Below are positions 1 through 64,000 of a DNA stretch of 64,000 nt, piece by piece. Origin of the DNA: Nodosilinea sp. FACHB-131 (GTDB taxonomy: Bacteria > Cyanobacteriota > Cyanobacteriia > Phormidesmidales > Phormidesmidaceae); NCBI RefSeq assembly GCF_014695395.1, contig NZ_JACJOF010000012.1, positions 62,001 through 126,000 on the forward strand, read 5' to 3'. A program made the position numbers and the translations under genes. A model generated the notes under the pieces. It ran no database searches and was not told the origin of the DNA. It saw only the letters and a list, made by a program, of their open reading frames with translations. Positions within the stretch are counted from its first letter, which is position 1, and each line of letters opens with the position of its first letter.

Positions 1-408
<408 letters not shown>

Positions 409-480
409 GTGGGTAGGCGGGTAGGAGAGTGGATGGGTGGATGGGTGAGGGGAGGGGATGAGGACGGTGAGGGGGTGAGG
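409..480 (+). repeat. G-rich degenerate heptamer-like repeat, copy 1
   Basis: Directly after the lysS stop the + strand consists almost only of G, T and A, in units such as GGGTGGAT, GGGTAGG and GGGTGAG. The same kind of sequence occurs at 47719-47836, 57735-57825, 58770-58803 (C-rich strand) and 59684-59833. It is a dispersed low-complexity repeat family that occupies intergenic gaps. The many GGG runs could allow G-quadruplexes, which is inference only. Confidence 0.75.
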
Positions 481-508
481 AGGGCAATTCAAAATTGCTT
501 GGTCTAAC

Positions 509-540
509 GAAAAGCTCCCCGCCTAGGCGGGGAGCTTTTC
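509..540 (+). terminator. Perfect palindrome, probable terminator of lysS
   Basis: These 32 bases form a perfect inverted repeat: GAAAAGCTCCCCGCC, a central TA dinucleotide, then the complementary arm ending in GCTTTTC. The arms give a GC-rich stem flanked by an A run and a T run, so it could terminate transcription in either direction. It lies about 100 bases after the lysS stop and is the only such structure before the next gene. Confidence 0.8.
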
Positions 541-746
541 AAATATAGGGAGTTCAGCTAGGAAGTGGGGTTCTGTATAGTAAGGGTGCAGTGGGCTTGC
601 CCGGTTATGACCTACCCACGCATAAGATTCCCATACTGAGGCCCAAATTCCGTAGGGAATTGCAAAAAAATCTGAAACTTTATTGGGTATTTATAGCCAG
701 GGTAAAAGTTTTTTCTGAGCTGGCACCTAGTTAAGGGCAATGGCGT

Positions 747-1418
747 CTAAGTTTGGATCGGCGTAACTTTGGCCCGATACAGCAGGCGATCGCCCTGACG
801 ATATCCCACATGGCTGACTCTCACTGGCTGTCCTGGTGACAAAGCGCCTGCCTTAGGCTGGTGAATCTGCGGATTGTAGGACACTTCGGCCCCGACCGTT
901 TCTATGGGGGTGACGCCCCAGCTCTGTACGAGGGTTTCTACGGGGCGCACCAGGGGAAGCAGTTTTTGGGCGGAGAGATCAGGCTTTTGCTGGGCAGCGT
1001 GGGCGGCGGTGGGCCACTGCACCAGCCAAGGCTCTAGCTGGGCGATCGCCTCCTGCTGCACCTGCTGGCGCACGGTGACGGCCTGGGTAGCGAGCTGGGT
1101 TTGGAGGCGATCGCACTCCTGCCGCAGGGCTTTAATTTGACCCAGAGCCTCAGCCCCAGAGCCTCCTATCGGCTGGGACAGGTTGAGCGAGCTAAATCTA
1201 TCCACCAAAGCCTCTAGCGACAGTCCCAGGGCTTGGCCAAGGCGTTGCAGCACGTCCACCCGTAGTCGCCCGACTTGCCCCTGGCGCAGGCTGTCGATCG
1301 CCGAGCGGGGCACGCCACAGACTTGGCTGAGGGCACGGTAGCTGGCAATATTTGCCTGGGCCATCAGCGATCGCAGCGCTGGGCTGTGGTCTACTTGGTC
1401 AGAACTAGAACTCGCCAT
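747..1418 (-). CDS. HTH-domain protein with GrpE-like C-terminal domain
   Basis: The first 65 residues look like an XRE-type helix-turn-helix (ASYRALSQVCGVPRSAIDSL followed by a RLGQALGLSLEALVDRF helix). Residues of about 90-140 form a Gln-rich coiled coil. The last 50 residues resemble the beta domain of GrpE: a Pro-x-x-His-x-Pro segment, then VGYRQGDRLLYRAKVTP, which matches the GY-x-x-GDR-x-L-x-x-A-x-V pattern of GrpE C-termini. GrpE is the nucleotide exchange factor of DnaK. The combination suggests a divergent GrpE-like co-chaperone or a regulator that borrowed that domain; exchange activity is not demonstrated by the sequence. The gene starts at an ATG and lies 36 bases downstream of the next minus-strand gene, so the two may be co-transcribed. 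Confidence 0.65.
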   Translation of the reverse strand: MASSSSDQVDHSPALRSLMAQANIASYRALSQVCGVPRSAIDSLRQGQVGRLRVDVLQRLGQALGLSLEALVDRFSSLNLSQPIGGSGAEALGQIKALRQECDRLQTQLATQAVTVRQQVQQEAIAQLEPWLVQWPTAAHAAQQKPDLSAQKLLPLVRPVETLVQSWGVTPIETVGAEVSYNPQIHQPKAGALSPGQPVRVSHVGYRQGDRLLYRAKVTPIQT

Positions 1419-1454
1419 AGCCCCCCGCTACCCCCGCTAACAATTGATGCTGCC

Positions 1455-2948
1455 CTAAAAGTTGAGGTCTAACTCTTCCGGCGGGCGGTTTTGCAGGTCG
1501 GGGAGATTGCTGCCAGGGGTTGACCCTCGGGTGCGGAGGCTTTCGCCTAGGGGGTCGCGGGGGCGGGCGGTTGGTGAGGGCGTAGGCCGAGGTGCTGGGG
1601 CTGTTTGACCACTGCTGCTGGCGGTACCGCCGCCTTGATTGATAATGACGGGCTGGTTGGGGCGAGGGTTAAAGGTCTCAAAGGTAACCGCGCGCACTAG
1701 GGGCGGGTTTTGGCCATCGGTGACGCGCAGGGTCACAGTGGTAGTGCCTGCCGGGCTAAGGGGCATCGACAGCGCTCCCTGAAGGCCCACCGTCCCTGGC
1801 GAAGGCAGCAGTTCAACTTTGGCCGTTGAGCCGCCCTCTACCCGCCAAGCCACTTGGAACCCAGGGATTTGCTGGCCCGGTTCTACCGGCACTAGATATT
1901 TGGGCTGAGCCTCACGTCCGTTAATGGTGAACGAGGCGATGCGCACTGGGCGGGGCTGAATATTTACCACTTCGCTCTGTTTGGCTGCCGGCAGCTCGCG
2001 ATCGCCCAGGTTAGCCGGTACCGGGGTGAGCTCAAACTGGTACTGCCCCACCTCCAGCATGCCGCTGGGTACTCCTTGGCAAATCAGCCGGTCTTCCAGT
2101 TTGCAAAAGGGCTGAAGCTCTTCGGGCAGAGACACCTGGGCCGGGCCATCTGGTTTGCGCAGGGCAAACCGCCGCCCTCCTATGGTCGTGCCATCGGGCC
2201 GCTTGACCACCAGCAGTAGGTCTTGCAGGCTTGCGGGGTTAGTGACAATCCAGCTGACGCGAATGCCAGCATCGGTGACCGGCGGGGCTAAGGTTGGCGT
2301 GTTGGCCGAAACTTGGGTACCAGCTTCGGAGTAAATCACCTGGTCGGGGACAAGTTCGACCACGGTGGGCTGGGGCAGGTCGGCCACGGTGACTAGACTG
2401 CTCTCGGCCTGGATAGGGGCCAAGTTCAGATCCATATCGGGCATCAGGGTGAGCTCAAAGCGGTATTGGCCAGGCTCACGCAGTTCGAGGGGCACTTCGC
2501 GACAGGTGAGCAGCCGTCTGGTCTGGTCACAGTAGGGCAGCAGGCCAACCGGCAGCCCCTCCGATAGGTCGTAGGTCTCAGGACCAAACACCAGGGTGCC
2601 GTCCGGGGCATAGCCGCGCAGCAGCATGGTCTGCACTTGGCGAGGGTTGCTCACCTGCCAGCTCAGGCTCGGGCTTTCTCCCCGAGCGATCGCATACTCA
2701 CTCTGGGAGGGCGAAATATCTATCACGTAGGGATGGGGCGGTGTGCGCAAAACCCACCACAGCAGACCGCCGAGACCGCCCAAGGCTCCTACCCCAGCGG
2801 CGATCGCCAGCCTTCTCTGCCACCGAGGGCGAGGCCGTGGTGCGGGTAACGGCGCTAGGGTGATAGCTGCCGCCGTCGCTGCGCTCTCCACCCCTGGGTC
2901 GGTTTTTAGTTCTGGCTCGTGCCACTGTTCGATCTGAGACCCTGCCAT
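1455..2948 (-). CDS. Single-pass membrane protein with large beta-rich exterior part
   Basis: The function is not recognised. The protein has 497 residues with a Pro-rich cytoplasmic N-terminus, one membrane segment at about residues 46-66 (LAIAAGVGALGGLGGLLWWVL preceded by RPRPRWQRR, so positive-inside predicts the C-terminus outside), then a large extracytoplasmic region. That region seems to hold two or three repeated beta-sandwich-like units: each contains a SWxVxNP segment followed by LLxxxPDGT and an EPGQYxFELT-like or EVGQYQFELT strand. The tail from about residue 430 is Gly/Ser/Thr/Pro-rich. The repeated units suggest Ig-like domains, perhaps for cell-envelope binding. It is a real gene by its length and its coding pattern. 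The neighbour downstream is the HTH/GrpE-like gene. Confidence 0.75.
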   Translation of the reverse strand: MAGSQIEQWHEPELKTDPGVESAATAAAITLAPLPAPRPRPRWQRRLAIAAGVGALGGLGGLLWWVLRTPPHPYVIDISPSQSEYAIARGESPSLSWQVSNPRQVQTMLLRGYAPDGTLVFGPETYDLSEGLPVGLLPYCDQTRRLLTCREVPLELREPGQYRFELTLMPDMDLNLAPIQAESSLVTVADLPQPTVVELVPDQVIYSEAGTQVSANTPTLAPPVTDAGIRVSWIVTNPASLQDLLLVVKRPDGTTIGGRRFALRKPDGPAQVSLPEELQPFCKLEDRLICQGVPSGMLEVGQYQFELTPVPANLGDRELPAAKQSEVVNIQPRPVRIASFTINGREAQPKYLVPVEPGQQIPGFQVAWRVEGGSTAKVELLPSPGTVGLQGALSMPLSPAGTTTVTLRVTDGQNPPLVRAVTFETFNPRPNQPVIINQGGGTASSSGQTAPAPRPTPSPTARPRDPLGESLRTRGSTPGSNLPDLQNRPPEELDLNF

Positions 2949-3151
2949 AGCCGTTACTTGTCCTCACATTCCAGGGCAGCATAGCGACTTAGCGGTGCCC
3001 CTGCCAACCACCCCGCCTCACCAATGCTCTAATGGTGACATTCTATCTATCTCACGCTGCTATCTCTTTCAGGCTGCTATCTATCTCCAGGATGAGTTCT
3101 AAACCCTAGAACCCATCGAAACTAGTCCTTATCCTACAAAAGGTTTGAGCC

Positions 3152-3514
3152 ATGTCAGACGACCTAATAGAAGATGTCTTTCCCGAAGCTGATTCACCCC
3201 AAGATATTCAGTGGGCCGCTGACTCGGCTGATGAACCTACATTTCCAGAGGGAGCCTGGACGGATAAAACAGCTCTAGTTCAAGACCTTCTAGAGGGCCG
3301 CAAGTACCAGGTTAAGTTTGAAGGGGTCTACTGGACTGCGATCAGCGCCGCTGCTGGAGTGCAACTGGTGCCCGGTGACACCGTGGCTGTTCTGGGCCGC
3401 GACGGCAACGAACTCATCGTGCAAAAGCTGCCCGAGGAGCAACCCGATCTTCAGCCGCCTAATGTTGCCGTCGGCTCCGAGGGTCAAGCGCCTCTGCCAG
3501 ACCCCCTGATTTGA
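3152..3514 (+). CDS. Small protein with NfeD-like OB-fold domain
   Basis: This 120-residue protein has an acidic N-terminus and a compact domain at about residues 42-95. The segment from GRKYQVKFEGVYWTAIS to LVPGDTVAVLGRDGNELIVQKL has the pattern of the C-terminal OB fold of NfeD proteins (G-x-V-x-x-x-G-x-x-W-x-A ... G-x-x-V-x-V-x-x-x-x-G-x-x-L-x-V). Free-standing NfeD-like domains of this kind are common in cyanobacteria and their role is unclear; NfeD proteins are otherwise linked to stomatin-type membrane proteins. No membrane segment is present, so it is probably cytoplasmic. The ATG at 3152 has a short purine stretch AAAGG about 9 bases upstream. A hairpin follows at 3698-3725. Confidence 0.7.
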   Translation: MSDDLIEDVFPEADSPQDIQWAADSADEPTFPEGAWTDKTALVQDLLEGRKYQVKFEGVYWTAISAAAGVQLVPGDTVAVLGRDGNELIVQKLPEEQPDLQPPNVAVGSEGQAPLPDPLI

Positions 3515-3697
3515 GTCATCCCCAGCGCGCTTGTCCTGACGGAAACTTAGTTAAGTCACCGCGATTGAGCGTGACTATCTCTGTCTAGAGAGGGCGACGA
3601 GAAGAGGGTCTTTAAGGGACAGAGTTTTTTTGCCAACCCTGCGCTATCCACAGTAGACGCGCCCGATTGTTTCACAGCGTTCAACATCAGTGACTCT

Positions 3698-3725
3698 ATA
3701 TCCCTCGGCTGTAGTCGGGGGATAT
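3698..3725. terminator. Stem-loop between convergent genes
   Basis: An inverted repeat starting ATATCCC and ending GGGATAT folds into a stem of about 12 base pairs, including two G-T pairs, with a four-base loop TGTA. It lies between the NfeD-like gene (+) and the lyase gene (-), whose stops face each other. It lacks a clear T tract, so termination is plausible but not certain. Confidence 0.45.
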
Positions 3726-3746
3726 CTGATTTCTTGGGAAACGTGC

Positions 3747-4268
3747 TCAGTCGGCCGGTTTGGCTCCGCCCATCCGAATTTCTGAGCAGAACGATGCCAT
3801 TTGCACATCATCTCCAGTTTTGAGCACGCTAGTGCGCATGCGCAGGTTAGGGTTTACAAACCACAGGCGCTCCTCTACCTGCCCCGCGTCGGTGGGGGTG
3901 ACAATGGTTAACACTTCATCCTCAACCCGGTAGTTACCCTGAACCGCCGATGACGACGTGGGCGCTTGTACCAGCACCCCATCCCCCCCATCGGTGGGAG
4001 TCATAATCACCATCAGGGCGCTGCTCTGGATTTTTTGGCTTTCCCCTTCAAGCTGGCTGTCCTGGTGAACCCGAAGACCGCAGGCAATTTGGCTAGGGTC
4101 GTGGCCAAGGGTGGTGCAGACCTGGGCCAGATCGGTATCGGTGGCAGGCAAAAACTCAACCAGCAGATTAGACTGCCCCGCTTGGGAACTCTGACCAGCC
4201 AGGTTGTGAATGGTGCGCTGAGAAAACCACTTGCCGGCCAGGGTTTCAAAAAAGTTCACAATTTCCAT
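3747..4268 (-). CDS. CpcS/CpeS-family phycobiliprotein lyase
   Basis: This 173-residue protein belongs to the CpcS/CpeS lyase family, lipocalin-like proteins that attach bilin chromophores to cysteines of phycobiliproteins (typically the Cys-82/84 position). Signature stretches are FFETLAGKWFSQRTIHNL at the N-terminus, ALMVIMTPTDGG in the middle, and VEERLWFVNPNLRMRTS followed by ASFCSEIRMG near the C-terminus; the NPNLRxRTS block and the FC-x-E-x-R block are the family's most conserved parts. The length matches the family. I cannot tell whether it is the CpcS, CpcU or CpeS paralogue, so no symbol is given. No phycobiliprotein gene is adjacent, which is usual for these lyases. Confidence 0.85.
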   Translation of the reverse strand: MEIVNFFETLAGKWFSQRTIHNLAGQSSQAGQSNLLVEFLPATDTDLAQVCTTLGHDPSQIACGLRVHQDSQLEGESQKIQSSALMVIMTPTDGGDGVLVQAPTSSSAVQGNYRVEDEVLTIVTPTDAGQVEERLWFVNPNLRMRTSVLKTGDDVQMASFCSEIRMGGAKPAD

Positions 4269-4504
4269 GGGGATAATCTGCGTTTCGCCAACTAGTCACA
4301 GTTTTCAATTCTAAAGCGAAGCGCTCCCTATTTCCCGTTTAGGCAGTGGGTAACTGTGGTGTTGACTCTGTTTAAGGGTTCAATGCCGGAGCCGTAATAA
4401 CTTGGGGAAAGCCATCCAGAGACTAATGGTGCCGAAAGCGCAGGCTGGGGAGGGTGCTGGGCGGCGGGTAGTTTCGTCTATTTGTGGAGAATTGTTGCCA
4501 AGGG

Positions 4505-5638
4505 CTAGCGAGCCGAACCCGCCATTGAAGGTAGGAATTCTGCCTCTGTAAGCAGCTGCTCTAGGGCTTTATGGGGAAATTTAGTATCTTTTTTGGCGTT
4601 TCCCCAAATATCAAAAAAGAAATTTCGGGTTAGCAAAACTACGCTGCGGTATTTGATGATCACAGCCACCCAAGATGCGTCAAAATCCGTCATGCCATCG
4701 GCATGAATCTGCTCTAGATTTTTGAGCAGTAGAGTAACTATCTCATAACGCTCAGTGTTGTCTGTTATGCCGCACATGGCCCTAATGCTGCGTTTGGCCT
4801 GCCATGAGCATGAATCGTAGTGCCACTGAACCATATGGCCAACATTGCGGAAAATTTCACCATAGTCGTAGAGCCTGTGGGTCTCAAAAAAAGCACGTTC
4901 ATGCTCTGTTAATGCAAAGCTCTGATCGAGGACCAGGCCAAAGTCGGTTAGATAGAGTTGTTTGCCATCGGCAAGAATATTGCGAAAGTGGGCATCGAAA
5001 TGAATGATTTTCTTGGTGCTCAAAAAAGCGATGATCTCGCGCAGATCGTTTAAGACTTTTGGCAGTGTCTGGGGATGGTGCTGAAGCCAGGTCTCTAACG
5101 TCTGCGGCAGGTGTTCTAAAAATAAAATCAGCTCATGTCGGGCGTTTGCTCGTTCTAACATGTAAGTACCGGTGTTTTCATGGTTGCCCCAATACGCTAC
5201 AAATTCCTTGAGGCTATCTTTGTCAATCTCTGTGGGTAAACCTGCATAGGGCAAGATTCGATAGTGGTACATCAGGGGGAAAGCAGCGATCGCCCCCTCC
5301 AATACCCAATGGGTAGTTTTGATATGAGTAATAAGCTCACGAAACACCCCTAAACCGGCAACACCTAGCCCCGCAGAGCCAAGACCGTAATTAAAATAAG
5401 TGGGTAGGTCATAGAGATTTTTGGTAGAGAATAGATTGTCATATTCCAGTTGGGTGATGGGAATACGTTTGACAAAAACCTGAGACTGTCCAACGGCAAT
5501 CGTCTGGGTCAGCCCCCACCCGAGCTTTGATTCACTATTGCTCAGCAGGGCGCGCAACTTTTGGCTGTCGAACTGGGCAATTTTTGCGCTTAGCTCAAAG
5601 TAATTTGCTATGCGATCGCCCACAGAATTGTTTGGCAT
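4505..5638 (-). CDS. Protein-kinase-like protein
   Basis: The 377-residue protein carries kinase-fold signatures in the second half: IIHFDAHFRNIL (catalytic-loop-like His-x-Asp-x-x-x-x-Asn, about residue 215) and LYLTDFGLVLD (Asp-Phe-Gly metal-binding motif, about residue 230). A VFVKRIP segment near residue 55 could supply the ATP-binding lysine. A canonical glycine-rich loop is not obvious. It therefore belongs to the atypical or serine/threonine kinase-like group, possibly phosphorylating a protein or a small molecule. It stands alone between intergenic stretches and has no linked phosphatase or receptor. Base composition is slightly more AT-rich than that of the neighbours. The ATG at 5636-5638 gives a natural start. 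Confidence 0.7.
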   Translation of the reverse strand: MPNNSVGDRIANYFELSAKIAQFDSQKLRALLSNSESKLGWGLTQTIAVGQSQVFVKRIPITQLEYDNLFSTKNLYDLPTYFNYGLGSAGLGVAGLGVFRELITHIKTTHWVLEGAIAAFPLMYHYRILPYAGLPTEIDKDSLKEFVAYWGNHENTGTYMLERANARHELILFLEHLPQTLETWLQHHPQTLPKVLNDLREIIAFLSTKKIIHFDAHFRNILADGKQLYLTDFGLVLDQSFALTEHERAFFETHRLYDYGEIFRNVGHMVQWHYDSCSWQAKRSIRAMCGITDNTERYEIVTLLLKNLEQIHADGMTDFDASWVAVIIKYRSVVLLTRNFFFDIWGNAKKDTKFPHKALEQLLTEAEFLPSMAGSAR

Positions 5639-5952
5639 CTTTTCCCCCTACCACAGCATTCGAAACCATGCGAGTTCAAAGTCAGACAAGCATTTTCCCT
5701 ATAACTCTGTTAGACCATCAACAGAGATGGTGATGCTCTCAAATCCGTAGGGGTTTAGGGTTCGCCTCGCAGGGGCCTGCTCCCTTAGGCTTGACTCTGC
5801 CGAGAACCCTGGAATTGTGTACAAATGTTGCAATACAAAAAGTGCTGAACCCCTTTTCCCGTAAGAATTTAGAAGCATCACAGAGTGATAAGCTAACGGT
5901 TACGCCGAAAACTGTTTTGTAACGCTGTTCTTGTAAATTGGTGACGCCTTCC
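5639..5952. other. Intergenic region with small inverted repeats before hemE
   Basis: No gene is seen in these 314 bases; the short minus-strand reading frames here have no recognisable content. Two overlapping hairpins are possible at 5705-5731 (CTCTGTT/AACAGAG at 5705-5726 and ACCATC/GATGGT at 5714-5731), and a 7-base inverted repeat AGGGTTC/GAACCCT spans 5757-5810. The hemE promoter must lie in this interval, but I cannot assign its -35 and -10 boxes. Confidence 0.4.
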
Positions 5953-7014
5953 ATGACCGCAGTGAACCAGGTACCTTTGTTGCTCCGCGCTGCTCGCCAC
6001 GAAGCGCTAGAGCGCCCGCCGGTGTGGATGATGCGTCAGGCGGGTCGCTACATGCAGGTGTACCGCGATTTGCGCGACAAGTATCCGTCCTTTCGCGATC
6101 GCTCTGAAAACGCCGACTTGGCCATTGAGATCTCGCTCCAACCCTGGCGCGCCTTTCGCCCCGACGGGGTGATTATGTTCTCCGACATTTTGACGCCGCT
6201 GCCGGGCATGGGCATTCCCTTCGACATCATCGAGAGCAAGGGGCCAATCATCGAACCGCCCATTCGTACCCAGGCTCAGATCGATGCAGTGCATGATCTG
6301 GATCCCGAAACGGCGCTGCCCTACATTCGCACCATTCTGCAAACCCTGCGGCAGGAAGTCGGCAACGACGCTGCCGTGCTGGGCTTTGTGGGGTCTCCCT
6401 GGACGCTGGCGGCCTACGCGGTGGAGGGCAAGACCTCCAAGAGCTACACCAACATCAAGGGCATGGCCTTTAGCGAGCCCGCCATGCTGCACACCCTGCT
6501 GGGCAAGCTGGCCGACAATATCGCCACCTACGTGCGCTACCAAATCGACTGTGGCGCTCAGGTGGTGCAGCTGTTTGACTCCTGGGCTGGGCAGCTCAGC
6601 CCCATGGACTACCGCACCTTTGCCCTGCCCTACCAGCAGCGGGTGGTGCAGCAGGTGAAGCAGACCCATCCCGATACCCCTCTAATCCTCTACATCAGCG
6701 GTAGCGCCGGTGTGTTTGACCTGATGGGTGAGTCTGGCGTTGACATCGTCAGCGTGGACTGGACGATGGACATGGCTGAGGCCCGCCGCCGCTTAGGCCC
6801 CAACATTGGGGTGCAGGGCAATATCGACCCGGCGATTTTGTTTGGTTCCCAGGATCTGATTCGCGATCGCATCCTTGACACCATCAAAAAAGCAGGCAAT
6901 CGCGGCCACATTCTCAACCTGGGCCACGGCATTCTGCCCGGCACTCCCGAAGAGAACGCCGCCTACTTCTTTGAAACCGCCAAAAACATCGACAAGCTGT
7001 TGGCGACTGTTTAG
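5953..7014 (+). CDS. hemE: Uroporphyrinogen decarboxylase
   Basis: HemE removes four carboxyl groups from uroporphyrinogen III to give coproporphyrinogen III, a shared step in haem, chlorophyll and bilin synthesis. The sequence shows the N-terminal signature [17 protein letters not shown], the [15 protein letters not shown] block that carries the catalytic Asp, [16 protein letters not shown], and the C-terminal [14 protein letters not shown] motif. The frame is open back to a TTG at 5938, but the ATG at 5953 gives a 353-residue protein of the usual family length. The catalytic core is intact. The gene is followed by an inverted AAACCCT-type repeat and then a nuclease gene on the same strand. 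Confidence 0.97.
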
Positions 7015-7042
7015 AGCAACGCTATAGAGGACTGCCGGAGGA

Positions 7043-7109
7043 GGGGTGCAGGGTTTAAGGTTTAAGGTACAAGGTTTGAAAAAGCCTTGAACCCTAAACC
7101 CTGCACCCC
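7043..7109. repeat. Inverted repeat built of TTTAAGG/AAACCCT units
   Basis: Two 25-base arms, 7043-7067 (GGGGTGCAGGGTTTAAGG and so on) and 7085-7109, are reverse complements with about two mismatches, separated by 17 bases. Each arm holds reiterated GGTTTAA or CCTAAAC units. A related block lies at 13310-13378. It sits between hemE and the downstream nuclease gene, eight bases before that gene's start codon, and would fold as a long hairpin in a read-through transcript. Confidence 0.8.
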
Positions 7110-7116
7110 TTTCCCT

Positions 7117-7902
7117 ATGCTCTCCCTCACCCAGGGCCATCTACGCCTGCTGGAAATTTGCCCCCGGCGCTACCAATACACCTACCTGGAGCACCACACG
7201 GCACCCATGGATCCTGCTGTAGCAGAGCGGCAGCGGTGGGGTACTGAGTTTCACCGGGTGATGCAGCAGCGAGATCTGGGCCTGCCCGTCGATGACTTGT
7301 TAAAAGAAGATGCTGCCCTAGAGGCGGCGGTACATAGTTTACTGGCCGCTGCGCCAGAGCTATTTTTGCCCCAGGCCAATGGCTTTCGCCAAAGCGAGCA
7401 CCGCCGCACCCTGGCCTTCAACGGCTATGGGTTAACCGCCATCTATGACCTGCTGGTGATGGGGCCGACCAGCGGCCAAATTGTTGACTGGAAGACCTAC
7501 CAAAATCCGCCCCAGCTAGCCCAGCTAACCCAGGATTGGCAGACTCGCCTCTACCTCTATCTGTTAGTCGAAACCAGTCATCTGGCTCCAGAGCAGGTGA
7601 CGATGACCTACTGGTTTGTCGCCCCTCCGATGGCTCAGGCGGTGTCTAAACCGCCCAGCAGTACCACCATTGCCTACACTGCCGCTCAGCACCGCCGCAC
7701 CGAAGCCGACCTGCAACGGTTGACCGATACCCTAACTGCATTGCTGGCCGCTGAGAACGATCTGCCCAAGGTCGACCCGGCTTTGGGCTACTGTGCTCAA
7801 TGCCCCTTTGCGGTGCGCTGCCAGCGGTGGTCAGAGCGCTTTGGCCAGGAGCGGGTGATGACCCTGCCTGCGATCGCAGATATTGCCGAGGTGCCCCTAT
7901 GA
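7117..7902 (+). CDS. RecB/Cas4-type PD-(D/E)XK nuclease with Fe-S cluster motif
   Basis: This 261-residue protein looks like the PDDEXK_1 family (AddB/Cas4-like nuclease domain). A lone cysteine at residue 15 (LEICPRRY) and a C-terminal cluster of three cysteines (YCAQCPFAVRC) make the four-cysteine pattern that holds a 4Fe-4S cluster. Catalytic motifs are visible: GTEFH at residues 42-46, IYDLL with a metal-binding Asp, IVDWKTY (Asp-x-Lys) and a following TRLYLYLLV helix with Tyr. It is expected to be a single-strand-specific or end-resecting exonuclease in DNA repair. The ATG at 7117 is preferred over an upstream start inside the inverted repeat. The 135-base gap to the next gene suggests a separate transcript. 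Confidence 0.85.
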   Translation: MLSLTQGHLRLLEICPRRYQYTYLEHHTAPMDPAVAERQRWGTEFHRVMQQRDLGLPVDDLLKEDAALEAAVHSLLAAAPELFLPQANGFRQSEHRRTLAFNGYGLTAIYDLLVMGPTSGQIVDWKTYQNPPQLAQLTQDWQTRLYLYLLVETSHLAPEQVTMTYWFVAPPMAQAVSKPPSSTTIAYTAAQHRRTEADLQRLTDTLTALLAAENDLPKVDPALGYCAQCPFAVRCQRWSERFGQERVMTLPAIADIAEVPL

Positions 7903-8037
7903 GCATACCCCTAAGGATATAAGGTCACGGAGTACCCACAGTTACCCTCGTTTTCACCGTAATACAGCGGTTAAGATCGGAGTTGTTGGCAGGCTGATCA
8001 AGGTCTTGCACAACTTATCTTCAAGGGCGTTTTCTCT

Positions 8038-10881
8038 ATGACGCACCCCCTTTCTTTGCAGTCTATGGTGGCTATGGCCCAGCAGTTGCAGGCCTGCGAA
8101 GCCCGTTACCGCACCCTATTTGACTACGCTCAGCTCGGCATCGTGCTGGCCAGCGCCGAGAGCTATTACCTCGACGCCAACCCCGCCGCCTGCAAGATGT
8201 TTGGCTACAGCCGCGAGGAATTTTTGAGGTTGCACGCTGCTGATCTGGCAGTGCAAACCGAGGGGCAAACCATCGCAGCCGCCCTAGAGGCCATCCACAG
8301 TGGAGTTGACTATCAGCAAGAATGGCAATTTCGCCGCCAGGATGGCACCCTGTTTGCGGCGGAGGTAATTGCTACCCTGATGCCCGACGGCACGCTGCTG
8401 GCGCTAATTCGTGATTTGAGCGATCGCAACCAGGCCCAGACCGACCGCGAATATTTAACTACCATGATTGCGACCTCTCCCGACGCAATTGTTGGCAAAG
8501 ACTTAAACGGTATCGTCACCGGCTGGAACGGGGGGGCAGAAAACCTGTTCGGCTATGCTGCCGCCGAAATGATCGGCACCTCAATCACCCGGATTATTCC
8601 CGAGTCCCGACGACAGGAGGAAGTTTTTATTTTGGAACGTCTCCGTCGGGGTGAACGGGTAGAACAGCTAGAGACTCAGCGACTCGCTAAGGACGGATGC
8701 CTAATTGATGTTTCAGTGACTGTATGGCCCATTTTCAGCGCCAGCGGGGCGATTATTGGTGCTGCAAAAATTGCTCGTGATATTACTGCGCTGAAAGCGC
8801 GAGAACGAGAACTGGCCCGGATGTCGAGACTCTACGCGGCCCTGAGTCAGATTAACCAAGCAATTGTCTGGGCCACCGATCGCGACCAGCTTTTTCAAAA
8901 GGTGTGTCAGGTGCTGGTCGATGATGGCGGCTTCTGCATGGCTTGGATTGGGTGGCACTGCACAGACCTAGACAGGCTAGAGCCGATAGCAGCCTACGGC
9001 GACGACGGCAGCCTGGTGCCCAGCCTGCTGGCCATCGATCAGGGCCAGGCACCAGCTTCTGATCGGTCGGTTGGCCTGGCTGCTATAGCGCTGCGATCGC
9101 ACCAGCCCTACATCTGCAACGATGCCCTCAGTGACCCGGCCACCAGCGCCTGGCGCGGCGCGATCGCCCACGGCAAGTTTCGGGCCTCAGCCCACTTTCC
9201 GATTTGGGCGGATGATGCCGTAGCGGGGGTGCTTAACGTCTACGCCGCCCAGCCCAACGTCTTTCACAACAAAGAGATCGCCCTGCTCAAAGAAGCCGCT
9301 AGCGATCTCTCCTTTGCGCTCAAAACCTTTGCCCGTGATGCTGCCCGCCGTCAGGCTGAGCAGGCCCTTCGCGACGAAAAGCGGTTTGCCGACATCATGC
9401 TCGAGAGCATGCCCGGCATGCTCTACTTCTACGACACCGAGGGGCGCTTTTTGCGCTGGAACCAAACCTTTGAGCAAGTCTCGGGCTACTCCGCCGCCGA
9501 AATTGCCCAGATGCATCCCCTCGACTTCTTTGCAGAGGACGACAAAGAGCAGTTAAAACAGCGCATTGAGCAGGTCTTTAGGGATGGCGCATCGTCCATT
9601 GAGGCCAACTTCGTTGCCAAGGACGGCACCGCCACCCCTTACTTTTTCACCGGGCAGGGCGTGCAGTTTGACAACACCTGGTGCTTGGTGGGGGTCGGCA
9701 TTGATATTTCGGAGCGGCGGCAAGCAGAAACTCGTTTGGCCGAAAGCGAGCGCAAATACCGTGAACTGGTTGAGCATGCCAACAGCATTATCCTGCGCTG
9801 GAACTCCGATGGGTACATCACCTTTCTCAACGAGTACGGCCAGCGCTTCTTTGGCTACAGCGAAGCCGAAATTCTCGGTTGCCACGTGATGACAACCATC
9901 GTGCCCCCCACCGAAAGCAGCGGCCGCAACCTAGAGCAGCTCATCGCCAGCATCTGCGCCAACCCCAGCGCCTTTGAGCAGAACATCAACGAAAATGTGC
10001 GTCGCAATGGCCAGCGCGTCTGGGTGGCCTGGACTAACCGCGTTGAGTTCGATGCCGAGGGGCGAGTGGTCGAAATTCTCAGCATTGGCACCGACATGAC
10101 TGCCCGCAAGCAGGCCGAGGCCGAGCGCGAAAAGCGACATCGGGCTGAGGCGGCCGATCGCATCAAATCGGCCTTCTTAGCCACCATGAGCCACGAGCTG
10201 CGCACCCCGCTGAACTCGATTATTGGCTTTACTGGCATTGTTTTGCAGGGGCTGGCCGGGCCGCTCAACGCAGAGCAGAGCAAGCAGCTGGGCATGGTGC
10301 GCACTAGCGCCCGCCACCTGCTGGCTCTGGTTAACGACGTGCTCGATATTTCTAAAATCGAAGCCGGGCAGCTAGAGGTGGCCCGTGAGCCCTTTGACCT
10401 GCACCAGTCGATTGCCAAGGTGCTGGCGATCGTGCAGCCCCAGGCCGAGGCTAAAGAGTTAAGTCTGCGCGTTGAGGTGGCCCCAGCCCTGGGCAAAGCC
10501 GTTACCGACCAGCGTCGGTTTGAGCAGATTTTGCTCAATTTGCTGAGCAATGCCATTAAATTCACCGATCGCGGCGAAGTCGCCCTAACGGCAGAATTGA
10601 TGCATGAACCCCCTGGGACTGGCACTGCCCCAGCGACGCTGCGGTTGCGGGTGTCAGATACGGGCATAGGGGTTAAAGCCGAGGATCTGCCTACCCTGTT
10701 TCAACCCTTTCAGCAGATCGACTCGGGGCTAACCCGCAACCACGAGGGCACGGGACTTGGTCTGGCGATCTGCCGTCGCCTGATTGACCTGATGGGAGGT
10801 ACCATTCAGGCCGAGAGTGACTGGGGGAAGGGCAGCACCTTTACCGTGACGCTGCCGCTGCAAGCACCGGAGACACCATGA
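8038..10881 (+). CDS. Multi-PAS/GAF sensor histidine kinase
   Basis: The 947-residue protein has four PAS domains, one GAF domain and a histidine-kinase core, in the order PAS (about 15-125), PAS (138-250), GAF (268-430), PAS (450-565), PAS (572-690), HisKA and HATPase_c. The phosphorylated histidine is His719 in the motif MSHELRTPLNSI. The N box LLNLLSNAIKF starts near residue 832, and DTGIGV and GTGLGLAICRRL supply the G boxes. No membrane segment is evident, so it is a soluble sensor of unknown signal; PAS and GAF domains could bind haem, flavin, bilin or small molecules. No GAF cysteine clearly marks a bilin site. It overlaps the next gene by four bases (ATGA), so translation is coupled to the receiver downstream. 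Confidence 0.95.
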   Translation: MTHPLSLQSMVAMAQQLQACEARYRTLFDYAQLGIVLASAESYYLDANPAACKMFGYSREEFLRLHAADLAVQTEGQTIAAALEAIHSGVDYQQEWQFRRQDGTLFAAEVIATLMPDGTLLALIRDLSDRNQAQTDREYLTTMIATSPDAIVGKDLNGIVTGWNGGAENLFGYAAAEMIGTSITRIIPESRRQEEVFILERLRRGERVEQLETQRLAKDGCLIDVSVTVWPIFSASGAIIGAAKIARDITALKARERELARMSRLYAALSQINQAIVWATDRDQLFQKVCQVLVDDGGFCMAWIGWHCTDLDRLEPIAAYGDDGSLVPSLLAIDQGQAPASDRSVGLAAIALRSHQPYICNDALSDPATSAWRGAIAHGKFRASAHFPIWADDAVAGVLNVYAAQPNVFHNKEIALLKEAASDLSFALKTFARDAARRQAEQALRDEKRFADIMLESMPGMLYFYDTEGRFLRWNQTFEQVSGYSAAEIAQMHPLDFFAEDDKEQLKQRIEQVFRDGASSIEANFVAKDGTATPYFFTGQGVQFDNTWCLVGVGIDISERRQAETRLAESERKYRELVEHANSIILRWNSDGYITFLNEYGQRFFGYSEAEILGCHVMTTIVPPTESSGRNLEQLIASICANPSAFEQNINENVRRNGQRVWVAWTNRVEFDAEGRVVEILSIGTDMTARKQAEAEREKRHRAEAADRIKSAFLATMSHELRTPLNSIIGFTGIVLQGLAGPLNAEQSKQLGMVRTSARHLLALVNDVLDISKIEAGQLEVAREPFDLHQSIAKVLAIVQPQAEAKELSLRVEVAPALGKAVTDQRRFEQILLNLLSNAIKFTDRGEVALTAELMHEPPGTGTAPATLRLRVSDTGIGVKAEDLPTLFQPFQQIDSGLTRNHEGTGLGLAICRRLIDLMGGTIQAESDWGKGSTFTVTLPLQAPETP

Positions 10882-11264
10882 AGACCATTTTATTGATCGA
10901 AGACAATCCCCAAAATCGCTACCTGGTGCAGTTTTTGCTGGAGCAGCGGGGCCACAACGTTCTTCAGGCAGAAACCGGCCTTCAAGGGCTGGAGCTAGCG
11001 GCGATCGCCCGCCCCGACCTGATTTTGCTCGACATTCAGCTGCCCGGCATGGATGGTCATGCCGTGGCCTACGCCCTGAAGAGCGACCCGCAGCTCAAAT
11101 TAATCCCTATTGTGGCGGTGACCTCCTACGCCATGGTGGGCGATCGCGAAAAATGCCTGGCCGCCGGAGCCGAAGGCTACATTGAAAAACCCATCGACCC
11201 CGAATCGTTCGGCAATGAGGTGGAGCGGTTCTTCCTCGCCACTCCAGGAGATGTTGTCCCATGA
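10878..11264 (+). CDS. CheY/DivK-like single-domain response regulator
   Basis: This 128-residue protein is a stand-alone receiver domain. It has the acidic pair Glu8-Asp9, the phospho-acceptor Asp52 in LILLDIQLPGMDG, the signalling Thr82 in VAVTSYAM, and Lys104 in YIEKPID. It resembles the DivK-like receivers that act as phosphotransfer shuttles. It overlaps the kinase upstream by four bases and the hybrid kinase downstream by four bases (both ATGA), so all three are one operon. It is the most likely partner for His719 of the upstream kinase, and may relay phosphate to or from the downstream hybrid protein; that flow is inference. Confidence 0.95.
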   Translation: MKTILLIEDNPQNRYLVQFLLEQRGHNVLQAETGLQGLELAAIARPDLILLDIQLPGMDGHAVAYALKSDPQLKLIPIVAVTSYAMVGDREKCLAAGAEGYIEKPIDPESFGNEVERFFLATPGDVVP

Positions 11265-13330
11265 GTCAGGTGCTGGTTGTTGACGATAACGCTGAAAATC
11301 TCTACCTGCTGCGCATGCTGCTTCAGGGGCATGGCTACACCGTAGTAGAAGCCCACCACGGGGCCGAAGCTTTAGCTAAAGCTCGCCAGCAGCCCCTCAG
11401 CTTGGTTATCTCTGACCTGCTGATGCCGGTGATGGATGGCTACACCCTGCTGCGCCAGTGGAAGGCTGACGACCAGCTCAAGGCCATTCCTTTTATGGTT
11501 TACACCGCTACCTATACCGACGTTAAGGATGAGCGCCTGGCCTTTGATCTGGGAGCCGACGCCTTTTTAGTCAAGCCGGCTGAACCCGAGGCGTTGATGG
11601 CCAGCATCACGGCTCTACTGGGCAACCCCGACTCGGCCCAGTCCTCAGTGCGCCAGCCCCAGCTTGAAGAAAAGGCTCTGCTCAAAGACTACAGCGAGGC
11701 CCTGTTTCGCAAGCTGGAGAAAAAGGTTGAGAGCCTACAGCAGACCAACCGGCGACTAGGGGCCGAAATTGTCGAACGCAAACGCATTGAGGCCGCCCTG
11801 CGCGCCAGCGAAGCTCGCTACCGCCAGCTATTTCAAGCCATCACTGACCCAGTGTTGGTCTGCGATCGCACCACCCTGGCCTGCCTAGCCGTCAACGATG
11901 CCGCTGTAGCTGAGTATGGCTACAGCCGCGACGAGTTTTTGACTATGACCCTGCAAGATATTTATCCGCGCGAGGATGTGCCCGCTTTAATGGAGCGGCT
12001 GGCTCAGGCAGGCTCATCCCTCGAACGTCGCGGCGTCTGGCGACACCACAAGAAAACTGGGGAGATTATCAGCGTCGAGATCTCCACCTACGGCCTAACC
12101 TTCGCCGATCGCTCCGCTTACCTGGTGCAGGCCCGCAACGTCACCGAACAGCAGCAACTCGAAGAACAGTTTCGCCAGGCCCAAAAAATGGAGGCCATCG
12201 GTCGGCTGGCGGGAGGCATTGCCCACGACTTTAACAACCTGATTACCGTAATCAAGGGCTATAGCGAGCTTTTGCAGAGCCGTATTCCCGCCAGTGACTC
12301 CGCCGCCCAGCTGCTGGGCGAAATTTATCAGGCGGGCGAACGCGCTGGTACGCTAACCAGCCAGCTGCTGGCCTTTAGCCGTCAGCAGGTGCTGGCTCCT
12401 CAGACGCTCAACCTCAACACTGTGGTCAGCAATACCGAAACGATGCTGCGCCGCCTGATCGGCGAAGACATTATTTTAACTACTGACCTGAGCCCTACCC
12501 TCGGCCCGATTAAAGCTGACCCCGGTCAGATCGAGCAGGTGTTGATGAACCTGGCGGTCAATGCTCGCGACGCTATGCCCCAGGGCGGCACCCTTACCCT
12601 GGCTACCCAGACCGTGCAGCTAGACGAAGCCTACTGCCGCCAGGTATCTGATTTGAGCCCCGGAAAATACGTGCTGCTAACGGTGAGCGACACCGGCTGC
12701 GGCATCGATGCTGCGACCCAGGCCAAAATGTTTGAGCCCTTTTTTACCACTAAACCTATGGGCAAGGGTACCGGACTGGGCTTGGCCACAGTGCATGGCA
12801 TGGTCAAGCAGTCGGGCGGCCACATCGCGGTAGAGAGTGCGGTGGGCCAAGGGACGAGGTTTCAGATCTACCTGCCGCTGGTGGCTGAGCCGCTGCCTGA
12901 GGGGCGATCGCAGGCGCGATCGCGCACCCTGCCCCAGGGCACCGAGACTATCTTAGTCGTCGAAGACGAAGATGCCGTGCGTGCTCTAGAAATTCACGTT
13001 TTGCAGCGCTGTGGCTACCGGGTGTTAGAGGCCGCCAATGGCCAAGCGGCTCTACACCTGGTCGAGCATGCGCCCGGCCCCATTCACCTGCTGATGTCCG
13101 ATGTGGTGATGCCCCACCTAGGGGGACGCGAACTGGCTGCCCAGGTGACCCACACCCATCCCCACTGCAAAGTGCTGTTTCTCTCTGGCTACACCGACGA
13201 TGCCGTGATTCACCACGGCGTTTCAAAGGCCGACGTAGCCTTTCTACAAAAGCCCTTTACCCCATCGGCGCTAGCCCAAAAAGTGCGGCAGGTGTTGGAT
13301 GGGGAGACTGGTGCAGGGTTTAAGGTTTAG
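11261..13330 (+). CDS. REC-PAS-histidine kinase-REC hybrid protein
   Basis: The 689-residue hybrid has an N-terminal receiver (Asp52 in [12 protein letters not shown]), a helical linker, a PAS domain at about residues 185-290, a HisKA-type dimerisation domain with His322 in the motif [11 protein letters not shown], an HATPase domain (residues of about 430-545, with DTGCGID and [11 protein letters not shown]), and a C-terminal receiver with Asp614 in [13 protein letters not shown]. This layout fits a multistep phosphorelay with input through the first receiver. The final residues GAGFKV and the TAG stop come from a TTTAAGG repeat block (13310-13378), so the repeat has replaced or extended the native C-terminus. 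The gene is the last of the signalling operon. Confidence 0.95.
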
Positions 13331-13378
13331 AGAACAGCCTTAAACCCTTGACCTTAAACCCTTGGCCTTAAACCCTCA
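13310..13378. repeat. TTTAAGG/CCTTAAACCC repeat block
   Basis: The block begins with GTGCAGGGTTTAAGGTTTA, the same opening as the left arm at 7047-7065, and continues with four CCTTAAACCC-like units on the opposite strand sense. It overlaps the last codons of the hybrid kinase gene. The units can pair as an imperfect hairpin. Together with 7043-7109 it defines a second dispersed repeat family distinct from the G-rich one. Confidence 0.75.
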
Positions 13379-13574
13379 AAATCTCCTGTTACAGATCGAC
13401 AAAACCAGGCACAAAACTTCAACAGGTGAACTTTCTAGAACCTGATCAAGCAGGGGGTTAAGGTCGCGTTAATCTGGGGTTAGACACAGCTGAGTCACTT
13501 CATATCAAGCTCGTCACGCCTTCAAGCTATAGGCTTTTCTCTACATGCCATCGCACCATGGCAAGGAGTTTATT

Positions 13575-15605
13575 ATGGCTCAAAACGTCCTTTCAGACCG
13601 ACGTAATGTAGCGCTGGTCGGCACCTATTCCAGCGGCAAAACAACGCTTTTAGAGAGCATTCTGTCTGTCACTGGAGTCACAACTCGCAAGGGCAGCGTC
13701 GATGAGGGCAACACCCTCGGTGATAGCTGCCCGGAGGCCCGCACCCGCCATATGACCGTAGAACTCAATGCCGCCAGTACTCAGTACGGCGGCATTTGTT
13801 TTACGTTTGTCGATTGCCCTGGCTCGGTGGAGTTGCAGCAGGAGACCAACCATGCCCTGATGGGGGTCGATGCGGCGATCGTGGTCTGCGAAGCCGACCC
13901 CAACAAAGTGCTCACCCTCTCGCCCCTACTGCAATTTTTAGACGCTTGGGAAATCCCCCATCTGATCTGGATTAACAAGCTCGATCGCGCCAACGGCACT
14001 TTCGCTGAGGTGTTAACGGCCTTGCGTCAGATTTCCTCCCGACCAGTGATTCCTCAGCAGTACCCGATTCGCCAAAACCACGAATTAGTAGGCTTTATTG
14101 ATCTCGTTACGGAACAAGCCTTCCACTACCATCCCGGCGCTCCCGCTGACCCCGTGCCGCTGCCCGCCGCGCTGCAGGCCGAGGAACAGGCCGCCCGCGC
14201 TGAAATGCTGGAAGCCCTAGCTGACTATGACGATCATCTATTAGAAGAACTGCTGGAGGACATCGCACCTCCCGAAGAGGAAATTGTCCACGACCTGAAA
14301 ATGGAGCTGGGGGCCGATCTCATTGTGCCGGTATTTATCGGTGTGGCCCTGAATGACTACGGCGTGCGCCCCCTGCTCGACGCCCTAGTGAAGGAAGCCC
14401 CAGCCCCAGAGGTCACCTGCGAGAAGCGGGGCATCACCTGCGAGACCGATACCCTAGCCCAGGTGCTCAAGACCTATTACACCCCTCAGGGCGGCAAACT
14501 TTCCCTGGTCCGGGTCTGGTGTGGCGAACTCAAGGATGGGGATAGCTTGAACGGCGATCGCATGGGCGGTCTCTATGACTTGATGGGCACCCAACAAACC
14601 AGCCTCACCCGAGCGGAGGCCGGTCGCATTGTTGCCGTAGCTCGCCTGGAGGGAGCTCAAACTGGTGACACGCTAACCCACAGCGGCAATCTCGATGCCC
14701 TGCTGCCCAAGGCTCCTGTTATTGAGCCGGTCTACGCCCTGGCCATCACTTCCGTCAAGCGCAGCGATGAGGTTAAGCTCAGCGCTGCCCTCACCAAACT
14801 GCTCGAAGAAGACCCCTCCCTCTTTTGGGAGCAGCATGGCGATACCCACGAGGTGATTCTCTGGGGCCAGGGGGATGTGCACTTAAATTTGGCGATCGAT
14901 CGCCTCAGCCGCAAATACAACCTGCCCATGGCCACCCACCTGCCCCAGGTGCCCTACAAAGAAACTATCCGCCAGGCCAAGGAGGCCGTCCACGGACGCT
15001 ATAAACACCAAAGCGGCGGTCACGGTCAGTTTGGCGACGTGTACCTGTCCATTCAGCCGCTGCCGCGCGGCGACGGCTTTGCCTTTAGCGATACCATCGT
15101 GGGCGGCGTGGTCCCCAAGCAGTACATCCCCAGTGTCGAAACCGGCGTGCGCGAATACCTCGACCATGGCCCCTTAGGCTTTCCGGTAGTAGATGTGGCG
15201 GTGACGTTAACGAATGGCTCCTACCACAACGTTGACAGTTCCGACAATGCCTTTAAACAGGCAGCCCGCATTGCTATGCAAGAGGGCTTGGTGGCCTGCA
15301 CCCCCACCCTGCTCGAGCCCATTGACCTGGTAGAAATTTCGGTGCCCAGCAGCTATACCTCCAACGTGCTGAAGCTGATCACCGGCAGGCGAGGGCAAAT
15401 CCTCGGCTACGAGGCCAAAGCCGACTGGCCCGGCTGGGATGTGGTCACCGGGCACCTGCCCCAGGCCGAAATGCAGACTATGATTTTGGAGCTGAGGTCA
15501 CTGACCATGGGCGTAGGCTTCTTCAAGTGGACCTACGACCACCTCGACCCGGTTCCAGAGAAACTCACCGAGCGGATTCTAGCGAGTACGGGGGGCGATC
15601 GCTAG
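13575..15605 (+). CDS. Elongation factor G-like GTPase (EF-G paralogue)
   Basis: The 676-residue protein has the five-domain EF-G layout: G domain with P loop GTYSSGKTT (residues 16-24), DCPG (80-83) and NKLD near residue 135, a domain II, and C-terminal domains with GGHGQFGDVYLSIQPLP and the RGQILGYEAK region. It differs from canonical EF-G: the P loop lacks the usual AHIDAGKTT form and the switch II motif reads DCPGS, not DTPGH, so the catalytic histidine position is Ser84. It matches the EF-G-like paralogue that cyanobacteria carry besides the translational FusA. Its role in ribosome function is unproven. The start is set by AAGGAG at 13563-13568, six bases before the ATG at 13575; an in-frame upstream ATG at 13545 is less likely. 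Confidence 0.88.
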   Translation: MAQNVLSDRRNVALVGTYSSGKTTLLESILSVTGVTTRKGSVDEGNTLGDSCPEARTRHMTVELNAASTQYGGICFTFVDCPGSVELQQETNHALMGVDAAIVVCEADPNKVLTLSPLLQFLDAWEIPHLIWINKLDRANGTFAEVLTALRQISSRPVIPQQYPIRQNHELVGFIDLVTEQAFHYHPGAPADPVPLPAALQAEEQAARAEMLEALADYDDHLLEELLEDIAPPEEEIVHDLKMELGADLIVPVFIGVALNDYGVRPLLDALVKEAPAPEVTCEKRGITCETDTLAQVLKTYYTPQGGKLSLVRVWCGELKDGDSLNGDRMGGLYDLMGTQQTSLTRAEAGRIVAVARLEGAQTGDTLTHSGNLDALLPKAPVIEPVYALAITSVKRSDEVKLSAALTKLLEEDPSLFWEQHGDTHEVILWGQGDVHLNLAIDRLSRKYNLPMATHLPQVPYKETIRQAKEAVHGRYKHQSGGHGQFGDVYLSIQPLPRGDGFAFSDTIVGGVVPKQYIPSVETGVREYLDHGPLGFPVVDVAVTLTNGSYHNVDSSDNAFKQAARIAMQEGLVACTPTLLEPIDLVEISVPSSYTSNVLKLITGRRGQILGYEAKADWPGWDVVTGHLPQAEMQTMILELRSLTMGVGFFKWTYDHLDPVPEKLTERILASTGGDR

Positions 15606-15634
15606 CCACACCCGCTAAATAGCGTCTCTCTTAA

Positions 15635-15670
15635 TAGACCCCAGAGTTCTTGAAAAAACTCTGGGGTCTA
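15635..15670. terminator. Bidirectional terminator hairpin
   Basis: A perfect 14-base-pair inverted repeat (TAGACCCCAGAGTT and its complement) with an eight-base loop CTTGAAAA lies between the EF-G-like gene on the + strand and the GFA gene on the - strand. The loop-side A and T runs and the convergent arrangement make it a good shared terminator. Confidence 0.75.
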
Positions 15671-15678
15671 ACTATTAG

Positions 15679-16050
15679 CTACTCAGAGCGTTTAGCAAAC
15701 TCGGCAAGCAACGCCGGAAAATCTGCTGACTTTGGAAAATTTTCAAAGCTGTGGACGGCAGGGGTTATTGCCCACGGCAGCTTTTCGTCTGTGTAGGTCT
15801 CAACGAATGGGCTGTAAGCTTGGGCGTCATCTAGCATTGTCGATCGCACGTTGACGAAGTCATCCATACCCTCGAGCCGTGTGAATAGCCAGCTCATGCA
15901 GTGGGCACAAAAATAGCGACGCGTTGCGCCGTGCAGCCCACCAATGATAGGTTCACCCTGCGTTACTTTGAACCCGCTGCTGGGATAAAGCTTGCTCAAA
16001 CTAAAGGCGCTGGCGGTCATTCGCTGACATCCGGTGCACTGACACGTCAC
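15679..16050 (-). CDS. GFA/CENP-V-family protein, N-terminally truncated
   Basis: The protein resembles the glutathione-dependent formaldehyde-activating (GFA/CENP-V) family of zinc-binding proteins. The central [12 protein letters not shown] block and the [11 protein letters not shown] block with the second cysteine pair are present. Normal members begin about 25 residues earlier with a GSCxCG motif that supplies zinc ligands. Here that part is absent: the frame runs back from the GTG at 16050 through about 13 codons without another start (EIFLKPLIT) to a TGA near 16080, and the attC-like site begins at 16088. The 5' end therefore seems to have been cut off where the cassette array begins. 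The product is probably inactive, so a pseudogene is possible. Confidence 0.7.
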
Positions 16051-16087
16051 CGTTATTAACGGTTTTAAGAAGATTTCTCAATGTATT

Positions 16088-16172
16088 AGCTAACGACTGA
16101 GATGAGCGGCAATAGTAGCCTTGAATTTAGAACCATTGCTTTGTCTTGTCCGCTCCATCTCAATTGTTAGCT
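16088..16172 (-). other. attC-like integron recombination site 1
   Basis: Read on the - strand, this 85-base element has the layout of an integron attC site. It starts with AGCTAAC (R''), then a spacer AATT, then GAGATGGAGCGG (L''), a variable loop, CCGCTCATCTC (L'), a spacer, and ends with GTTAGCT (R'). The two L arms pair perfectly except for one extra G in the first arm, which is the unpaired extrahelical base that orients attC sites. The spacers are only partly complementary, as the unpaired central spacer should be. R' differs from the GTTRRRY consensus at one base. The orientation matches the membrane-protein gene at 16186-16779, which ends 13 bases before it. Confidence 0.78.
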
Positions 16173-16878
16173 GGCTTTATCTTATCTAATCAGGCTTTTC
16201 ACCTCTCTCGATCTTCAGAAAAGTGCTGGTTCGTTTCAGTCGCTTGTAGTCACCTTCACTTAGGTTTCTCCAGGTGTAAAAAGTTGCGACAACTCCAAAT
16301 GCACACACCATCGTGCTAAAAATTGAAATCTTTATCTTAATGCTGGAATCTATCTGTGCAAGATCAGTCCAGAGAAAAACAAGCGTACTGATTGCTAGGC
16401 ACACAAAGTTCACGCTCCAAGCACGGCAAATTCGCAACCTACTGCGATCGTACTCAAATCGATTAATGACATTTTCAGCAGCATATGTGTACACATATGT
16501 TCTAACTGTTTCAACATCTATATCCTCGCCAAGATATCGTCTACAGAAGAAATCCTCCAATCTACGAAAAACTTTTCTGTAGATGTTGAATACTAAATAG
16601 TCTGTGACTATGCCTAAAACATAAATTAGAGATAGGAAGGGTAAGAGTGCGATTAAAGCTGTAATCTGTTGCCCAGGAATCCAGAAGTAGCCAAAGATGC
16701 TCAATATCAGAAGAGTGATCCAAGCTGCTGTGCCTACACCGATAACAATGAGTTCAACAAACAGAGCGGTTGTGTTCATCCTAAATCCTACTCTAATGAA
16801 CTGCTAAGAGTGCCTTTGTGCAGCAGCATAATGTGAATTGTATGAAGATGTTTACCAAACTCATAACTAGCCAGCTAA
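16094..16878 (-). mobile_element. Integron-type gene cassette bounded by two attC-like sites
   Basis: If both attC-like sites recombine between the G and the first T of their R' core, the segment between the two cut points is a 785-base unit. It holds one complete gene (16186-16779, - strand) and, downstream of it in the same orientation, one attC-like site. That is the standard form of an integron cassette. No integrase gene is visible in the window, so this would be a cluster of attC sites lacking an integrase. The extent is inferred from the core positions. Confidence 0.65.
16186..16779 (-). CDS. Multi-pass membrane protein of the cassette
   Basis: The function is not recognised. The 197-residue protein has four likely membrane segments: residues of about 8-30 (FVELIVIGVGTAAWITLLIL), 38-62 (ITALIALLPFLSLIYVLGIV), 123-142 (VNFVCLAISTLVFLWTDL) and 150-170 (ISIFSTMVCAFGVVATFYTW). 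The loop between the second and third segments is charged and carries YVYTYAAENVINRFEYDRSR. The C-terminus is strongly basic (KRLKRTSTFLK). Base composition is clearly more AT-rich than that of the flanking core genes, which fits transfer. It is the only gene in the 785-base cassette and lies 13 bases before attC-like site 1. Small membrane proteins are frequent cargo of cassettes, and some act in phage defence, but nothing here proves such a role. Confidence 0.7.
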   Translation of the reverse strand: MNTTALFVELIVIGVGTAAWITLLILSIFGYFWIPGQQITALIALLPFLSLIYVLGIVTDYLVFNIYRKVFRRLEDFFCRRYLGEDIDVETVRTYVYTYAAENVINRFEYDRSRLRICRAWSVNFVCLAISTLVFLWTDLAQIDSSIKIKISIFSTMVCAFGVVATFYTWRNLSEGDYKRLKRTSTFLKIERGEKPD

Positions 16879-16995
16879 CGGCTAAGTTCACCGGCGCTCC
16901 ACGAATTATTAATATGCCTCGCCAAGCGCGAATCGTAACGGACCTACACGAATTTTTGCCACGTAGAGAGCGTCCGATGCAACGCCTTGTTCGGC
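16873..16995 (-). other. attC-like integron recombination site 2
   Basis: Read on the - strand, the element begins with GCCGAAC (R''), spacer AAGGC, then GTTGCATCGG (L''), a loop of about 75 bases, CCGGTGAAC (L'), spacer TTAGCC, and ends with GTTAGCT (R'). The L arms match (GTTGCA against GTT-CA, then YCGG) with one extra G in the first arm, the same polarity as attC-like site 1. The GCCGAACAAGGC opening resembles many known attC sites. Short overlapping reading frames here (16793-17051) are therefore best regarded as non-coding. Confidence 0.75.
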
Positions 16996-17093
16996 GGCAT
17001 GTTGTCATTGTCAGTAGAGTTGATCTACTTGCAGGATTAGCCGTATTCTAGCAACAACAATTCGCAACACTACAAATACGAGGAGATAGCATT

Positions 17094-18113
17094 ATGACGT
17101 TACCAAAACTTTTGCCTTTACAGAAATTACAGGAACGGCTCTTATCGATATTTACTGATACAAATGCGAACCGGCATCTCGTCAGTCAAGAAAGGGCAGG
17201 GCGCTTCATTTTTGTCATGCTCTACGTTGGTGCCGTGGAAGGGGAAAATGTTTGGGCAAGCATACAGCATGTTACTGCAATGAGTGATAGTCAAGCTAGC
17301 TTACAGACGCCGCTTCAGCGTCGGTCGTATCACGATTCACCGTATCAAAGTTGCAATTTAGGTGAGCAAGCTTGGTACTCGCCAAACGCGCGCGAGACAA
17401 TTCGTCGCCTCCTATTGCCAGAACTCATAAGAATTAATGCGGTGGTCGTACGAAGTGATCTCCCGCTAAATTCGCCACAACCTCGATACGCCTTGAAAAG
17501 AGAGTTTGCGGCCTTATTTAATGCAGAGGCAACGGAGAGTGAGTTTGTACTCTTAAAAGATGAATGGATTAAAGTAAACAAACCCTATCTTTCTAATCAG
17601 AATACCTTATCGTCTATTCCACCAGGCAATGATAATGCTGGCCGATTTCACGACTTTATTTTTCATGCTCTCCAAAAGATATTTCATCCAACTCTTCACC
17701 ATGCGAAAAAAGAGCAGCCTATCAACGATGGCAGAAAGAAAATTGATATAACTTTTACCAATGAAGCTGATAGAGGCTTCTTTCGCCGATTAGTCTTTAT
17801 CCATAGCATCAAGAGTCCATATGTGTTTTTCGAGTGCAAAAATTACTCCAATGATCCCAAAAACCCAGAGATCGATCAGTTGGTTGGTAGACTAAATGAT
17901 AGAAGAGGTAGATTCGGTGTGCTTGTTTGTCGTACTGTGGATGATCCAATTAACATATTAGCGCGATGTAGAGACGTCGTTCATTCAAACAACGGCTATA
18001 TTGTTGTGCTGACGGATGATGACATAATTGCACTGCTCGACATGAAGGGCAAAAATAATTTAGAGGGAATAGATAATTACATGGAGGAGAGGCTTCGGTC
18101 GCTCATACTTTAG
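17094..18113 (+). CDS. PD-(D/E)XK nuclease-like protein, possible defence gene
   Basis: I do not recognise the family of this 339-residue protein. The C-terminal half has a restriction-endonuclease-like core: GRFHDFIFHAL helix (183-193), Asp218 in KKIDITFT, Glu247-x-Lys249 in VFFECKNY, and Gln262 in EIDQLVGRL, the order expected of PD-(D/E)XK nucleases of the Mrr/HJC type. GRFGVLVCRT and GYIVVLTDDD resemble the later core strands. The N-terminal half (1-175) has no recognised domain and could recognise DNA or a phage signal. The ATG has GAGGAG about nine bases upstream. The gene is AT-rich and lies 99 bases beyond attC-like site 2 in the opposite orientation, so it may belong to a neighbouring cassette. 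Target and activity are unknown. Confidence 0.72.
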   Translation: MTLPKLLPLQKLQERLLSIFTDTNANRHLVSQERAGRFIFVMLYVGAVEGENVWASIQHVTAMSDSQASLQTPLQRRSYHDSPYQSCNLGEQAWYSPNARETIRRLLLPELIRINAVVVRSDLPLNSPQPRYALKREFAALFNAEATESEFVLLKDEWIKVNKPYLSNQNTLSSIPPGNDNAGRFHDFIFHALQKIFHPTLHHAKKEQPINDGRKKIDITFTNEADRGFFRRLVFIHSIKSPYVFFECKNYSNDPKNPEIDQLVGRLNDRRGRFGVLVCRTVDDPINILARCRDVVHSNNGYIVVLTDDDIIALLDMKGKNNLEGIDNYMEERLRSLIL

Positions 18114-18168
18114 CTAGCAGAGTGTACTCGATACACAAAGCCGCCGAACTATGTATTAAGCGTCAAAA

Positions 18169-18291
18169 CTGCTGGATAAGCCCCTAGTTTTAGAGCATTA
18201 TCGGTCACTTTTGAGGGTTAACTCCTGAGTTTAGGAGTCTTATCCATCAATTATGCTGGATAAGCACCCAGCGAGAGGTCTTATCCAGCAG
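18169..18291. repeat. Four alternating copies of CTGGATAAG/CTTATCCAG
   Basis: A motif CTGCTGGATAAG occurs at 18169-18180 and, as TGCTGGATAAG, at 18254-18264. Its complement CTTATCCA occurs at 18239-18246 and CTTATCCAGCAG at 18280-18291. Orientation alternates, so neighbouring copies can pair in two mutually exclusive ways. A further small hairpin ACTCCT/AGGAGT lies at 18221-18238. No gene is seen in 18114-18600; this repeat and the palindromes at 18463-18556 are its main content. Confidence 0.7.
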
Positions 18292-18462
18292 CTTTTGGGT
18301 TTGCAATCTACAAGAGCATCTGCGCCCCCAATCGCTCTTCCACGGTTGACGGGGAGCTTTTGTACCATTACTCTCTTACGTTAAGCCGTTCGAGCAGAGC
18401 GGTTGTCTTGCAGAACTCGAAAATCTTAGCGCTGCCTGAAGGTGCTTGCGACACCAACAGAC

Positions 18463-18556
18463 AGCTAACCCCGCAAATCTACACCGCAGATTGCGAGGCT
18501 AGGCTCATGGTACCCTAGCCCCCTCAGTTTGCACTTGCGCTGCGGGTGGCTAGGGT
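18463..18556. repeat. Two palindromes; first one weakly attC-like
   Basis: The first palindrome, 18463-18505, opens with AGCTAAC, has arms CGCAAATCT and AGATTGCG with one extra base, and closes with GCTAGGCT. It resembles a short or decayed attC site in the same orientation as sites 1 and 2, but its R'' core has GCT where GTT is expected and its spacers are only about two bases. The second palindrome, 18512-18556, has perfect 9-base ends ACCCTAGCC and GGCTAGGGT. They lie upstream of the small gene at 18601 and may also act in its leader. Confidence 0.5.
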
Positions 18557-18600
18557 TTTCGCGTTCTGTTTCTTCCCCAACAACAAAGGAAACAGAACCG

Positions 18601-18930
18601 ATGTTTGAATATCTCGAACCAGAAGCCAACGACAACCAAGAGACCAATTCCCTGCCGCTGCCGCCCAGGTCCGGAGCCGTTAACAAAGGCATCAACCCCG
18701 AAAAGGTTCGCCACCTGCTCTTTGGCAGTTTGGCAGGCATAGACCGCACCATCAAAATCCTCCACGCCCTGGGCTACGCCGACCCTAACAACTGGAGCGA
18801 CCCCATCCCCGCACCGCCCAGCGTCGATGGAGCAACAACCGCCCGGTTGTTGAGCGGAGTCGTTGGCGCAGCCTCCCCGGAGGGGATGCCGTGGATGGTC
18901 ATTCTCACCAGAACGGTTCTCATTGAGTAA
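18601..18930 (+). CDS. Small conserved cyanobacterial protein carrying an in-frame repeat insertion
   Basis: The 109-residue product has a core KVRHLLFGSLAGIDRTIKILHALGYADPNNWSDPIP that matches a very common small cyanobacterial protein of unknown function (core pattern HLLFGSxxxxxxTIxxLHxLGYAxxxxWS). In other members the core leads directly into a short end such as GEVMSILTR. Here about 20 residues (TTARLLSGVVGAASPEGMPW) intervene before MVILTR, and the DNA encoding them is palindromic repeat sequence (18829-18891). The frame stays open across it. The start at 18601 has AAAGGA about 12 bases upstream; an earlier in-frame start at 18529 lies in the palindrome region and is unlikely. Confidence 0.7.
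   Translation: MFEYLEPEANDNQETNSLPLPPRSGAVNKGINPEKVRHLLFGSLAGIDRTIKILHALGYADPNNWSDPIPAPPSVDGATTARLLSGVVGAASPEGMPWMVILTRTVLIE
18829..18891. repeat. Small dispersed palindromic repeat inside a gene
   Basis: The segment contains a hairpin CAACAACCG/CGGTTGTTG at about 18833-18852 and then CGTTGGCGCAGCCTCCCCGG with a complementary GGGG run. Palindromes of the form CGTTGGCG(C/T)AGCCTC are familiar as small dispersed repeats of Nostoc-type cyanobacterial genomes. Its length is compatible with insertion that keeps the reading frame of the host gene. Confidence 0.6.
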
Positions 18931-19019
18931 GTCTCATTGCCATCCGTACCGGCTTCCTAGTGCTGCTGCCCAACACTAGGAACCTGGTAAAGGAACTCGG
19001 TACCTTATCGCCCCCATAC

Positions 19020-19224
19020 GTGATCTGCGCCTTGAGATCGCCAATGTAGAAGACCCGTTAGCGATCTAACGCCTTAGTTTAACGATCTGCACCCTGCGAT
19101 CGCCAAACTGGCACAGCAGCTTAACGATCTGAAGGCTCAGATCGCCAATTGCAGCTCTGCGATCGCTAAACTGGCACAGCAGTATGGCGATCGCACCTCG
19201 CAGCTTAGCTCTGCTGAGTCTTAA
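19020..19224 (+). repeat. Degenerate tandem repeat with GATCTG...GATCGCCAA units
   Basis: Units beginning GATCTG or GATCGC recur at about 19020, 19054, 19083, 19125, 19160 and 19188, with AAACTGGCACAGCAG repeated at about 19102 and 19167. Several units contain HIP1-like GCGATCGC. One + frame from about 19080 to the TAA at 19222-19224 reads as a short heptad-like peptide (AIAKLAQQLNDLKAQIAN and so on), but it lacks a start codon, so it is a remnant or a coincidence. No other gene is seen in 18931-19242. Confidence 0.6.
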
Positions 19225-19242
19225 CCTTAACCGGCATCTTCC

Positions 19243-20175
19243 ATGACTCCACCGCCCCTCCGCATCATCTCCCTCATTCCTAGCGCCACTGAAATTGTCT
19301 GTAGCCTGGGATTAGAAAAATGTCTGGTGGGCCGCAGCCACGAGTGCGACTTTCCGCCCGCCGTCAAAGAGCTGCCCGTTTGCACCGCGCCTAAGTTCAA
19401 CCCCGAGGGCAGCAGCGGCGAAATCCACCAGCGGGTGAGCGACCTGCTCACCTCGGCCCTCAGCGTTTACCGGGTCGATGTCAACCGGCTAGAAGCTCTA
19501 CAGCCTACCCACATCATTACTCAGGCCCAGTGCGAAGTTTGCGCCGTTAGCCTAGGGGATGTAGAAGCTGCCGTGGCCGAACTCACCCAGGGTCAGCCGC
19601 AGCTTATTTCCCTTTCCCCCAACCGCCTAGCTGATGTTTGGGACGACATCTATAGGACTGGGATTGCGCTGCTCGGAGAAGCGGGGCAGGCGCAGGTAGA
19701 GACTGTTTTAGCGGAGCTAAAGCAGCGGGTGCAGATTTGTTGCGATCGCACCGCCGATCTCCCCGCTCCTACCGTCGTCTGTATTGAGTGGACCGAACCG
19801 CTGATGGCCGCTGGTAACTGGGTGCCCGAGCTGGTGGCCCTGGCCGGGGGCAAATCGCTCTTTGGCCAGGTCGGCCAGCACTCCCCCTGGCTCACCTGGG
19901 ACGACCTAATTGCCGCTGACCCAGAGGTGATAGTAATCATGCCCTGCGGTTACGACCTAGCTATCACCCGACGCGAGAGCGCAGCGCTAACGGCTCACCC
20001 CCAATGGTCACAGCTCAAAGCGGTACAAACGGGTCGAGTCTACCTAAGCGATGGCAACCAGTATTTCAACCGTCCTGGCCCTCGCCTAGTTGACTCCCTG
20101 GAGATTTTGGCGGAAATTTTTCACCCAGAGCAGGCTGCCTACGGCTACCGAGGCCAAGGTTGGCAGCCCTTATAA
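19243..20175 (+). CDS. BtuF/TroA-like periplasmic-binding-fold protein without signal peptide
   Basis: The 310-residue protein resembles the cobalamin-binding BtuF group of class III solute-binding proteins. It has the opening IISLIPSATEIVCSLGL, the VGRSHECDFPPAV segment, LEALQPTHIITQAQCEVCAV, and a C-terminal VYLSDGNQYFNRPGPRLVDSLEI helix region. It starts directly with MTPPPLRIISL, so no signal peptide or lipobox is present and the product is probably cytoplasmic. Cytoplasmic members of this family are frequent in cyanobacteria and are annotated only by similarity. No cobalamin transporter genes or cobalamin riboswitch are adjacent, so vitamin B12 binding is tentative. Confidence 0.8.
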   Translation: MTPPPLRIISLIPSATEIVCSLGLEKCLVGRSHECDFPPAVKELPVCTAPKFNPEGSSGEIHQRVSDLLTSALSVYRVDVNRLEALQPTHIITQAQCEVCAVSLGDVEAAVAELTQGQPQLISLSPNRLADVWDDIYRTGIALLGEAGQAQVETVLAELKQRVQICCDRTADLPAPTVVCIEWTEPLMAAGNWVPELVALAGGKSLFGQVGQHSPWLTWDDLIAADPEVIVIMPCGYDLAITRRESAALTAHPQWSQLKAVQTGRVYLSDGNQYFNRPGPRLVDSLEILAEIFHPEQAAYGYRGQGWQPL

Positions 20176-20350
20176 CTCTGGGAACGATTAATCTAGAGTT
20201 GCTGATCTCAGGTAGGAAGCAAAAATTAAACGCTGCTTGCGAGGGCAAACTACCGTATAGCCTTTGGCTTGGCTGCACCTGTGCCCTACCCAAGTTCATG
20301 GTTCAATTCAGCAACGCCATCAATCTTCTTGCTTGACGTTTTACGAAGCA

Positions 20351-20494
20351 CTAGCTGCGCTGGCGCTTTTGCAGGGCCTCTAGCATCTGCTGCTTGACGG
20401 CTTCAGCCCAGACGCTAAAGTCTTCTCGGTTTTCTAAAGCGTTGCGAGCTGAAGAAGAGGCAGAGGCCGATTGCGATGTTTTTAAGGTGGTCAT
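20351..20494 (-). CDS. Small 47-residue conserved-looking protein
   Basis: A short reading frame from the ATG at 20492-20494 to a TAG at 20351-20353 encodes 47 residues. The N-terminal half is Ser/Ala-rich and the C-terminal half reads NREDFSVWAEAVKQQMLEAL followed by QKRQRS, an amphipathic helix ending in basic residues. I recall similar small cyanobacterial proteins with a WAxAVxxQML core. Its function is unknown. It stands alone, 137 bases downstream of the next minus-strand gene. Confidence rests on the helix pattern and codon use, not on a known domain. Confidence 0.5.
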   Translation of the reverse strand: MTTLKTSQSASASSSARNALENREDFSVWAEAVKQQMLEALQKRQRS

Positions 20495-20630
20495 GGCGCT
20501 GTACAGAGTTGCTAATATTTCTGATATAGCAAATCTACTAGGGTGCTAGCCGTGCCATTATGCGCCCCTTGCATTGGCCTGGCTGAGACCTGCATAGCGC
20601 TTGGAAATTCCCTAGGTTTGTGTTGATTTC

Positions 20631-21470
20631 CTAAAATTTCTCGGCTTCGGCCAAGGCCTTGGCCTTGTTGGCGGTGTAGGTCTGCACTCGATCTTGAGCA
20701 ACGGGGTAGCGCTCGTCCTCAGGCGGCACTTCAGACATTAGATCGGCCGCTCGCTGCCAGCGCACCGCCAGATCTAGCCAGGCGGCCGCGGTAGCAGCCG
20801 ACTTACCGTCTTCCACCGACTGCTGAGCAATGCGCACCGCCAGCACGAAGGGATCCTGCCCCGTAGGCGTCTCTGGAGCGGGGGTGGGAGGCGGTTCGGT
20901 AGTAGGGGCAACCTGCGACCCCACCGGCAGCTCAACGCCCAGCCAGTCTTTAGTCGCCCATCCCACCAGCAGCAGCAGTAGCGCTAGACTGGCACCACCA
21001 ACTAACCCGCGCCAGAAGGCATTGCGGCTTGAGGCCGGCTTTTTCTTATACACATCGTCCAAGAACGGGTTGCGCTGGCGAGGAGCGCGCAGGTCGCGCC
21101 ACAGCCTGGCTACCGGGTTGGGCTGTTTGAGCACAATCGGCTCTGACCAGAGCAGGCTGTTTTTGGGATCACGCTTAATTTCATCTAGCCACAGCAGCTG
21201 CTGCTCTTGCACAATGCGGCTGTTGATATTGACCTTGTTAATGCCCCGTGGGCTGATTGACTCCAGCACGTTGCGCACCTGGTCAACCACCGTCTCCCGA
21301 GGCAGGGCATCGGCGCTGGGGGCCTCAACCAGCAGCTGCAAAATGCCGCTGTCTTGAATGGCGCGGGTGCGAATACCCTCGTCAGCAAAGTGATCATTCA
21401 AAATTTGAATGATGGCGGCTACGCTCCCCTGGCGGGCCTGAAAGTCGATGTCGTCAATGGTTGGATGCAT
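20631..21470 (-). CDS. Conserved cyanobacterial single-pass membrane protein
   Basis: The function is not recognised. The 279-residue protein starts MHPTIDDIDFQARQGSVAAI; an upstream ATG at 21488 would add six residues, but the chosen start fits the family better. Residues 1-85 look like a small alpha/beta domain that is often repeated in cyanobacterial proteins (QGSVAAIIQILND...). One membrane segment lies at about residues 160-180 (GLVGGASLALLLLLVGWA). After it come a Pro/Thr-rich linker and a helical C-terminal domain with VEDGKSAATAAAWLDLAVRW. The C-terminal part probably faces outward. The gene ends before the minus-strand small gene, and the GDP-mannose gene lies upstream behind a hairpin, so it is probably transcribed alone. 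Confidence 0.7.
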   Translation of the reverse strand: MHPTIDDIDFQARQGSVAAIIQILNDHFADEGIRTRAIQDSGILQLLVEAPSADALPRETVVDQVRNVLESISPRGINKVNINSRIVQEQQLLWLDEIKRDPKNSLLWSEPIVLKQPNPVARLWRDLRAPRQRNPFLDDVYKKKPASSRNAFWRGLVGGASLALLLLLVGWATKDWLGVELPVGSQVAPTTEPPPTPAPETPTGQDPFVLAVRIAQQSVEDGKSAATAAAWLDLAVRWQRAADLMSEVPPEDERYPVAQDRVQTYTANKAKALAEAEKF

Positions 21471-21593
21471 GGTTCCAAGCTGCCGCATGCCACAGAGTTC
21501 CGCAGCATAGCGCAGGTATAAACGGCTGATCCCGAAATTATATCAACCGCTGTCCAACCTGGAACGTTCTCTCTTAAGGCACAGGATCCCTGG

Positions 21594-21633
21594 GCAACTT
21601 TCCCTACGCTGCATCCAGCGTAGGGAAAGTTGC
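21594..21633. terminator. Long perfect stem-loop downstream of manC
   Basis: An 18-base-pair perfect stem (GCAACTTTCCCTACGCTG and its complement) encloses the four-base loop CATC. It lies 18 bases beyond the manC stop on the minus strand. A T tract is missing, so it may act as a 3'-end stabiliser as much as a terminator. Confidence 0.6.
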
Positions 21634-21651
21634 GGCCGTTAGCGCCCAGAG

Positions 21652-22713
21652 TTATAGCAGGTGCTGAAAGCGGTCCTCTGCACCGATCTGCTTCACCGCC
21701 GCTTTAATGTCTTGAGTGCGGTCTTTGCGCACGATTAACGTGGCGTTGCCATCACGCACAATCACCATATCTTCTAGGCCAATGGTGACAATGACCTCAT
21801 CGGGGTCGGCGGAGTAAACAATGCTGCCTTCGGTATCAAGGGCGACGTGGGTGGCTAAATCGACGTTTTTCTCGCTGGGCTGCTTCAGCAAGCGCTCTAC
21901 CGCATTCCAGTCGCCTAAGTCATCCCAGCCAAAGGTGACGGGCATGACCTGGGCGCGATCGGTGTGCTCCATGACGGCGTAGTCAATGCTGAGCTTATCT
22001 AGGCTGGGGTAGGCGTCAACCCCCTCAGCAATCAGGGCCTGCATCAGGGCGGGGGCATGGGTTTTTAGCTCGTTGACCATCACCCCGGCAGGGAAGATAA
22101 ACATCCCGCTATTCCAGCTGAAGCGGCCGCTGTCAATAAAGGTTTGGGCGGTGGGGGCATCGGGCTTCTCAGTGAAGCGGCTGACAGTATAGGCGCTGAG
22201 GCTGCCGTAGGTGCCGGTTGCCTCCCCCTGCTCGATGTAGCCGTAGCCAGTGGCGGGGTAGGTGGGGGCAATGCCCAGGGTGGCGATCGCCCCTTGGCTG
22301 ACAGCCAGCTCGGCCGCCGCCGTTAGGGTCTGACAAAACGCCGCTTCGTCAGCAATCCAGTGGTCAGCGGGAAAGAAACCCACCAGGGCGTCATCACCGT
22401 AGCGCTGGGCAACCTCCAGGGTGCCCCAGGCCACTGCCGGGGCGGTATCGCGGCCCACTGGCTCGACCAGCAGGTTGGCTTCGGGCAGTTCAGGCAGCTG
22501 TTCACGCACCCGGTCGGCCAGGTGAGCAGCGGTAATCACCCACATATTTTCCCAGCCGTCGGCCAGGGGCAGCAGGCGATCGGCAGTGGCTTGCAGCAGG
22601 CTGCGATCGCTGCCGTCTAAACACAAAAATTGTTTGGGACGGGCCAAACGGCTCACCGGCCAAAATCGCTCGCCCTTACCCCCCGCCAAAATAATAGGAA
22701 TTAACGCCGCCAT
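21652..22713 (-). CDS. manC: Mannose-1-phosphate guanylyltransferase
   Basis: The enzyme makes GDP-mannose from mannose-1-phosphate and GTP, supplying mannose and fucose for extracellular polysaccharide and glycans. The sequence shows the nucleotide-binding signature ILAGGKGERFWPVSR, the RPKQFLCL motif, EPVGRDTAPAVAWG, FFPADHWI and FTEKPDAPTAQTF. At 353 residues it is the single-domain form, without the phosphomannose isomerase half found in bifunctional ManC/AlgA. The start MAALIPIILAGG is well placed. It is divergent from the LCP gene on the other strand, which may link both to envelope polysaccharide assembly. Confidence 0.92.
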   Translation of the reverse strand: MAALIPIILAGGKGERFWPVSRLARPKQFLCLDGSDRSLLQATADRLLPLADGWENMWVITAAHLADRVREQLPELPEANLLVEPVGRDTAPAVAWGTLEVAQRYGDDALVGFFPADHWIADEAAFCQTLTAAAELAVSQGAIATLGIAPTYPATGYGYIEQGEATGTYGSLSAYTVSRFTEKPDAPTAQTFIDSGRFSWNSGMFIFPAGVMVNELKTHAPALMQALIAEGVDAYPSLDKLSIDYAVMEHTDRAQVMPVTFGWDDLGDWNAVERLLKQPSEKNVDLATHVALDTEGSIVYSADPDEVIVTIGLEDMVIVRDGNATLIVRKDRTQDIKAAVKQIGAEDRFQHLL

Positions 22714-22990
22714 AAAAATTTCCCCTGGACTTTTAAGTCATAACGGCGGCCCCATGGCCACTCGCATAAGTGGCTCAATCCTATCCTTTGGGATGGGATT
22801 TCAGGGCAAAATTCGCTTAATATTGATTAACACATTAACCTGCTGCGAAGTTTTAATAGGGTGTTGGGGGGTGTCCCCGATCTTGCCTTTAAGCATTGAA
22901 ATTTGAGTCTAAAACCATGCTGAGGCTACATTGGCCAGTCATGGCAAAGGCTATGGTGTTAGGGCGTCGCAGCAAGTCAAGCAGGTATTC

Positions 22991-24427
22991 ATGACAACCC
23001 CTTTGCAGAACGTTGATCCTAAAGACAGCCGCTCTAGCGATCCTGAACAAAGTGAGGTCGCAGCCTTGGACGGTCAACCACCTGCACCAGCCTTCCCTGC
23101 TGACGAATCATCCAACCCCACCGGGATAGCTCGACGGCTGGTTAAATCGCTACTGTGGGGTGGCCTGTTTGTGGGTACAGCGGCGGTTTCGGCTGTGGTT
23201 GGGGCGGCGATCTCCCTCACAGTGCCCCTGCCTGACTTTATGGGTGGCAACACCAACCGCGCCGCTAGCTTTGGCGATCTGTGGCAGGCGGGCTTTCGCT
23301 ACCAGGTGACGCGTCCGGTCAACATTCTGGTGATGGGCATTGACGAAGTTCCCGATGCCCAGCCCAACTCAGACGCCGTCTTTGCCGGTCGTACTGACAC
23401 CCTGTTGCTCGTGCGGGTCGACGCCGAAGCTGGCACCCTCAATGTTATGTCTATCCCCCGCGATACCCGCGTGCAAATCCCAGGCTTCGGGATGGATAAA
23501 ATCAATCAGGCCAACGTGCTGGGTGGCCCAGAACTGGTTGCTCAAACCGTGGGCTATAACCTGGGCAACATTCAGATCGATCGCTACGTGCGCATCAACA
23601 CCAGCGCTTTTCGAGAAATGGTTGACCTGGTTGGGGGCATTGAGGTCAACGTGCCCACCCGTATGGAGTACACCGATCGCACCCAGGGCCTCTATATAGA
23701 TCTCTATCCCGGCTGGCAAACCCTCAATGGCGACCAGGCCGAGCAGTTTGCTCGCTACCGCAAAGACAGCGGCGACATTGGCCGAGTGCAGCGTCAGCAA
23801 ATGCTGCTCAAGGCATTGCGGGAGCGGTTGACCAACCCCGCCGTGCTGCCCAAGCTGCCCCAGGCGCTGCGGGTGGTGGAGCGCTACGTCGACACCAACC
23901 TCACCCTGGAGGAGATGCTGGCGATCGCCAACTTTGGCCTCGAAATGGACTCTGATCAGCTGCAAATGGTGATGCTGCCCGGCCGATTTAGCACTCCAGC
24001 CGAGTTTAACGCCAGCTACTGGCTCCCCAACTGGGAAGCCTCGGCGACCGTCATGCAAAACTTTTTTCAGGCTGAAGGGGTGAGCATCTACGCCGACAAT
24101 TCCCAGGGCAACTATGTGGCCGATCTGTCTATTGCGGTGCAAAATGCCTCTGGCCAGCCCGATCAGGCCGCCTCGGTAGCCGACTACCTGCGTGAGAACG
24201 GCTTCAGCAATGTCTACATTATCGACGACTTGTCAACCACCATGGCCCGCACCGAGGTCGTGGCTCAGCGCGGCGATGTCGAGAGTGCCCGTACGGTCGA
24301 GTCTCTGCTGGGGGTAGGGCTGGCCCTGTCTGAGTCAACCGGTGACCTCGACTCCGACATTACTATTCGGGTAGGTCAAGACTGGGTTGAGCAAGCCACC
24401 CAAATGTCAGAGACCGAGCCGCAGTAG
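22991..24427 (+). CDS. LytR-CpsA-Psr (LCP) family ligase
   Basis: LCP proteins transfer polyprenyl-linked glycans onto peptidoglycan or proteins at the outer face of the plasma membrane. This 478-residue protein has a cytoplasmic N-terminus, a membrane anchor at about residues 55-80 (LLWGGLFVGTAAVSAVVGAA), the LCP domain with VNILVMGIDE, RTDTLLLVRVD, NVMSIPRDTRVQIPG, DKINQANVLGGPEL and the arginine-rich FARYRKDSGDIGRVQRQQ, and a C-terminal LytR_C domain (LSIAVQNASGQPDQA to the end). All catalytic arginine and aspartate positions I know of appear present. The ATG at 22991 is preferred to a TTG at 22931. The neighbour across the divergent promoter region is manC. Confidence 0.92.
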   Translation: MTTPLQNVDPKDSRSSDPEQSEVAALDGQPPAPAFPADESSNPTGIARRLVKSLLWGGLFVGTAAVSAVVGAAISLTVPLPDFMGGNTNRAASFGDLWQAGFRYQVTRPVNILVMGIDEVPDAQPNSDAVFAGRTDTLLLVRVDAEAGTLNVMSIPRDTRVQIPGFGMDKINQANVLGGPELVAQTVGYNLGNIQIDRYVRINTSAFREMVDLVGGIEVNVPTRMEYTDRTQGLYIDLYPGWQTLNGDQAEQFARYRKDSGDIGRVQRQQMLLKALRERLTNPAVLPKLPQALRVVERYVDTNLTLEEMLAIANFGLEMDSDQLQMVMLPGRFSTPAEFNASYWLPNWEASATVMQNFFQAEGVSIYADNSQGNYVADLSIAVQNASGQPDQAASVADYLRENGFSNVYIIDDLSTTMARTEVVAQRGDVESARTVESLLGVGLALSESTGDLDSDITIRVGQDWVEQATQMSETEPQ

Positions 24428-24465
24428 GCTAAGTCTTGCCCAGCATCATCAGCTCTGGCCTACCC

Positions 24466-24858
24466 ATGTCGAGCCTTTATCCACCCCAGGCCCAGGACGA
24501 GCTAGCCCGCGATCGCAACCGCCTAGCCGCCGATCGCTCCCTGCTGTCCTTTGTGCGCAACAGCCTCACGCTGATTGGTCTGGGCCTAGGGCTTGAGCAA
24601 ATCTTGGCGGCGCTTGGAGCCCACTACGGTGACCATAATATTGATGGTTGGGCCTATGGTCTTAGCCTGGTATATGTCGGTCTAGGGGTGCTGAGCTTGG
24701 GGCTGGCGATCGCTGACTATCAAGCTGAAAGGGCGCGCCTGCGATCGCCCCACTATCAATACCAGCCCCGCTGGTCGGTGGCAGAAGCTACGGGGCTAGC
24801 AATTTTTGCGACCGGTGCCGTAGCTTTGGGCTGGTTAGGAGCTGATCTGCTGGGGTAA
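24466..24858 (+). CDS. DUF202 membrane protein (copy 1)
   Basis: The 130-residue protein belongs to the DUF202 (YidH-like) membrane family of unknown function. The hallmark is an N-terminal amphipathic stretch DELARDRNRLAADRSLLSFVRNSL, followed by three membrane segments: SLTLIGLGLGLEQILAAL, YGLSLVYVGLGVLSLGLAI and GLAIFATGAVALGWLGAD. The ATG at 24466 gives the usual N-terminus; an in-frame upstream ATG at 24436 is less likely. It follows the LCP gene by 38 bases on the same strand and faces a second DUF202 gene on the other strand. Confidence 0.8.
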   Translation: MSSLYPPQAQDELARDRNRLAADRSLLSFVRNSLTLIGLGLGLEQILAALGAHYGDHNIDGWAYGLSLVYVGLGVLSLGLAIADYQAERARLRSPHYQYQPRWSVAEATGLAIFATGAVALGWLGADLLG

Positions 24859-24877
24859 GCCGTGATTTAAGAAACGG

Positions 24878-25279
24878 CTATGGCAGCACCAGCGTTACCC
24901 CTAACCCTGCGATTCCCGCCAGCACAATGGCAACTACTGCCCAACGATTCAGCGCCTTAATCGACAGCAGCACATCGCCTTGCTGCTCAAGGGCGTTGAG
25001 CGTCAGCCGGTGCTGAACTAGCGCTAACCCCAGCAGCAATAGACCCATACCCACAAACCCCAAGCCCACTAAGGTCGAATTTGGGTCCGCTACGATGGCT
25101 GCCGGTGCCGCCTGCCGCCGCAGGCTGTGGGTAATTTGTTCATAGGCCACTCCAAACCCAATCAGGCCCAGGCAAATTCTGCTCCAGGCGTTTAGGGTAC
25201 GTTCGGCAGCAGCGCGGTTGCGTTCCCGAGCTAGCTCGTTGGTGATGTTCACTAAGGAAGGAAGGGGGGCATCACTCAT
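24878..25279 (-). CDS. DUF202 membrane protein (copy 2)
   Basis: This 133-residue relative of the preceding gene has NELARERNRAAAERTLNAWS followed by RICLGLIGFGVAYEQI, a second segment VGLGFVGMGLLLLGLALV and a third segment WAVVAIVLAGIAGLGVTLVL. It lies on the minus strand, convergent with copy 1 and divergent from copy 3. The start at 25279 (MSDAPLPSL) is chosen because the upstream extension to 25336 is basic and unlike the family. Function is unknown. Confidence 0.8.
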   Translation of the reverse strand: MSDAPLPSLVNITNELARERNRAAAERTLNAWSRICLGLIGFGVAYEQITHSLRRQAAPAAIVADPNSTLVGLGFVGMGLLLLGLALVQHRLTLNALEQQGDVLLSIKALNRWAVVAIVLAGIAGLGVTLVLP

Positions 25280-25496
25280 GGGTAAAATTGCCGATTGAAG
25301 CGATCGCTTGCGGGTTGGAAGGTTAATTGTTGGCAACGGTCAACACAAGTGGCAGAATCATGCTCGCCGCTGATTTTACCCCTAGGTTGGGTTAACTACG
25401 CAGCACCAGAACGTGATTCGGGTTCAAGATTGAGCCAACCTGAGCGTAGGCTAGTTTCACTGAGCCGCTTACCTGTCTACCCTTGCTGGTACTGCC

Positions 25497-25898
25497 ATGA
25501 ATTCCTCCAACTCAGAACCTAACCCAGCAACAGAACTGGCCAAAGAGCGAAATCGCGCCGCTGAAGAGCGCACCCTGATGGCCTGGATTCGCACAGCTCT
25601 GGCCTTAATTGGCTTTGGCTTCGGGATCGAGCGCATTGTGGCAGCTATTCACCAAACGTTAGGAGATGCGGTGAATCCCCTGCGGTTAACCCGGGTTTTA
25701 GGCCTATCCTTTGTGGCCTTAGGTACCTTGGCGCTGCTGGGCGCAGCCCTCGACCACAACCATCAGCTCCAGCGCATTCAGCGCAACGACTTAGTCTACC
25801 GATCGCGGCGGTCTCCAGCTCTGGTGGTGGCCTACATTCTGGCTGGGCTAGGGGCGATCGCCTTCGTAGGCATTTTGGTCAGTCCCCTAGTGCCTTAA
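25497..25898 (+). CDS. DUF202 membrane protein (copy 3)
   Basis: The 133-residue protein again shows the DUF202 pattern TELAKERNRAAEERTLMAWI, followed by RTALALIGFGFGIERI, a second segment VLGLSFVALGTLALLGAAL and a third segment VVAYILAGLGAIAFVGILV. It shares more residues with copy 2 (ERNRAA-ERTL-AW) than with copy 1, so copies 2 and 3 are probably the closer pair. Three members within 1.5 kb suggest local duplication or hetero-oligomer partners. Confidence 0.82.
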   Translation: MNSSNSEPNPATELAKERNRAAEERTLMAWIRTALALIGFGFGIERIVAAIHQTLGDAVNPLRLTRVLGLSFVALGTLALLGAALDHNHQLQRIQRNDLVYRSRRSPALVVAYILAGLGAIAFVGILVSPLVP

Positions 25899-26239
25899 CG
25901 GTAGCTCAGGCCGCTTAGCCCACGGCCACAAACTCAACAGAGTGACGACAATAAACCACCGTCAAGCATCGCGAGACGGCTCAAAAAACCATTTTTTCCC
26001 TAAATAGAAAAGCCGTCTACTTGCCCAGATTATTTAGGGGCAAGGTGTAACAATCTTGGCGAATATGTTTACAAAACCAGACCTTTCTTAGCTGCTTTTT
26101 AGATTACTAAGGCTGTCTTAGAGCGGCTGTAAATATCACAGCGACCCTTGCTAATAAAGGTTAAATGATTCAGGAGACCTAATGTGATCTATTAGCTTGA
26201 GTCTAGGATGAGAAGGGAAATTTAAAAACCAGGCGTTAC
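25899..26239. other. Intergenic region with an inverted repeat
   Basis: No gene is seen in these 341 bases. An 8-base inverted repeat AGACGGCT (25974-25981) and AGCCGTCT (26011-26018) encloses an A6/T6-containing loop and could terminate transcription of the DUF202 gene. The rest is AT-rich and presumably carries the promoter of the next gene, which I cannot pinpoint. Confidence 0.45.
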
Positions 26240-26611
26240 ATGGACTCTATGCAAACCCAGGTCAGTCTTTTGACAAATAAGATTGATGCCCTGCACCAAA
26301 TGATTGATCAGGTCAACGATCAGGTTGCGGCCCTGATTGCGACCCAAGCCTGCTCGGTTACCCCTGGTGAGCCGGGTATCAGTCGCTTTGCCTACGGCAA
26401 CGCCCCCCGCCATAGCCCTAGCATGTTGGACAGCGTTTGCGAGCACAAAGATATTTTGCTCGACAGCAGCTATCTCGATTTAGACCGCCAGAGTACCGAA
26501 ACCAATTTTTCCCAGGACGTACAAATTCAGCGGCTAACGGCCCAGCTTACAGCGGCGTACAACCGCATTGCAGCGCTAGAAGAGCAGCTATTAGCCTCCC
26601 GGGTCCATTAG
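26240..26611 (+). CDS. Small coiled-coil protein
   Basis: Family not recognised. The 123-residue protein begins with a coiled-coil segment (MQTQVSLLTNKIDALHQMIDQVNDQVAALI), has a non-helical polar centre with HKDILLDSSYLDLD, and ends with a second coiled coil (IQRLTAQLTAAYNRIAALEEQLL). It lacks membrane segments and signal peptide, so it should be cytoplasmic and probably oligomeric. The ATG at 26240 starts the coil directly. It is a plausible scaffold or adaptor of a cyanobacterium-specific type. It faces a DUF4346 gene on the other strand. Confidence 0.6.
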   Translation: MDSMQTQVSLLTNKIDALHQMIDQVNDQVAALIATQACSVTPGEPGISRFAYGNAPRHSPSMLDSVCEHKDILLDSSYLDLDRQSTETNFSQDVQIQRLTAQLTAAYNRIAALEEQLLASRVH

Positions 26612-26687
26612 TCAAACCAATCGAATGGCCAGGGCAATTCAGGTATGAAACCGATGCCCTTCACACGGATAGTTTCGCTCCACAGGC

Positions 26688-27095
26688 TCAATCTTGAACG
26701 TAGGGTTCGCCAGCGCTGAGAGCGGCTTCGGCCCGCATAAATTCACGCCCTAAGTAGGCCGCATGATCGAGATAGGTGATAGGGCAAGGACGAGCTGGAT
26801 CTTCAAAAATAGCAATACAGAGTTCTTTAGCTGTGCGACCGCTATAGGTGCAGGTAGGTACACGCTCCACAGGGCCGCGCACGGGTAGGGGCTTGCCAGT
26901 AGCGGGGTCACAGGCCAACCCTTTGTCGTTGATGATGTTGGCAAAGTGCTTGGCGCAAATCAGCCCCTGCTCCACGTCTAAATAAATTAAAAAATAGCCC
27001 GCCGGGTCTAGCTCAATGTAGCGCTTCGAGAGCTGGTCATCGAGGGTCTGGCGCTGGGCTTTGTCGATAGGCTGGGTGCTAAAGGGTAGAGTCAT
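26688..27095 (-). CDS. DUF4346-family protein
   Basis: The 135-residue protein has the pattern of the cyanobacterial DUF4346 family: GYFLIYLDVEQGLICAKHFANIIND, then a TGKPLP segment, TYSGRTAKELCIAIFED and a C-terminal DHAAYLGREFMRAEAAL helix. In some organisms a similar domain accompanies thymidylate synthase or tetrahydromethanopterin methyltransferase-type proteins, but the role of the free-standing cyanobacterial version is unknown. No membrane segment is present. Gene length and composition are normal for the window. Confidence 0.75.
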   Translation of the reverse strand: MTLPFSTQPIDKAQRQTLDDQLSKRYIELDPAGYFLIYLDVEQGLICAKHFANIINDKGLACDPATGKPLPVRGPVERVPTCTYSGRTAKELCIAIFEDPARPCPITYLDHAAYLGREFMRAEAALSAGEPYVQD

Positions 27096-27260
27096 CGCAG
27101 GTTAGGCCACCGCGATCGCGGCCTGGTAGTATAACGTTAGGACTCTCTATGGTAGCGTGCCGAGCCGCCGCCTCAATCTTCTAGTGATATAGCGTTGGCC
27201 ACTGCGTTTAGGACCAGGGTCACTAAACCAATGGCAAAAACTAGGACGGCGCACTGGCGT

Positions 27261-27295
27261 ATCGCCATCGCTTCGGAGGGTATGCAGATGGCGAT
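27261..27295. terminator. Inverted repeat downstream of the cyclase gene
   Basis: A 9-base inverted repeat ATCGCCATC/GATGGCGAT with a 17-base spacer lies ten bases beyond the cyclase stop on the minus strand. It could be a weak terminator or one of the small palindromic repeats common in cyanobacteria; no T tract follows. Confidence 0.35.
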
Positions 27296-27304
27296 GGCTA
27301 GACG

Positions 27305-28879
27305 TTAGCCTTCGAGGCTATAGATCGGCTGAGGAGTGGCCTTGCCCTTGAGCGGTAGTTCCCCTAAAAACTTACAGCGGTAGTCGGGATGGGCCTCAAG
27401 TACCTGATTGGTAGCAGCATCCAGCAAAATTTGATTTTGGCTGGCCTGACCCATTAGCCGAGCGGCAGTATTGACCGTATCTCCCAGCACGTTAAACTCG
27501 CGTCGGCCTCGGGGCTCACCAATTTCTGCAGCAAACACTCGGCCGTAGGTCAACCCCATGCGACAGCTAATGGGTAAGGGCTGGCCCTGCCGCATTGGCC
27601 GACGTAGCTGGCCAACCAGAGAACGAATCGCCAGCAGCGTTTCGGCCGCCCGCAGGGGAGCCTCGGGATCGGGGGCTAGCACGCCAAAATGAATCAGCAG
27701 CTCTGAGCCTACGGAGTGGTAGGTCACCTTTTGCAAAATGCCGCGTCGCCGTTCTACTGCGCCGTTGATGAGGGCAAAGGCCTGGGAAAAGCAGGTGACA
27801 ATGCCGTCAGTATCGTCGGGGTAAGCTGGATCTACTGCCTCTGGCAGACCCATTAAATTGACAAAGGCCACTGCCGCAGTAGGAAAAGCCGGGGGAATGC
27901 GGCGGGCGGCAGCGGTGTTGACAAGCAGCTGGAGCACCGGGCGAGGCAAATAGCTAGCCAAGGGCTCAATGGTGGCAAGGCTGGTTTGAATTTCGCCGAT
28001 TAGGCCGGACACGCTGCGATCAAACAACATCGAGCTGGCTGTGCGGCGACGGCTTAATGTGAGGTCGTACTCTCCTAGGGTCTTAGCATTGAGGTCGTCG
28101 ACTACTAACCAGCTCGCCCCAGGGTTAGGTTCTAGGCTCAGGGGGTGGGCCGTGGGTTGAATGCAGTCGTACCCGGCCTGGCTGAGGCAGACTCGGCCCA
28201 CGGCTCCGGCCCCTTCGGTCTGCTTAGCCACCAGCACCGGCTGTCCTAGCAGCACGTGGGCGCGGCGCAGGGGAGTACCAATGTCTGCCGCTACAAACTG
28301 CCCTGGATGAACGCCTAGTCGCATGCGCAAGGCTAGAGAGCCTTGAGCGGTTTCGATCGCAGCAAAATTTTCCATGGCTCGCTGCATCCGCAGCCCGGCA
28401 TAGACGGCCTGCATCACCTCGGCGTTGTCGCCACCAGACTGATAGGTCTCATGGCGAAACTGCACCAGCATGGCATCGCCGGTAAACTCCAGCAGATTGC
28501 CGCCGGCTTTGCTAACCAGCTCTACCATTCGGGCAAAGTAGTTGTTGATTAAGGTCAGCAGAGTCTCGGCCCCAGTTTGCCCTGCTGCCGCACTGGCCGC
28601 AAACAGCGGGGTAAAACCGGCTAAATCAGTAAATAATAAGGTGCCGCGATGCCAACAATGGCGTATCTGAGGGCTCAGGGGTGGCTGCTGGGCTACATCG
28701 CGAGGCACATAGTCGATCAAAATATGCTGCAGGGTGCGCAGATGGTCAAACACCTTGACCAGAGTTTGGGGAGAAGGGTCAACCCACAGGGCCGCGTATA
28801 GGTCGGCAGGGGCTAAGTCTCGCAGGCTACGCTCAATGCTCTCCAGTTCTGCCACTGACCCTATCCATTGCTTACTCAA
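27305..28879 (-). CDS. Tandem class III nucleotide cyclase, pseudo-heterodimer type
   Basis: The 524-residue soluble protein has two class III cyclase homology domains. The first (about 75-230) has the metal-binding aspartates Asp85 in LLFTDLAGFT and Asp135 in EFTGDAMLV, but lacks the catalytic Asn/Arg: the matching LGQPVLVAKQ has Leu216 and Gln220. The second (about 330-520) lacks both metal aspartates (Asn341 in VAFVNLMGL; VGSELL for GD), yet keeps Lys384 for base recognition and Asn470 and Arg474 in VLGDTVNTAARL. Together they would build one complete active site, as in mammalian adenylyl cyclase C1/C2 or soluble adenylyl cyclase. The product is probably cAMP, though the residue usually paired with the lysine is Asn463, so base specificity is uncertain. 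Confidence 0.88.
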   Translation of the reverse strand: MSKQWIGSVAELESIERSLRDLAPADLYAALWVDPSPQTLVKVFDHLRTLQHILIDYVPRDVAQQPPLSPQIRHCWHRGTLLFTDLAGFTPLFAASAAAGQTGAETLLTLINNYFARMVELVSKAGGNLLEFTGDAMLVQFRHETYQSGGDNAEVMQAVYAGLRMQRAMENFAAIETAQGSLALRMRLGVHPGQFVAADIGTPLRRAHVLLGQPVLVAKQTEGAGAVGRVCLSQAGYDCIQPTAHPLSLEPNPGASWLVVDDLNAKTLGEYDLTLSRRRTASSMLFDRSVSGLIGEIQTSLATIEPLASYLPRPVLQLLVNTAAARRIPPAFPTAAVAFVNLMGLPEAVDPAYPDDTDGIVTCFSQAFALINGAVERRRGILQKVTYHSVGSELLIHFGVLAPDPEAPLRAAETLLAIRSLVGQLRRPMRQGQPLPISCRMGLTYGRVFAAEIGEPRGRREFNVLGDTVNTAARLMGQASQNQILLDAATNQVLEAHPDYRCKFLGELPLKGKATPQPIYSLEG

Positions 28880-28951
28880 CCAGACAAGTCTGCTCTTCTA
28901 GGGTTCCCGCCTGAGGTGCTGGTGCCATACCCGAGCCATGCAGACCTAGGC

Positions 28952-30145
28952 CTAAGAGCAAACGCTATCCCCTGGAAGCAGTTTGAGGGGTAGCTCGGCG
29001 TTGATGGCGTCAATTTCCTGCTGCTCGAACTCGTTGACCTCAGCGATGTAGCGGGTCAGGAGCGTTTTCATGCGAGGGGAATAGAACCGATGCAGGCTGT
29101 AGTTGCCTAGGGCCGGAAAGCCCCGTCGTTTTTTGTGGCGTCCCCCCGCCCCAGGGTCGAACAGGGTAATGTCGTTGGCGATCGCCCACTCGATCGGCGC
29201 GTAGTAACAGGCATTGAAATGCAGGTTATTCATCTCTAGGGTTGAGCCCCAGTAGCGGCCGTAGAGGCGATCGCCCTTGGTGAGGCAAAACGACATGCCC
29301 ACTGGGTCGCTGTCGTCTTCACCGTAGGCGGCAAAAAACACCATGCGGTGGCGGTAGTCGTGGTGCAGCAAGTGAAAGAATTTACGGCTCAGGTATTTGC
29401 TGCCCCACCAGCCAAACTTGTCGCAGGTGTCGACATAAAAGTCGTACATCTGGTCGCACAGGGTCCTGCTGATGGCGTCTCCAGCGATCGCCTCCAGCCG
29501 CAAGCCCGCCGTCGCCATCGACTTGCGCTCGCGCTTGATGTTGCGCCGCTGGTTGGCGTTAAACATGCCCAGGTAGTCGTCAAAGTCTTTGAACCCATGG
29601 TTTTGCCACACGTAGCTGTGGTGCAGCCATTCAGCAAAGCCCAGCTCAGTCATGGTGGCCCGCCACTCCGGGTCGACGTAGAGAAAGTGACAGCCGGAGA
29701 TGTTGTTGCGATCGCAAAACCCATCAATTACCTCTACCATGGCCCGAGTGACAATCGCTTCGTCGGCGTCAGGGGCAATCAAAAACCGATAGCCCTCCGT
29801 CGGGGTAAAAGGCGACATGCCCAGCAGTTTGGGATAATACTCTACTCCCAGACGCTCAGCCAAATCGGCCCACTGGTGGTCGAATACAAATTCGCCCCGG
29901 CTGTGACCCTTGAGGTACATAGGGGCTGCCCCGACCAGAGTTGTGCCCTGCCAAAGAGCCAGATGACAGGGCAACCAGCCCGCATTGGCCCCTACGCTGC
30001 CCGATCGCTCCATGTTGTGCAGCCAGCTCCACTCCATAAATGGTGTGACTAGGGGCTGGGCCAGTTCATCCCACACGGCCTCGGGCACCTCATCAATGGA
30101 GCGCAGCCAGGTGGCAGTCAGCGACGGCACAGAGGGATAGCCCAT
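28952..30145 (-). CDS. FemAB-like GNAT-fold protein (DUF482 family)
   Basis: The 397-residue protein matches the FemAB-like/DUF482 family, annotated as GNAT-type peptidoglycan biosynthesis or recognition proteins. Typical parts are TPFMEWSWLHNMERSGS at the N-terminus, GAAPMYLKGHSRGEFVFD, QNHGFKDFDDYLG, the basic NANQRRNIKRERKSM helix, DFYVDTCDKFGW, GRYWGSTLEMNNLHFNACYY and FDPGAGGRHKKRRGF. The double GNAT fold may transfer an aminoacyl or acyl group, but no substrate is established for this subgroup. It is the last gene of an apparent minus-strand operon: the RibD-like gene upstream ends six bases before its start. Confidence 0.85.
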   Translation of the reverse strand: MGYPSVPSLTATWLRSIDEVPEAVWDELAQPLVTPFMEWSWLHNMERSGSVGANAGWLPCHLALWQGTTLVGAAPMYLKGHSRGEFVFDHQWADLAERLGVEYYPKLLGMSPFTPTEGYRFLIAPDADEAIVTRAMVEVIDGFCDRNNISGCHFLYVDPEWRATMTELGFAEWLHHSYVWQNHGFKDFDDYLGMFNANQRRNIKRERKSMATAGLRLEAIAGDAISRTLCDQMYDFYVDTCDKFGWWGSKYLSRKFFHLLHHDYRHRMVFFAAYGEDDSDPVGMSFCLTKGDRLYGRYWGSTLEMNNLHFNACYYAPIEWAIANDITLFDPGAGGRHKKRRGFPALGNYSLHRFYSPRMKTLLTRYIAEVNEFEQQEIDAINAELPLKLLPGDSVCS

Positions 30146-30151
30146 GGAAGA

Positions 30152-30913
30152 TTAGTCAGTAGGAGAGGGTTGGTTATTCTCCAGGGTAAAGGAATTTCCA
30201 GCCCCTTGCAGGGGTGGGGGCAGGACTCGATAGTGCAAAAACACCTCCCCTTCCACCGCTCGATGGGAGAGCAACTGTAGCCGGGGAGCCATCGCCACCA
30301 AAAACCCTGCTCCATCGACCGGGGTTGGGGCTGTTATGCCCCCCAAAATTAGCGGGCACACCGTCATGAAAATCTCGTGGACGCAGTGGTAGCCCAGTAG
30401 CTCTGCCACCAGCCCGCCCCCACCTAGGAGAGCCAGATGGTGGATGCCCGCCGCTTTCAACCGGGTCAGAATCCAGGGCCAATCCCAGGGCTGCGTTTTG
30501 GCCTCGGGCACTGTCCAAATGTGCTCAAACAGCTCCGTTTCTGCCCAGCGCTGAGCCCCAGCCGCAGTTGTGACTAGCCCTCTGGGTACCGGCTGCTGAA
30601 AGTACCGAAACTTAGGGTCAAGGTTGCCCGAGGGCGACCAGACGATCTGCACGGGTTGGTCGGCTTGGTGCCGCTGCCGTCGCTGGGCCAGCAGGTCGGG
30701 GTTGCGCACGCTCAAGGTAGTGCCATAGGCCCGCAGGGTACCCCCCCCAAACAGCACCCCGTCCGCTGCCGCCACTTTTTCCTCCAGGTGAGCTAGGTCG
30801 GCCGCCGAGGAAAAACGGGCGGCACTGCGCTGGGCATCGGCAATTTTGCCGTCCAGGCTCATGGCCAGCACTAGGGTGATGCGGGGGAGGGTTGGGTCGG
30901 GGGCGATCGCCAA
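30152..30913 (-). CDS. RibD C-terminal/dihydrofolate-reductase-like reductase
   Basis: The 253-residue protein belongs to the RibD_C family, which has a dihydrofolate reductase fold and reduces riboflavin precursors with NADPH in the true RibD. Signature parts are ITLVLAMSLDGKIA, ADGVLFGGGTLRAYGTTLSVR, HHLALLGGGGLVAELL and CPLILGG. It lacks the deaminase half of bifunctional RibD, so it may be a stand-alone reductase acting with a separate deaminase, or have another substrate. The frame starts at TTG 30913 (MAIAPDPTLPRITL), which keeps the conserved first strand; the next ATG would cut into it. It lies in a minus-strand operon with the FemAB-like gene. Confidence 0.83.
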   Translation of the reverse strand: MAIAPDPTLPRITLVLAMSLDGKIADAQRSAARFSSAADLAHLEEKVAAADGVLFGGGTLRAYGTTLSVRNPDLLAQRRQRHQADQPVQIVWSPSGNLDPKFRYFQQPVPRGLVTTAAGAQRWAETELFEHIWTVPEAKTQPWDWPWILTRLKAAGIHHLALLGGGGLVAELLGYHCVHEIFMTVCPLILGGITAPTPVDGAGFLVAMAPRLQLLSHRAVEGEVFLHYRVLPPPLQGAGNSFTLENNQPSPTD

Positions 30914-30937
30914 GGGTCAGGGCTAGGAAGCGTGCCT

Positions 30938-31507
30938 CTAGTTTACCGAGGCCTCTAAGACCGCAGGCTGGCCTTCACCTAAATCCCAACTGCTGTGGCA
31001 TTTCCAGCTTTGATTGGTCAACTGCTGATAAAACCGCATTTCCCACTGGGTGGGAGTTTTCCAGTCAATGGCTGCTTTCGCCTGGGTGACTATGGCCTTA
31101 TTGTCTTTGCGGTTAGGACCATAGGCCAGGGGTAGACCCAGCTCATCCTGAATGCGGAGCGGCATTTTGCGGGTGGGCGACTTCACGGTGCAGGCAAAAT
31201 TTACCATCACCTGCTTCAGCCAGGGAGAAGTAATCGCCAGACCACTCCAGTCGGGTTTAGCCACCAGACCCTCTAGGGTCACGACCGGAGTCGGGCGCGC
31301 TTTTAGGCCGCGGTTGTAGGCGCGATCGAGGCTACGGGTGTAAATCGGGGCCGCACCAGACTGTTCCTCAAAGCCCTCAATTAGCAGGCAGCAGGCATCT
31401 GGACCTTGCTGGAGGGGTGCAGCTGTCTCTCTGTGCTCGGCTAAGAACCGCTTGATCTGCTCGGCTAGGCTTCCGGTCGGGCAGGCATAAATTGCAAACT
31501 TGGTCAT
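30938..31507 (-). CDS. Conserved cyanobacterial protein of unknown function
   Basis: I do not recognise a named domain with certainty. The 189-residue protein begins MTKFAIYACPTGSLAEQIKRFL, like cyanobacterial proteins sometimes described as 2'-5' RNA ligase-like, but the two His-x-Thr/Ser motifs of that superfamily are not visible, so activity of that kind is not supported. A LKQVMVNFACTVKSP segment and an ELGLPLAYGPNRKDN segment look structured. It lies 24 bases upstream of the RibD-like gene on the same strand and probably heads that operon. A 7-base inverted repeat TTCCCAG/CTGGGAA sits just before its start (31514-31539). Confidence 0.6.
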   Translation of the reverse strand: MTKFAIYACPTGSLAEQIKRFLAEHRETAAPLQQGPDACCLLIEGFEEQSGAAPIYTRSLDRAYNRGLKARPTPVVTLEGLVAKPDWSGLAITSPWLKQVMVNFACTVKSPTRKMPLRIQDELGLPLAYGPNRKDNKAIVTQAKAAIDWKTPTQWEMRFYQQLTNQSWKCHSSWDLGEGQPAVLEASVN

Positions 31508-31707
31508 AGGGCATTCCCAGAGAAACAGCGAACTGGGAAGTACGGTAGACAGCCTGCTCTAGCCCACTGGCTGGATGCAGACGCTAGGGATAGAGGCAGG
31601 ACAACGACTATACCTCTACATAGCAGCTTAGGCTATGAATGCCCGAATGCTGCTAACGGGGCGTTATTATTTAATTAAGAATTCCAGTTGGTCTCCATTT
31701 TAAGTCT

Positions 31708-32160
31708 TTAGCAACTGGGCACGTCGAAGGCATTTTCGATGTAGTCCTGCAGCGTTAGATAGCGGGCATCATCCACAAACAGGTGCTTGGCTGGGTTGGT
31801 TGGCGGTTGCTGACCACTACGGCAGGCCACCAGGGCCACGTCAAAGCGGCAGGTGGCCTCGCCCCACTGGGGATGCTTGAGCAGATAGAGTTGGGCGGCT
31901 TTCCACAGTTTGGCCTGCTTGCTACGGGTAATCGCCATCAGGCCGTAGGCATCCCAGTTACCCTGGCTGCGAGTTTTGACTTCAACAAAGGTAAGCTGAC
32001 CGCTAGCGTTAGCGGCTCCCTGAGCCACCACCAGATCCAGCTCACCCCAGCGGCAGTGCCACTGGCGATCGCACTGTCGCCAGCCCTGGGTCGATAGCCA
32101 GTTGGCCACCAGGGTTTCGCCCAGGGTGCCCAGTTCGGTATTGCTGAGTTCGGCGGTCAT
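31708..32160 (-). CDS. YraN/UPF0102-family predicted endonuclease
   Basis: The 150-residue protein is a YraN family member with a restriction-endonuclease-like core. Visible signatures are GTLGETLVANWLSTQGW, the metal site RWGELDLVV (Glu-Leu-Asp), and TFVEVKTRSQGNWD (Glu-x-Lys). Extra residues near the C-terminus (QQPPTNPAKHLF) lengthen it slightly beyond the usual 120 or so. The family is thought to process branched or damaged DNA, but its physiological role is not settled. It is the third gene of a minus-strand group with the MAPEG and YajQ genes, separated from yajQ by about 70 bases. Confidence 0.85.
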   Translation of the reverse strand: MTAELSNTELGTLGETLVANWLSTQGWRQCDRQWHCRWGELDLVVAQGAANASGQLTFVEVKTRSQGNWDAYGLMAITRSKQAKLWKAAQLYLLKHPQWGEATCRFDVALVACRSGQQPPTNPAKHLFVDDARYLTLQDYIENAFDVPSC

Positions 32161-32232
32161 GGCGAGACGCTATCGGGGCAGCATGCTTTATCGTGCCCAG
32201 GGGGTGAGGGGCGATCGCCCTACCCATGGTTT

Positions 32233-32724
32233 CTACCGATAGTTGGTAAACTGCACCGCCACGGGCCAGTCTTCCTGCTTCACTAGCTGCATAGCCTGTT
32301 GCAGGTCATCCTTAGACTTGCCGGTAACCCGCACCGCATCCCCTTGAATCGCAGCGGTCACCTTTTTGAGGTTGTCGCGGATCAGCTTGGTAATCTGCTT
32401 ACCCATCTCCTGCTCGATGCCCTTTTTGAGGGTGATGGTCTGGCGTACGCGGGTGCCGCTGGCCGCTTCCACATCACCGAACTCAAAGATCTTGAGGGAA
32501 AGATTGCGCTTGGCTGCTTTCTGGTACAACAAATCTTTGACCGCATCCAGGGTCATGTCGCTGGCGGTTTCGATGGTGATGGTGCTATCCGCCAGGTCAA
32601 TGGTGGTCTTGGTATCTTTCAGGTCGTAACGGCTAATTACATCCCGCCGGGTCTGGTCAAGGGCGTTGACCAGTTCTTGGCGGTCGAAATCGCTGACGAT
32701 ATCAAAGGAAAAGCTAGAAGCCAT
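32233..32724 (-). CDS. yajQ: YajQ-family nucleotide-binding protein
   Basis: YajQ proteins are small two-domain ferredoxin-like proteins; in some bacteria they bind cyclic di-GMP and work with transcription factors. The 163-residue product begins [21 protein letters not shown], with the conserved [51 protein letters not shown] and [15 protein letters not shown] blocks. The upstream start at 32751 is rejected because the family always begins near MASSFSF. It follows the MAPEG gene by 31 bases. Ligand binding is known for other species only. Confidence 0.93.
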
Positions 32725-32755
32725 GGGTACCGTTGAGTATCTGCGCACCAACAGA

Positions 32756-33172
32756 CTACATCAAGGCTGACCGACAGCTCAAGACATAGAGGGTGAAGGT
32801 GCTCAGGTTGGCGACCCCAAACATCAGCGATCGCCCAATCGGCACATTCAAAATGTACGCCACCGGGTACAGGGTGCGCGCGATTAGATAGGCGATCGCA
32901 GCCCCCAGCGCTAGCCCCGACTGCTGTTGGGTGACATAGGCCATTAGCGCCGCCGGAGCGAATAAAATCATCGATTCAAAGGCATTCTCGTGGGCCCAGG
33001 TAGCCCGCTGAGCGTAGGGGGGCAGTTTGGCCAGCATGGACCGAGGAGCAGCCTGGTCATAGCCCACCGCGAACCGCCCATAGCCCACGGCCAGAAAAGG
33101 CAGATAAACCAGCAGCGCTGCCAGCCCAACGCTAACCAGCAAAAAACCTGGCATAGCCATCAAAGATGCCAT
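32756..33172 (-). CDS. MAPEG-family membrane protein
   Basis: The 138-residue protein is a member of the MAPEG family (membrane-associated proteins in eicosanoid and glutathione metabolism). It has four membrane segments, at about residues 8-30, 62-83, 87-108 and 113-134, and the typical [18 protein letters not shown] segment with the Glu-Asn pair, followed by [13 protein letters not shown]. Bacterial members may bind glutathione or conjugate electrophiles; no substrate can be read from the sequence. It heads a minus-strand cluster with yajQ and yraN. Confidence 0.88.
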
Positions 33173-33288
33173 GAATTACTATCCTCGCTAATTTTTTGCT
33201 GTGGGGGATATAGATGAGACAGTAGCGGGCTGGCAAGTTAGAACGCTGGAATGCTCTAAACCTGCCCACTCCAACTTCCCAAGAACTG

Positions 33289-33792
33289 CTAGTCGAAGTA
33301 GAACAGCGTCACAATCTTACGCTGGTCCTCTGCATCCTGGCAGGTTTTCAGCAGGGTATGGCTGTCATGAAAGGCAAAGCAAACCAGCTGCTGGCAGCGA
33401 GAAATAATTTCTTGGTTGCACAGTGAGCTCGCCTCTGCCAAAGACATGGCGTCGTTGGCCGGGTTCTCGACCAGGTGCATGACCTGCTCTAGCTGATCGC
33501 GTGACTCGCGAGGCTGGCGTTCCAGGCTCTGGGGCAAAATTACGGTGAGCAGGTTGGGATCGGCCTGCATCGCCCCTTTAATGGCGGCGGAGTTGGTGCC
33601 AGTCGCCCCCGAGGTGATGATGCGATTACCCCCTAGGGCCAGCGCATAGGTCATCAGCTCGATGAGTTGCTGGTGGGTAATCGGCACATGGCGCGACCCC
33701 AAAATAGCCACCCGCTTAGAACCCGACTGTTGAATAGCCGCAAGTTCCTGTAAAAACGTGTCGACTTTAGCGGATTCGAGCGACGCTTCCAT
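33289..33792 (-). CDS. DprA/LOG-like Rossmann-fold protein (recombination-mediator A-like)
   Basis: The 167-residue protein matches the cyanobacterial group annotated as DNA recombination-mediator protein A. It has a Rossmann-like core: RVAILGSRHVPITHQQLIEL, NRIITSGATGTNSAAIKGAM, LLTVILPQSLERQPRESRDQ and CQQLVCFAFHDSHTLLKTCQ. The glycine motifs resemble DprA and LOG nucleotide-binding proteins, but it is much shorter than true DprA. A role in DNA uptake or recombination is inferred from the name only. The ATG at 33792 is used; an upstream ATG at 33813 is also possible. It stands between the MAPEG cluster and the DRTGG ATPase gene on the same strand. Confidence 0.75.
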   Translation of the reverse strand: MEASLESAKVDTFLQELAAIQQSGSKRVAILGSRHVPITHQQLIELMTYALALGGNRIITSGATGTNSAAIKGAMQADPNLLTVILPQSLERQPRESRDQLEQVMHLVENPANDAMSLAEASSLCNQEIISRCQQLVCFAFHDSHTLLKTCQDAEDQRKIVTLFYFD

Positions 33793-33889
33793 GGACTGAC
33801 TCAAAGGCTGCACCGAATGCGAGAATAACGCGCTTCATTGTATCAGACCAAACGGGTCCGGCTACACTCTGTCCCTAGGTCAGCAGCCT

Positions 33890-34972
33890 TTAAGTGGCCG
33901 AAACCGGCAGCTTGAGATCGAGCAAGTGCAGCAGACGGTCTAGGTCAAAGTGAATAGCTACCAACTCTTGAATGCACTGTACCTTGACGGGCTCATGCAG
34001 CCGCACCTGGCCAAATAGCTCGTCAATGCGCTCTACGGTAGATAGGGTATCAGAGTCAACGGAGACAATCGGCACCTCCAGATCCGAAGCACGCTCTAAA
34101 ATATTCGAGGAAGGAGGAATTTGGCCGGTTAGCACCAAACATTGAGTAGAGGTTTCCAACGCCGCAAACTGAATGTCAGTGCGATCGCCCCCCGTCACCA
34201 CGGCCATGTTGGTGGCTTTGCGGAAGTACCGCAGGGCTGAATTCACGTTCATAGCCCCAATAGTCAGGGTTTCCACCATCAGGTCAAGGCGGTTGGAGCA
34301 GCACAGCACCTCAGCATCGAGCCGAGCCACAATTTCGCGCACGGTAATACTGCGCATGATGGGCGATCGCGGCAGCACCGCCAGCACCGGAATGCCCTGG
34401 TTTTCTAAGAAGGGCCGGGCCAGCTCAGCACAAGCCTGTGCTGCATCCGTGGGCACATCGTTAATAATTACTCCAATTAGGCGCGACCCCAACTGAGCCT
34501 TGGCTGCCAGCAGGCGATCGACCAGCAGCAGCGAATCGTAGCGGGTTACCAGCAGCACCGCCGCGTCAATGTCGGCAGCAATGTGGGCGACCGACAGGTT
34601 CACCAGCGTCCCCTCAGTTAGATTACCAGGCCCTTCGAGCAGCAGTAGGTCTTCGCCCCGCTGCTCGGTATAGTCCAGCAAGCTGTAACTGGCTGAAGGC
34701 TGACCGCTAAGCACTAGGCGATCGGCCACGGTAGCTTCGCTCAACGAGATGACCGGCGGATAATATCGCGCCGCTGGTAGCCGTAACGTATCGACAATAA
34801 AGTCTAGATCCGGATCTTTCCCATCCCCGTTGGTCGAGTTGCCTATGGGTTTACCAAACCCAACATCCATGCCCAACCCCTGAAGCTGGAGCCCAACACC
34901 CAGTAAAATTGCCGATTTGCCGCTATAGGACTCGGTTGAACCAATCACCAAACGCTTCGCTGAACTGGGCAC
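33890..34972 (-). CDS. BioD-like ATPase with DRTGG domain
   Basis: This 360-residue protein combines an N-terminal dethiobiotin-synthetase-like P-loop domain (LVIGSTESYSGKSAILLG, LLLLEGPGNLTEGTLVNLS, IGVIINDVPTD) with a C-terminal DRTGG domain (MAVVTGGDRTDIQFAALET, PIVSVDSDTLSTVERI). The same pair forms the N-terminal half of long phosphotransacetylases, but the catalytic PTA domain is absent, so it is probably a regulatory or sensory protein for acetyl-phosphate metabolism. The start is set at GTG 34972: GGAGGA lies about nine bases upstream, and the product then begins VPSSAKRLVIGSTE, as related proteins do. The open extension to 35068 is rejected. Confidence 0.82.
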   Translation of the reverse strand: MPSSAKRLVIGSTESYSGKSAILLGVGLQLQGLGMDVGFGKPIGNSTNGDGKDPDLDFIVDTLRLPAARYYPPVISLSEATVADRLVLSGQPSASYSLLDYTEQRGEDLLLLEGPGNLTEGTLVNLSVAHIAADIDAAVLLVTRYDSLLLVDRLLAAKAQLGSRLIGVIINDVPTDAAQACAELARPFLENQGIPVLAVLPRSPIMRSITVREIVARLDAEVLCCSNRLDLMVETLTIGAMNVNSALRYFRKATNMAVVTGGDRTDIQFAALETSTQCLVLTGQIPPSSNILERASDLEVPIVSVDSDTLSTVERIDELFGQVRLHEPVKVQCIQELVAIHFDLDRLLHLLDLKLPVSAT

Positions 34973-35157
34973 GCCACAAGTCCTCCATGGGGTAATGCAC
35001 TGCTCCCTGACCCCGACGCTACAAAGCACTTTGGTCAAATAGGTCAGTGGGCACAGCACCACCCTCATTCTGCCACCTTATAGGGATGTCAGCGTTAGGC
35101 ATCTCACTACCCTGCCACTCAGCCTGTCCTCAGAGCCTCGCTGGTCCTACGGTTGCC

Positions 35158-35538
35158 CTACTCATCCAATCGCAACAGCTTGCGATAAAACCCTTGGGAA
35201 AAATCTGCCGGGCGCTTCTGGCGCAGTGCCACAATCACGTCAAACAAAAAATCCACAAACTCAAAGGTCGCCATTGTAATCTCGTAGCTGAGATCGCTAT
35301 CACCCTCAAACTGCATACGACAGCGGGTCAAGTCTGCCGGTAGTACAGACACATTCCAGGTGGCTACAAAGGCGATACTATCACTCCCCTCAATTTGCCG
35401 CTCCCCCTCCAGATTGCCCTGCTTGTATAGAGAAATGGCGTAAGGCAGCGCGTTACGCTTATTGCCCTGGTAGTAGGGCATGTAAACGCTGATATCCTGC
35501 TTGCCTGCGGGCTGAATTGCCTCAAACGTCAAACTCAT
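35158..35538 (-). CDS. EbsA-like type IV pilus biogenesis protein
   Basis: The 126-residue protein resembles cyanobacterial EbsA, a component of the type IV pilus assembly and secretion complex that was first found through a biofilm self-suppression phenotype. The similar parts are DISVYMPYYQGNKRNALPYA, LYKQGNLEGERQIEGSDSI, FVATWNVSVLPADLTRCRM and ATFEFVDFLFDVIVAL. It lacks membrane segments and signal peptide and should be cytoplasmic. The assignment is from memory of the family pattern and not from an alignment. No other pilus gene is adjacent, and the next gene is a divergent glycosyltransferase. Confidence 0.62.
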   Translation of the reverse strand: MSLTFEAIQPAGKQDISVYMPYYQGNKRNALPYAISLYKQGNLEGERQIEGSDSIAFVATWNVSVLPADLTRCRMQFEGDSDLSYEITMATFEFVDFLFDVIVALRQKRPADFSQGFYRKLLRLDE

Positions 35539-35809
35539 GGGTCTGGCCTTAGGTCAAATTTCAACAAACGAATATTCGGACGGTCATCGGGGTCAGATGC
35601 TTAGGATACTGGATACTCACCTCGCCAGGTTGCCGACGATGGACGCGACCTAGAACTAGCATTCCCCAGGATGGTATTGGGGGTATCACTAAAATTTTCC
35701 GCAAAATCGAGGATGATAGACCTAGGCCGAAGCCATCCTTAGCATAAGGTGCTGATCTGTGTCGTAGTCTGGCCGCCGTCGTTTTTTGTTGTGCTCCCTA
35801 CCTGAGTTC

Positions 35810-37249
35810 ATGGTTGATTTTCCTGGACGCTTTTCCCCTAGGCGTTTCCACACCCCAATCAAAGAGTTGGAAATTGAAGATTTTCCGGGATTTGCCGGTC
35901 GTCGTTCCAAGGCAGCTCTAACCTTAGGTGTGCTGTGGGGCCTGACCGCTGTGCTGCACCTAGTTTCTTGGGGCAGTTGGGTGGTGCTGGGGCTAACGGC
36001 CATTCTCACCACCCACGCTCTGCGAATTTTGTGGGGTCGGCCTTTGCTACCGCCACCGCCGCTGCCCTCTTTAATCCAAGAGGCGCCTCAAATTAATGGT
36101 GCGATCGCTGAAGGCCGGTCTTTAACCATCGTAGGTTCCCCCTGGGAGGATTGGCCCTACGTTTCCCTTTTGGTGGCCGCTAAGAACGAAGAAACCGTAA
36201 TAGAACCCTTGGTTGCAGCCCTCTGTCAGCTGGATTATCCTGCCTGCCGCTATGAGGTCTGGATCATCGACGATAACAGCACTGATGGCACCCATCAGCG
36301 TTTGCAAAAACTCACCACCCGTTACCCACAACTGCGGATCCTGCGCCGTGCCGCTGGGTCCAGCGGGGGTAAGTCAGGGGCGCTTAACCAGGTATGGCCC
36401 AATACCAAAGGGGAGATCATTGGTGTATTTGATGCCGATGCCCGTGTGCCTAAGGATCTACTGCGCCATATTGTGCCCTTGTTTGACCAAGCTGAGGTTG
36501 GTGCTGTGCAGCTGCAAAAAGCTGTCGTCAACCGAGCTAAAAATCTTTGGACCCGTGGTCAGCAGGCCGAAATGGCCCTCGACAGCTACTTTCAGCAGCA
36601 GCGCATCAGCCTCGGCGGTGTTGGTGAACTACGAGGCAACGGCCAGTTTGTGCGGCGGGTCGCCCTAACCCAGTGCGGCGGGTGGAACGAAGAAACTATT
36701 ACCGATGACCTCGATCTCACCCTACGCCTGCACTTTAGTGGTTGGGGAATTCAGTTTTTGCTGCATCCCGCCGTGGGCGAGGAGGGCGTTGAGCGGCCTT
36801 TGGCCCTGTGGCATCAGCGCAATCGCTGGGCTGAAGGGGGCTACCAGCGCTACCTTGACTACTGGCGGCTGATTGCCCAGCACCGCTTGCCTCCAGCCAA
36901 AACCTTCGACATGGCTGCCTTTTGGATGATTCAGTACGGCTTGCCCGCAGTGGCTCTGCCCGACTTTGCTATGGCCATGCTACGCCATCGGCTGCCGCTG
37001 TTTTTGCCCGTATCCAGTCTGGCGCTAACGCTGTCTATGGTCGGTATGTTTTGCGGTTTGCGGCGTATTCAGCAACAGCCCATCTGGGTGAGTAGTTTAC
37101 AAACTCTGTGGGGTAACCTGTACATGCTGCATTGGCTGCTGGTGATCGCCACTATGACGATGCGCCTGTCGGTGCGGCCTAAGCGATTGCGCTGGGTAAA
37201 AACTGTCCACCTGGGTAGCGAAGACGAACTTCAAGTCGATCTACCTTAG
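35810..37249 (+). CDS. Family 2 glycosyltransferase, membrane-bound, processive type
   Basis: The 479-residue protein has two N-terminal membrane segments (about 30-70), a cytoplasmic GT2 domain and C-terminal membrane segments (about 355-445). The catalytic motifs are in order: VSLLVAAKNEETVIEPLV, IDDNSTDGT, GVFDADARVP (DxD), TDDLDLTLRL (the TDD base motif) and HQRNRWAEGG (Q-x-x-R-W). The Q-x-x-R-W motif marks processive synthases such as cellulose, curdlan or hyaluronan synthase. No PilZ domain or partner subunit is visible, so the polymer is not known. The ATG at 35810 is preferred to the TTG at 35786. It is followed by the YciI-like gene 36 bases later. Confidence 0.88.
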   Translation: MVDFPGRFSPRRFHTPIKELEIEDFPGFAGRRSKAALTLGVLWGLTAVLHLVSWGSWVVLGLTAILTTHALRILWGRPLLPPPPLPSLIQEAPQINGAIAEGRSLTIVGSPWEDWPYVSLLVAAKNEETVIEPLVAALCQLDYPACRYEVWIIDDNSTDGTHQRLQKLTTRYPQLRILRRAAGSSGGKSGALNQVWPNTKGEIIGVFDADARVPKDLLRHIVPLFDQAEVGAVQLQKAVVNRAKNLWTRGQQAEMALDSYFQQQRISLGGVGELRGNGQFVRRVALTQCGGWNEETITDDLDLTLRLHFSGWGIQFLLHPAVGEEGVERPLALWHQRNRWAEGGYQRYLDYWRLIAQHRLPPAKTFDMAAFWMIQYGLPAVALPDFAMAMLRHRLPLFLPVSSLALTLSMVGMFCGLRRIQQQPIWVSSLQTLWGNLYMLHWLLVIATMTMRLSVRPKRLRWVKTVHLGSEDELQVDLP

Positions 37250-37285
37250 GCCAGTTGTAATACAAACTCTCTGCACAGCCCTGCT

Positions 37286-37552
37286 ATGCCCTGGTTCGTT
37301 AAAATCGAAAGAGGCGTTGTTAACAAAGCCGTCTTTGACCAACATGTGCCGGCCCATGTGGCCTATGTCAAAGATCTCATTGACCAAGGCTATGCTGCTA
37401 AAAGCGGATACTGGGCCGAATATGGCGGTGGTATGCTGTTATTTCGGGCCAATTCTATCGATGAAGCCCGCGCCGTTGTGGCTGCCGACCCGCTGATTCA
37501 GCATCACTGTGTCGAGTATGAACTGCACGAATGGCGGGTGGTGGTGGAATAG
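37286..37552 (+). CDS. YCII-related protein
   Basis: This 88-residue protein belongs to the YCII-related alpha/beta-barrel family, which forms ferredoxin-like dimers. It begins [20 protein letters not shown], then [39 protein letters not shown] and [17 protein letters not shown]; the histidine in the [10 protein letters not shown] helix and the ADP motif are typical. The family includes the PSPTO_5229-type chlorohydrolases and many proteins of unknown role. It ends at TAG 37550-37552, which overlaps the ribosome-binding site of smpB, so the two genes are probably translated together. Confidence 0.88.
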
Positions 37553-37563
37553 GAGGACACACT

Positions 37564-38034
37564 GTGGCCGATTCAAGTGATGGATACAAAATTGTCAGCG
37601 ACAATCGCCAAGCCCGTCATGAGTACGAAATTCTCGAAACCTACGAAGCTGGGCTAGAGCTGATGGGTTCAGAGGTAAAGTCGATTCGCCAGGGTAAGGT
37701 CAACATACGCGATGGCTATGCCCTTATCAAAGATGGGGAACTGTGGCTGCACAACGTACACGTTTCACCCTATACCATGACCAATAAGGCCTACAACCAC
37801 GAGGCCAAGCGCACCCGCAAACTGCTGCTGCACCGCGATGAAATTCGCAAGCTGATTGGCAAGGTCGAGCAAAAGGGGCTTACCCTGGTGCCGCTTAAGC
37901 TCTATCTGCAGCGGGGCTGGGTGAAAGCCACCATTGCCCTAGCCAAGGGCAAAAAACTCCACGATAAACGCGAAAGCCTCAAGCGCAAGCAGGAATCCCG
38001 CGAAACCGCCCGTGCCCTCAGCGGACGAGACTAA
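37564..38034 (+). CDS. smpB: SsrA-binding protein
   Basis: SmpB binds tmRNA and brings it to stalled ribosomes for trans-translation. The 156-residue product has the OB-fold signature [40 protein letters not shown], and the basic C-terminal tail [20 protein letters not shown], which enters the empty mRNA channel. GTG at 37564 is the start: AGGAGG at 37551-37556 lies seven bases upstream and itself overlaps the stop codon of the preceding gene. An in-frame start at 37531 inside the YciI-like gene is not credible. The tmRNA gene is not in this window. Confidence 0.96.
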
Positions 38035-38085
38035 TTCAGTTCGCCACCTCAGCGTTAAACGAACGTTTAGGTTGCTAGCTAATGG

Positions 38086-39774
38086 CTACTCAATACTCAC
38101 ACCGCTGAAGGTTTCGGCCTTTCTGCCGAGGTTAGCAGGCGCGGCTTTTTCTAGCTGGCGGGCCTGCTGACGGTGACTTTGAAAGTGGCTGAGCCAAGCT
38201 TCCGGGGCATTCATAGTTTCGCCGCCGTGCTTAGTCAACCGCTTGCGCACTTGGCAAAGCACTGGAGTGTTGACGCAGGCACCCGAGACAATTACTTGAC
38301 CCTTGGTGAGAGAGGGCAACTCTTTGAGCAAATCGCGTCCAGCGGCTTCGACCCCGTACTTGAGGCTGTCCTGATCCACTGGGTTGACGATGCGCATGAG
38401 AAACTGACTCATGCACTGGCTCAGCACATCAGAGTCGAGCTTGCCGGGGCGTTGAGTAATTAAGCCTACCCCCATGCCAAACTTGCGACCCTCGCTAAGG
38501 ATGGTGCGCAGCACCTGCTTGCAGCGGGCCGGCTCATTGGCTGGGGCAAAGCGGTGGGCCTCTTCGATCAAAATGAATACCGGGTAGGGCAGGTAGTTTT
38601 CGTCATCGGCAGAAATTTTATCCTTGGCGGTGTTGATGCGAGCCTGGTAGCTTTGGCGCAGTACGGCAGCGCAGATCACCTGCTGCTCTTCCTGGCTGAT
38701 CTCGTTCATTTGCAGCACGGTGACTTGGCCGGGGGCGAACAGATCTTTTGGGGCCAAGTGCTCCATACGGTGAAAGTAGTCCGATCGCTCTAATTTACCC
38801 AGCTTCCACTCAAGGGCCGGGGCTGACGAGCCGGTTTTCTCATTGCCTTCGTCATCGGTAGTGCGGTCTGACTCGTAGCAGGCCGAGATTAGATCTTGCA
38901 CATCCCAGCGGTGTTCGCCAAATTTGTGTTTGCCGAGCAGGCTAAAGGCTTTGTTGAGAATGGCCTGCTGGCGATCGCTCATATCGGGCAGCAGGGTGAG
39001 AATGTCGTAGTAGTCCAGCGACGACATGCGAATGCGAATGTCGTCGGGAGTAAGTAGCTTGACCTCGGGGCTGTAGCCATCGTCGCTGGCAAAGCTGGGA
39101 TGGCCGCGCATGTCAGCCAGGGTGCCATACTCACCGTGGGGGTCAAAGATCAGCACCGCCGCCCGGTTGTATGGGCTGAGCAATTCTTCGATCAGTACGC
39201 CTGCCGTGTAGCTTTTGCCGGAGCCAGTGCCCGCCAAGATGGCCATGTGGGTGCTCACCAGCTCTTTCACATCCAGCGTTACTGGTACCCGCCCGCCAGG
39301 ACGCAGTAACAGAGAGCCAATCTGAGCCGAGCCCACTTCTTGGGGCTGCTTTTTGTTGATGATCTGGCGCAGGCTTTCGTCGTCGGCTAGGGTGACCTTG
39401 GCGCCGGGATCGGGAGCGATGCGAGGGTTCATAAACCCTAGGGCGGGGTGAAAGTGACCCACCACATCAACGGTGACTTCGTAGATTTCAGGATTGGGAT
39501 GGGCGAAGCCGACCAGAGCTGCGATCGCCTCAGGGTTAATATCTGGGTCAGCAAAGATGCGATCGGGCAGGTGGTCAATCAGACGGCGATCGGAGATTTT
39601 GCCCAGGATTTGGGCGCCGGGAATATCCGCTAGATCGACGGTGTAGTAGACAAACTCGCCGATTTTGACCTGACGGTTGTCGGCGGTAATGAACACGTAC
39701 TGGTTGCCGTTTTCGCCGGGCCCCTTGACAGTGCCAATTACTGGAGAAGCCGAAGGTTGCTTTGACCGTGCCAT
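38086..39774 (-). CDS. HerA-like DNA translocase/helicase
   Basis: The 562-residue ATPase belongs to the HerA/FtsK superfamily. It has a HAS-barrel-like N-terminus, the Walker A motif LAGTGSGKSYTAGVLIEEL, AAVLIFDPHGEY, a Walker B motif VFILIEEAHRFAP, and QRPGKLDSDVLSQC plus FLMRIVNPVDQDSLKYGVE. HerA hexamers pair with the nuclease NurA for DNA-end resection, and in other bacteria with SIR2 or other nucleases in anti-phage systems. No NurA or SIR2 gene is next to it here, and the neighbours are smpB and a histidine kinase, so it looks like the housekeeping type. Upstream starts and the overlapping frame up to 39991 are not supported. Confidence 0.9.
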   Translation of the reverse strand: MARSKQPSASPVIGTVKGPGENGNQYVFITADNRQVKIGEFVYYTVDLADIPGAQILGKISDRRLIDHLPDRIFADPDINPEAIAALVGFAHPNPEIYEVTVDVVGHFHPALGFMNPRIAPDPGAKVTLADDESLRQIINKKQPQEVGSAQIGSLLLRPGGRVPVTLDVKELVSTHMAILAGTGSGKSYTAGVLIEELLSPYNRAAVLIFDPHGEYGTLADMRGHPSFASDDGYSPEVKLLTPDDIRIRMSSLDYYDILTLLPDMSDRQQAILNKAFSLLGKHKFGEHRWDVQDLISACYESDRTTDDEGNEKTGSSAPALEWKLGKLERSDYFHRMEHLAPKDLFAPGQVTVLQMNEISQEEQQVICAAVLRQSYQARINTAKDKISADDENYLPYPVFILIEEAHRFAPANEPARCKQVLRTILSEGRKFGMGVGLITQRPGKLDSDVLSQCMSQFLMRIVNPVDQDSLKYGVEAAGRDLLKELPSLTKGQVIVSGACVNTPVLCQVRKRLTKHGGETMNAPEAWLSHFQSHRQQARQLEKAAPANLGRKAETFSGVSIE

Positions 39775-40122
39775 AGGAACCCGCTAGGAAAGGAATTTTT
39801 GCCAGGGTAGCGCAAGTCTGAGCCATCCCCAGCGCTGACTTCATTAATACTAATGTCCTGCTGACGATTAGGGTAGAGGCAACGTCATCGGCCTGTGAAG
39901 AAGATGTAAAGCTGACCTCTGCGATGGTCGGGGACCAGCCTGCGGCGATCGCGGTGGAGATTGCGGATCTCACGGAGCGAAGGCGACCCAAACACTGGCG
40001 TATTCACGGATACCGCCATGCAGGCCAGTAGATAGGCTAGGGGTAGTCGAGGGTGAGGTCGGGTTAGCCTAGGCCCCGCCCCCGGCTCAGGAGGTCAGGA
40101 ATACTTCGTTGAATGGTTGCCC
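39775..40122. other. Divergent intergenic region without recognised features
   Basis: This 348-base stretch separates the HerA-like gene (-) from the histidine kinase gene (+). I see no gene, RNA or convincing hairpin. Reading frames that cross it are continuations of shadows. It must carry two divergent promoters, and an AGGAGGT-like string occurs at 40089-40095, but that is 28 bases before the kinase start and probably too far to serve as its ribosome-binding site. Confidence 0.4.
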
Positions 40123-41472
40123 ATGGCTTCGGAAAATCCGACGGTTTTGTTCCAGGCTCGCCCTTCCGAGGGGTTAGCGCCTATCTCCCCTAGTCTTTGT
40201 GAAGGGCGTGAAACCTGGCCTCTGGTTCACGCCCTGGCTGCTACGCTCAACGAGCCCGACATCTTGCCGTCTTTAGCGGAGGTGCTGGGCACCCACTTAG
40301 GAGCAGGGGCTTGCCTGCTGCTCTGCCACTATCCTGACCAGGGATTGACCTACACCTGCTGGCGCCAGGGGGTAGCCCCGGCTAGCTACCAGCTTGGTGA
40401 CGCGGCAAGCGGCTCGGCTTTAGATCGGCAGCGCCGCGTGGCCGTAGAACTTATTCAGCAAACCGTTGATCAAGCGGCAGGCAAGGCTCGGCTGTCTTGG
40501 CAGAAGGGGCTAGCAGGGCTGTTACGGAACGAAGGCGGGACACCTGCCTGGCTACGCACCATTGCGCACTGCACCGCTATTGCTGTGGATGGAGCGGGGT
40601 TTCAGGGAGCGATGCTACTGCTAGGGGCCGGGGGGCTGAGCGTGGAGCCCACCGCCCAGGCTAACTTGGCGAGCATAGGTGCGATCGCCTTCCACCAGCA
40701 CTATCTTCAGGGGCAGGCCCAGCGCCATACCGAGCAGCTGCGCTACCTCAACTACCTCAAAGAAGATTTTCTTAGCACCCTCAACCACGAGCTACGCACC
40801 CCCCTCACCAGCATGATGCTGGCCATTCGCATGCTGCGCCGCCCCGATCTCACCCCTGAGCGCTCTGCTATGTATTTGGATATTTTGGAACAGCAGTGCA
40901 CCCGCGAAATTAACCTGGTAAACGACCTGCTGATGTTGCAAACTCTGGAGTCTAAGCCCCCCGCAGAAGTGCGCCAATCCACAGATTTAGGGCAACTGCT
41001 CGCCGATTTGGCCAATCAGTACCAGGAACAGTTTCACCAGACTCAGCTAACGCTGGCACTCCAGCTACCGTCTAGGCCAGTATTGCTAGCCACCGATCCA
41101 GGACGGCTAACCAAAGTACTAGAAGAGCTGATCGGCAACGCCCGCAAGTACTCAACCCCCAACACGGTTGTGAACTTGGCCCTAGTCGACAATCGGGCTG
41201 AAAACGGCCGGGTCATCCTGCAAGTCAGTAATCTGGGGGCGGCCATTGAGACCGACGACTTACCCCACATTTTTGACAAGTTCCGGCGAGGCTCTAATGC
41301 CACCAAGGATGGCATTGCTGGCACCGGCACCGGCCTGGCCCTGGCCCGTGGGCTGGTGGAGCAGCTGGGGGGCACTATAAGGGTGTCAAGCCAGCCAATC
41401 GACGCCCAACACTGGCAAACCTGTTTTACCCTTGAGTTTGAACACTATGGCAAATCTATCCACAATTCATAG
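40123..41472 (+). CDS. GAF-type sensor histidine kinase
   Basis: The 449-residue soluble kinase has an N-terminal GAF-like sensor region (about 25-205, low motif conservation), a HisKA domain with the phospho-acceptor in LNHELRTPLTSMML, and an HATPase domain with LEELIGNARKYS (N box), LPHIFDKFRRG and GTGTGLALARGLVEQLGG. In this family the GAF domain often binds small molecules or bilins, but the ligand here is unknown. No response regulator is adjacent, so it is an orphan kinase. The ATG at 40123 is preferred to an in-frame TTG at 40117. Confidence 0.92.
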   Translation: MASENPTVLFQARPSEGLAPISPSLCEGRETWPLVHALAATLNEPDILPSLAEVLGTHLGAGACLLLCHYPDQGLTYTCWRQGVAPASYQLGDAASGSALDRQRRVAVELIQQTVDQAAGKARLSWQKGLAGLLRNEGGTPAWLRTIAHCTAIAVDGAGFQGAMLLLGAGGLSVEPTAQANLASIGAIAFHQHYLQGQAQRHTEQLRYLNYLKEDFLSTLNHELRTPLTSMMLAIRMLRRPDLTPERSAMYLDILEQQCTREINLVNDLLMLQTLESKPPAEVRQSTDLGQLLADLANQYQEQFHQTQLTLALQLPSRPVLLATDPGRLTKVLEELIGNARKYSTPNTVVNLALVDNRAENGRVILQVSNLGAAIETDDLPHIFDKFRRGSNATKDGIAGTGTGLALARGLVEQLGGTIRVSSQPIDAQHWQTCFTLEFEHYGKSIHNS

Positions 41473-41563
41473 GAGCAACACCGTTCCAGCAAAATTTGCT
41501 GGTATTCTGGGCACAGGCGTGGTGGCTTGGCCAAACTGCACCGTTAAGGGCTGGTTTTAACCC

Positions 41564-42127
41564 ATGACTGCAACAACCCCCGACACTAACTTTGAAGCGG
41601 CGCTTCTAGACGCTGAGGTTTCTGCTCAGGTAGCCGGTGTCACCATCCATACCGAAAAGCTACCGGGGCAACAGCGCCGCATTTTGGCCTCTACCCAGAT
41701 TCCAGCCACGGCCGATCAGGTTTGGCAGGTGCTGACAGACTACAACAACCTGTCGAGCTTTATCCCAAACCTCTCCCACAGTCAGCGCTTGAGCCATCCC
41801 AATGGCGGCATTCGACTGGAGCAAATTGGTTCCCAGTGCTTTCTCAACATCAAGTTTTGCGCCCGTGTCGTGCTAGATATGGTTGAGACCTTCCCCAAGG
41901 AACTGCGCTTCACGATGGTGGAGGGCGATTTTCGCCAGTTCGAGGGGAAGTGGACCTTAGAACCCGTGAAGGATGCCGCTAACGAAGTGGTTTGCCTAGG
42001 CTATGACCTAGTGATTCGGCCTCCCCGTGCCATGCCTGTAGCGCTGATCGAACGGCACATTCGCAATGATTTGAGCCGCAACTTGCAAGCAATTAGCGAT
42101 CGCACCCTCGTGCTGTTTGGTACCTAG
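41564..42127 (+). CDS. SRPBCC (START-like, polyketide cyclase-type) protein
   Basis: The 187-residue protein has the SRPBCC/START-like ligand-binding fold of the Coq10/cyclase-dehydrase type. Typical parts are RILASTQIPATADQVWQVLT, then DYNNLSSFIPNLSHSQRL, FPKELRFTMVEGDFRQFEGK and WTLEPV, and a C-terminal helix HIRNDLSRNLQAISDRTLV that would close a hydrophobic cavity. Members bind lipids, quinones or polyketides; the ligand here cannot be told. Cyanobacterial genomes carry several such proteins. It is cytoplasmic, stands 91 bases after the kinase gene and is convergent with a methyltransferase gene. Confidence 0.85.
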   Translation: MTATTPDTNFEAALLDAEVSAQVAGVTIHTEKLPGQQRRILASTQIPATADQVWQVLTDYNNLSSFIPNLSHSQRLSHPNGGIRLEQIGSQCFLNIKFCARVVLDMVETFPKELRFTMVEGDFRQFEGKWTLEPVKDAANEVVCLGYDLVIRPPRAMPVALIERHIRNDLSRNLQAISDRTLVLFGT

Positions 42128-42154
42128 TCCACAAGCTTGCAGTGCCGACTAAGG

Positions 42155-42817
42155 CTAGTTAGATACCAGCGGTTCCATCCGTTCGGCGACAACGGCATAG
42201 AAGGGGTCACCACCGGGCATGCCGAGCATTTGCAGAAAGGCAGGCACGCTGGGGGTGTGGGTCACCACCTCTGGGGTGCTAAAGCCGGGCACTGAGCCAA
42301 AATAGCCTTTGACCAAATTGACCCGACGGGTTTCGCTGCCGTCGCGCCAGGCGGCGATCGCTTTCTGGTAAAACATGCGATTTGAGAAGCTGACAATGGC
42401 GATGCCGCCCGGCTTGAGAATGCGGTACATCTCACCAAACACCACTTCAGGCTGCTGTAGATACTGCACCGACACCGTATTCAGCACTGCATCAAAGGAT
42501 TGGTCTTCCAGGGGAAGCTTTGGATTCTCGTTGAGGTTTTGCACAAAATAGTGGTTGAGGCGGCGGTTTTTGGCCAGCTCTTCGGCATTCATGCCGTGGC
42601 CCTCAACCCACTCAAAGTCTACATCGGCGGGCAGGTGTGAGACCCAGCTGCTCATCATGTCGAAAATGCGGCTGTTAGGAGTCAACCGCTCACGGTAGAG
42701 GTTGGTGAGTTGCCGAATAAAGCCATCGTCTACGTGGGTGACGAAGCGGGGCGCATCGTAAAAAGCGGTGTCGCTAGACTCGTCGAGCTTAGTGCGCTGG
42801 TCGGGCTGAAGCAGCAT
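42155..42817 (-). CDS. Class I SAM-dependent methyltransferase
   Basis: The 220-residue protein has the layout of a small Methyltransf_11-type enzyme. The N-terminal region DTAFYDAPRFVTHVDDGFIR is followed by a motif I variant RIFDMMSSWVSHLP, which is less Gly-rich than the classical D/E-x-G-x-G-x-G, then LPLEDQSFDAVLNTVSVQYL (motif II/post) and EMYRILKPGGIAIVSFSNRM (motif III). The HGMNAEELAKN segment marks a conserved cyanobacterial subgroup. The substrate is unknown. The non-canonical SAM-binding loop is shared within the subgroup as I remember it, so the protein could still be active. Confidence 0.8.
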   Translation of the reverse strand: MLLQPDQRTKLDESSDTAFYDAPRFVTHVDDGFIRQLTNLYRERLTPNSRIFDMMSSWVSHLPADVDFEWVEGHGMNAEELAKNRRLNHYFVQNLNENPKLPLEDQSFDAVLNTVSVQYLQQPEVVFGEMYRILKPGGIAIVSFSNRMFYQKAIAAWRDGSETRRVNLVKGYFGSVPGFSTPEVVTHTPSVPAFLQMLGMPGGDPFYAVVAERMEPLVSN

Positions 42818-43002
42818 GGCAATCGGGGGTTAAAGGCTTTCTTTGAGTGTAAACAAAGATTAAGCTCAGGGCCACACCGGTTTGTCCTGCGGTTGTTGTG
42901 GCTCTGGGCTGAAGGATTTTTGTTGAATTTCAGCGAGTGTTTCGCCCCGTTCCCCGTCGGGAGAATGGTCTGATTAGCTTGGGACTGGCGATCGCAAGTC
43001 CG

Positions 43003-43587
43003 TTAGGGCTCGCCCCGCATCACCGGCGGCTGCCAGTCGCTAAAGCCCTCTAGATGACCCCAGTAGCCACGGAAGCCCACGATCGCCCACACCAGCGCCG
43101 CCACCAGCAGGACTATAGCCCCCAGAATGCGCCAGCTTTTGTTGCCGCGCAGATATACCAGAGTAGGCGCGGCCAGCACCCCACCCAAGCCCGTCAAAAT
43201 AAAGCCCAGCCCGGCTACCAATGGCTGTTGAGTTTGCCCCAGATTAATGATGCGTGCTCCGACCACCACCGAGGTGAGGCCCGCGAAGAAGGCGTAGACC
43301 GCCAGCGAGAGTAAGTCCCAGCCCTGGGCGATCGCGATCGCAGTAGCTAAATAAAGCCCCCCAAACAGCACTGTGGTTTCGCCAAAGGAAATGTTGAAGC
43401 TGCCCGGTACGGGCCAGGTCAAGACCATGTGCAGGCCGGTAACTAGGGCGATCGCCCCCACTAGCCCAAAACCCGGTATCCAGCGTTTGAGGTTGGCTCC
43501 ATCTAGCCCGCGATAGACAAAGTCGGCCAGCAACACCAGCCCCGCAACCATGTTGATCAGCATGAGGGTGATGTAGTCGATAAACAT
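43003..43587 (-). CDS. DUF981-family multi-pass membrane protein
   Basis: The 194-residue protein has about six membrane segments: IDYITLMLINMVAGLVLLA, FGLVGAIALVTGLHMVL, FGGLYLATAIAIAQGWDLL, LAVYAFFAGLTSVVVGARI, LVAGLGFILTGLGGVLAA and ILGAIVLLVAALVWAIVG. The sequence fits the DUF981 family of predicted membrane proteins, found in archaea and some cyanobacteria and of unknown function. The conserved FNISFGE and WDLL parts are recognisable. It stands alone, and a long non-coding stretch with a riboswitch lies beyond its start on the other strand. Confidence 0.75.
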   Translation of the reverse strand: MFIDYITLMLINMVAGLVLLADFVYRGLDGANLKRWIPGFGLVGAIALVTGLHMVLTWPVPGSFNISFGETTVLFGGLYLATAIAIAQGWDLLSLAVYAFFAGLTSVVVGARIINLGQTQQPLVAGLGFILTGLGGVLAAPTLVYLRGNKSWRILGAIVLLVAALVWAIVGFRGYWGHLEGFSDWQPPVMRGEP

Positions 43588-43880
43588 GGCGCAGACTTAG
43601 AATGCAACGCTTTACATCCTACCGGGCATCAGCCTACCGAGAGTAGTGGGTTGAGCTGACGTTGGCTTGGCTAATAGCCGTTGGGATGAGACCACTCAAA
43701 AGTTAGGAAGACCTAATATTACCGTCCGCCAATCGTATTAGCTGATACGGCCCCACCCTGAGCCAATTGATACGTATAGAGGAATCCGATTTGCCCCTCG
43801 GCAGATTGACTGTCGATGTACCAAGCGCGGCGTGCAGTCCGCAAGGTATTTGTTTTCTTTGAGGGTTCTGACTGAGCTGA

Positions 43881-44014
43881 GGAAAGGTTTCCCCCGAAGC
43901 GCTAGGTGACTGATCTAAGAAGTGCAGCCGGGTACGACCTGGTTAACGGAGGAATAAAAGCCTGGGAAGAAAAATGTAGGCCGCCGGTGGTTTGCGTTTG
44001 CTCCCGGGCTTTTT
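43881..44014 (+). promoter_or_regulatory. ykkC/guanidine-I-like riboswitch
   Basis: The leader of the symporter gene contains the ordered sequence blocks of the ykkC class. GGTTTCC at 43886-43892 corresponds to GGUUCCG, GACTGATCTAAGAAG at 43908-43922 to GACUGGUCCGAGAG, and ACGGAGGAATAAAAGCCTGG at 43946-43965 to the ACGG-GGGAUAAAAGCCCGGGAGA block. The AAAAGCCTGGGA part is also the left arm of a terminator (43956-44014), so ligand binding to the aptamer should block termination. Several core bases differ from the consensus, so the ligand may be guanidine or the element may be a variant of another ykkC subtype. The preceding 43588-43880 shows nothing I can name. Confidence 0.62.
43956..44014 (+). 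terminator. Riboswitch expression-platform terminator
   Basis: AAAAGCCTGGGA at 43956-43967 pairs over 12 positions (one G-T pair) with TCCCGGGCTTTT at 44002-44013, followed by further T at 44014. The loop region can form a smaller GC-rich stem. It ends 50 bases before the symporter start and uses the 3' conserved aptamer strand as its 5' arm, as expected for a transcriptional riboswitch. Confidence 0.75.
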
Positions 44015-44064
44015 AGTATCTGCCGCTCAACGATTATCAACAGTAGGCCAGGAGCTTAAACGGT

Positions 44065-45564
44065 ATGGAACAGAGCGTTTTTTCCTACGGCATCATTACC
44101 TTTTTGCTGGGTACCCTCGGCATTGGGGTGTGGGCTTCGCAGCAAATTAAGGGCGATAGCGTTAACTTCTTGGTAGCCGGTCGAGGGTTAGCCCTGCCCT
44201 TGGCCGCCGCAACGCTGATGGCGCAATCGGTTGACTCTAATGCCACCCTAGGCAACACCGATTTATCGTCGTCCTTTGGCTTTTGGGCGGGGGCGGCGCT
44301 GCCCTTAGGGTTGGCCCTGTGTCTGTTGCTGACGGGTTTGTTTTTGGCCAAACCCATGAACCGCATGGGGCTGATTACTATTCCCGACTTCTACCGGGTT
44401 AAATATGGCCGCACTGTGGAGGTAACTGCTGCCTGCATTATGTCGGTGAGCTTTTCGTTTTTGCTGGCAGGCAACCTGGTGGCGGGCGGCTACATGTTTG
44501 AGAATTTTCTCGGCACCAGTTACGTTGGCGGCATCACTCTACTAGCGGCACTGGTGTTTGCCTATACGGTCTCCGGCGGGCTGTTTGCGGTAGCCTACAC
44601 CGACTTTATTCAAATTATCATTGCGGCGGTTGGGGCCTGGGCCATGCTGGCTTTTGTGCTAGTCAATTTCGGCCTGACCGTTGATCCTGGCATGGGGCCA
44701 GGGGCGCTTGAGCAACTGACATCGCCCGCTGCCGGAGCAGCCGTTAACTGGGCCAGCATTATTGCTCTGGGGTTTGGCAATATGGTGGCGATCGACTTTA
44801 TGGCCCGCATCTTTGCTGCCGATAGCCCCGAAACGGCTCAAAAAGCCTGCTTCGTTGCCTCAGTGGGCACCCTGGCGATCGGTATTCCCTTTTCGATTAT
44901 TGCCCTGGGGGCCAACAGCATTCTTAGTCAGGCAGGGATTACGCCCGATGGCCCGGTACTGTACGCCATGCTTAAGGGTGTCGCGCCGCCGTTGCTGGGG
45001 CTGCTGGTGTTGGCGGCAATTTTGTCGGCCTCACTATCGACAGCAGACGGCGCTATCTTAGGAACCTCGTCGGTGTTGGCCCACAACGTTTTGGGCATTC
45101 GCCACGCCACGGCTCACGGGGCTGGGGGCGACAAGCTGCTGCTAATTACCCGACTGATGGCGGTGGTGATCACGGTGTTGGGGGTGGTGCTCGGTCTTAA
45201 GGTGCCTCAGACCGGGGTGCTGCTGCTGCTGGCCTTTGATATGAGCTTTGCCGGGCTGGTGGTGCCGCTGATTGGGGGGCTGTTTTGGGCTAAGGCGACC
45301 CGCCAGGGGGCGCTGGCCTGCATCGCGGTGGGTTCACTGTCGCGACTGCTGATGTTTTCGCTAATGCCGACGATGTTTGGGGTTGACAACACGCTGCTGT
45401 ACTTCCCCAATGGCCTGTTTGCCGCCGATTTTGACGGCTTCCCTACGATGATTAGCCCGCTGTTGGGTCTGGTGGCCTTTGTGGCGGTGTCACGGCTGAC
45501 CCACAAGCCGCTCACTGCGGAGCGCCAGCGGAATAAGGTATTGGAGGAGGTGCGATCGCTATAG
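44065..45564 (+). CDS. Sodium:solute symporter (SSS family)
   Basis: The 499-residue protein is a member of the SSS family with 13 predicted membrane helices. Typical segments are FLVAGRGLALPLAAATLMAQ at the start of the LeuT-fold core, GLITIPDFYRVKYGRTVEV, AYTVSGGLFAVAYTDFIQII (the family signature GG-x-x-A-V-x-x-T-D-x-x-Q) and LAAILSASLSTADGAILGTSS, with the conserved serines of the sodium site. It uses the sodium gradient to import a small solute. The family includes transporters for proline, urea, choline, sugars and acetate, so the sequence alone does not fix the substrate. The ykkC-like leader suggests guanidine or a related compound, an inference. Terminator 45621-45652 closes the unit. 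Confidence 0.9.
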   Translation: MEQSVFSYGIITFLLGTLGIGVWASQQIKGDSVNFLVAGRGLALPLAAATLMAQSVDSNATLGNTDLSSSFGFWAGAALPLGLALCLLLTGLFLAKPMNRMGLITIPDFYRVKYGRTVEVTAACIMSVSFSFLLAGNLVAGGYMFENFLGTSYVGGITLLAALVFAYTVSGGLFAVAYTDFIQIIIAAVGAWAMLAFVLVNFGLTVDPGMGPGALEQLTSPAAGAAVNWASIIALGFGNMVAIDFMARIFAADSPETAQKACFVASVGTLAIGIPFSIIALGANSILSQAGITPDGPVLYAMLKGVAPPLLGLLVLAAILSASLSTADGAILGTSSVLAHNVLGIRHATAHGAGGDKLLLITRLMAVVITVLGVVLGLKVPQTGVLLLLAFDMSFAGLVVPLIGGLFWAKATRQGALACIAVGSLSRLLMFSLMPTMFGVDNTLLYFPNGLFAADFDGFPTMISPLLGLVAFVAVSRLTHKPLTAERQRNKVLEEVRSL

Positions 45565-45620
45565 GATTGTGTGCGATCGCCTATCAACCCTCGTCTTTGA
45601 CCATTCCCTGTGTCATTACA

Positions 45621-45652
45621 AAAGCCCTCTGTCGATAAAGACAGAGGGCTTT
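45621..45652. terminator. Terminator hairpin between the symporter and hisG
   Basis: A perfect 13-base-pair stem AAAGCCCTCTGTC/GACAGAGGGCTTT encloses the loop GATAAA. It lies 57 bases after the symporter stop and 35 bases beyond the hisG stop on the other strand, so it can serve both convergent units. Confidence 0.85.
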
Positions 45653-45686
45653 GCTGTGCTTGAAACTAACCTATCCGGCAAGACTC

Positions 45687-46334
45687 CTACGCGGCCACCG
45701 CCTCTGCTTGGGTACGCACGCGATCGATTAAATCCTTCAGGCCGTAGGGGTTGACCCGATAGCTCAGCGGGTGAGCAATCAGTCGGGCCGTGCTGTGGTA
45801 CAGCACCTCTAGCTCCATCAGGTTGTTTTCCTTGAGGGTTTTGCCGGTCGAAACTAGATCGACAATCGCTTCCGACATCCCCGTAATCGGTCCCAGCTCC
45901 ACCGAGCCGTAGAGAGGCACAATTTCCACCGGCAAATCGAGGCTCTGAAAGTAGTCGCGGGCGCAGTTGACGTACTTAGAGGCTACCCGACTGTGGGCGG
46001 GCAGATCGAGAGCCGAGCGATAGGGACTGGTGGTTTTGACGGCCACCGACAGGCGGCAGCCGCCAAAGCTCAGGTCGGCCAAGTGAGCCACGGCGGGTTT
46101 TTTCTCGCGCAGCACATCGTAACCAACCATGCCGAGCTGGGCTTGGCCATACTCCACATACACCGGCACATCTTGGGCGCGCACCAGTAGCCCCGTAGCT
46201 TGGCCTGAGGCATCGGTAATTTGCAGCTGCCGGTTGGCGCCGTCGAGAAACAGACTAAAGTCGAGGCCAACGGCTTGTAGTAGGCGAATGCTGTCTTTGA
46301 GCATGCCGCCCTTGGGTAGCGCGATGGTGAGCAT
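45687..46334 (-). CDS. hisG: ATP phosphoribosyltransferase, short form
   Basis: HisG joins ATP and PRPP in the first step of histidine synthesis. The 215-residue product is the short form, which needs the HisZ regulatory subunit. It shows [19 protein letters not shown], the [20 protein letters not shown] and GYDVL region, [15 protein letters not shown] and the PRPP-loop [20 protein letters not shown] followed by [10 protein letters not shown]. hisZ is not in the window. The gene begins at an ATG 99 bases downstream of the dapL stop on the same strand, so co-transcription with dapL is possible. Confidence 0.95.
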
Positions 46335-46433
46335 GGAAGTTTTCCTCAGCGGTGCTCTAAAGGAGGTTTGATCGGGTAAAAAAAGGCTATCTGGTGGGCA
46401 TTGCCCACCCTACGGAAGCCTCATTGATTTGTC

Positions 46434-47669
46434 CTAGACTCGGAATTTTTCGGTGACGCGGCGCATGGCTTCGTTCACGTTGTCGCGGCTGTTGAAGGCC
46501 GAAATACGGAAGTAGCCTTCGCCTGCGGCCCCGAAGCCTGAACCGGGGGTGCCTACCACATGGCAGGTGTGCAGCAGTTTATCGAAAAAGTCCCAGCTGG
46601 TCAGCTCGTTGGGGGTTTTGACCCACACGTAGGGGGCGTTGACGCCACCGTAGACGGCAATGCCTGCGGCGGTGAGCTGCTCGCGAATGATGCGGGCGTT
46701 CTCCATATAAAAGTCGATTAGGGCTTTGGTCTGGGCTTGCCCTTCTGGTGAATAGACTGCCTCGGCCCCACGCTGCACGATGTAGGAAACGCCGTTGAAC
46801 TTGGTGGCCTGGCGGCGATTCCACAGACCGTGGAGGGCCACTTCGGTGCCGTCAGCAGCTTTGCCCATCAGGGTTTTAGGGACTACCGTCAGGGCGCAGC
46901 GGGTACCGGTAAAGCCGGCATTCTTGGAAAAGGAGCGGAATTCAATGGCGCACTCCCTCGCTCCCTCAATTTCATAAATGGAGTGGGGAATGGTGGGGTC
47001 GGTGATAAACGCTTCATATGCAGCGTCGAAGAGAATAATCGAGCCGTGGGCGCGGGCGTAGTTGACCCAGGCTTGTAGGTGTTCTTTGGTGGCTACCGCC
47101 CCGGTGGGGTTGTTGGGGAAGCAGAGGTAGATCAGGTCTACTTTTTCGTGGGGAATGCTAGCGGTGAAGGCATTGGCGGCGCTGATCGGTAGGTAGGTGA
47201 GGCCGCCGTACTCGCCGTTTTCGTTGGCGGGGTCGGTATGGCCTGCCATTACGTTGGTGTCGACATAGACGGGGTAGACCGGGTCAGTGACGGCAATGGA
47301 GTTGTTGCTGCCGAAGATATCTAAGATGTTGCCGCAGTCGCACTTGGAGCCGTCGGAGATAAAAATTTCGCTGGCATCGATGTCGCAGCCCCGGCTTTGA
47401 AAGTCGTGCTGGGCAATTTTTTCGCGCAGCCAGAGGTAGCCCTGCTCGGGGCCGTAGCCGTGGAAGGAGGTGCGATCGCCCATATCTTCCACCGCTTTGA
47501 CCATGGCGGTGCGGCAGGCTTCGGGTAGGGGCTCAGTCACATCGCCAATGCCCAGCTTAATAATCGGCGCGTCGGGGTTGGCCTTGGCAAAGGCGCTGAC
47601 TCGGCGGGCAATTTCGGGGAACAGATAGCCCGCTTTAAGCTTGAGATAGTTGTCGTTGATGGTGGCCAT
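46434..47669 (-). CDS. dapL: LL-diaminopimelate aminotransferase
   Basis: DapL converts tetrahydrodipicolinate directly to LL-diaminopimelate in lysine and peptidoglycan synthesis, the route used by cyanobacteria and plants. The 411-residue class I/II aminotransferase shows [73 protein letters not shown], the PLP-binding site [20 protein letters not shown] with the catalytic lysine, and [17 protein letters not shown]. Length and motifs match the family fully. A G-rich repeat block lies upstream of its start, on the side shared with the divergent purC gene. Confidence 0.97.
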
Positions 47670-47718
47670 GGAGCGTTGCGCGATGGTGACAGTTACTTAA
47701 CTAAGGGTACAGCGCGAC

Positions 47719-47836
47719 GGGAGGAGTAGGGGAGTGGATGGGTGGGGGGTGGATGGGTAAGGGAGTAGGAGGGTGGATGGGTAGGGGGTGGAACTAACAT
47801 ACATAGTCACTCTCACTAACCTCCACCCTCACACTC
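47719..47836. repeat. G-rich repeat with C-rich counterpart, copy 2
   Basis: The stretch 47719-47791 is made of GGGTGGAT- and GGGAGTAGG-like units. After about 20 bases of ordinary sequence, CCTCCACCCTCACACTC follows at 47820-47836, the same kind of unit on the other strand. The two parts could pair. It lies between the divergent dapL and purC genes, so it occupies part of the intergenic region that must hold both promoters. Confidence 0.72.
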
Positions 47837-47892
47837 ATTCACAAACCTCTTGGGGCGCTACTATGGGATGTCCCTGATACCGCCCTACGACC

Positions 47893-48669
47893 ATGGCCTC
47901 TGGTGATACTTCTGGCGAAAACCCCTCTGGCGAAAACCCCTTCGGCGAAAAACTCTACGAAGGCAAGGCCAAAATTATCTACGCCACCGACGACCCGGCG
48001 GTGCTACTGACCTACTTTAAAGACGACGCCACCGCCTTTAATGCCCAAAAGAAGGGTCAGATTGTTGGCAAGGGACAGATCAACTGCGCTATCTCCACCT
48101 ACCTGTTTCAGCAGCTTGAGGCAGCGGGCATTGTTACCCACTGGTTAGAAACAACGGGCGATCGCACCATGCGGGTCAAGGCTCTCCAAATCATCCCCAT
48201 TGAGGTGGTGGTGCGCAATCTGGCAGCGGGCAGCCTGTGTAAGCAGACCGGTCTGCCCCTGGGTCAGCGCCTCGAGCCGCCGCTGGTGGAGTTCTATTAT
48301 AAGAACGACGACATGGGGGACCCGCTGCTGACTAGCGATCGCATTCGCGCCATGGCGATCGCCAGTGAGGAACAGATCGCCACTCTGCGCCGTCTTGCCC
48401 TCAGCATCAATCAAATCCTGACGGATTTCTTCATGGGCTGCGCCATTACCCTGGTCGACTTCAAGCTGGAATTTGGCCTCGATCCTCAACAGCAGATTTT
48501 GCTGGGCGACGAAATTAGCCCTGACACCTGCCGTCTATGGGATCAAACCACTGATGACGAAACTCAACGGGTGCTCGACAAAGATCGCTTTCGGCAAGAT
48601 CTAGGCCAGGTCGAAGCGGCTTACCAGCGTGTGCTAGAAAAGGTGGCGGCACAATCGGCCAAGAATTAG
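47893..48669 (+). CDS. purC: Phosphoribosylaminoimidazole-succinocarboxamide synthase
   Basis: PurC joins aspartate to CAIR in purine synthesis. The 258-residue product has the ATP-grasp-like SAICAR synthetase pattern: KLYEGKAKIIYATDDPAVLL, FKDDATAFNAQKKGQIVGKG, IPIEVVVRNLAAGSLCK, LVDFKLEFGL and DEISPDTCRLWD. The N-terminus carries an imperfect tandem repeat SGENPSGENPFGEK encoded by three nearly equal GGCGAAAA units (47913-47950), which precedes the usual start of the family at about residue 20; a shorter start is possible but no ATG offers it. Transcription is divergent from dapL across the G-rich repeat. Confidence 0.95.
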   Translation: MASGDTSGENPSGENPFGEKLYEGKAKIIYATDDPAVLLTYFKDDATAFNAQKKGQIVGKGQINCAISTYLFQQLEAAGIVTHWLETTGDRTMRVKALQIIPIEVVVRNLAAGSLCKQTGLPLGQRLEPPLVEFYYKNDDMGDPLLTSDRIRAMAIASEEQIATLRRLALSINQILTDFFMGCAITLVDFKLEFGLDPQQQILLGDEISPDTCRLWDQTTDDETQRVLDKDRFRQDLGQVEAAYQRVLEKVAAQSAKN

Positions 48670-48797
48670 CACCATCAATGCGGTAGAATTTGTCCGATTG
48701 TGGGGGCAGTGGCCCGCCCAGGGCAGTTTTCCCTGGCTCTCAGCCCGGGAGAGGGTCCTTTGGTTGGTGTGTGGACGTGTTTAGCAGGTGTGTTTAG

Positions 48798-51173
48798 ATG
48801 CGGGTTTCTCCTAATTATTTATTGGCCGTGTTGGCCACCTCTGGGCTGGTAGGGCTGATTGCAACCCCCGCCCAGGCCGATCCAACCGTCCCAGAATCGG
48901 TCGTGCAGGCAGCTTCCTCCGAAGCTGAACCCTCGGAGACCCTTGAACCAGGCTATAGCCAAAGTGCTGCTGCCCTAGCTGAGCCTGTTATAGGCACCTC
49001 CGATCCCGCCAACACCATCGACTTTGACCAGATTCAGCCCGACCTAGGTCCTAGCCCTGTGGCCGAGAACCTTCAGGGTGCGATCGACGGCTACCGCTCG
49101 GTTGAGAGTGAGACCGCTGCCGACGCTGCTACTGCCCTCTCGCCCACCACTAACTCGGAATCTAGTGTTGAACAGAGTACTCAGCTAGAGAGTGCTCAGT
49201 TGGCTCAAACTCCCAGCACCCAGCGCGAAATCACCCCCGAAGAGGCTCAGCGCATCCTAGACGGGGCCGTACAGCGCCGTAGTCAGCCTCAGCCAGACCC
49301 TGCGCAAGAGCAGACTGAGACACCTGAAGCCGCGCCCGCCGATGAGGCAGCCGATGAGCCTGCTGAAGAAACCCCTGAAGAACCGGCTGCCGAGGTTGAA
49401 GAGCCTCGAGTTCTAGTTGCCGAGGTTCAGGTTCAGCCCAATCAGGGCGAACTCGATCCGACCCTTGAGAACCTGATCTACAGCGTAATTGAAACCCAAG
49501 CCGGGCGTACAACTACCCGCACCCAGCTTCAGCAAGATATCAACAGCATTTTTGCTACCGGGTACTTCGCCGACGTCGATGCCCAACCCGAAGACACCGA
49601 TTTGGGAGTGCGGGTCACCTTTCTAGTGCAGCCCAACCCGGTGCTCACCGACGTGCGGCTTGAGGGTAATGAGGTACTGCCCCAAACCATCGTCGACGAC
49701 ATCTTTGACGAACAAAAGGGTGAGATCATCAACCTGATTGACTTTCAGGAAGGAATCTTAGAGCTCAACCAGTGGTACCAAGATCAGGGCTACGTACTGG
49801 CTCAGGTAGTAGCAGCTCCCCAGGTTTCACCCGACGGGGTCGTCACCTTAGAGGTAGCAGAAGGGGTAATTGAAAGCATTGAGGTGCGTTATATCAACGA
49901 CCTGGGTCAGGCCGTCGACGATGAGGGCAACCCAATCCGGGGACGAACTCGGCCTTTCATTATCACCCGCGAGTTTGAAACCGAGCCCGGCGAAGTTTTT
50001 AACCAATCCCGCATTGAACAAGACTTTCAGCGGGTGTTTGGTCTAGGAATTTTTGAGGATGTGGTGCCGGGGCTAGAACCCGCAGAAGACGACCCGCGCA
50101 AAGTTAAGCTGATCGTTAACGTGTCTGAGCGCAACACAGGTTCTGTAGCTGCTGGTCTAGGCTTTAACTTTACCGGCGATCTCTTCGGCACAGTCAGCTT
50201 CCGCCAAGACAACTTTGGCGGCAACAACCAAAAATTCAGCGCCGAGGCCCAGCTCAGCACCCGAGATATCCTATTTGATCTGTCCTTTACAGATCCTTGG
50301 ATTGCGGGCGATCCCTTCCGGACTTCCTACACCGCCACGGCCTTTGCCCGCTCGGCCAACAACCTCAACTTCGAGGATGGCCCTAGACCAGTTAACTTAG
50401 CCAACGGCGATCAGGTGCGCATTCGCCGCTTGGGTACCGGCATTACCTTTAGCCGTCCCTTTGACAATGGCTGGACGGTAGCGGTTGGCACCCTATTTCA
50501 AAACGTGTCGGCTCGCGATGCTGATGGTAGGGTCAACGCTGTAGACGCCGAAGGCAGACCCCTGACGGCAAGCAGTCGTGGGGTTGATGACCTCTGGACA
50601 TTCCCCGTCAGTGCTACTCTCGATCGCCGCAATGATGCCTTTAACCCCACCAGCGGCAGCGTTCTGCGGCTCAATAGCGAGCAGTCGGTGCCCCTAGGGC
50701 GGGGCAGTATCTTTATGAATCGGCTGCGGGGGAGCTACAGCTACTACATTCCCCTCAGGCTGCTAAATTTTGCCGAAGGACCCCAGGCCCTGGCCCTTAA
50801 CTTTCAGGCGGGCACCATTGTTGGCGACTTACCGCCCTATGAGGCGTTTACTTTGGGCGGCACCAACTCCATTCGCGGCTACGACGAAGGCGAAGTGGGG
50901 AGTGGACGTAGCTATGCTCAGTTCACCGCCGAATATCGCTTTCCGCTGTTTTCGTTTTTGGGCGGTGCTTTATTCCTAGATGTTGGCAGTGACCTGGGCA
51001 GCGGTAATGCCGTACCCGGTGCCCCTGGTCCGGCGCGAGGTAAGCCCGGCAGCGGCATTGGCTATGGAGCTGGGGTGCGGGTCTCGACTCCCCTGGGTCC
51101 CCTGCGGGTTGACTACGGCTTTAATAATCAGGGCGAGGGCCGCATCCACTTCGGGTTTGGGGAGCGCTTTTAA
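48798..51173 (+). CDS. bamA: Omp85/BamA-family outer membrane assembly protein
   Basis: The 791-residue protein has a signal peptide (residues 1-27, cleavage after ATPAQA), a long acidic Pro/Glu/Ala/Gln-rich linker to about residue 200, POTRA domains from about residue 205 to 445 ([54 protein letters not shown]), and a 16-strand barrel at the C-terminus, with the [13 protein letters not shown] region, the [17 protein letters not shown] motif, and the end [13 protein letters not shown], whose terminal Phe is typical of barrel proteins. Omp85 inserts beta-barrel proteins into the outer membrane. The gene is the first of an operon with lpxC, fabZ, lpxA and lpxB; its TAA overlaps the lpxC start. 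Confidence 0.93.
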
Positions 51174-52084
51174 TGGTGCAAACAGGGATTGACTCCAATC
51201 AATTGACTCAGGCGAACTGGGGCATGGCCACCGGGCAAACCACGTTAGCTACTGTGGTAGACCGGCAGGGAATAGGACTCCATTCGGGCGTGGCGACCAC
51301 GGTTACGCTGAGGCCAGCGGCACCAGGTCAAGGGCGTTTCTTTGTCCGTACCGATCTGCCGGGCCAGCCCTCGGTGGCCGCTAGCCTCGCTGCGGTAAAC
51401 CCAACTGTGCTATCGACAGAGCTTCTCCAAGGGGAGGCTTCAGTACGCACGGTCGAGCACCTCTTGGCGGCCCTAGTCGCATTGGGCATTGACAATGTTC
51501 GCATTGACATTACTGGACCAGAGGTGCCTTTGCTGGATGGGTCAGCCTCAGGCTGGGTAGACGCGATTCGCCAGGCGGGGCGGCAAGAGCTTGAAGCTCT
51601 CCGCACCGTAGCGCATTTAGAACAGCCGGTGACCATTCACCATGGGGATGCCTTCGTCGCCGCCTTTCCGGCTCCGGTGACACGGTTTACCTACGGCATT
51701 GACTTTGAGGTGGCGGCCATTGGCAATCAGTGGTTTAGCTGGTCGCCCAGTGCCGACCCCTTTGGTCCTGAAGGGTTTGCTACCACCGTTGCCCCGGCCC
51801 GCACCTTTGGTCTGGCCCACCAGATCGAGCAGCTGCGCGCCAGCGGTTTGATTCAAGGGGGTAGCCTTGACAACGCTCTGGTGTGCGGGGAAAAGGGCTG
51901 GCTGAATCCACCCCTGCGGTTTGAGAACGAACCTGCTCGCCACAAAATGCTGGATCTGATTGGCGATCTTAGCCTGTTGGGCAGTTTGCCTATGGCCCAT
52001 ATTGTGGCCTATAAAGCGAGCCATCGTCTCCACGGTGAGTTAGCGGCGGCGCTGGTGCCGGCCCTCGTTTATGGCACCCTCTAG
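51173..52084 (+). CDS. lpxC: UDP-3-O-acyl-N-acetylglucosamine deacetylase
   Basis: LpxC performs the committed step of lipid A synthesis, removing the acetyl group of UDP-3-O-acyl-GlcNAc with a zinc ion. The 303-residue product shows the zinc-ligand motif [43 protein letters not shown] with the second histidine and the aspartate, and [15 protein letters not shown] with the catalytic histidine. Its ATG overlaps the Omp85 stop (TAATG), which indicates coupled translation. The first residues before [15 protein letters not shown] are variable; later in-frame starts are possible. Confidence 0.95.
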
Positions 52085-52107
52085 TGGCAAAATCAATCTA
52101 GGCATAT

Positions 52108-52686
52108 TTGCCTGCTGCACCTTACCGTATTGACTCCCCTATTGTGATTGACGCAACTGCATCGAGCCCCCTGACTACTGCCTTAGACGGCGTTGAAGCC
52201 GCTGAAGCGGCGGAACCGATAGCGGCTCCCAAGTCTAGCTATAGCGCTGAAGAGATCCATGCCCTGCTGCCCCACCGCTATCCCTTCGCCCTAGTCGATC
52301 GCATCATCGACTATGTTCCAGCCAAGCACGCCATTGGCATCAAAAACGTCACGTTCAACGAGCCTCACTTTCAAGGGCATTTTCCGGGGCACCCAATTAT
52401 GCCAGGGGTGTTGATTGTTGAGGCCATGGCCCAAGTGGGGGGCATTGTGCTAATGCAGATTCCGGGAGTGCAGGGGTTGTGCGTGTTTGCCGGCATCGAC
52501 AAGGTGCGGTTTCGTCGCCCCGTAGTGCCTGGGGATCAGCTGGTGATGACCGTAGAACTGTTGGCGATGAAGCGGCTGCGATTTGGCAAAATGCGCGGTC
52601 GGGCTGAGGTTGACGGGCAACTGGTCTGCGAAGGCGATCTGATGTTCTCTGTGGTGGAGTCGGCAACAACTCCCGAGGAGAAATAG
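52108..52686 (+). CDS. fabZ: 3-hydroxyacyl-ACP dehydratase FabZ
   Basis: FabZ dehydrates 3-hydroxyacyl-ACP in fatty acid synthesis and competes with lipid A synthesis for the same substrate. The 192-residue frame contains [20 protein letters not shown], the catalytic block [18 protein letters not shown] followed by VLIVEAMAQ (His and Glu), and [13 protein letters not shown]. No ATG starts the frame: TTG 52108 is its first start codon and GTG 52144 is an alternative; I keep the longer form but the true start is uncertain. The first 40 residues are variable linker. It lies between lpxC and lpxA as in most cyanobacteria. Confidence 0.95.
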
Positions 52687-52734
52687 GAAAAACATGTGTC
52701 TATGTTGCAATCTCTGGGTTTTGGAGGCGGGCCG

Positions 52735-53559
52735 TTGACTACCCTGATTCATCCCACAGCAGTGGTTCACGAGGGCGCCCAGGTGCACCCTAGCGTCAAG
52801 ATCGGCCCCTATGCGGTGATTGGTGAGCAGGTGAGCATTGGCCCTGGCACCGAAATTGGTGCTCACGCAATCATTGATGGCGAAACGACGATTGGGTCCC
52901 AAAATCGAATTTTTCCGGGGGCAGCCATTGGTCTTGAGTCGCAGGATCTCAAGTACGACGGCTCGATGAGTCGGGTGGTGATTGGCGACAACAACCTGAT
53001 TCGGGAGTATGTCACCATTAACCGGGCCACCGATGCCGGGGCAGTGACTCTGGTGGGCAGCAACTGTCTGCTGATGGCCTACTCCCACGTGGCTCACAAC
53101 TGTGTGGTTGAGGACCACGTTATTCTGGCCAACTCAGTGGCGCTGGCGGGCCACGTGTACGTGGAGTCGGGCGCGCGCATCAGCGGCATGGTAGGTGTTC
53201 ACCAGTTTGTGCGCGTTGGGCGGCTGGTGATGATCGGCGGGCTGAGCCGCATCGATCGCGATGTGCCTCCCTTTACGCTGGTCAACGGCAATCCGGCCGA
53301 AGTGCGAGGGCTCAATCAAATTGGCTTGCAGCGAGCGGGCCTCACCGCTGACCCCCAAGCCTATCGTGAACTGAAGCAGGCCTATCGGCTGGTCTATCGC
53401 TCAGGCGTATCGCTCAGTGAGGCGGTGAGCAAGCTCAATCAGGATGAGTCTAACGGCTTAGTACGCCACTTTAGCGAGTTTTTGCGAGCCGCCCTGCAGC
53501 CCGATCGCCGCGGATTGACCCCCGGTCGCCGTCGGAGCAAGCACGGCGATGATGAGTAA
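52735..53559 (+). CDS. lpxA: Acyl-ACP--UDP-N-acetylglucosamine O-acyltransferase
   Basis: LpxA begins lipid A synthesis by acylating UDP-GlcNAc. The sequence is a left-handed parallel beta helix of hexapeptide repeats (IHPTAVVHEGAQVHPSVKIG and so on) with the catalytic histidine in LLMAYSHVAHNC, then SGMVGVHQFVRVGRLVMIGG and a C-terminal helical domain with ELKQAYRLVYRSG. The likely start is TTG at 52735: GGAGG at 52723-52727 lies seven bases upstream and the product then begins MTTLIHPTAVV, aligned with the family. GTG 52696 or ATG 52702 would add 11-13 residues. The tail RRGLTPGRRRSKHGDDE is a basic extension. Confidence 0.94.
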   Translation: MTTLIHPTAVVHEGAQVHPSVKIGPYAVIGEQVSIGPGTEIGAHAIIDGETTIGSQNRIFPGAAIGLESQDLKYDGSMSRVVIGDNNLIREYVTINRATDAGAVTLVGSNCLLMAYSHVAHNCVVEDHVILANSVALAGHVYVESGARISGMVGVHQFVRVGRLVMIGGLSRIDRDVPPFTLVNGNPAEVRGLNQIGLQRAGLTADPQAYRELKQAYRLVYRSGVSLSEAVSKLNQDESNGLVRHFSEFLRAALQPDRRGLTPGRRRSKHGDDE

Positions 53560-53578
53560 TTGGGGAGCAGCATAGGGC

Positions 53579-54763
53579 ATGGCTGATCCCACTCGGCGAC
53601 GGATTTTTATCAGCACCGGCGAGGTGTCGGGCGATTTGCAGGGAGCGCTATTAATTGAGGCGCTGGTGCAGCGGGCGCGCGATCGCCACCTCACCCTAGA
53701 CATCACGGCCTTGGGCGGACCCCGCATGGCCAAGGCGGGGGCTACCCTAGTGGGTGAAACCACGGGCATTGGCTCGGTGGGTATTTTTGAGGCGCTGCCC
53801 TACCTCATGCCGACCCTGCGCCTCCAGAAGGTGGCTAAGGCGGCGCTCGATGCCCAGCCGCCCGATATTGCCGTGCTGATCGACTACATGAACCCCAACC
53901 TGGTAATGGGCAACTACGTCAAAACCCACCATCCCCAGGTGCCGGTGATTTACTACATCGCCCCGCAGCAGTGGGTGTGGGCCTTTTCTGAAAAAGACAC
54001 CCGCAATTTGGTGCAGTGCAGCGATCGCATGCTGGCTATTTTTAAGGCCGAAGCAGACTACTATCAGGGCTTTGGGGCCGCTACCACCTGGGTCGGCCAT
54101 CCCCTGGTCGATCGCTATCCCGGCCCCGCTGACCAGGCTGCCGCCCGCCAGCAATTGGGCTTACCCTTAGATACCCCGGTGGTGACGCTGCTGCCCGCCT
54201 CCCGGCAGCAAGAGGTGAAGTACCTGATGCCGGTGCTGCTTAAGGCGGCGCAGATTATTCAGGCCCAGTGCCCCGAAGTCACTTTCTTGCTGCCGGTGTC
54301 AATTCCGGCATTGCAGGCCAGTTTTGAGCAGGGGCTAGCTGCCCACGGGTTAAATGGTCGAGTGATAGGCGAGGGTAGCCAGGGGGCGATCGCCGCTGCC
54401 GATGTCGCCATCACCAAGTCGGGCACCGCCAACCTAGAAATTGCCCTGATGGACGTGCCCCAGGTGGTGGCCTACCGCATTCACCCCCTAAGTGCCCGCA
54501 TTGCCCACTACCTGCTGAAATTTGACGTGCCCTACGTGTCGCCGGTCAACCTGGTGGTGAACCAGCCCGTCGTGCCCGAGTTTTTGCAGTGGCAGGCTAC
54601 CCCCGAGGCGATCGCCGCTGCGGCCCTAGAGCTGCTGCACAGCGAAACCGCTCGCCAGACCATGCGGGCGGGCTACGCCAAAATGCGCGAAGAGCTAGGG
54701 CCGCCCGGCGTTTGCCAGCGCACTGCAGATTTGATCTTAGATGCCCTGCCCGAGATGTCGTAA
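53579..54763 (+). CDS. lpxB: Lipid-A-disaccharide synthase
   Basis: LpxB joins lipid X and UDP-diacylglucosamine to make the lipid A disaccharide. The 394-residue GT19 protein shows RRRIFISTGEVSGDLQGALL, IGSVGIFEALPYLMPTLRL, LIDYMNPNLVMGNYVKTHHP, VIYYIAPQQWVWAFSEKDTR, VGHPLVDRYP, LLPASRQQEVKYLMPVLLKA and the nucleotide-binding SGTANLEIALMDVPQVVAYR. It is the last gene of the Omp85-lpx operon, 20 bases after lpxA. The start is ATG 53579. All conserved blocks of the family that I can recall are present. Confidence 0.95.
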   Translation: MADPTRRRIFISTGEVSGDLQGALLIEALVQRARDRHLTLDITALGGPRMAKAGATLVGETTGIGSVGIFEALPYLMPTLRLQKVAKAALDAQPPDIAVLIDYMNPNLVMGNYVKTHHPQVPVIYYIAPQQWVWAFSEKDTRNLVQCSDRMLAIFKAEADYYQGFGAATTWVGHPLVDRYPGPADQAAARQQLGLPLDTPVVTLLPASRQQEVKYLMPVLLKAAQIIQAQCPEVTFLLPVSIPALQASFEQGLAAHGLNGRVIGEGSQGAIAAADVAITKSGTANLEIALMDVPQVVAYRIHPLSARIAHYLLKFDVPYVSPVNLVVNQPVVPEFLQWQATPEAIAAAALELLHSETARQTMRAGYAKMREELGPPGVCQRTADLILDALPEMS

Positions 54764-54898
54764 TAGGACGTCCCCGATATGAATCAACCTGAAACAGTTG
54801 AAGCGTCCCCAAAGTCACTACAATTGTTATGCTTTGCCGGAAAGAGGTCGCTCTGTCTAGTCTGACAGCCCGGCCCGGTGGTGACAGGAGGATCTTTA

Positions 54899-55636
54899 GT
54901 GAACATACCTGAGCTATTTGCCCGTGGCGGTCCTGCCATGTGGCCGCTGCTCCTACTTTCAATCTTGGCTGTGGGCACCATTTTGGAGCGCATCTGGTTT
55001 TGGTCGCGCATCTTGACCCGCGAACGCGAGGTGTCTGGGCGGGTCCTAGAGGCCGCCCGGCGCGATTGGGCCGCGGCTGCCGATATCGCCTATCGCTCTG
55101 CGGCATTGCCCATGGGGCGGTTTTTGTCGGCCCCCCTCAGGCTGCAATCCCCCGATCCAGAGGTGTTTCGCCTGGCCTTAGAAACCTCGGCCAACGAAGA
55201 ACTGCTGGCTATGAGCCGGGGCGAAAAAATTCTTGAGGCCGTTGCTACCCTGTCCCCTTTACTGGGCTTGCTGGGTACCGTGCTGGGCTTGATCAACTCC
55301 CTAAGTTCTATTCAAATTACTGATCTGGGCAGCGGGGATGCCACCGCAGGTACCTCGTTGGGTATCAGTGAGGCGCTGATTAGCACCGCCACCGGCCTGA
55401 TTATTGCTATTACTGCCCTGGCCTTTTATCGGTTGTTTCAGGGGTTTGTGTTTGGCCAAGCCAAAATGTTTCGCCAGGCGGGTAGCGAGCTAGAGCTGCT
55501 TTACCGGCAAAGTTGGGCCCATCTCCATGGGGTGTCGCCCATGCCGGTGCCGGTACCGGTGCCCGCAGACGCTCTGGTTGAGCCAAATGCCTCTGTGCTC
55601 GATGCTACGCCATCTGCGGAGAACCCCTCGCTATGA
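54899..55636 (+). CDS. MotA/TolQ/ExbB-type proton channel protein
   Basis: The 245-residue protein is an ExbB/TolQ/MotA-family proton channel subunit with three membrane segments (about 12-32, 120-145 and 160-185). The typical [20 protein letters not shown] helix, the [20 protein letters not shown] motif and [20 protein letters not shown] are present. The start is GTG 54899: AGGAGG at 54886-54891 lies seven bases upstream. It overlaps the next gene (exbD-like) by four bases (ATGA). With its partner it could use the proton gradient to energise an outer membrane transporter or a Tol-Pal-like system; no TonB gene is visible here. Confidence 0.9.
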
Positions 55637-56286
55637 AAATAGATCTGCTCGATAATCCCTCTAGGGATGTGCATATAGAAATTGTGCCGCTGATCGACGT
55701 AATTTTCTGCATTCTGACGTTCTTCATTTTGGCGGCGGTGGGTCTGACTCGGCAGCAGGCCATCGACCTGGACTTGCCTACGGCCCAAACGGGGCAACCT
55801 CTGCCCGGACAGGTCGGTCAGGGGGCCGATCGCCTCTACGTTAGCATCGACGGCTTTGGCCAGGTGTATCTGGACCAGCAGCCCGTGCCCATTGAGCTAC
55901 TCAGAGATGTGCTGGGTCAGTTTAACCAGGTCAACCCTGGTGGGCTGATTGTGCTCTATGCCGCCCGCGATGCGCGCTACGAAGATGTGGTCGTGGTGCT
56001 TGACGAGCTGCGGGCAGTCGGGGGCGATCGCGTTGCCCTTGCCACGCTGCCCGCCGATACTACCTTGGGACCAGAGGAGGCCGCTCCCGGCGGTGATCCA
56101 ACTCAGCTCCCGGAAGGATTTCCTCAAGAGACTCCTGAGGGTCAGCTACCGCCTGGTTTTGGTCAACCCGGCAGCCAGCCCCAATCGCCGTCCTCGCCAC
56201 TGTTTCCCAGTGAACCGGCCTCGCCGCTACAGGAACCGGCCTCGCCGTTACAGCCTGCGCCTACGCCTAGCCCAGCCCGACCATAG
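55633..56286 (+). CDS. ExbD/TolR-family protein with Pro-rich tail
   Basis: The 217-residue protein is the partner of the upstream ExbB-like protein. It has the short cytoplasmic N-terminus [20 protein letters not shown], the single membrane segment [20 protein letters not shown] with the conserved Asp that carries the proton, and the periplasmic domain with [20 protein letters not shown] and [12 protein letters not shown]. The last 75 residues are rich in Pro, Gly, Ser and Gln ([39 protein letters not shown]), unlike typical ExbD of about 140 residues, and may span to the peptidoglycan. The four-base overlap with the upstream gene links them in one transcript. Confidence 0.9.
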
Positions 56287-56407
56287 CTCATATCCAAAAT
56301 CTCCCCCTGGGTAGAGGCTGGGTTGCTAGCATTCCTGTTTTATAAGGTGACCTGGGTTAGCCATATTTGAACTCTAAGCTTCGGCTTTGTATCAGCTGAA
56401 CAGTTGA

Positions 56408-57748
56408 TTGGGTAGCCCGGGAACGTTCGATTCTCGGGCTTTAATTTTGCGTGAATACCGATTCCCTTTCCTGAGGCGCAGTTGGGTGCGTCTCAGCAGG
56501 TTTTTATTGGCGTTGGTTGCGATCGCCGCCACGGTGCTGGTTGGTGCTCATGTCTGGTCGCAGCAGCCGGTCACCATCTCCTTTCTGCTGCGAGCTGTTG
56601 AAGCCGATCAAATGCAGGGCTTGGCCGAGCAGTTCATGGCCGAAAACCCCGATATTCGTATTGAGATGGTGCGCGGCCCCAACGCTGCCGATGCGGTCGA
56701 AAACCTCTACACCACGTCCTTTTTGCTGGGCGACTCCCCCTACGACATTCTTTTTTCAGATGTTGTTTGGATTCCCAAATTTGCTGCTGCCGGGTGGCTA
56801 TTAGATCTCTCCGATCGCGTCAGTGAAGCCGATCTGGCCGACTTTTTGCCGGCTGACGTGGCCGCTGGCCTTTATCAGGGTGGCCTCTACCGCATGCCGT
56901 TTCGCTCTGACATGGGCATGCTTTACTACCGCACCGATCTGCTCGATCAGGTCGGTTTAGCACCCCCCGAAACCTTTGCCGATCTAATTACTGCTGCCGA
57001 GGCCATTCAAGCGCAGACCGACGTGGACTGGGGATTTACCTGGCAAGGCTTGCAGTATGAGGGCCTAGTCACCAACTTTGTCGAAATCATCGCTGGCTAC
57101 GGTGGTTTTTGGATCGACCCGACCACCCTGGAAGTGGGCTTAGATCAGCCCGCTGGGGTTCAGGCGGTTGAATTTATGAAGGGCCTGATTGACCAACGCA
57201 TTTCTCCCCCCGGTGTGACCAACTACATCGAGGAAGATTCTCTCCGTCAGTTCCAGAACGGCAATGTGGCCTTTCTGCGGAACTGGCCCTATGCCTGGGC
57301 CGAGGCCAACCGCGACGGCACTCCGGTCGCCGGCAAAATTGCCCTCAAGCCCATGGTGCATGCCGCCGGCCAGCAGCCCGCCGCCTGCCTAGGGGGCTGG
57401 GGCTTTGGAATTTCGTCTACCACTCCCCACCCTGAGGAAGCCTGGCGGGTGGTGGAATTTTTCACCAGCCCCGGCCCGCTGAAGGATTTCATCACCGAAT
57501 TTGCCTACGTGCCTAGCCGTCGCGCCCTGTTTACCGATCCAGATGTGCTGGCGACGTTTCCTCACTATGAGCAGCTGTTAAAGGTGGCAGAAACAGCGGT
57601 GCCTCGCCCTCCCGTGGGTCAATACGCCCAGGTTTCAGACATTCTGCAGCGCTACTTGAGCGCTGCTATCAGTGATCAAATGACGGCTGAGGACGCTATG
57701 CGAGCCGCTGCGGGTGAGAGTCGGCGGGTGTTGGGGGTAGACGGGTAG
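56408..57748 (+). CDS. Sugar-type ABC transporter substrate-binding protein
   Basis: The 446-residue protein resembles carbohydrate-binding proteins of ABC importers (SBP family 1; trehalose/maltose and glucosylglycerol type). An N-terminal hydrophobic stretch FLLALVAIAATVLVGAHVW anchors or exports it; no lipobox cysteine follows. Typical parts are QPVTISFLLRAVEADQMQGL, SPYDILFSDVVWIPKFAAAG, YRMPFRSDMGMLYYRTDLLD, FQNGNVAFLRNWPYAWAEAN and CLGGWGFGISSTTPHPEEA. The start is uncertain: TTG 56408 is the first codon of the open frame, TTG 56447 and GTG 56486 are alternatives. The final codons RVLGVDG run into the G-rich repeat. It heads a four-gene importer operon. Confidence 0.85.
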   Translation: MGSPGTFDSRALILREYRFPFLRRSWVRLSRFLLALVAIAATVLVGAHVWSQQPVTISFLLRAVEADQMQGLAEQFMAENPDIRIEMVRGPNAADAVENLYTTSFLLGDSPYDILFSDVVWIPKFAAAGWLLDLSDRVSEADLADFLPADVAAGLYQGGLYRMPFRSDMGMLYYRTDLLDQVGLAPPETFADLITAAEAIQAQTDVDWGFTWQGLQYEGLVTNFVEIIAGYGGFWIDPTTLEVGLDQPAGVQAVEFMKGLIDQRISPPGVTNYIEEDSLRQFQNGNVAFLRNWPYAWAEANRDGTPVAGKIALKPMVHAAGQQPAACLGGWGFGISSTTPHPEEAWRVVEFFTSPGPLKDFITEFAYVPSRRALFTDPDVLATFPHYEQLLKVAETAVPRPPVGQYAQVSDILQRYLSAAISDQMTAEDAMRAAAGESRRVLGVDG

Positions 57749-57825
57749 AGGTGGATGGGTGGATGGGTAGGGGGTGGATGGGTGGATGGGTAGACGAGTG
57801 GATGGGTGTATGAGTATGGGAGAGG
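57735..57825 (+). repeat. G-rich repeat in the SBP-permease gap, copy 3
   Basis: Units such as GGTGGATGGGTGGATGGGTA are repeated from the last codons of the binding-protein gene to just before the ribosome-binding site of the permease gene. It is the purest copy of the family seen in this window. It lies inside what should be one operon transcript. Confidence 0.8.
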
Positions 57826-57829
57826 AATT

Positions 57830-58729
57830 GTGAGTAAGGACTATATTCGGCAGCGGGAACAGCGGACCGGGTGGCTGTTGATGTTGCCAGCGCTGCTGGT
57901 GTTGCTGCTGGTGTATGCCTTTCCGATTTTGCGGGCCTTTTGGCTAAGCTTTTTTACCGAAAACCTGAGCACCAACCTAGAGCCGGTGTTTAGCGGCCTA
58001 GACAACTACGAGTTGATGGTGGGAGATGGTCGTTTCTGGCAGAGCATGCGGAATACGGCTGTGTTCACCCTGTTCACGCTGGTCTTTGAGCTGGGGCTGG
58101 GATTGATCATTGCCCTGACACTCGATCAGGCCTTTCGCGGTCGGGGCTTGGCGCGGACGATCGCCATTCTGCCCTGGGCGCTGCCCACCGCCCTAATTGC
58201 CCTGGCCTGGCGCTGGATTTTTAATACCGAGTTTGGTGTCTGGAACGACATGCTGATGCGCTTGCATCTAATCGGCAACCCGGTGAACTGGTTGGGAGAA
58301 CCCTTTTGGGCCATGGTGGCAGTGATCGCTGCCGATGTTTGGAAGACGACATCCTTTGTGGCGATTTTGCTGCTGGCGGGACTTCAGTCGATTTCTCAGG
58401 ATCTGTACGAGGCTCACGCTTTAGACGGAGCTAGCCCCTGGCAAAGCTTTCGACAGATTACGCTGCCGCTGATCGCGCCGCAGATTGTAATTGCCATGCT
58501 GTTTCGCTTTGCCCAGTCCTTTGGCATTTTCGACCTAATTCAGGTGATGACCGGCGGCGGCCCCGGCGGGGCCACCGAAACGGTATCGATCTACATCTAC
58601 GCCGCCGTCATGCGCTATTTAGACTTTGGCTACGGGGCCGCCCTCGTAACCGTGACATTTCTAGTGCTGGTGGCGGTTGTGGCTGTGAGCTGGCTATACA
58701 TCTCTCGCCTACGAGCCAAGACCGAGTAA
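57830..58729 (+). CDS. ABC sugar transporter permease, MalF type
   Basis: The 299-residue protein is a six-helix permease of the MalF/UgpA group. Typical parts are GWLLMLPALLVLLLVYAFPI, the periplasmic-side SGLDNYELMVGDGRFW, and the cytoplasmic EAA loop YEAHALDGASPWQSFRQITL that docks the ATPase. The start is GTG 57830, with AGAGGA at 57821-57826 just upstream; the earlier in-frame GTG at 57806 lies in the repeat. The arrangement SBP-permease-permease-ATPase resembles the glucosylglycerol/trehalose importers (Ggt) of cyanobacteria, but the substrate is not certain. The gap to the second permease carries a C-rich repeat. Confidence 0.9.
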   Translation: MSKDYIRQREQRTGWLLMLPALLVLLLVYAFPILRAFWLSFFTENLSTNLEPVFSGLDNYELMVGDGRFWQSMRNTAVFTLFTLVFELGLGLIIALTLDQAFRGRGLARTIAILPWALPTALIALAWRWIFNTEFGVWNDMLMRLHLIGNPVNWLGEPFWAMVAVIAADVWKTTSFVAILLLAGLQSISQDLYEAHALDGASPWQSFRQITLPLIAPQIVIAMLFRFAQSFGIFDLIQVMTGGGPGGATETVSIYIYAAVMRYLDFGYGAALVTVTFLVLVAVVAVSWLYISRLRAKTE

Positions 58730-58769
58730 CTTTGGTCAATTTCTCCTAGGAGCAGACACATTGGTCTGC

Positions 58770-58803
58770 TCTACCCATCCACCCCCCACCCATCCACCCC
58801 CCA
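58770..58803 (-). repeat. C-rich repeat in the permease-permease gap, copy 4
   Basis: The + strand reads CTACCCATCCACCCCCCACCCATCCACCCCCC, the complement of the G-rich units, ending at the ATG of the next gene at 58803. In the mRNA this C-rich block could pair with the G-rich blocks before and after it. Confidence 0.75.
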
Positions 58804-59687
58804 TGACCACCGTCCCTCAAACCGCCGCCTCTCCCCAAACCCCCGATCGCGGTATCCCCTGGGGGCGAGTACTGCTGTGGCTGGCGATCGCATTTACCGT
58901 CATCTTTAGCCTCGCCCCGGTGCTGTGGCAGGTGCTGACATCCTTCAAGACCAATGCGGCCATCACCCAGGCCCCAGTCGTCTACCTGCCGGGGTTCGAC
59001 CAGCTCACCTTGACTCACTATGTGGACCTGTTTCGGCTCAATCAGTTCCACGTCTATATGTTGAACAGCGCGCTGGTGGCGATTGTCTCGACAGTGCTGT
59101 GTTTGGCGCTGGGTTCCCCAGCGGCCTACGCCCTAGCCCGCCTGCGGATTCCGGGTGAGCAGGCGATCTTGGCGATCGTGCTGGTGGTGACTCTATTCCC
59201 TTACATTCTGCTGTTCTTGGGGCTGCTCGAACTCGTGCGGGCCTTTGGCCTGGCCAATAATTACCTGGCGCTGATCGTTCCCTACACCGCTATCAACCTG
59301 CCCCTGACGATTTTGGTCATGCGCAGCTTTTTTCAGCAGCTGCCCAAAGACCTGGAAGACTCGGCCCGTGTGGATGGCTACAACACCGTGCAAATGCTCT
59401 GGCGCATCGTGCTGCCCATGACCCTGCCCGCCCTGGTCACCACCGGCATTCTGGCCTTCATCTTTGCCTGGAATGAGTACCTGTTTGCCCTCACCTTTAT
59501 GACCCGCGAGAGCATGAAAACCATCCCCGTCGCCGCCGCCCAGCTTGGTGGCACCACTCTGTTTGAAGTGCCCTACGGCCCCTTGGCCGCCGCTACAGTG
59601 GTCGGCACCCTACCCCTGGTTTTGCTAGTGCTGTTCTTCCAACGTCGCATTGTGCAAGGGCTCACGTCTGGCTCTGTTAAGGGGTAG
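58803..59687 (+). CDS. ABC sugar transporter permease, MalG type
   Basis: The 294-residue protein is the second permease of the importer, MalG/UgpE type, with six membrane segments. Typical parts are VLLWLAIAFTVIFSLAPVLW, FHVYMLNSALVAIVSTVLCL, GSPAAYALARLRIPGEQAIL, the EAA loop LEDSARVDGYNTVQMLWRIV with the conserved glycine, and AFIFAWNEYLFALTFM. The ATG at 58803 starts the product MTTVPQTAASPQ; the frame extends upstream to 58761 through the C-rich repeat (THPPPTHPPP), which is probably not translated. It pairs with the 57830 permease. Confidence 0.9.
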   Translation: MTTVPQTAASPQTPDRGIPWGRVLLWLAIAFTVIFSLAPVLWQVLTSFKTNAAITQAPVVYLPGFDQLTLTHYVDLFRLNQFHVYMLNSALVAIVSTVLCLALGSPAAYALARLRIPGEQAILAIVLVVTLFPYILLFLGLLELVRAFGLANNYLALIVPYTAINLPLTILVMRSFFQQLPKDLEDSARVDGYNTVQMLWRIVLPMTLPALVTTGILAFIFAWNEYLFALTFMTRESMKTIPVAAAQLGGTTLFEVPYGPLAAATVVGTLPLVLLVLFFQRRIVQGLTSGSVKG

Positions 59688-59833
59688 ATGGGTGGATGGG
59701 TAGATGGGTAGGCGGGTAAGCGAGTAGGCGGGTTAGACGAGCCCAAAAACTCCAACCCCTCAACCTTCCCATCCACTCTCCCACCCATCCACCCTCCTAC
59801 CCTCCCACCCTCCCACCCATCCACCTACCTCTA
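59684..59833. repeat. G-rich then C-rich inverted repeat before the ATPase gene, copy 5
   Basis: The G-rich part (59684-59735: GGGTAGATGGGTGGATGGGT and so on) is followed by about 30 bases of ordinary sequence and then a C-rich part (59766-59833) made of CCCATCCACCC-like units. The two halves are complementary over many units, so the transcript could fold a large hairpin between the second permease gene and the ATPase gene. Confidence 0.8.
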
Positions 59834-59838
59834 CGATC

Positions 59839-60903
59839 ATGGCTAAACTCGAACTCCAAAACCTCACCAAAGCCTACAGCCGCGACATTGTGCCGGTAAA
59901 GCAGCTCAATTTGGTGGTGGAAGACAACGAGTTTTTGACCCTAGTGGGGCCGTCGGGCTGTGGTAAATCCACTATTCTTAGGCTGATTGCGGGGTTGGAT
60001 CAGCCCACGGAGGGGCGGGTGATGATTGGCGATCGCGATGTTAGCCGACTGCCGCCGGGCGATCGCAACATCGCCATGGTCTTTCAGAGCTATGCTCTCT
60101 ACCCTCACATGACGGTGCGCGAGAATGTAGCTTCGGGGCTGAAGCTGCGTCATCTGCCGGTGGGCGACATTCAAAAGCGGGTGCAGGAAGTCTCTGGGGT
60201 ACTGGGCCTTGACCCGCTGCTCGATCGCAAACCCGCTAAGCTCTCGGGTGGCCAACGCCAGCGAGTGGCTTTGGCCCGCGCTCTGGTGCGCAACCCCGAT
60301 GTGTTTTTGCTCGACGAACCCCTGAGTAACCTCGATGCTCTGCTGCGCGAGCAGGTGCGGGCCGACCTCAAGCAGATTTTTGCCGACCAAAAATCGCCCA
60401 TTGTCTACGTCACCCACGATCAGACCGAGGCCATGACCCTCTCGACTAAGGTCGCGGTGCTCAACAACGGCTATCTGCAACAGCTGGGCCACCCCCACGA
60501 CATCTACAAAACCCCCGCCAATCGGTTTGTCGCCAGCTTTATCGGCAGCCCCCAGATGAACCTGATTACCCTCAGCCGCACCGGAAACACTGTGGCCCTG
60601 GGCGATTTCAGCATACCGCTGCCTATTGGCATCCAGGCTGCCTCTGTGGTGCTGGGCATTCGCCCCGAGCATCTGCGGCTACCTCGCGAGGGCGATATGC
60701 ACACCGTCAGCGGGCAGGTATTTTTGGTAGAAAATCTGGGCATGCACGACCTGGTGAGCCTGCGGGTGCAGGGCGATCCGACCCTTACTCTGCGGGCGCT
60801 GCTGCCCGCCGATGCCGCCTGGAGCAAGGAAAATTTGCAATTGGCGTTGCCGCCCGAGTCGATCCACTGGTTCGACGACGAGACTGAGCAGCGCCTTGGG
60901 TGA
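59839..60903 (+). CDS. ABC transporter ATP-binding protein, MalK/UgpC/GgtA type
   Basis: The 354-residue ATPase drives the importer. It has Walker A GPSGCGKST, the Q loop VFQSYALYPHMTV, the ABC signature LSGGQRQRVALARALVRNPD, Walker B VFLLDEPLSNLDA and the H loop VYVTHDQTEAMTL, followed by the C-terminal regulatory TOBE-like domain from about residue 235 (MNLITLSRTGNTVALGDFSI, VVLGIRPEHLRLP). It fits MalK/UgpC-type importers of sugars and glycerol compounds. The C-terminal domain may receive regulatory partners. It is the last gene of the operon after the large inverted repeat. Confidence 0.93.
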   Translation: MAKLELQNLTKAYSRDIVPVKQLNLVVEDNEFLTLVGPSGCGKSTILRLIAGLDQPTEGRVMIGDRDVSRLPPGDRNIAMVFQSYALYPHMTVRENVASGLKLRHLPVGDIQKRVQEVSGVLGLDPLLDRKPAKLSGGQRQRVALARALVRNPDVFLLDEPLSNLDALLREQVRADLKQIFADQKSPIVYVTHDQTEAMTLSTKVAVLNNGYLQQLGHPHDIYKTPANRFVASFIGSPQMNLITLSRTGNTVALGDFSIPLPIGIQAASVVLGIRPEHLRLPREGDMHTVSGQVFLVENLGMHDLVSLRVQGDPTLTLRALLPADAAWSKENLQLALPPESIHWFDDETEQRLG

Positions 60904-60970
60904 TGTTTTGTGGAACTTTCCTGGTCACACACTCGGGGTAAGGTAGGGGCAGTGATGCCCTAGTGTCCCT

Positions 60971-61615
60971 ATGCTGCAAAACGCCTATCAATACGCGCTG
61001 GATAACAGCGATCGTATTCTCACCGCCCTGCAACAGCACCTGCTGCTGGTGGCGGTGCCCCTGGCGATTGGGCTACTGGTGGGGCTGCCGCTGGGGTTGT
61101 GGAGTGCGCGATCGCGCCTGATCTCCACGGTCATGCTCAACAGCTTTAATGCCCTGCGGGTGATTCCTAGCCTGGCGGTGCTGTTTTTGGCGGTGCCCGT
61201 GCTGGGGTTGAGCTTTTGGTCGGCGGTGCTGGCCCTGACGTTACTGGTGATGCCGCCCATTTTGATCAGCACCGACGTGGCCTTTCGCAATATCAGCCCC
61301 GCTATTCGCGAGGCAGCGACGGGCATGGGAATGCCCCCGGTTGACATTCTCAAAACGGTCGAAGTTCCCCTGGCGCTGCCGGTGGTGATTGCGGGCATCA
61401 AAACCGCCACGGTGGAGGTGATCGCTAGCGCTACGCTGGCGGCGTTTGTGGGAGCGGGTGGGTTGGGTGCGTTTATTGTGCTGGGGTTTGCCGCCTACGA
61501 CCCGGCGATTTTGCTGGTGGGGGCGGTGCCGGTGGCGCTGCTGGCGCTGTTGGCGGAGGTGGGGTTGAGCGCGGTGCAGCGGGCCGCGCAGCCGCCGGGG
61601 GTGCGATCGGCATAG
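60971..61615 (+). CDS. Osmoprotectant-type ABC permease (OpuBB-like)
   Basis: The 214-residue protein resembles the permeases of quaternary-amine and osmoprotectant importers (OpuB/OpuC, YehW). It has five or six membrane segments: HLLLVAVPLAIGLLVGLPLG, FNALRVIPSLAVLFLAVPVL (the typical IPSLAVLFL helix), FWSAVLALTLLVMPPILIST and others, and the EAA-like loop REAATGMGMPPVDILKTVEV followed by LAAFVGAGGLGAFIVLGF. It follows the sugar ATPase gene by 67 bases but belongs to a different transporter family; its natural partner may be the similar permease at the right edge of the window, now separated by a foreign-looking patch. Confidence 0.85.
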   Translation: MLQNAYQYALDNSDRILTALQQHLLLVAVPLAIGLLVGLPLGLWSARSRLISTVMLNSFNALRVIPSLAVLFLAVPVLGLSFWSAVLALTLLVMPPILISTDVAFRNISPAIREAATGMGMPPVDILKTVEVPLALPVVIAGIKTATVEVIASATLAAFVGAGGLGAFIVLGFAAYDPAILLVGAVPVALLALLAEVGLSAVQRAAQPPGVRSA

Positions 61616-61818
61616 GGTTAACTTGGCATTATGAATTCAGCAGGCATAGGTGGGTTTTGCCTATTAGTCACACAACCAGACATGCAGCAATGCATAACAA
61701 GTCCAGCTATCAGTATTGATGGAATTTCTACGTAACGGTGAAGTTGTGCGGCGGCAAGTAACCTTGAACTCTCACCGATAAACTTTGTACCGTCCGCACC
61801 AACGAGGTGTTGTGCGGC

Positions 61819-62199
61819 TTAGCGACTGTAAGGCTGCTCAATTCTCAAGCCGGAGATGACTTGGTAGTGCTTCACGTTGAAAGTGCAGAGGGTTGCGCTA
61901 CGACCAACGGCACAAGCCGCAATCAAGGCATCAATTAGACCAACCTTGTGAGATAAATGATATGTCGTAAAGTCAGATAGAGCACGGGAACAGTCGGTTT
62001 CAGTAGGCCAAACAATAGCTAACGGTGCTATAAGCTGTAGGACTTTACGCACCTGTTGCTTGTTCTGAGCATCCTGAATCAATTCCATTGCCACAAAGCC
62101 GGGAATGCTTGGCAGTTCTGGAATAGAGGCAAACCAAGTCACTGCTGGCCCGTACCCCCGCTGAATATCGATCATGACATCGGTATCGACTATATACAC
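61819..62199 (-). CDS. PIN-domain toxin (VapC-like)
   Basis: The 126-residue protein is a VapC-like PIN-domain ribonuclease. Acidic residues of the active site are visible: Asp5 in MYIVDTDVMID, Glu39 in FVAMELIQD and Asp90 in KVGLIDALIAACAV; the last position, usually Asp or Asn, is Asn108 in CTFNVKHYQV. Such toxins cut tRNA or rRNA and are held in check by the antitoxin encoded next to them. The start overlaps no gene and lies seven bases downstream of the antitoxin stop, the usual VapBC order. The pair sits in an AT-richer patch between two osmoprotectant permease genes, consistent with recent gain. Confidence 0.88.
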   Translation of the reverse strand: MYIVDTDVMIDIQRGYGPAVTWFASIPELPSIPGFVAMELIQDAQNKQQVRKVLQLIAPLAIVWPTETDCSRALSDFTTYHLSHKVGLIDALIAACAVGRSATLCTFNVKHYQVISGLRIEQPYSR

Positions 62200-62206
62200 T
62201 CGCTAC

Positions 62207-62467
62207 CTATGCCCGCTCACGGTGTTCGGCTTGGTCGCGCAACTGACGGGCGTGCTCCTGACTGTCAGCAATATCGGGCCGAGAGTTGATCACCCCAACG
62301 CTCTCCCAGTAGGCAACAAGGTCTAGCCCTGTTTTGGGAGGGTTTTGCAGAAAAGGGCGAAAGGAGAGAACACGAAGAATATACTCTGACAGAGGCAATT
62401 TAAGCTGGGAAGCCTCAGCAGAAAGCTCATTCTCTAGCTCTAATGGTAAATCCAAAGAGATAGTCAT
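62207..62467 (-). CDS. Antitoxin of the VapBC-like pair
   Basis: The 86-residue protein precedes the PIN toxin on the same strand. It starts MTISLDLPLELENELSAEAS, an amphipathic beginning typical of short ribbon-helix-helix or AbrB-independent antitoxins in cyanobacteria, and ends in a charged helix IADSQEHARQLRDQAEHR that could bind the toxin. The ATG at 62467 has GGGAG about nine bases upstream. The same frame is open further upstream through a zinc-ribbon remnant (62498-62799), so a longer fusion product cannot be ruled out. Confidence 0.75.
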   Translation of the reverse strand: MTISLDLPLELENELSAEASQLKLPLSEYILRVLSFRPFLQNPPKTGLDLVAYWESVGVINSRPDIADSQEHARQLRDQAEHRERA

Positions 62468-62497
62468 AACACTCAGCTCCCGTATAGCTTGCGTTTG

Positions 62498-62799
62498 GTA
62501 GACAACGCCATGATTCTTCTCGGCACAACTCTGGCAGATGCCATCATTATGCATCCAACCACGGGGGTTCCGCTCCCCACACTCCTGGCAAATTTGAAGA
62601 TATTGCTTGTTTTGCAGAATTGCTTGAATTCTAAAGTCTACTTCCTGAGGTGAGGAGGTTTTTGGGAGTATAGAGGCTACTGTCCAACTAGATATGGTTC
62701 ATGAGGGTGTGGCCAGGATATACCGCGAACAAGGAGCTGAATTTCATCATTTTCTTGTTTGACTTGTCTGAATTCAGAAATAATTTCTTTATCGTTCAT
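62498..62799 (-). pseudogene. Broken small zinc-ribbon protein gene
   Basis: Two pieces in different frames look like one former gene. The first starts at ATG 62799 (MNDKEIISEFRQVKQENDEI and so on, ending HPHEPYLVGQ) and stops at a TAG at 62677-62679 after 40 codons. The second, one frame over, reads SPQEVDFRIQAILQNKQYLQ, then ICQECGERNPRGW and ICQSCAEKNHGVVY, with two CxxC pairs typical of a zinc ribbon, but no start codon. Similar small cyanobacterial proteins join such parts in one frame. A frameshift near 62680 would explain the break. The second frame continues without a stop into the antitoxin gene. Confidence 0.55.
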
Positions 62800-62836
62800 G
62801 ATCTAGACTGCGATTATTAATGCTAGGTCAAACTCG

Positions 62837-63613
62837 TCAGATACTTTTAGGTAGAACCTTTGAGATCTCAGAACTCCAGTATGCCAGCTTGTTTTTGTAG
62901 GTAGGAGATTGATTCATCAACTTTTTCCAAGTCCCATTGGCAGCGCCACTAGGGTGAGGAAAATTCAAATGCTGAATATTGAGATCTAATTCCTTGACGC
63001 TATTCGCTGACTCCTTCCCCCAGGTTACTAGAGCAATGGGACTCATAGCCAGAATTTCTAATTTCAAATTACTTATGAATTTTTCTTGATCTATCCTCGG
63101 TAGTTTTACACCGTAGTAAGGGCGATTCGGATCACAAACCCAGACTTTGTAGACATCTGTCAAATATACTCTATAGCCCAAGGTCAACAGGGCAACGATC
63201 ATTTCAAAGTAAAGCTTTGTACGCCCAAGAATTTCACGAGAACCTTTGTGATGCAAACCATAAGGGGTGCCAAGGCTTATTTGTTCAGAATCTTGATCAC
63301 TCTTGGAATCTTGACCAAGTATAACAATTGTAGGTTTATCGTTTATTCCATTATCCAACTCAAAGAGACTTGGCAAGTCTATGGCAATTGAAGGAGATAT
63401 TTCATATATCTTTTGAAAATTTTGATGCTGGCTCTTAAAGAAATCTCGCCTGACAAAATGAGACGGCCATCCATTTTTACCGAAATCGTTAATTATTTCT
63501 TGGTAGAGCAGTTCTAGCTCTGAGCTTGTTGTATCGAAAATATTGCACAGCAGTCTAGATATCGAATCAAATTCTTGAGCCTTAAATTTTGAGAAAATCA
63601 GATTCTCAATCAT
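62837..63613 (-). CDS. Uracil-DNA-glycosylase-superfamily-like protein
   Basis: I recognise only the fold pattern. The 258-residue protein has IVILGQDSKSD (residues 97-105), reminiscent of motif A GQDPY of uracil-DNA glycosylases, ALVTWGKESANSV in the middle, and LNFPHPSGAANGTW (217-229), reminiscent of the motif B HPSP/HPSxLS loop. The order and spacing fit the superfamily, but the substitution pattern is unusual and the usual Tyr and Phe that stack the base are absent. It could be a repair, immunity or unrelated nucleotide-binding protein. The gene is distinctly AT-rich and lies next to a toxin-antitoxin pair, consistent with transfer. Confidence 0.6.
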   Translation of the reverse strand: MIENLIFSKFKAQEFDSISRLLCNIFDTTSSELELLYQEIINDFGKNGWPSHFVRRDFFKSQHQNFQKIYEISPSIAIDLPSLFELDNGINDKPTIVILGQDSKSDQDSEQISLGTPYGLHHKGSREILGRTKLYFEMIVALLTLGYRVYLTDVYKVWVCDPNRPYYGVKLPRIDQEKFISNLKLEILAMSPIALVTWGKESANSVKELDLNIQHLNFPHPSGAANGTWKKLMNQSPTYKNKLAYWSSEISKVLPKSI

Positions 63614-63781
63614 TCCAAATTACTACTCAGTGTGAAAACTCACCTCGCCACCCTCACTTTAAACGTAATTTTCTACTCCGAGGAAGTCTGCTGCCGCCTA
63701 ACAACTTATTATGCCGAAAGTTTCCGTATAACTCCTTCCAGGGTGGATTATACAGATAGTGGCTAAGCCGCAACTGCCACT

Positions 63782-64000
63782 TTACTCATGCTTTAGCCGC
63801 CGCTGGGGTTGGGTGTAATGCTCTAGGGCCAGCAGCAGCCCGTTGATCACCAGCGCTAGAACTGCCACCGCGATCGCACCCGCCACAATTTTGTCATAGC
63901 GGTTAGTTTGAATGCCATCAAACAGCAGCTTGCCCAAGCCGCCAGCGTTGAATTTGGCCCCAATAGTGGCGATCGCAATGGCCACGATCGCCGCAATTCT
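63782..64000 (-). CDS. Osmoprotectant-type ABC permease, C-terminal part
   Basis: The visible 72 codons are the C-terminus of an OpuBB/YehW-like permease. The frame is open to the edge of the window and reads IATIGAKFNAGGLGKLLFDG, a segment that matches the conserved GAGGLG-type loop of osmoprotectant permeases, followed by YDKIVAGAIAVAVLALVING, the last membrane helix, and a basic tail. The stop is TAA at 63782-63784. The rest of the gene lies outside the window. Together with the permease at 60971 it suggests one osmoprotectant system whose genes flank the AT-rich patch in opposite orientations. Confidence 0.82.
   Translation of the reverse strand, partial: RIAAIVAIAIATIGAKFNAGGLGKLLFDGIQTNRYDKIVAGAIAVAVLALVINGLLLALEHYTQPQRRLKHE

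Follow-up and report, generated by a model that had tools for sequence, protein, structure and literature searches.

Orphan attC sites without a nearby integrase in Nodosilinea sp. FACHB-131: very probably the residue of a multi-locus chromosomal integron

Introduction

Integron integrases (IntI) bind the folded bottom strand of attC sites, cut between the G and the TT of the GTTRRRY core, and join the ends to attI or to another attC. Two or more attC sites on the same strand with no integron-integrase nearby are classed as CALINs (IntegronFinder, PMC9024848). In Xanthomonas, CALINs occupy conserved chromosomal positions across species, pointing to an ancestral integron that is progressively losing activity, and CALINs are stated to be mobilisable in trans (PMC12444791). 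Cyanobacteria are already among the groups with reported integrons (PMC2426708, PMC8618304), and there is an attC model of the Cyanobacteria type (PMC8352920).

Here we analyse a window of 64,000 nucleotides (the whole stretch of DNA considered) from Nodosilinea sp. FACHB-131, in which two same-strand attC sites enclose a cassette without a nearby intI. This locus, locus A, is a CALIN by the above definition; it differs from the CALINs of PMC9024848 in that there are few sites per locus and many loci per genome, and in that a conserved module and attI-like scars mark out particular integrons of the past. Like the Xanthomonas arrays (PMC12444791), the integrase-less arrays studied here lie at conserved loci across species, but they belong to another phylum, lack one common anchor gene of the ilvD kind, and occur in a setting where a number of attI-like ends have outlasted their intI and the two intI genes of the genome are both pseudogenes. 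Phylum and intI plus attC architecture are shared with the known cyanobacterial integrons (PMC8352920, PMC2426708; Kovacikia minuta pB), whereas the passages in PMC8352920 and PMC2426708 name only the phylum and do not describe locus A or a spread of orphan arrays. An earlier note on this DNA knew of no described example in the lineage, a view that the reports of cyanobacterial integrons and attC types do not bear out (PMC2426708, PMC8618304, PMC8352920); among the open-access literature, we found no paper describing locus A or the spread of orphan arrays in this genus. Locus A is very probably the relic of a system for capturing genes and not something of a new kind.

Results

Two attC sites of one polarity bound a 785-bp cassette

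The core of locus A consists of the following features.

16088..16172, minus strand: attC site 1, with R'' AGCTAAC, R' GTTAGCT and one extra G in the R''-side arm
16873..16995, minus strand: attC site 2, with R'' GCCGAAC and R' GTTAGCT, 123 nt, with a long loop region
16094..16878, minus strand: gene cassette of 785 bp, bounded by two cut points, GTTAGCT at either end
16186..16779, minus strand: cassette gene, 197 aa, predicted membrane protein (read from the sequence)

On the minus strand, site 1 is laid out as AGCTAAC AATT GAGATGGAGCGG ... CCGCTCATCTC AGTC GTTAGCT and site 2 as GCCGAAC ... GTTGCATCGG ... CCGGTGAAC ... GTTAGCT. Both fit the attC plan, with complementary L arms, the one on the R'' side longer by a single base, and AGCTAAC, GCCGAAC and GTTAGCT are each one position off the consensus RYYYAAC / GTTRRRY. 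The earlier note had described the coordinates, the core boxes, the stems and the one additional base correctly. A plus-strand reading of the two sites was ruled out by the extra base, which places both on the minus strand; they have the same orientation and are 700 bp apart.

The cut points fall between G16879 and T16878 in site 2 and between G16094 and T16093 in site 1, and between them lie a single ORF (16779-16186, minus strand, 197 aa) and then site 1. The 785-bp unit is a gene cassette, as had been proposed: one gene followed by its own attC, with GTT cores as its ends and GTTAGCT at both cut points. The 197-aa protein matched no Pfam, NCBIfam or PADLOC family. Relatives of its gene are patchily distributed, in 9 of 291 genomes of the class (this one included) and in no other genome of the same genus. 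An attC stands directly behind such a relative in one case only (G121), and the relatives were for that reason dropped as proof of a cassette origin. At the orthologous locus, none of the relatives compared carries the 785-bp cassette, and a matching empty site was not seen.

A covariance model recognises both sites

A rule-based finder run 5' of the integron-integrase genes of related genomes detected attC sites oriented away from intI, and 20 of these sites near intI, none of them from this genome, were used to train an attC covariance model. The two stems of the model covary, with 58 double changes against 20.7 after shuffling and 89% of cells paired against 72% after shuffling, and this support collapses once the pairing partner is slid. 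As positive controls, 24 same-strand sites were found in the integron of Gemmatirosa kalamazoonensis, which is named as the bearer of one of the large integrons (PMC9024848), and five sites were found upstream of the integrase on Kovacikia minuta plasmid pB (NZ_CP083584). The zero scores of several genomes argue for its specificity. An Rfam scan at gathering and relaxed thresholds returned nothing relevant and no attC family match.

In the whole window at E<=10, the model has exactly three matches: site 1 (16172-16088; 61.6 bits, E 2.3e-13), site 2 (16995-16873; 30.1 bits, E 2.7e-5) and a third site (61815-61730; 65.6 bits, E 2.2e-14), which is the strongest in the window and was overlooked in the earlier inventory. 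The claim of two attC sites of one polarity holds, with both scores above threshold; the flanks differ from one related species to another, and the combination of low scores and invariant flanks that had been named as counter-evidence was not found.

The rule-based finder gives site 1 a score of 42.5; the highest score from three Markov-shuffled windows, with both strands scanned, is 35.0. Folding, which the earlier note had suggested as a check, gives site 1 a stability z of -4.6 against shuffles. Site 2 has no excess stability over shuffles (z 0.6 and 0.0), though its bottom strand can take up the attC fold at -12.1 against an MFE of -13.8 kcal/mol, a gap of just 1.7. Site 2 is the weak one, also in its degenerate R'' and its rule-based score of 26.5; as this score falls inside the noise of the shuffled windows, the site rests on the covariance model and on its position. 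Taken alone, it could be a chance inverted repeat by the standards of the simple finder and of fold energy. Chance is, however, refuted for site 1 at E 2e-13, and for site 2 it has to contend with E 3e-5 and with the orientation and spacing shared with site 1, which leaves it an extremely improbable origin of the pair.

The flanks of locus A resemble those of an integron that has lost its integrase

The host assembly (6.16 Mb in 45 contigs, with 15 phycobilisome-family matches) contains two integron-integrase genes on other contigs, C14 and C20, both broken. The C14 gene (461.7 bits, above the curated cut-off) has an in-frame stop, and the C20 gene is frameshifted and split over two frames. 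The breaks could in principle be assembly errors; as they read, both integrases are probably dead. That no integrase is present is therefore correct for the window and incorrect for the genome, and the comparison with integrase-less clusters outside integron-carrying strains does not apply to a host that, with two broken intI, is not a never-integron strain.

The flanking features of locus A are as follows.

15679..16077, minus strand: GFA-family gene, N-terminally truncated (PF04828), a conserved flank of the slot in same-genus species
16064..16093, minus strand: opening of another, truncated cassette after site 1, TTAGCTAATACATTGAGAAATCTTC, apparently fused to the GFA gene through a deletion; a similar start lies behind attI at locus B of G009
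17094..18113, plus strand: BsuBI/PstI-type restriction-endonuclease-like gene (PF17728, 2e-20, N-terminal domain; REase_II, 6.4e-25)
18336..18930, plus strand: conserved module with a small ORF (about 18601-18930), which directly follows intI at both intI loci

In minus-strand order, locus A thus runs from the module through the restriction-endonuclease-like gene (opposite strand), site 2, the 197-aa gene and site 1 to the GFA gene. At both C14 and C20 the module starts about 30 bp past the intI stop codon, and the restriction-endonuclease-like gene has the same place and orientation as intI at these two loci. The GFA gene covers PF04828 positions 24-114 here and 3-114 in a relative, and its homology to relatives stops at 16064-16077. 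No intI remnant was found between 16995 and 18336 at E<1, and a search of this genome's locus A for an attI-like motif came up empty, though relatives have one; having neither intI or a remnant of it nor attI, locus A is not a complete integron.

The module has 19 matches in this genome, about 10 of them good. Arrays of attC lie within 4 kb of 5 of 16 module copies, all in the expected orientation, where the expectation is about 1.2% for each. The small ORF, which has no match in Pfam or NCBIfam, differs 1.8 times more at third codon positions than at first and second positions, which suggests that it encodes a protein under selection. Its product reads MFEYLEP...DRTIKILHALGYADPNDWS, and the module adjoins several intI genes in the genus, directly 3' of them.

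Cassettes turn over at the orthologous slot

Six same-genus species retain attC in the orthologous slot, which the GFA gene and the module flank, in the same orientation, with other contents and without intI. In G014 the slot is filled by a VapBC-like pair plus a gene of 258 aa, whereas G007 and G008 have HNH-type genes and others there; G024 combines a NAD-binding-like gene with a VapBC-like pair, and G019 has a protein-kinase-like gene (names of slot genes without a family-library match were read from their sequences). In G015 the array is gone from the slot and half an attC is left. No intI remnant was detected at locus A or B in relatives at E<1. A putative attI-like sequence, like the others recognised by similarity, is kept at locus A in G019, G014 and G007; these three share an intI-less attI-module joint, yet their cassettes differ, and the attI-like type of G014 resembles a stretch about 105 bp before the intact intI of G082. 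The closest relatives (91-93% identity) are uninformative on the slot, because the whole stretch 15605-20350 is absent from them.

A second integrase-less locus shares an exact-ended unit with a relative

A second attC locus without intI, locus B, occupies 61730-63733 of the window and was likewise missing from the earlier note; it comprises a VapBC-like pair and an attI-like end.

61730..61815, minus strand: attC, 65.6 bits
61819..62199, minus strand: PIN-domain (VapC-like) gene, PF01850
62207..62554, minus strand: putative antitoxin partner, VapB-like by position
62837..63613, minus strand: 258-aa gene, no Pfam match
63692..63733, plus strand: attI-like sequence, TGCCGCCTAACAACTTATTATGCCGAAAGTTTCCGTATAAC, with its core between G63702 and T63701 on the minus strand and without adjoining intI

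A 1,981-bp unit is common to locus B of this genome (G000) and locus A of G014, and the match begins at the attC core and stops at the attI core. The two copies are 87.6% identical, against 81-84% for the flanks. The attI-like sequence of locus B shares 93% identity with the stretch 5' of the C14 integrase, and candidate attI-like ends are present at locus B in G000, G009 and G013. On the left flank, the match reaches 61728 in G009 and G013 and 61736 in G012; position 61736 is the crossover base, at which G012 runs on into a different attC. At the predicted positions of locus B in G004 and G021 there was no match. Nothing else in the data points as clearly as this sharing and these flanks to cassettes having moved from one chromosomal site to another. 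Such signs of exact core-ended mobility are seen for the locus B unit and its G012 flank and were not observed for the 785-bp unit.

Orphan attC sites are numerous in this genome and its relatives

The genome contains about 44 attC sites at E<0.01 in about 31 clusters, 22 of which are single. Many dispersed hairpins per genome are also what palindromic repeats of the REP or MITE-like kind, spread by a transposase, would produce. The conserved one-base asymmetry, the strong covariation in place of copy identity, the fixed orientation relative to intI and the module, and the cassette boundaries at the crossover base together refute such repeats in most respects, and we give this origin almost no credence.

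Could the cassettes instead have been inserted by an integrase at non-integron (attG) positions, so that locus A was never an integron? The number of clusters and of single sites would agree with this, and cassette insertion at attG has been reported (Loot et al. 2024, as cited in PMC12444791 and PMC12901181), where cassettes likewise lie outside a complete integron. At locus A, though, the intI-linked module is in the right place and orientation, orthologues retain attI-like sequence, and six species use one slot, where PMC12444791 describes a wide dispersal of attG insertions. The two loci in the window differ in having integron-specific flanks, and attG is unneeded to explain them. We consider attG insertion an unlikely history for locus A; some of the genome's other single sites may have arisen in this way.

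We searched 98 genomes, this one included, drawn mainly from the genus and family of the host: 53 gave intI matches at E<=1e-30 and 89 gave attC matches. The median attC count was 16 in genomes with intI and 7 in those without, where high per-genome counts are to be read as "at least" because no more than 45 candidates were scored in any one genome, and at least five attC sites occurred in 29 of the 45 genomes without detectable intI. Three genomes (G006, G046 and G069) have an integron-integrase and zero attC matches with this model; they may represent empty integrons or another attC type. In this genome, the 61-kb contig C36, possibly a plasmid, carries two attC arrays (L177, 9803-12492; L178, 6497-12154) flanked by attI-like sequence that resembles the C20 attI region; no integron-integrase was found on this contig, only XerC-like recombinases.

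Discussion

Locus A is very probably an integrase-less remnant of a multi-locus chromosomal integron, the residue of a cassette array. Of that array, a single cassette, the one with the 197-aa gene, and two attC sites, 1 and 2, would be left. The integrase formerly between array and module would have been lost, with the restriction-endonuclease-like gene now in its place. A deletion would further have removed the following cassette together with the start of the GFA gene, because attI is gone, the GFA start is lost and the bases after site 1 match a cassette start of G009.

How would such an array have worked? When active, IntI would have recognised the folded bottom strand of each attC (the plus strand of the window) and cut between the G and the TT of the GTTRRRY core, and cassettes would have been exchanged between attC and attI sites. 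The anatomy of the locus fits the IntI mechanism at every step that sequence can reveal. We infer that an integrase, working partly in trans, moved the cassettes and that the host has no active integrase system left. The remnant arrays were probably once served in trans, and the locus A cassette is probably now frozen, because the local integrase is gone and both other intI genes are broken.

More tentatively, and less probably than not, these loci might form a distributed integron, in which several chromosomal and possibly plasmid loci, each with an attI-like site and cassettes, were stocked in trans from an integrase gene at another place, the arrays continuing to change after loss of the local intI. 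This idea is supported by the intI-less attI-module joint that G007, G014 and G019 share around differing cassettes, and by the unit common to G014 and G000, which is more alike than its flanks; intI may have been lost independently in these species.

Cassette traffic has shaped many chromosomal loci in one cyanobacterial lineage, and a set of comparable species, some with the integrase intact and some without it at shared slots, would open both the fate of orphan cassettes and the supply of integrase in trans to direct tests.
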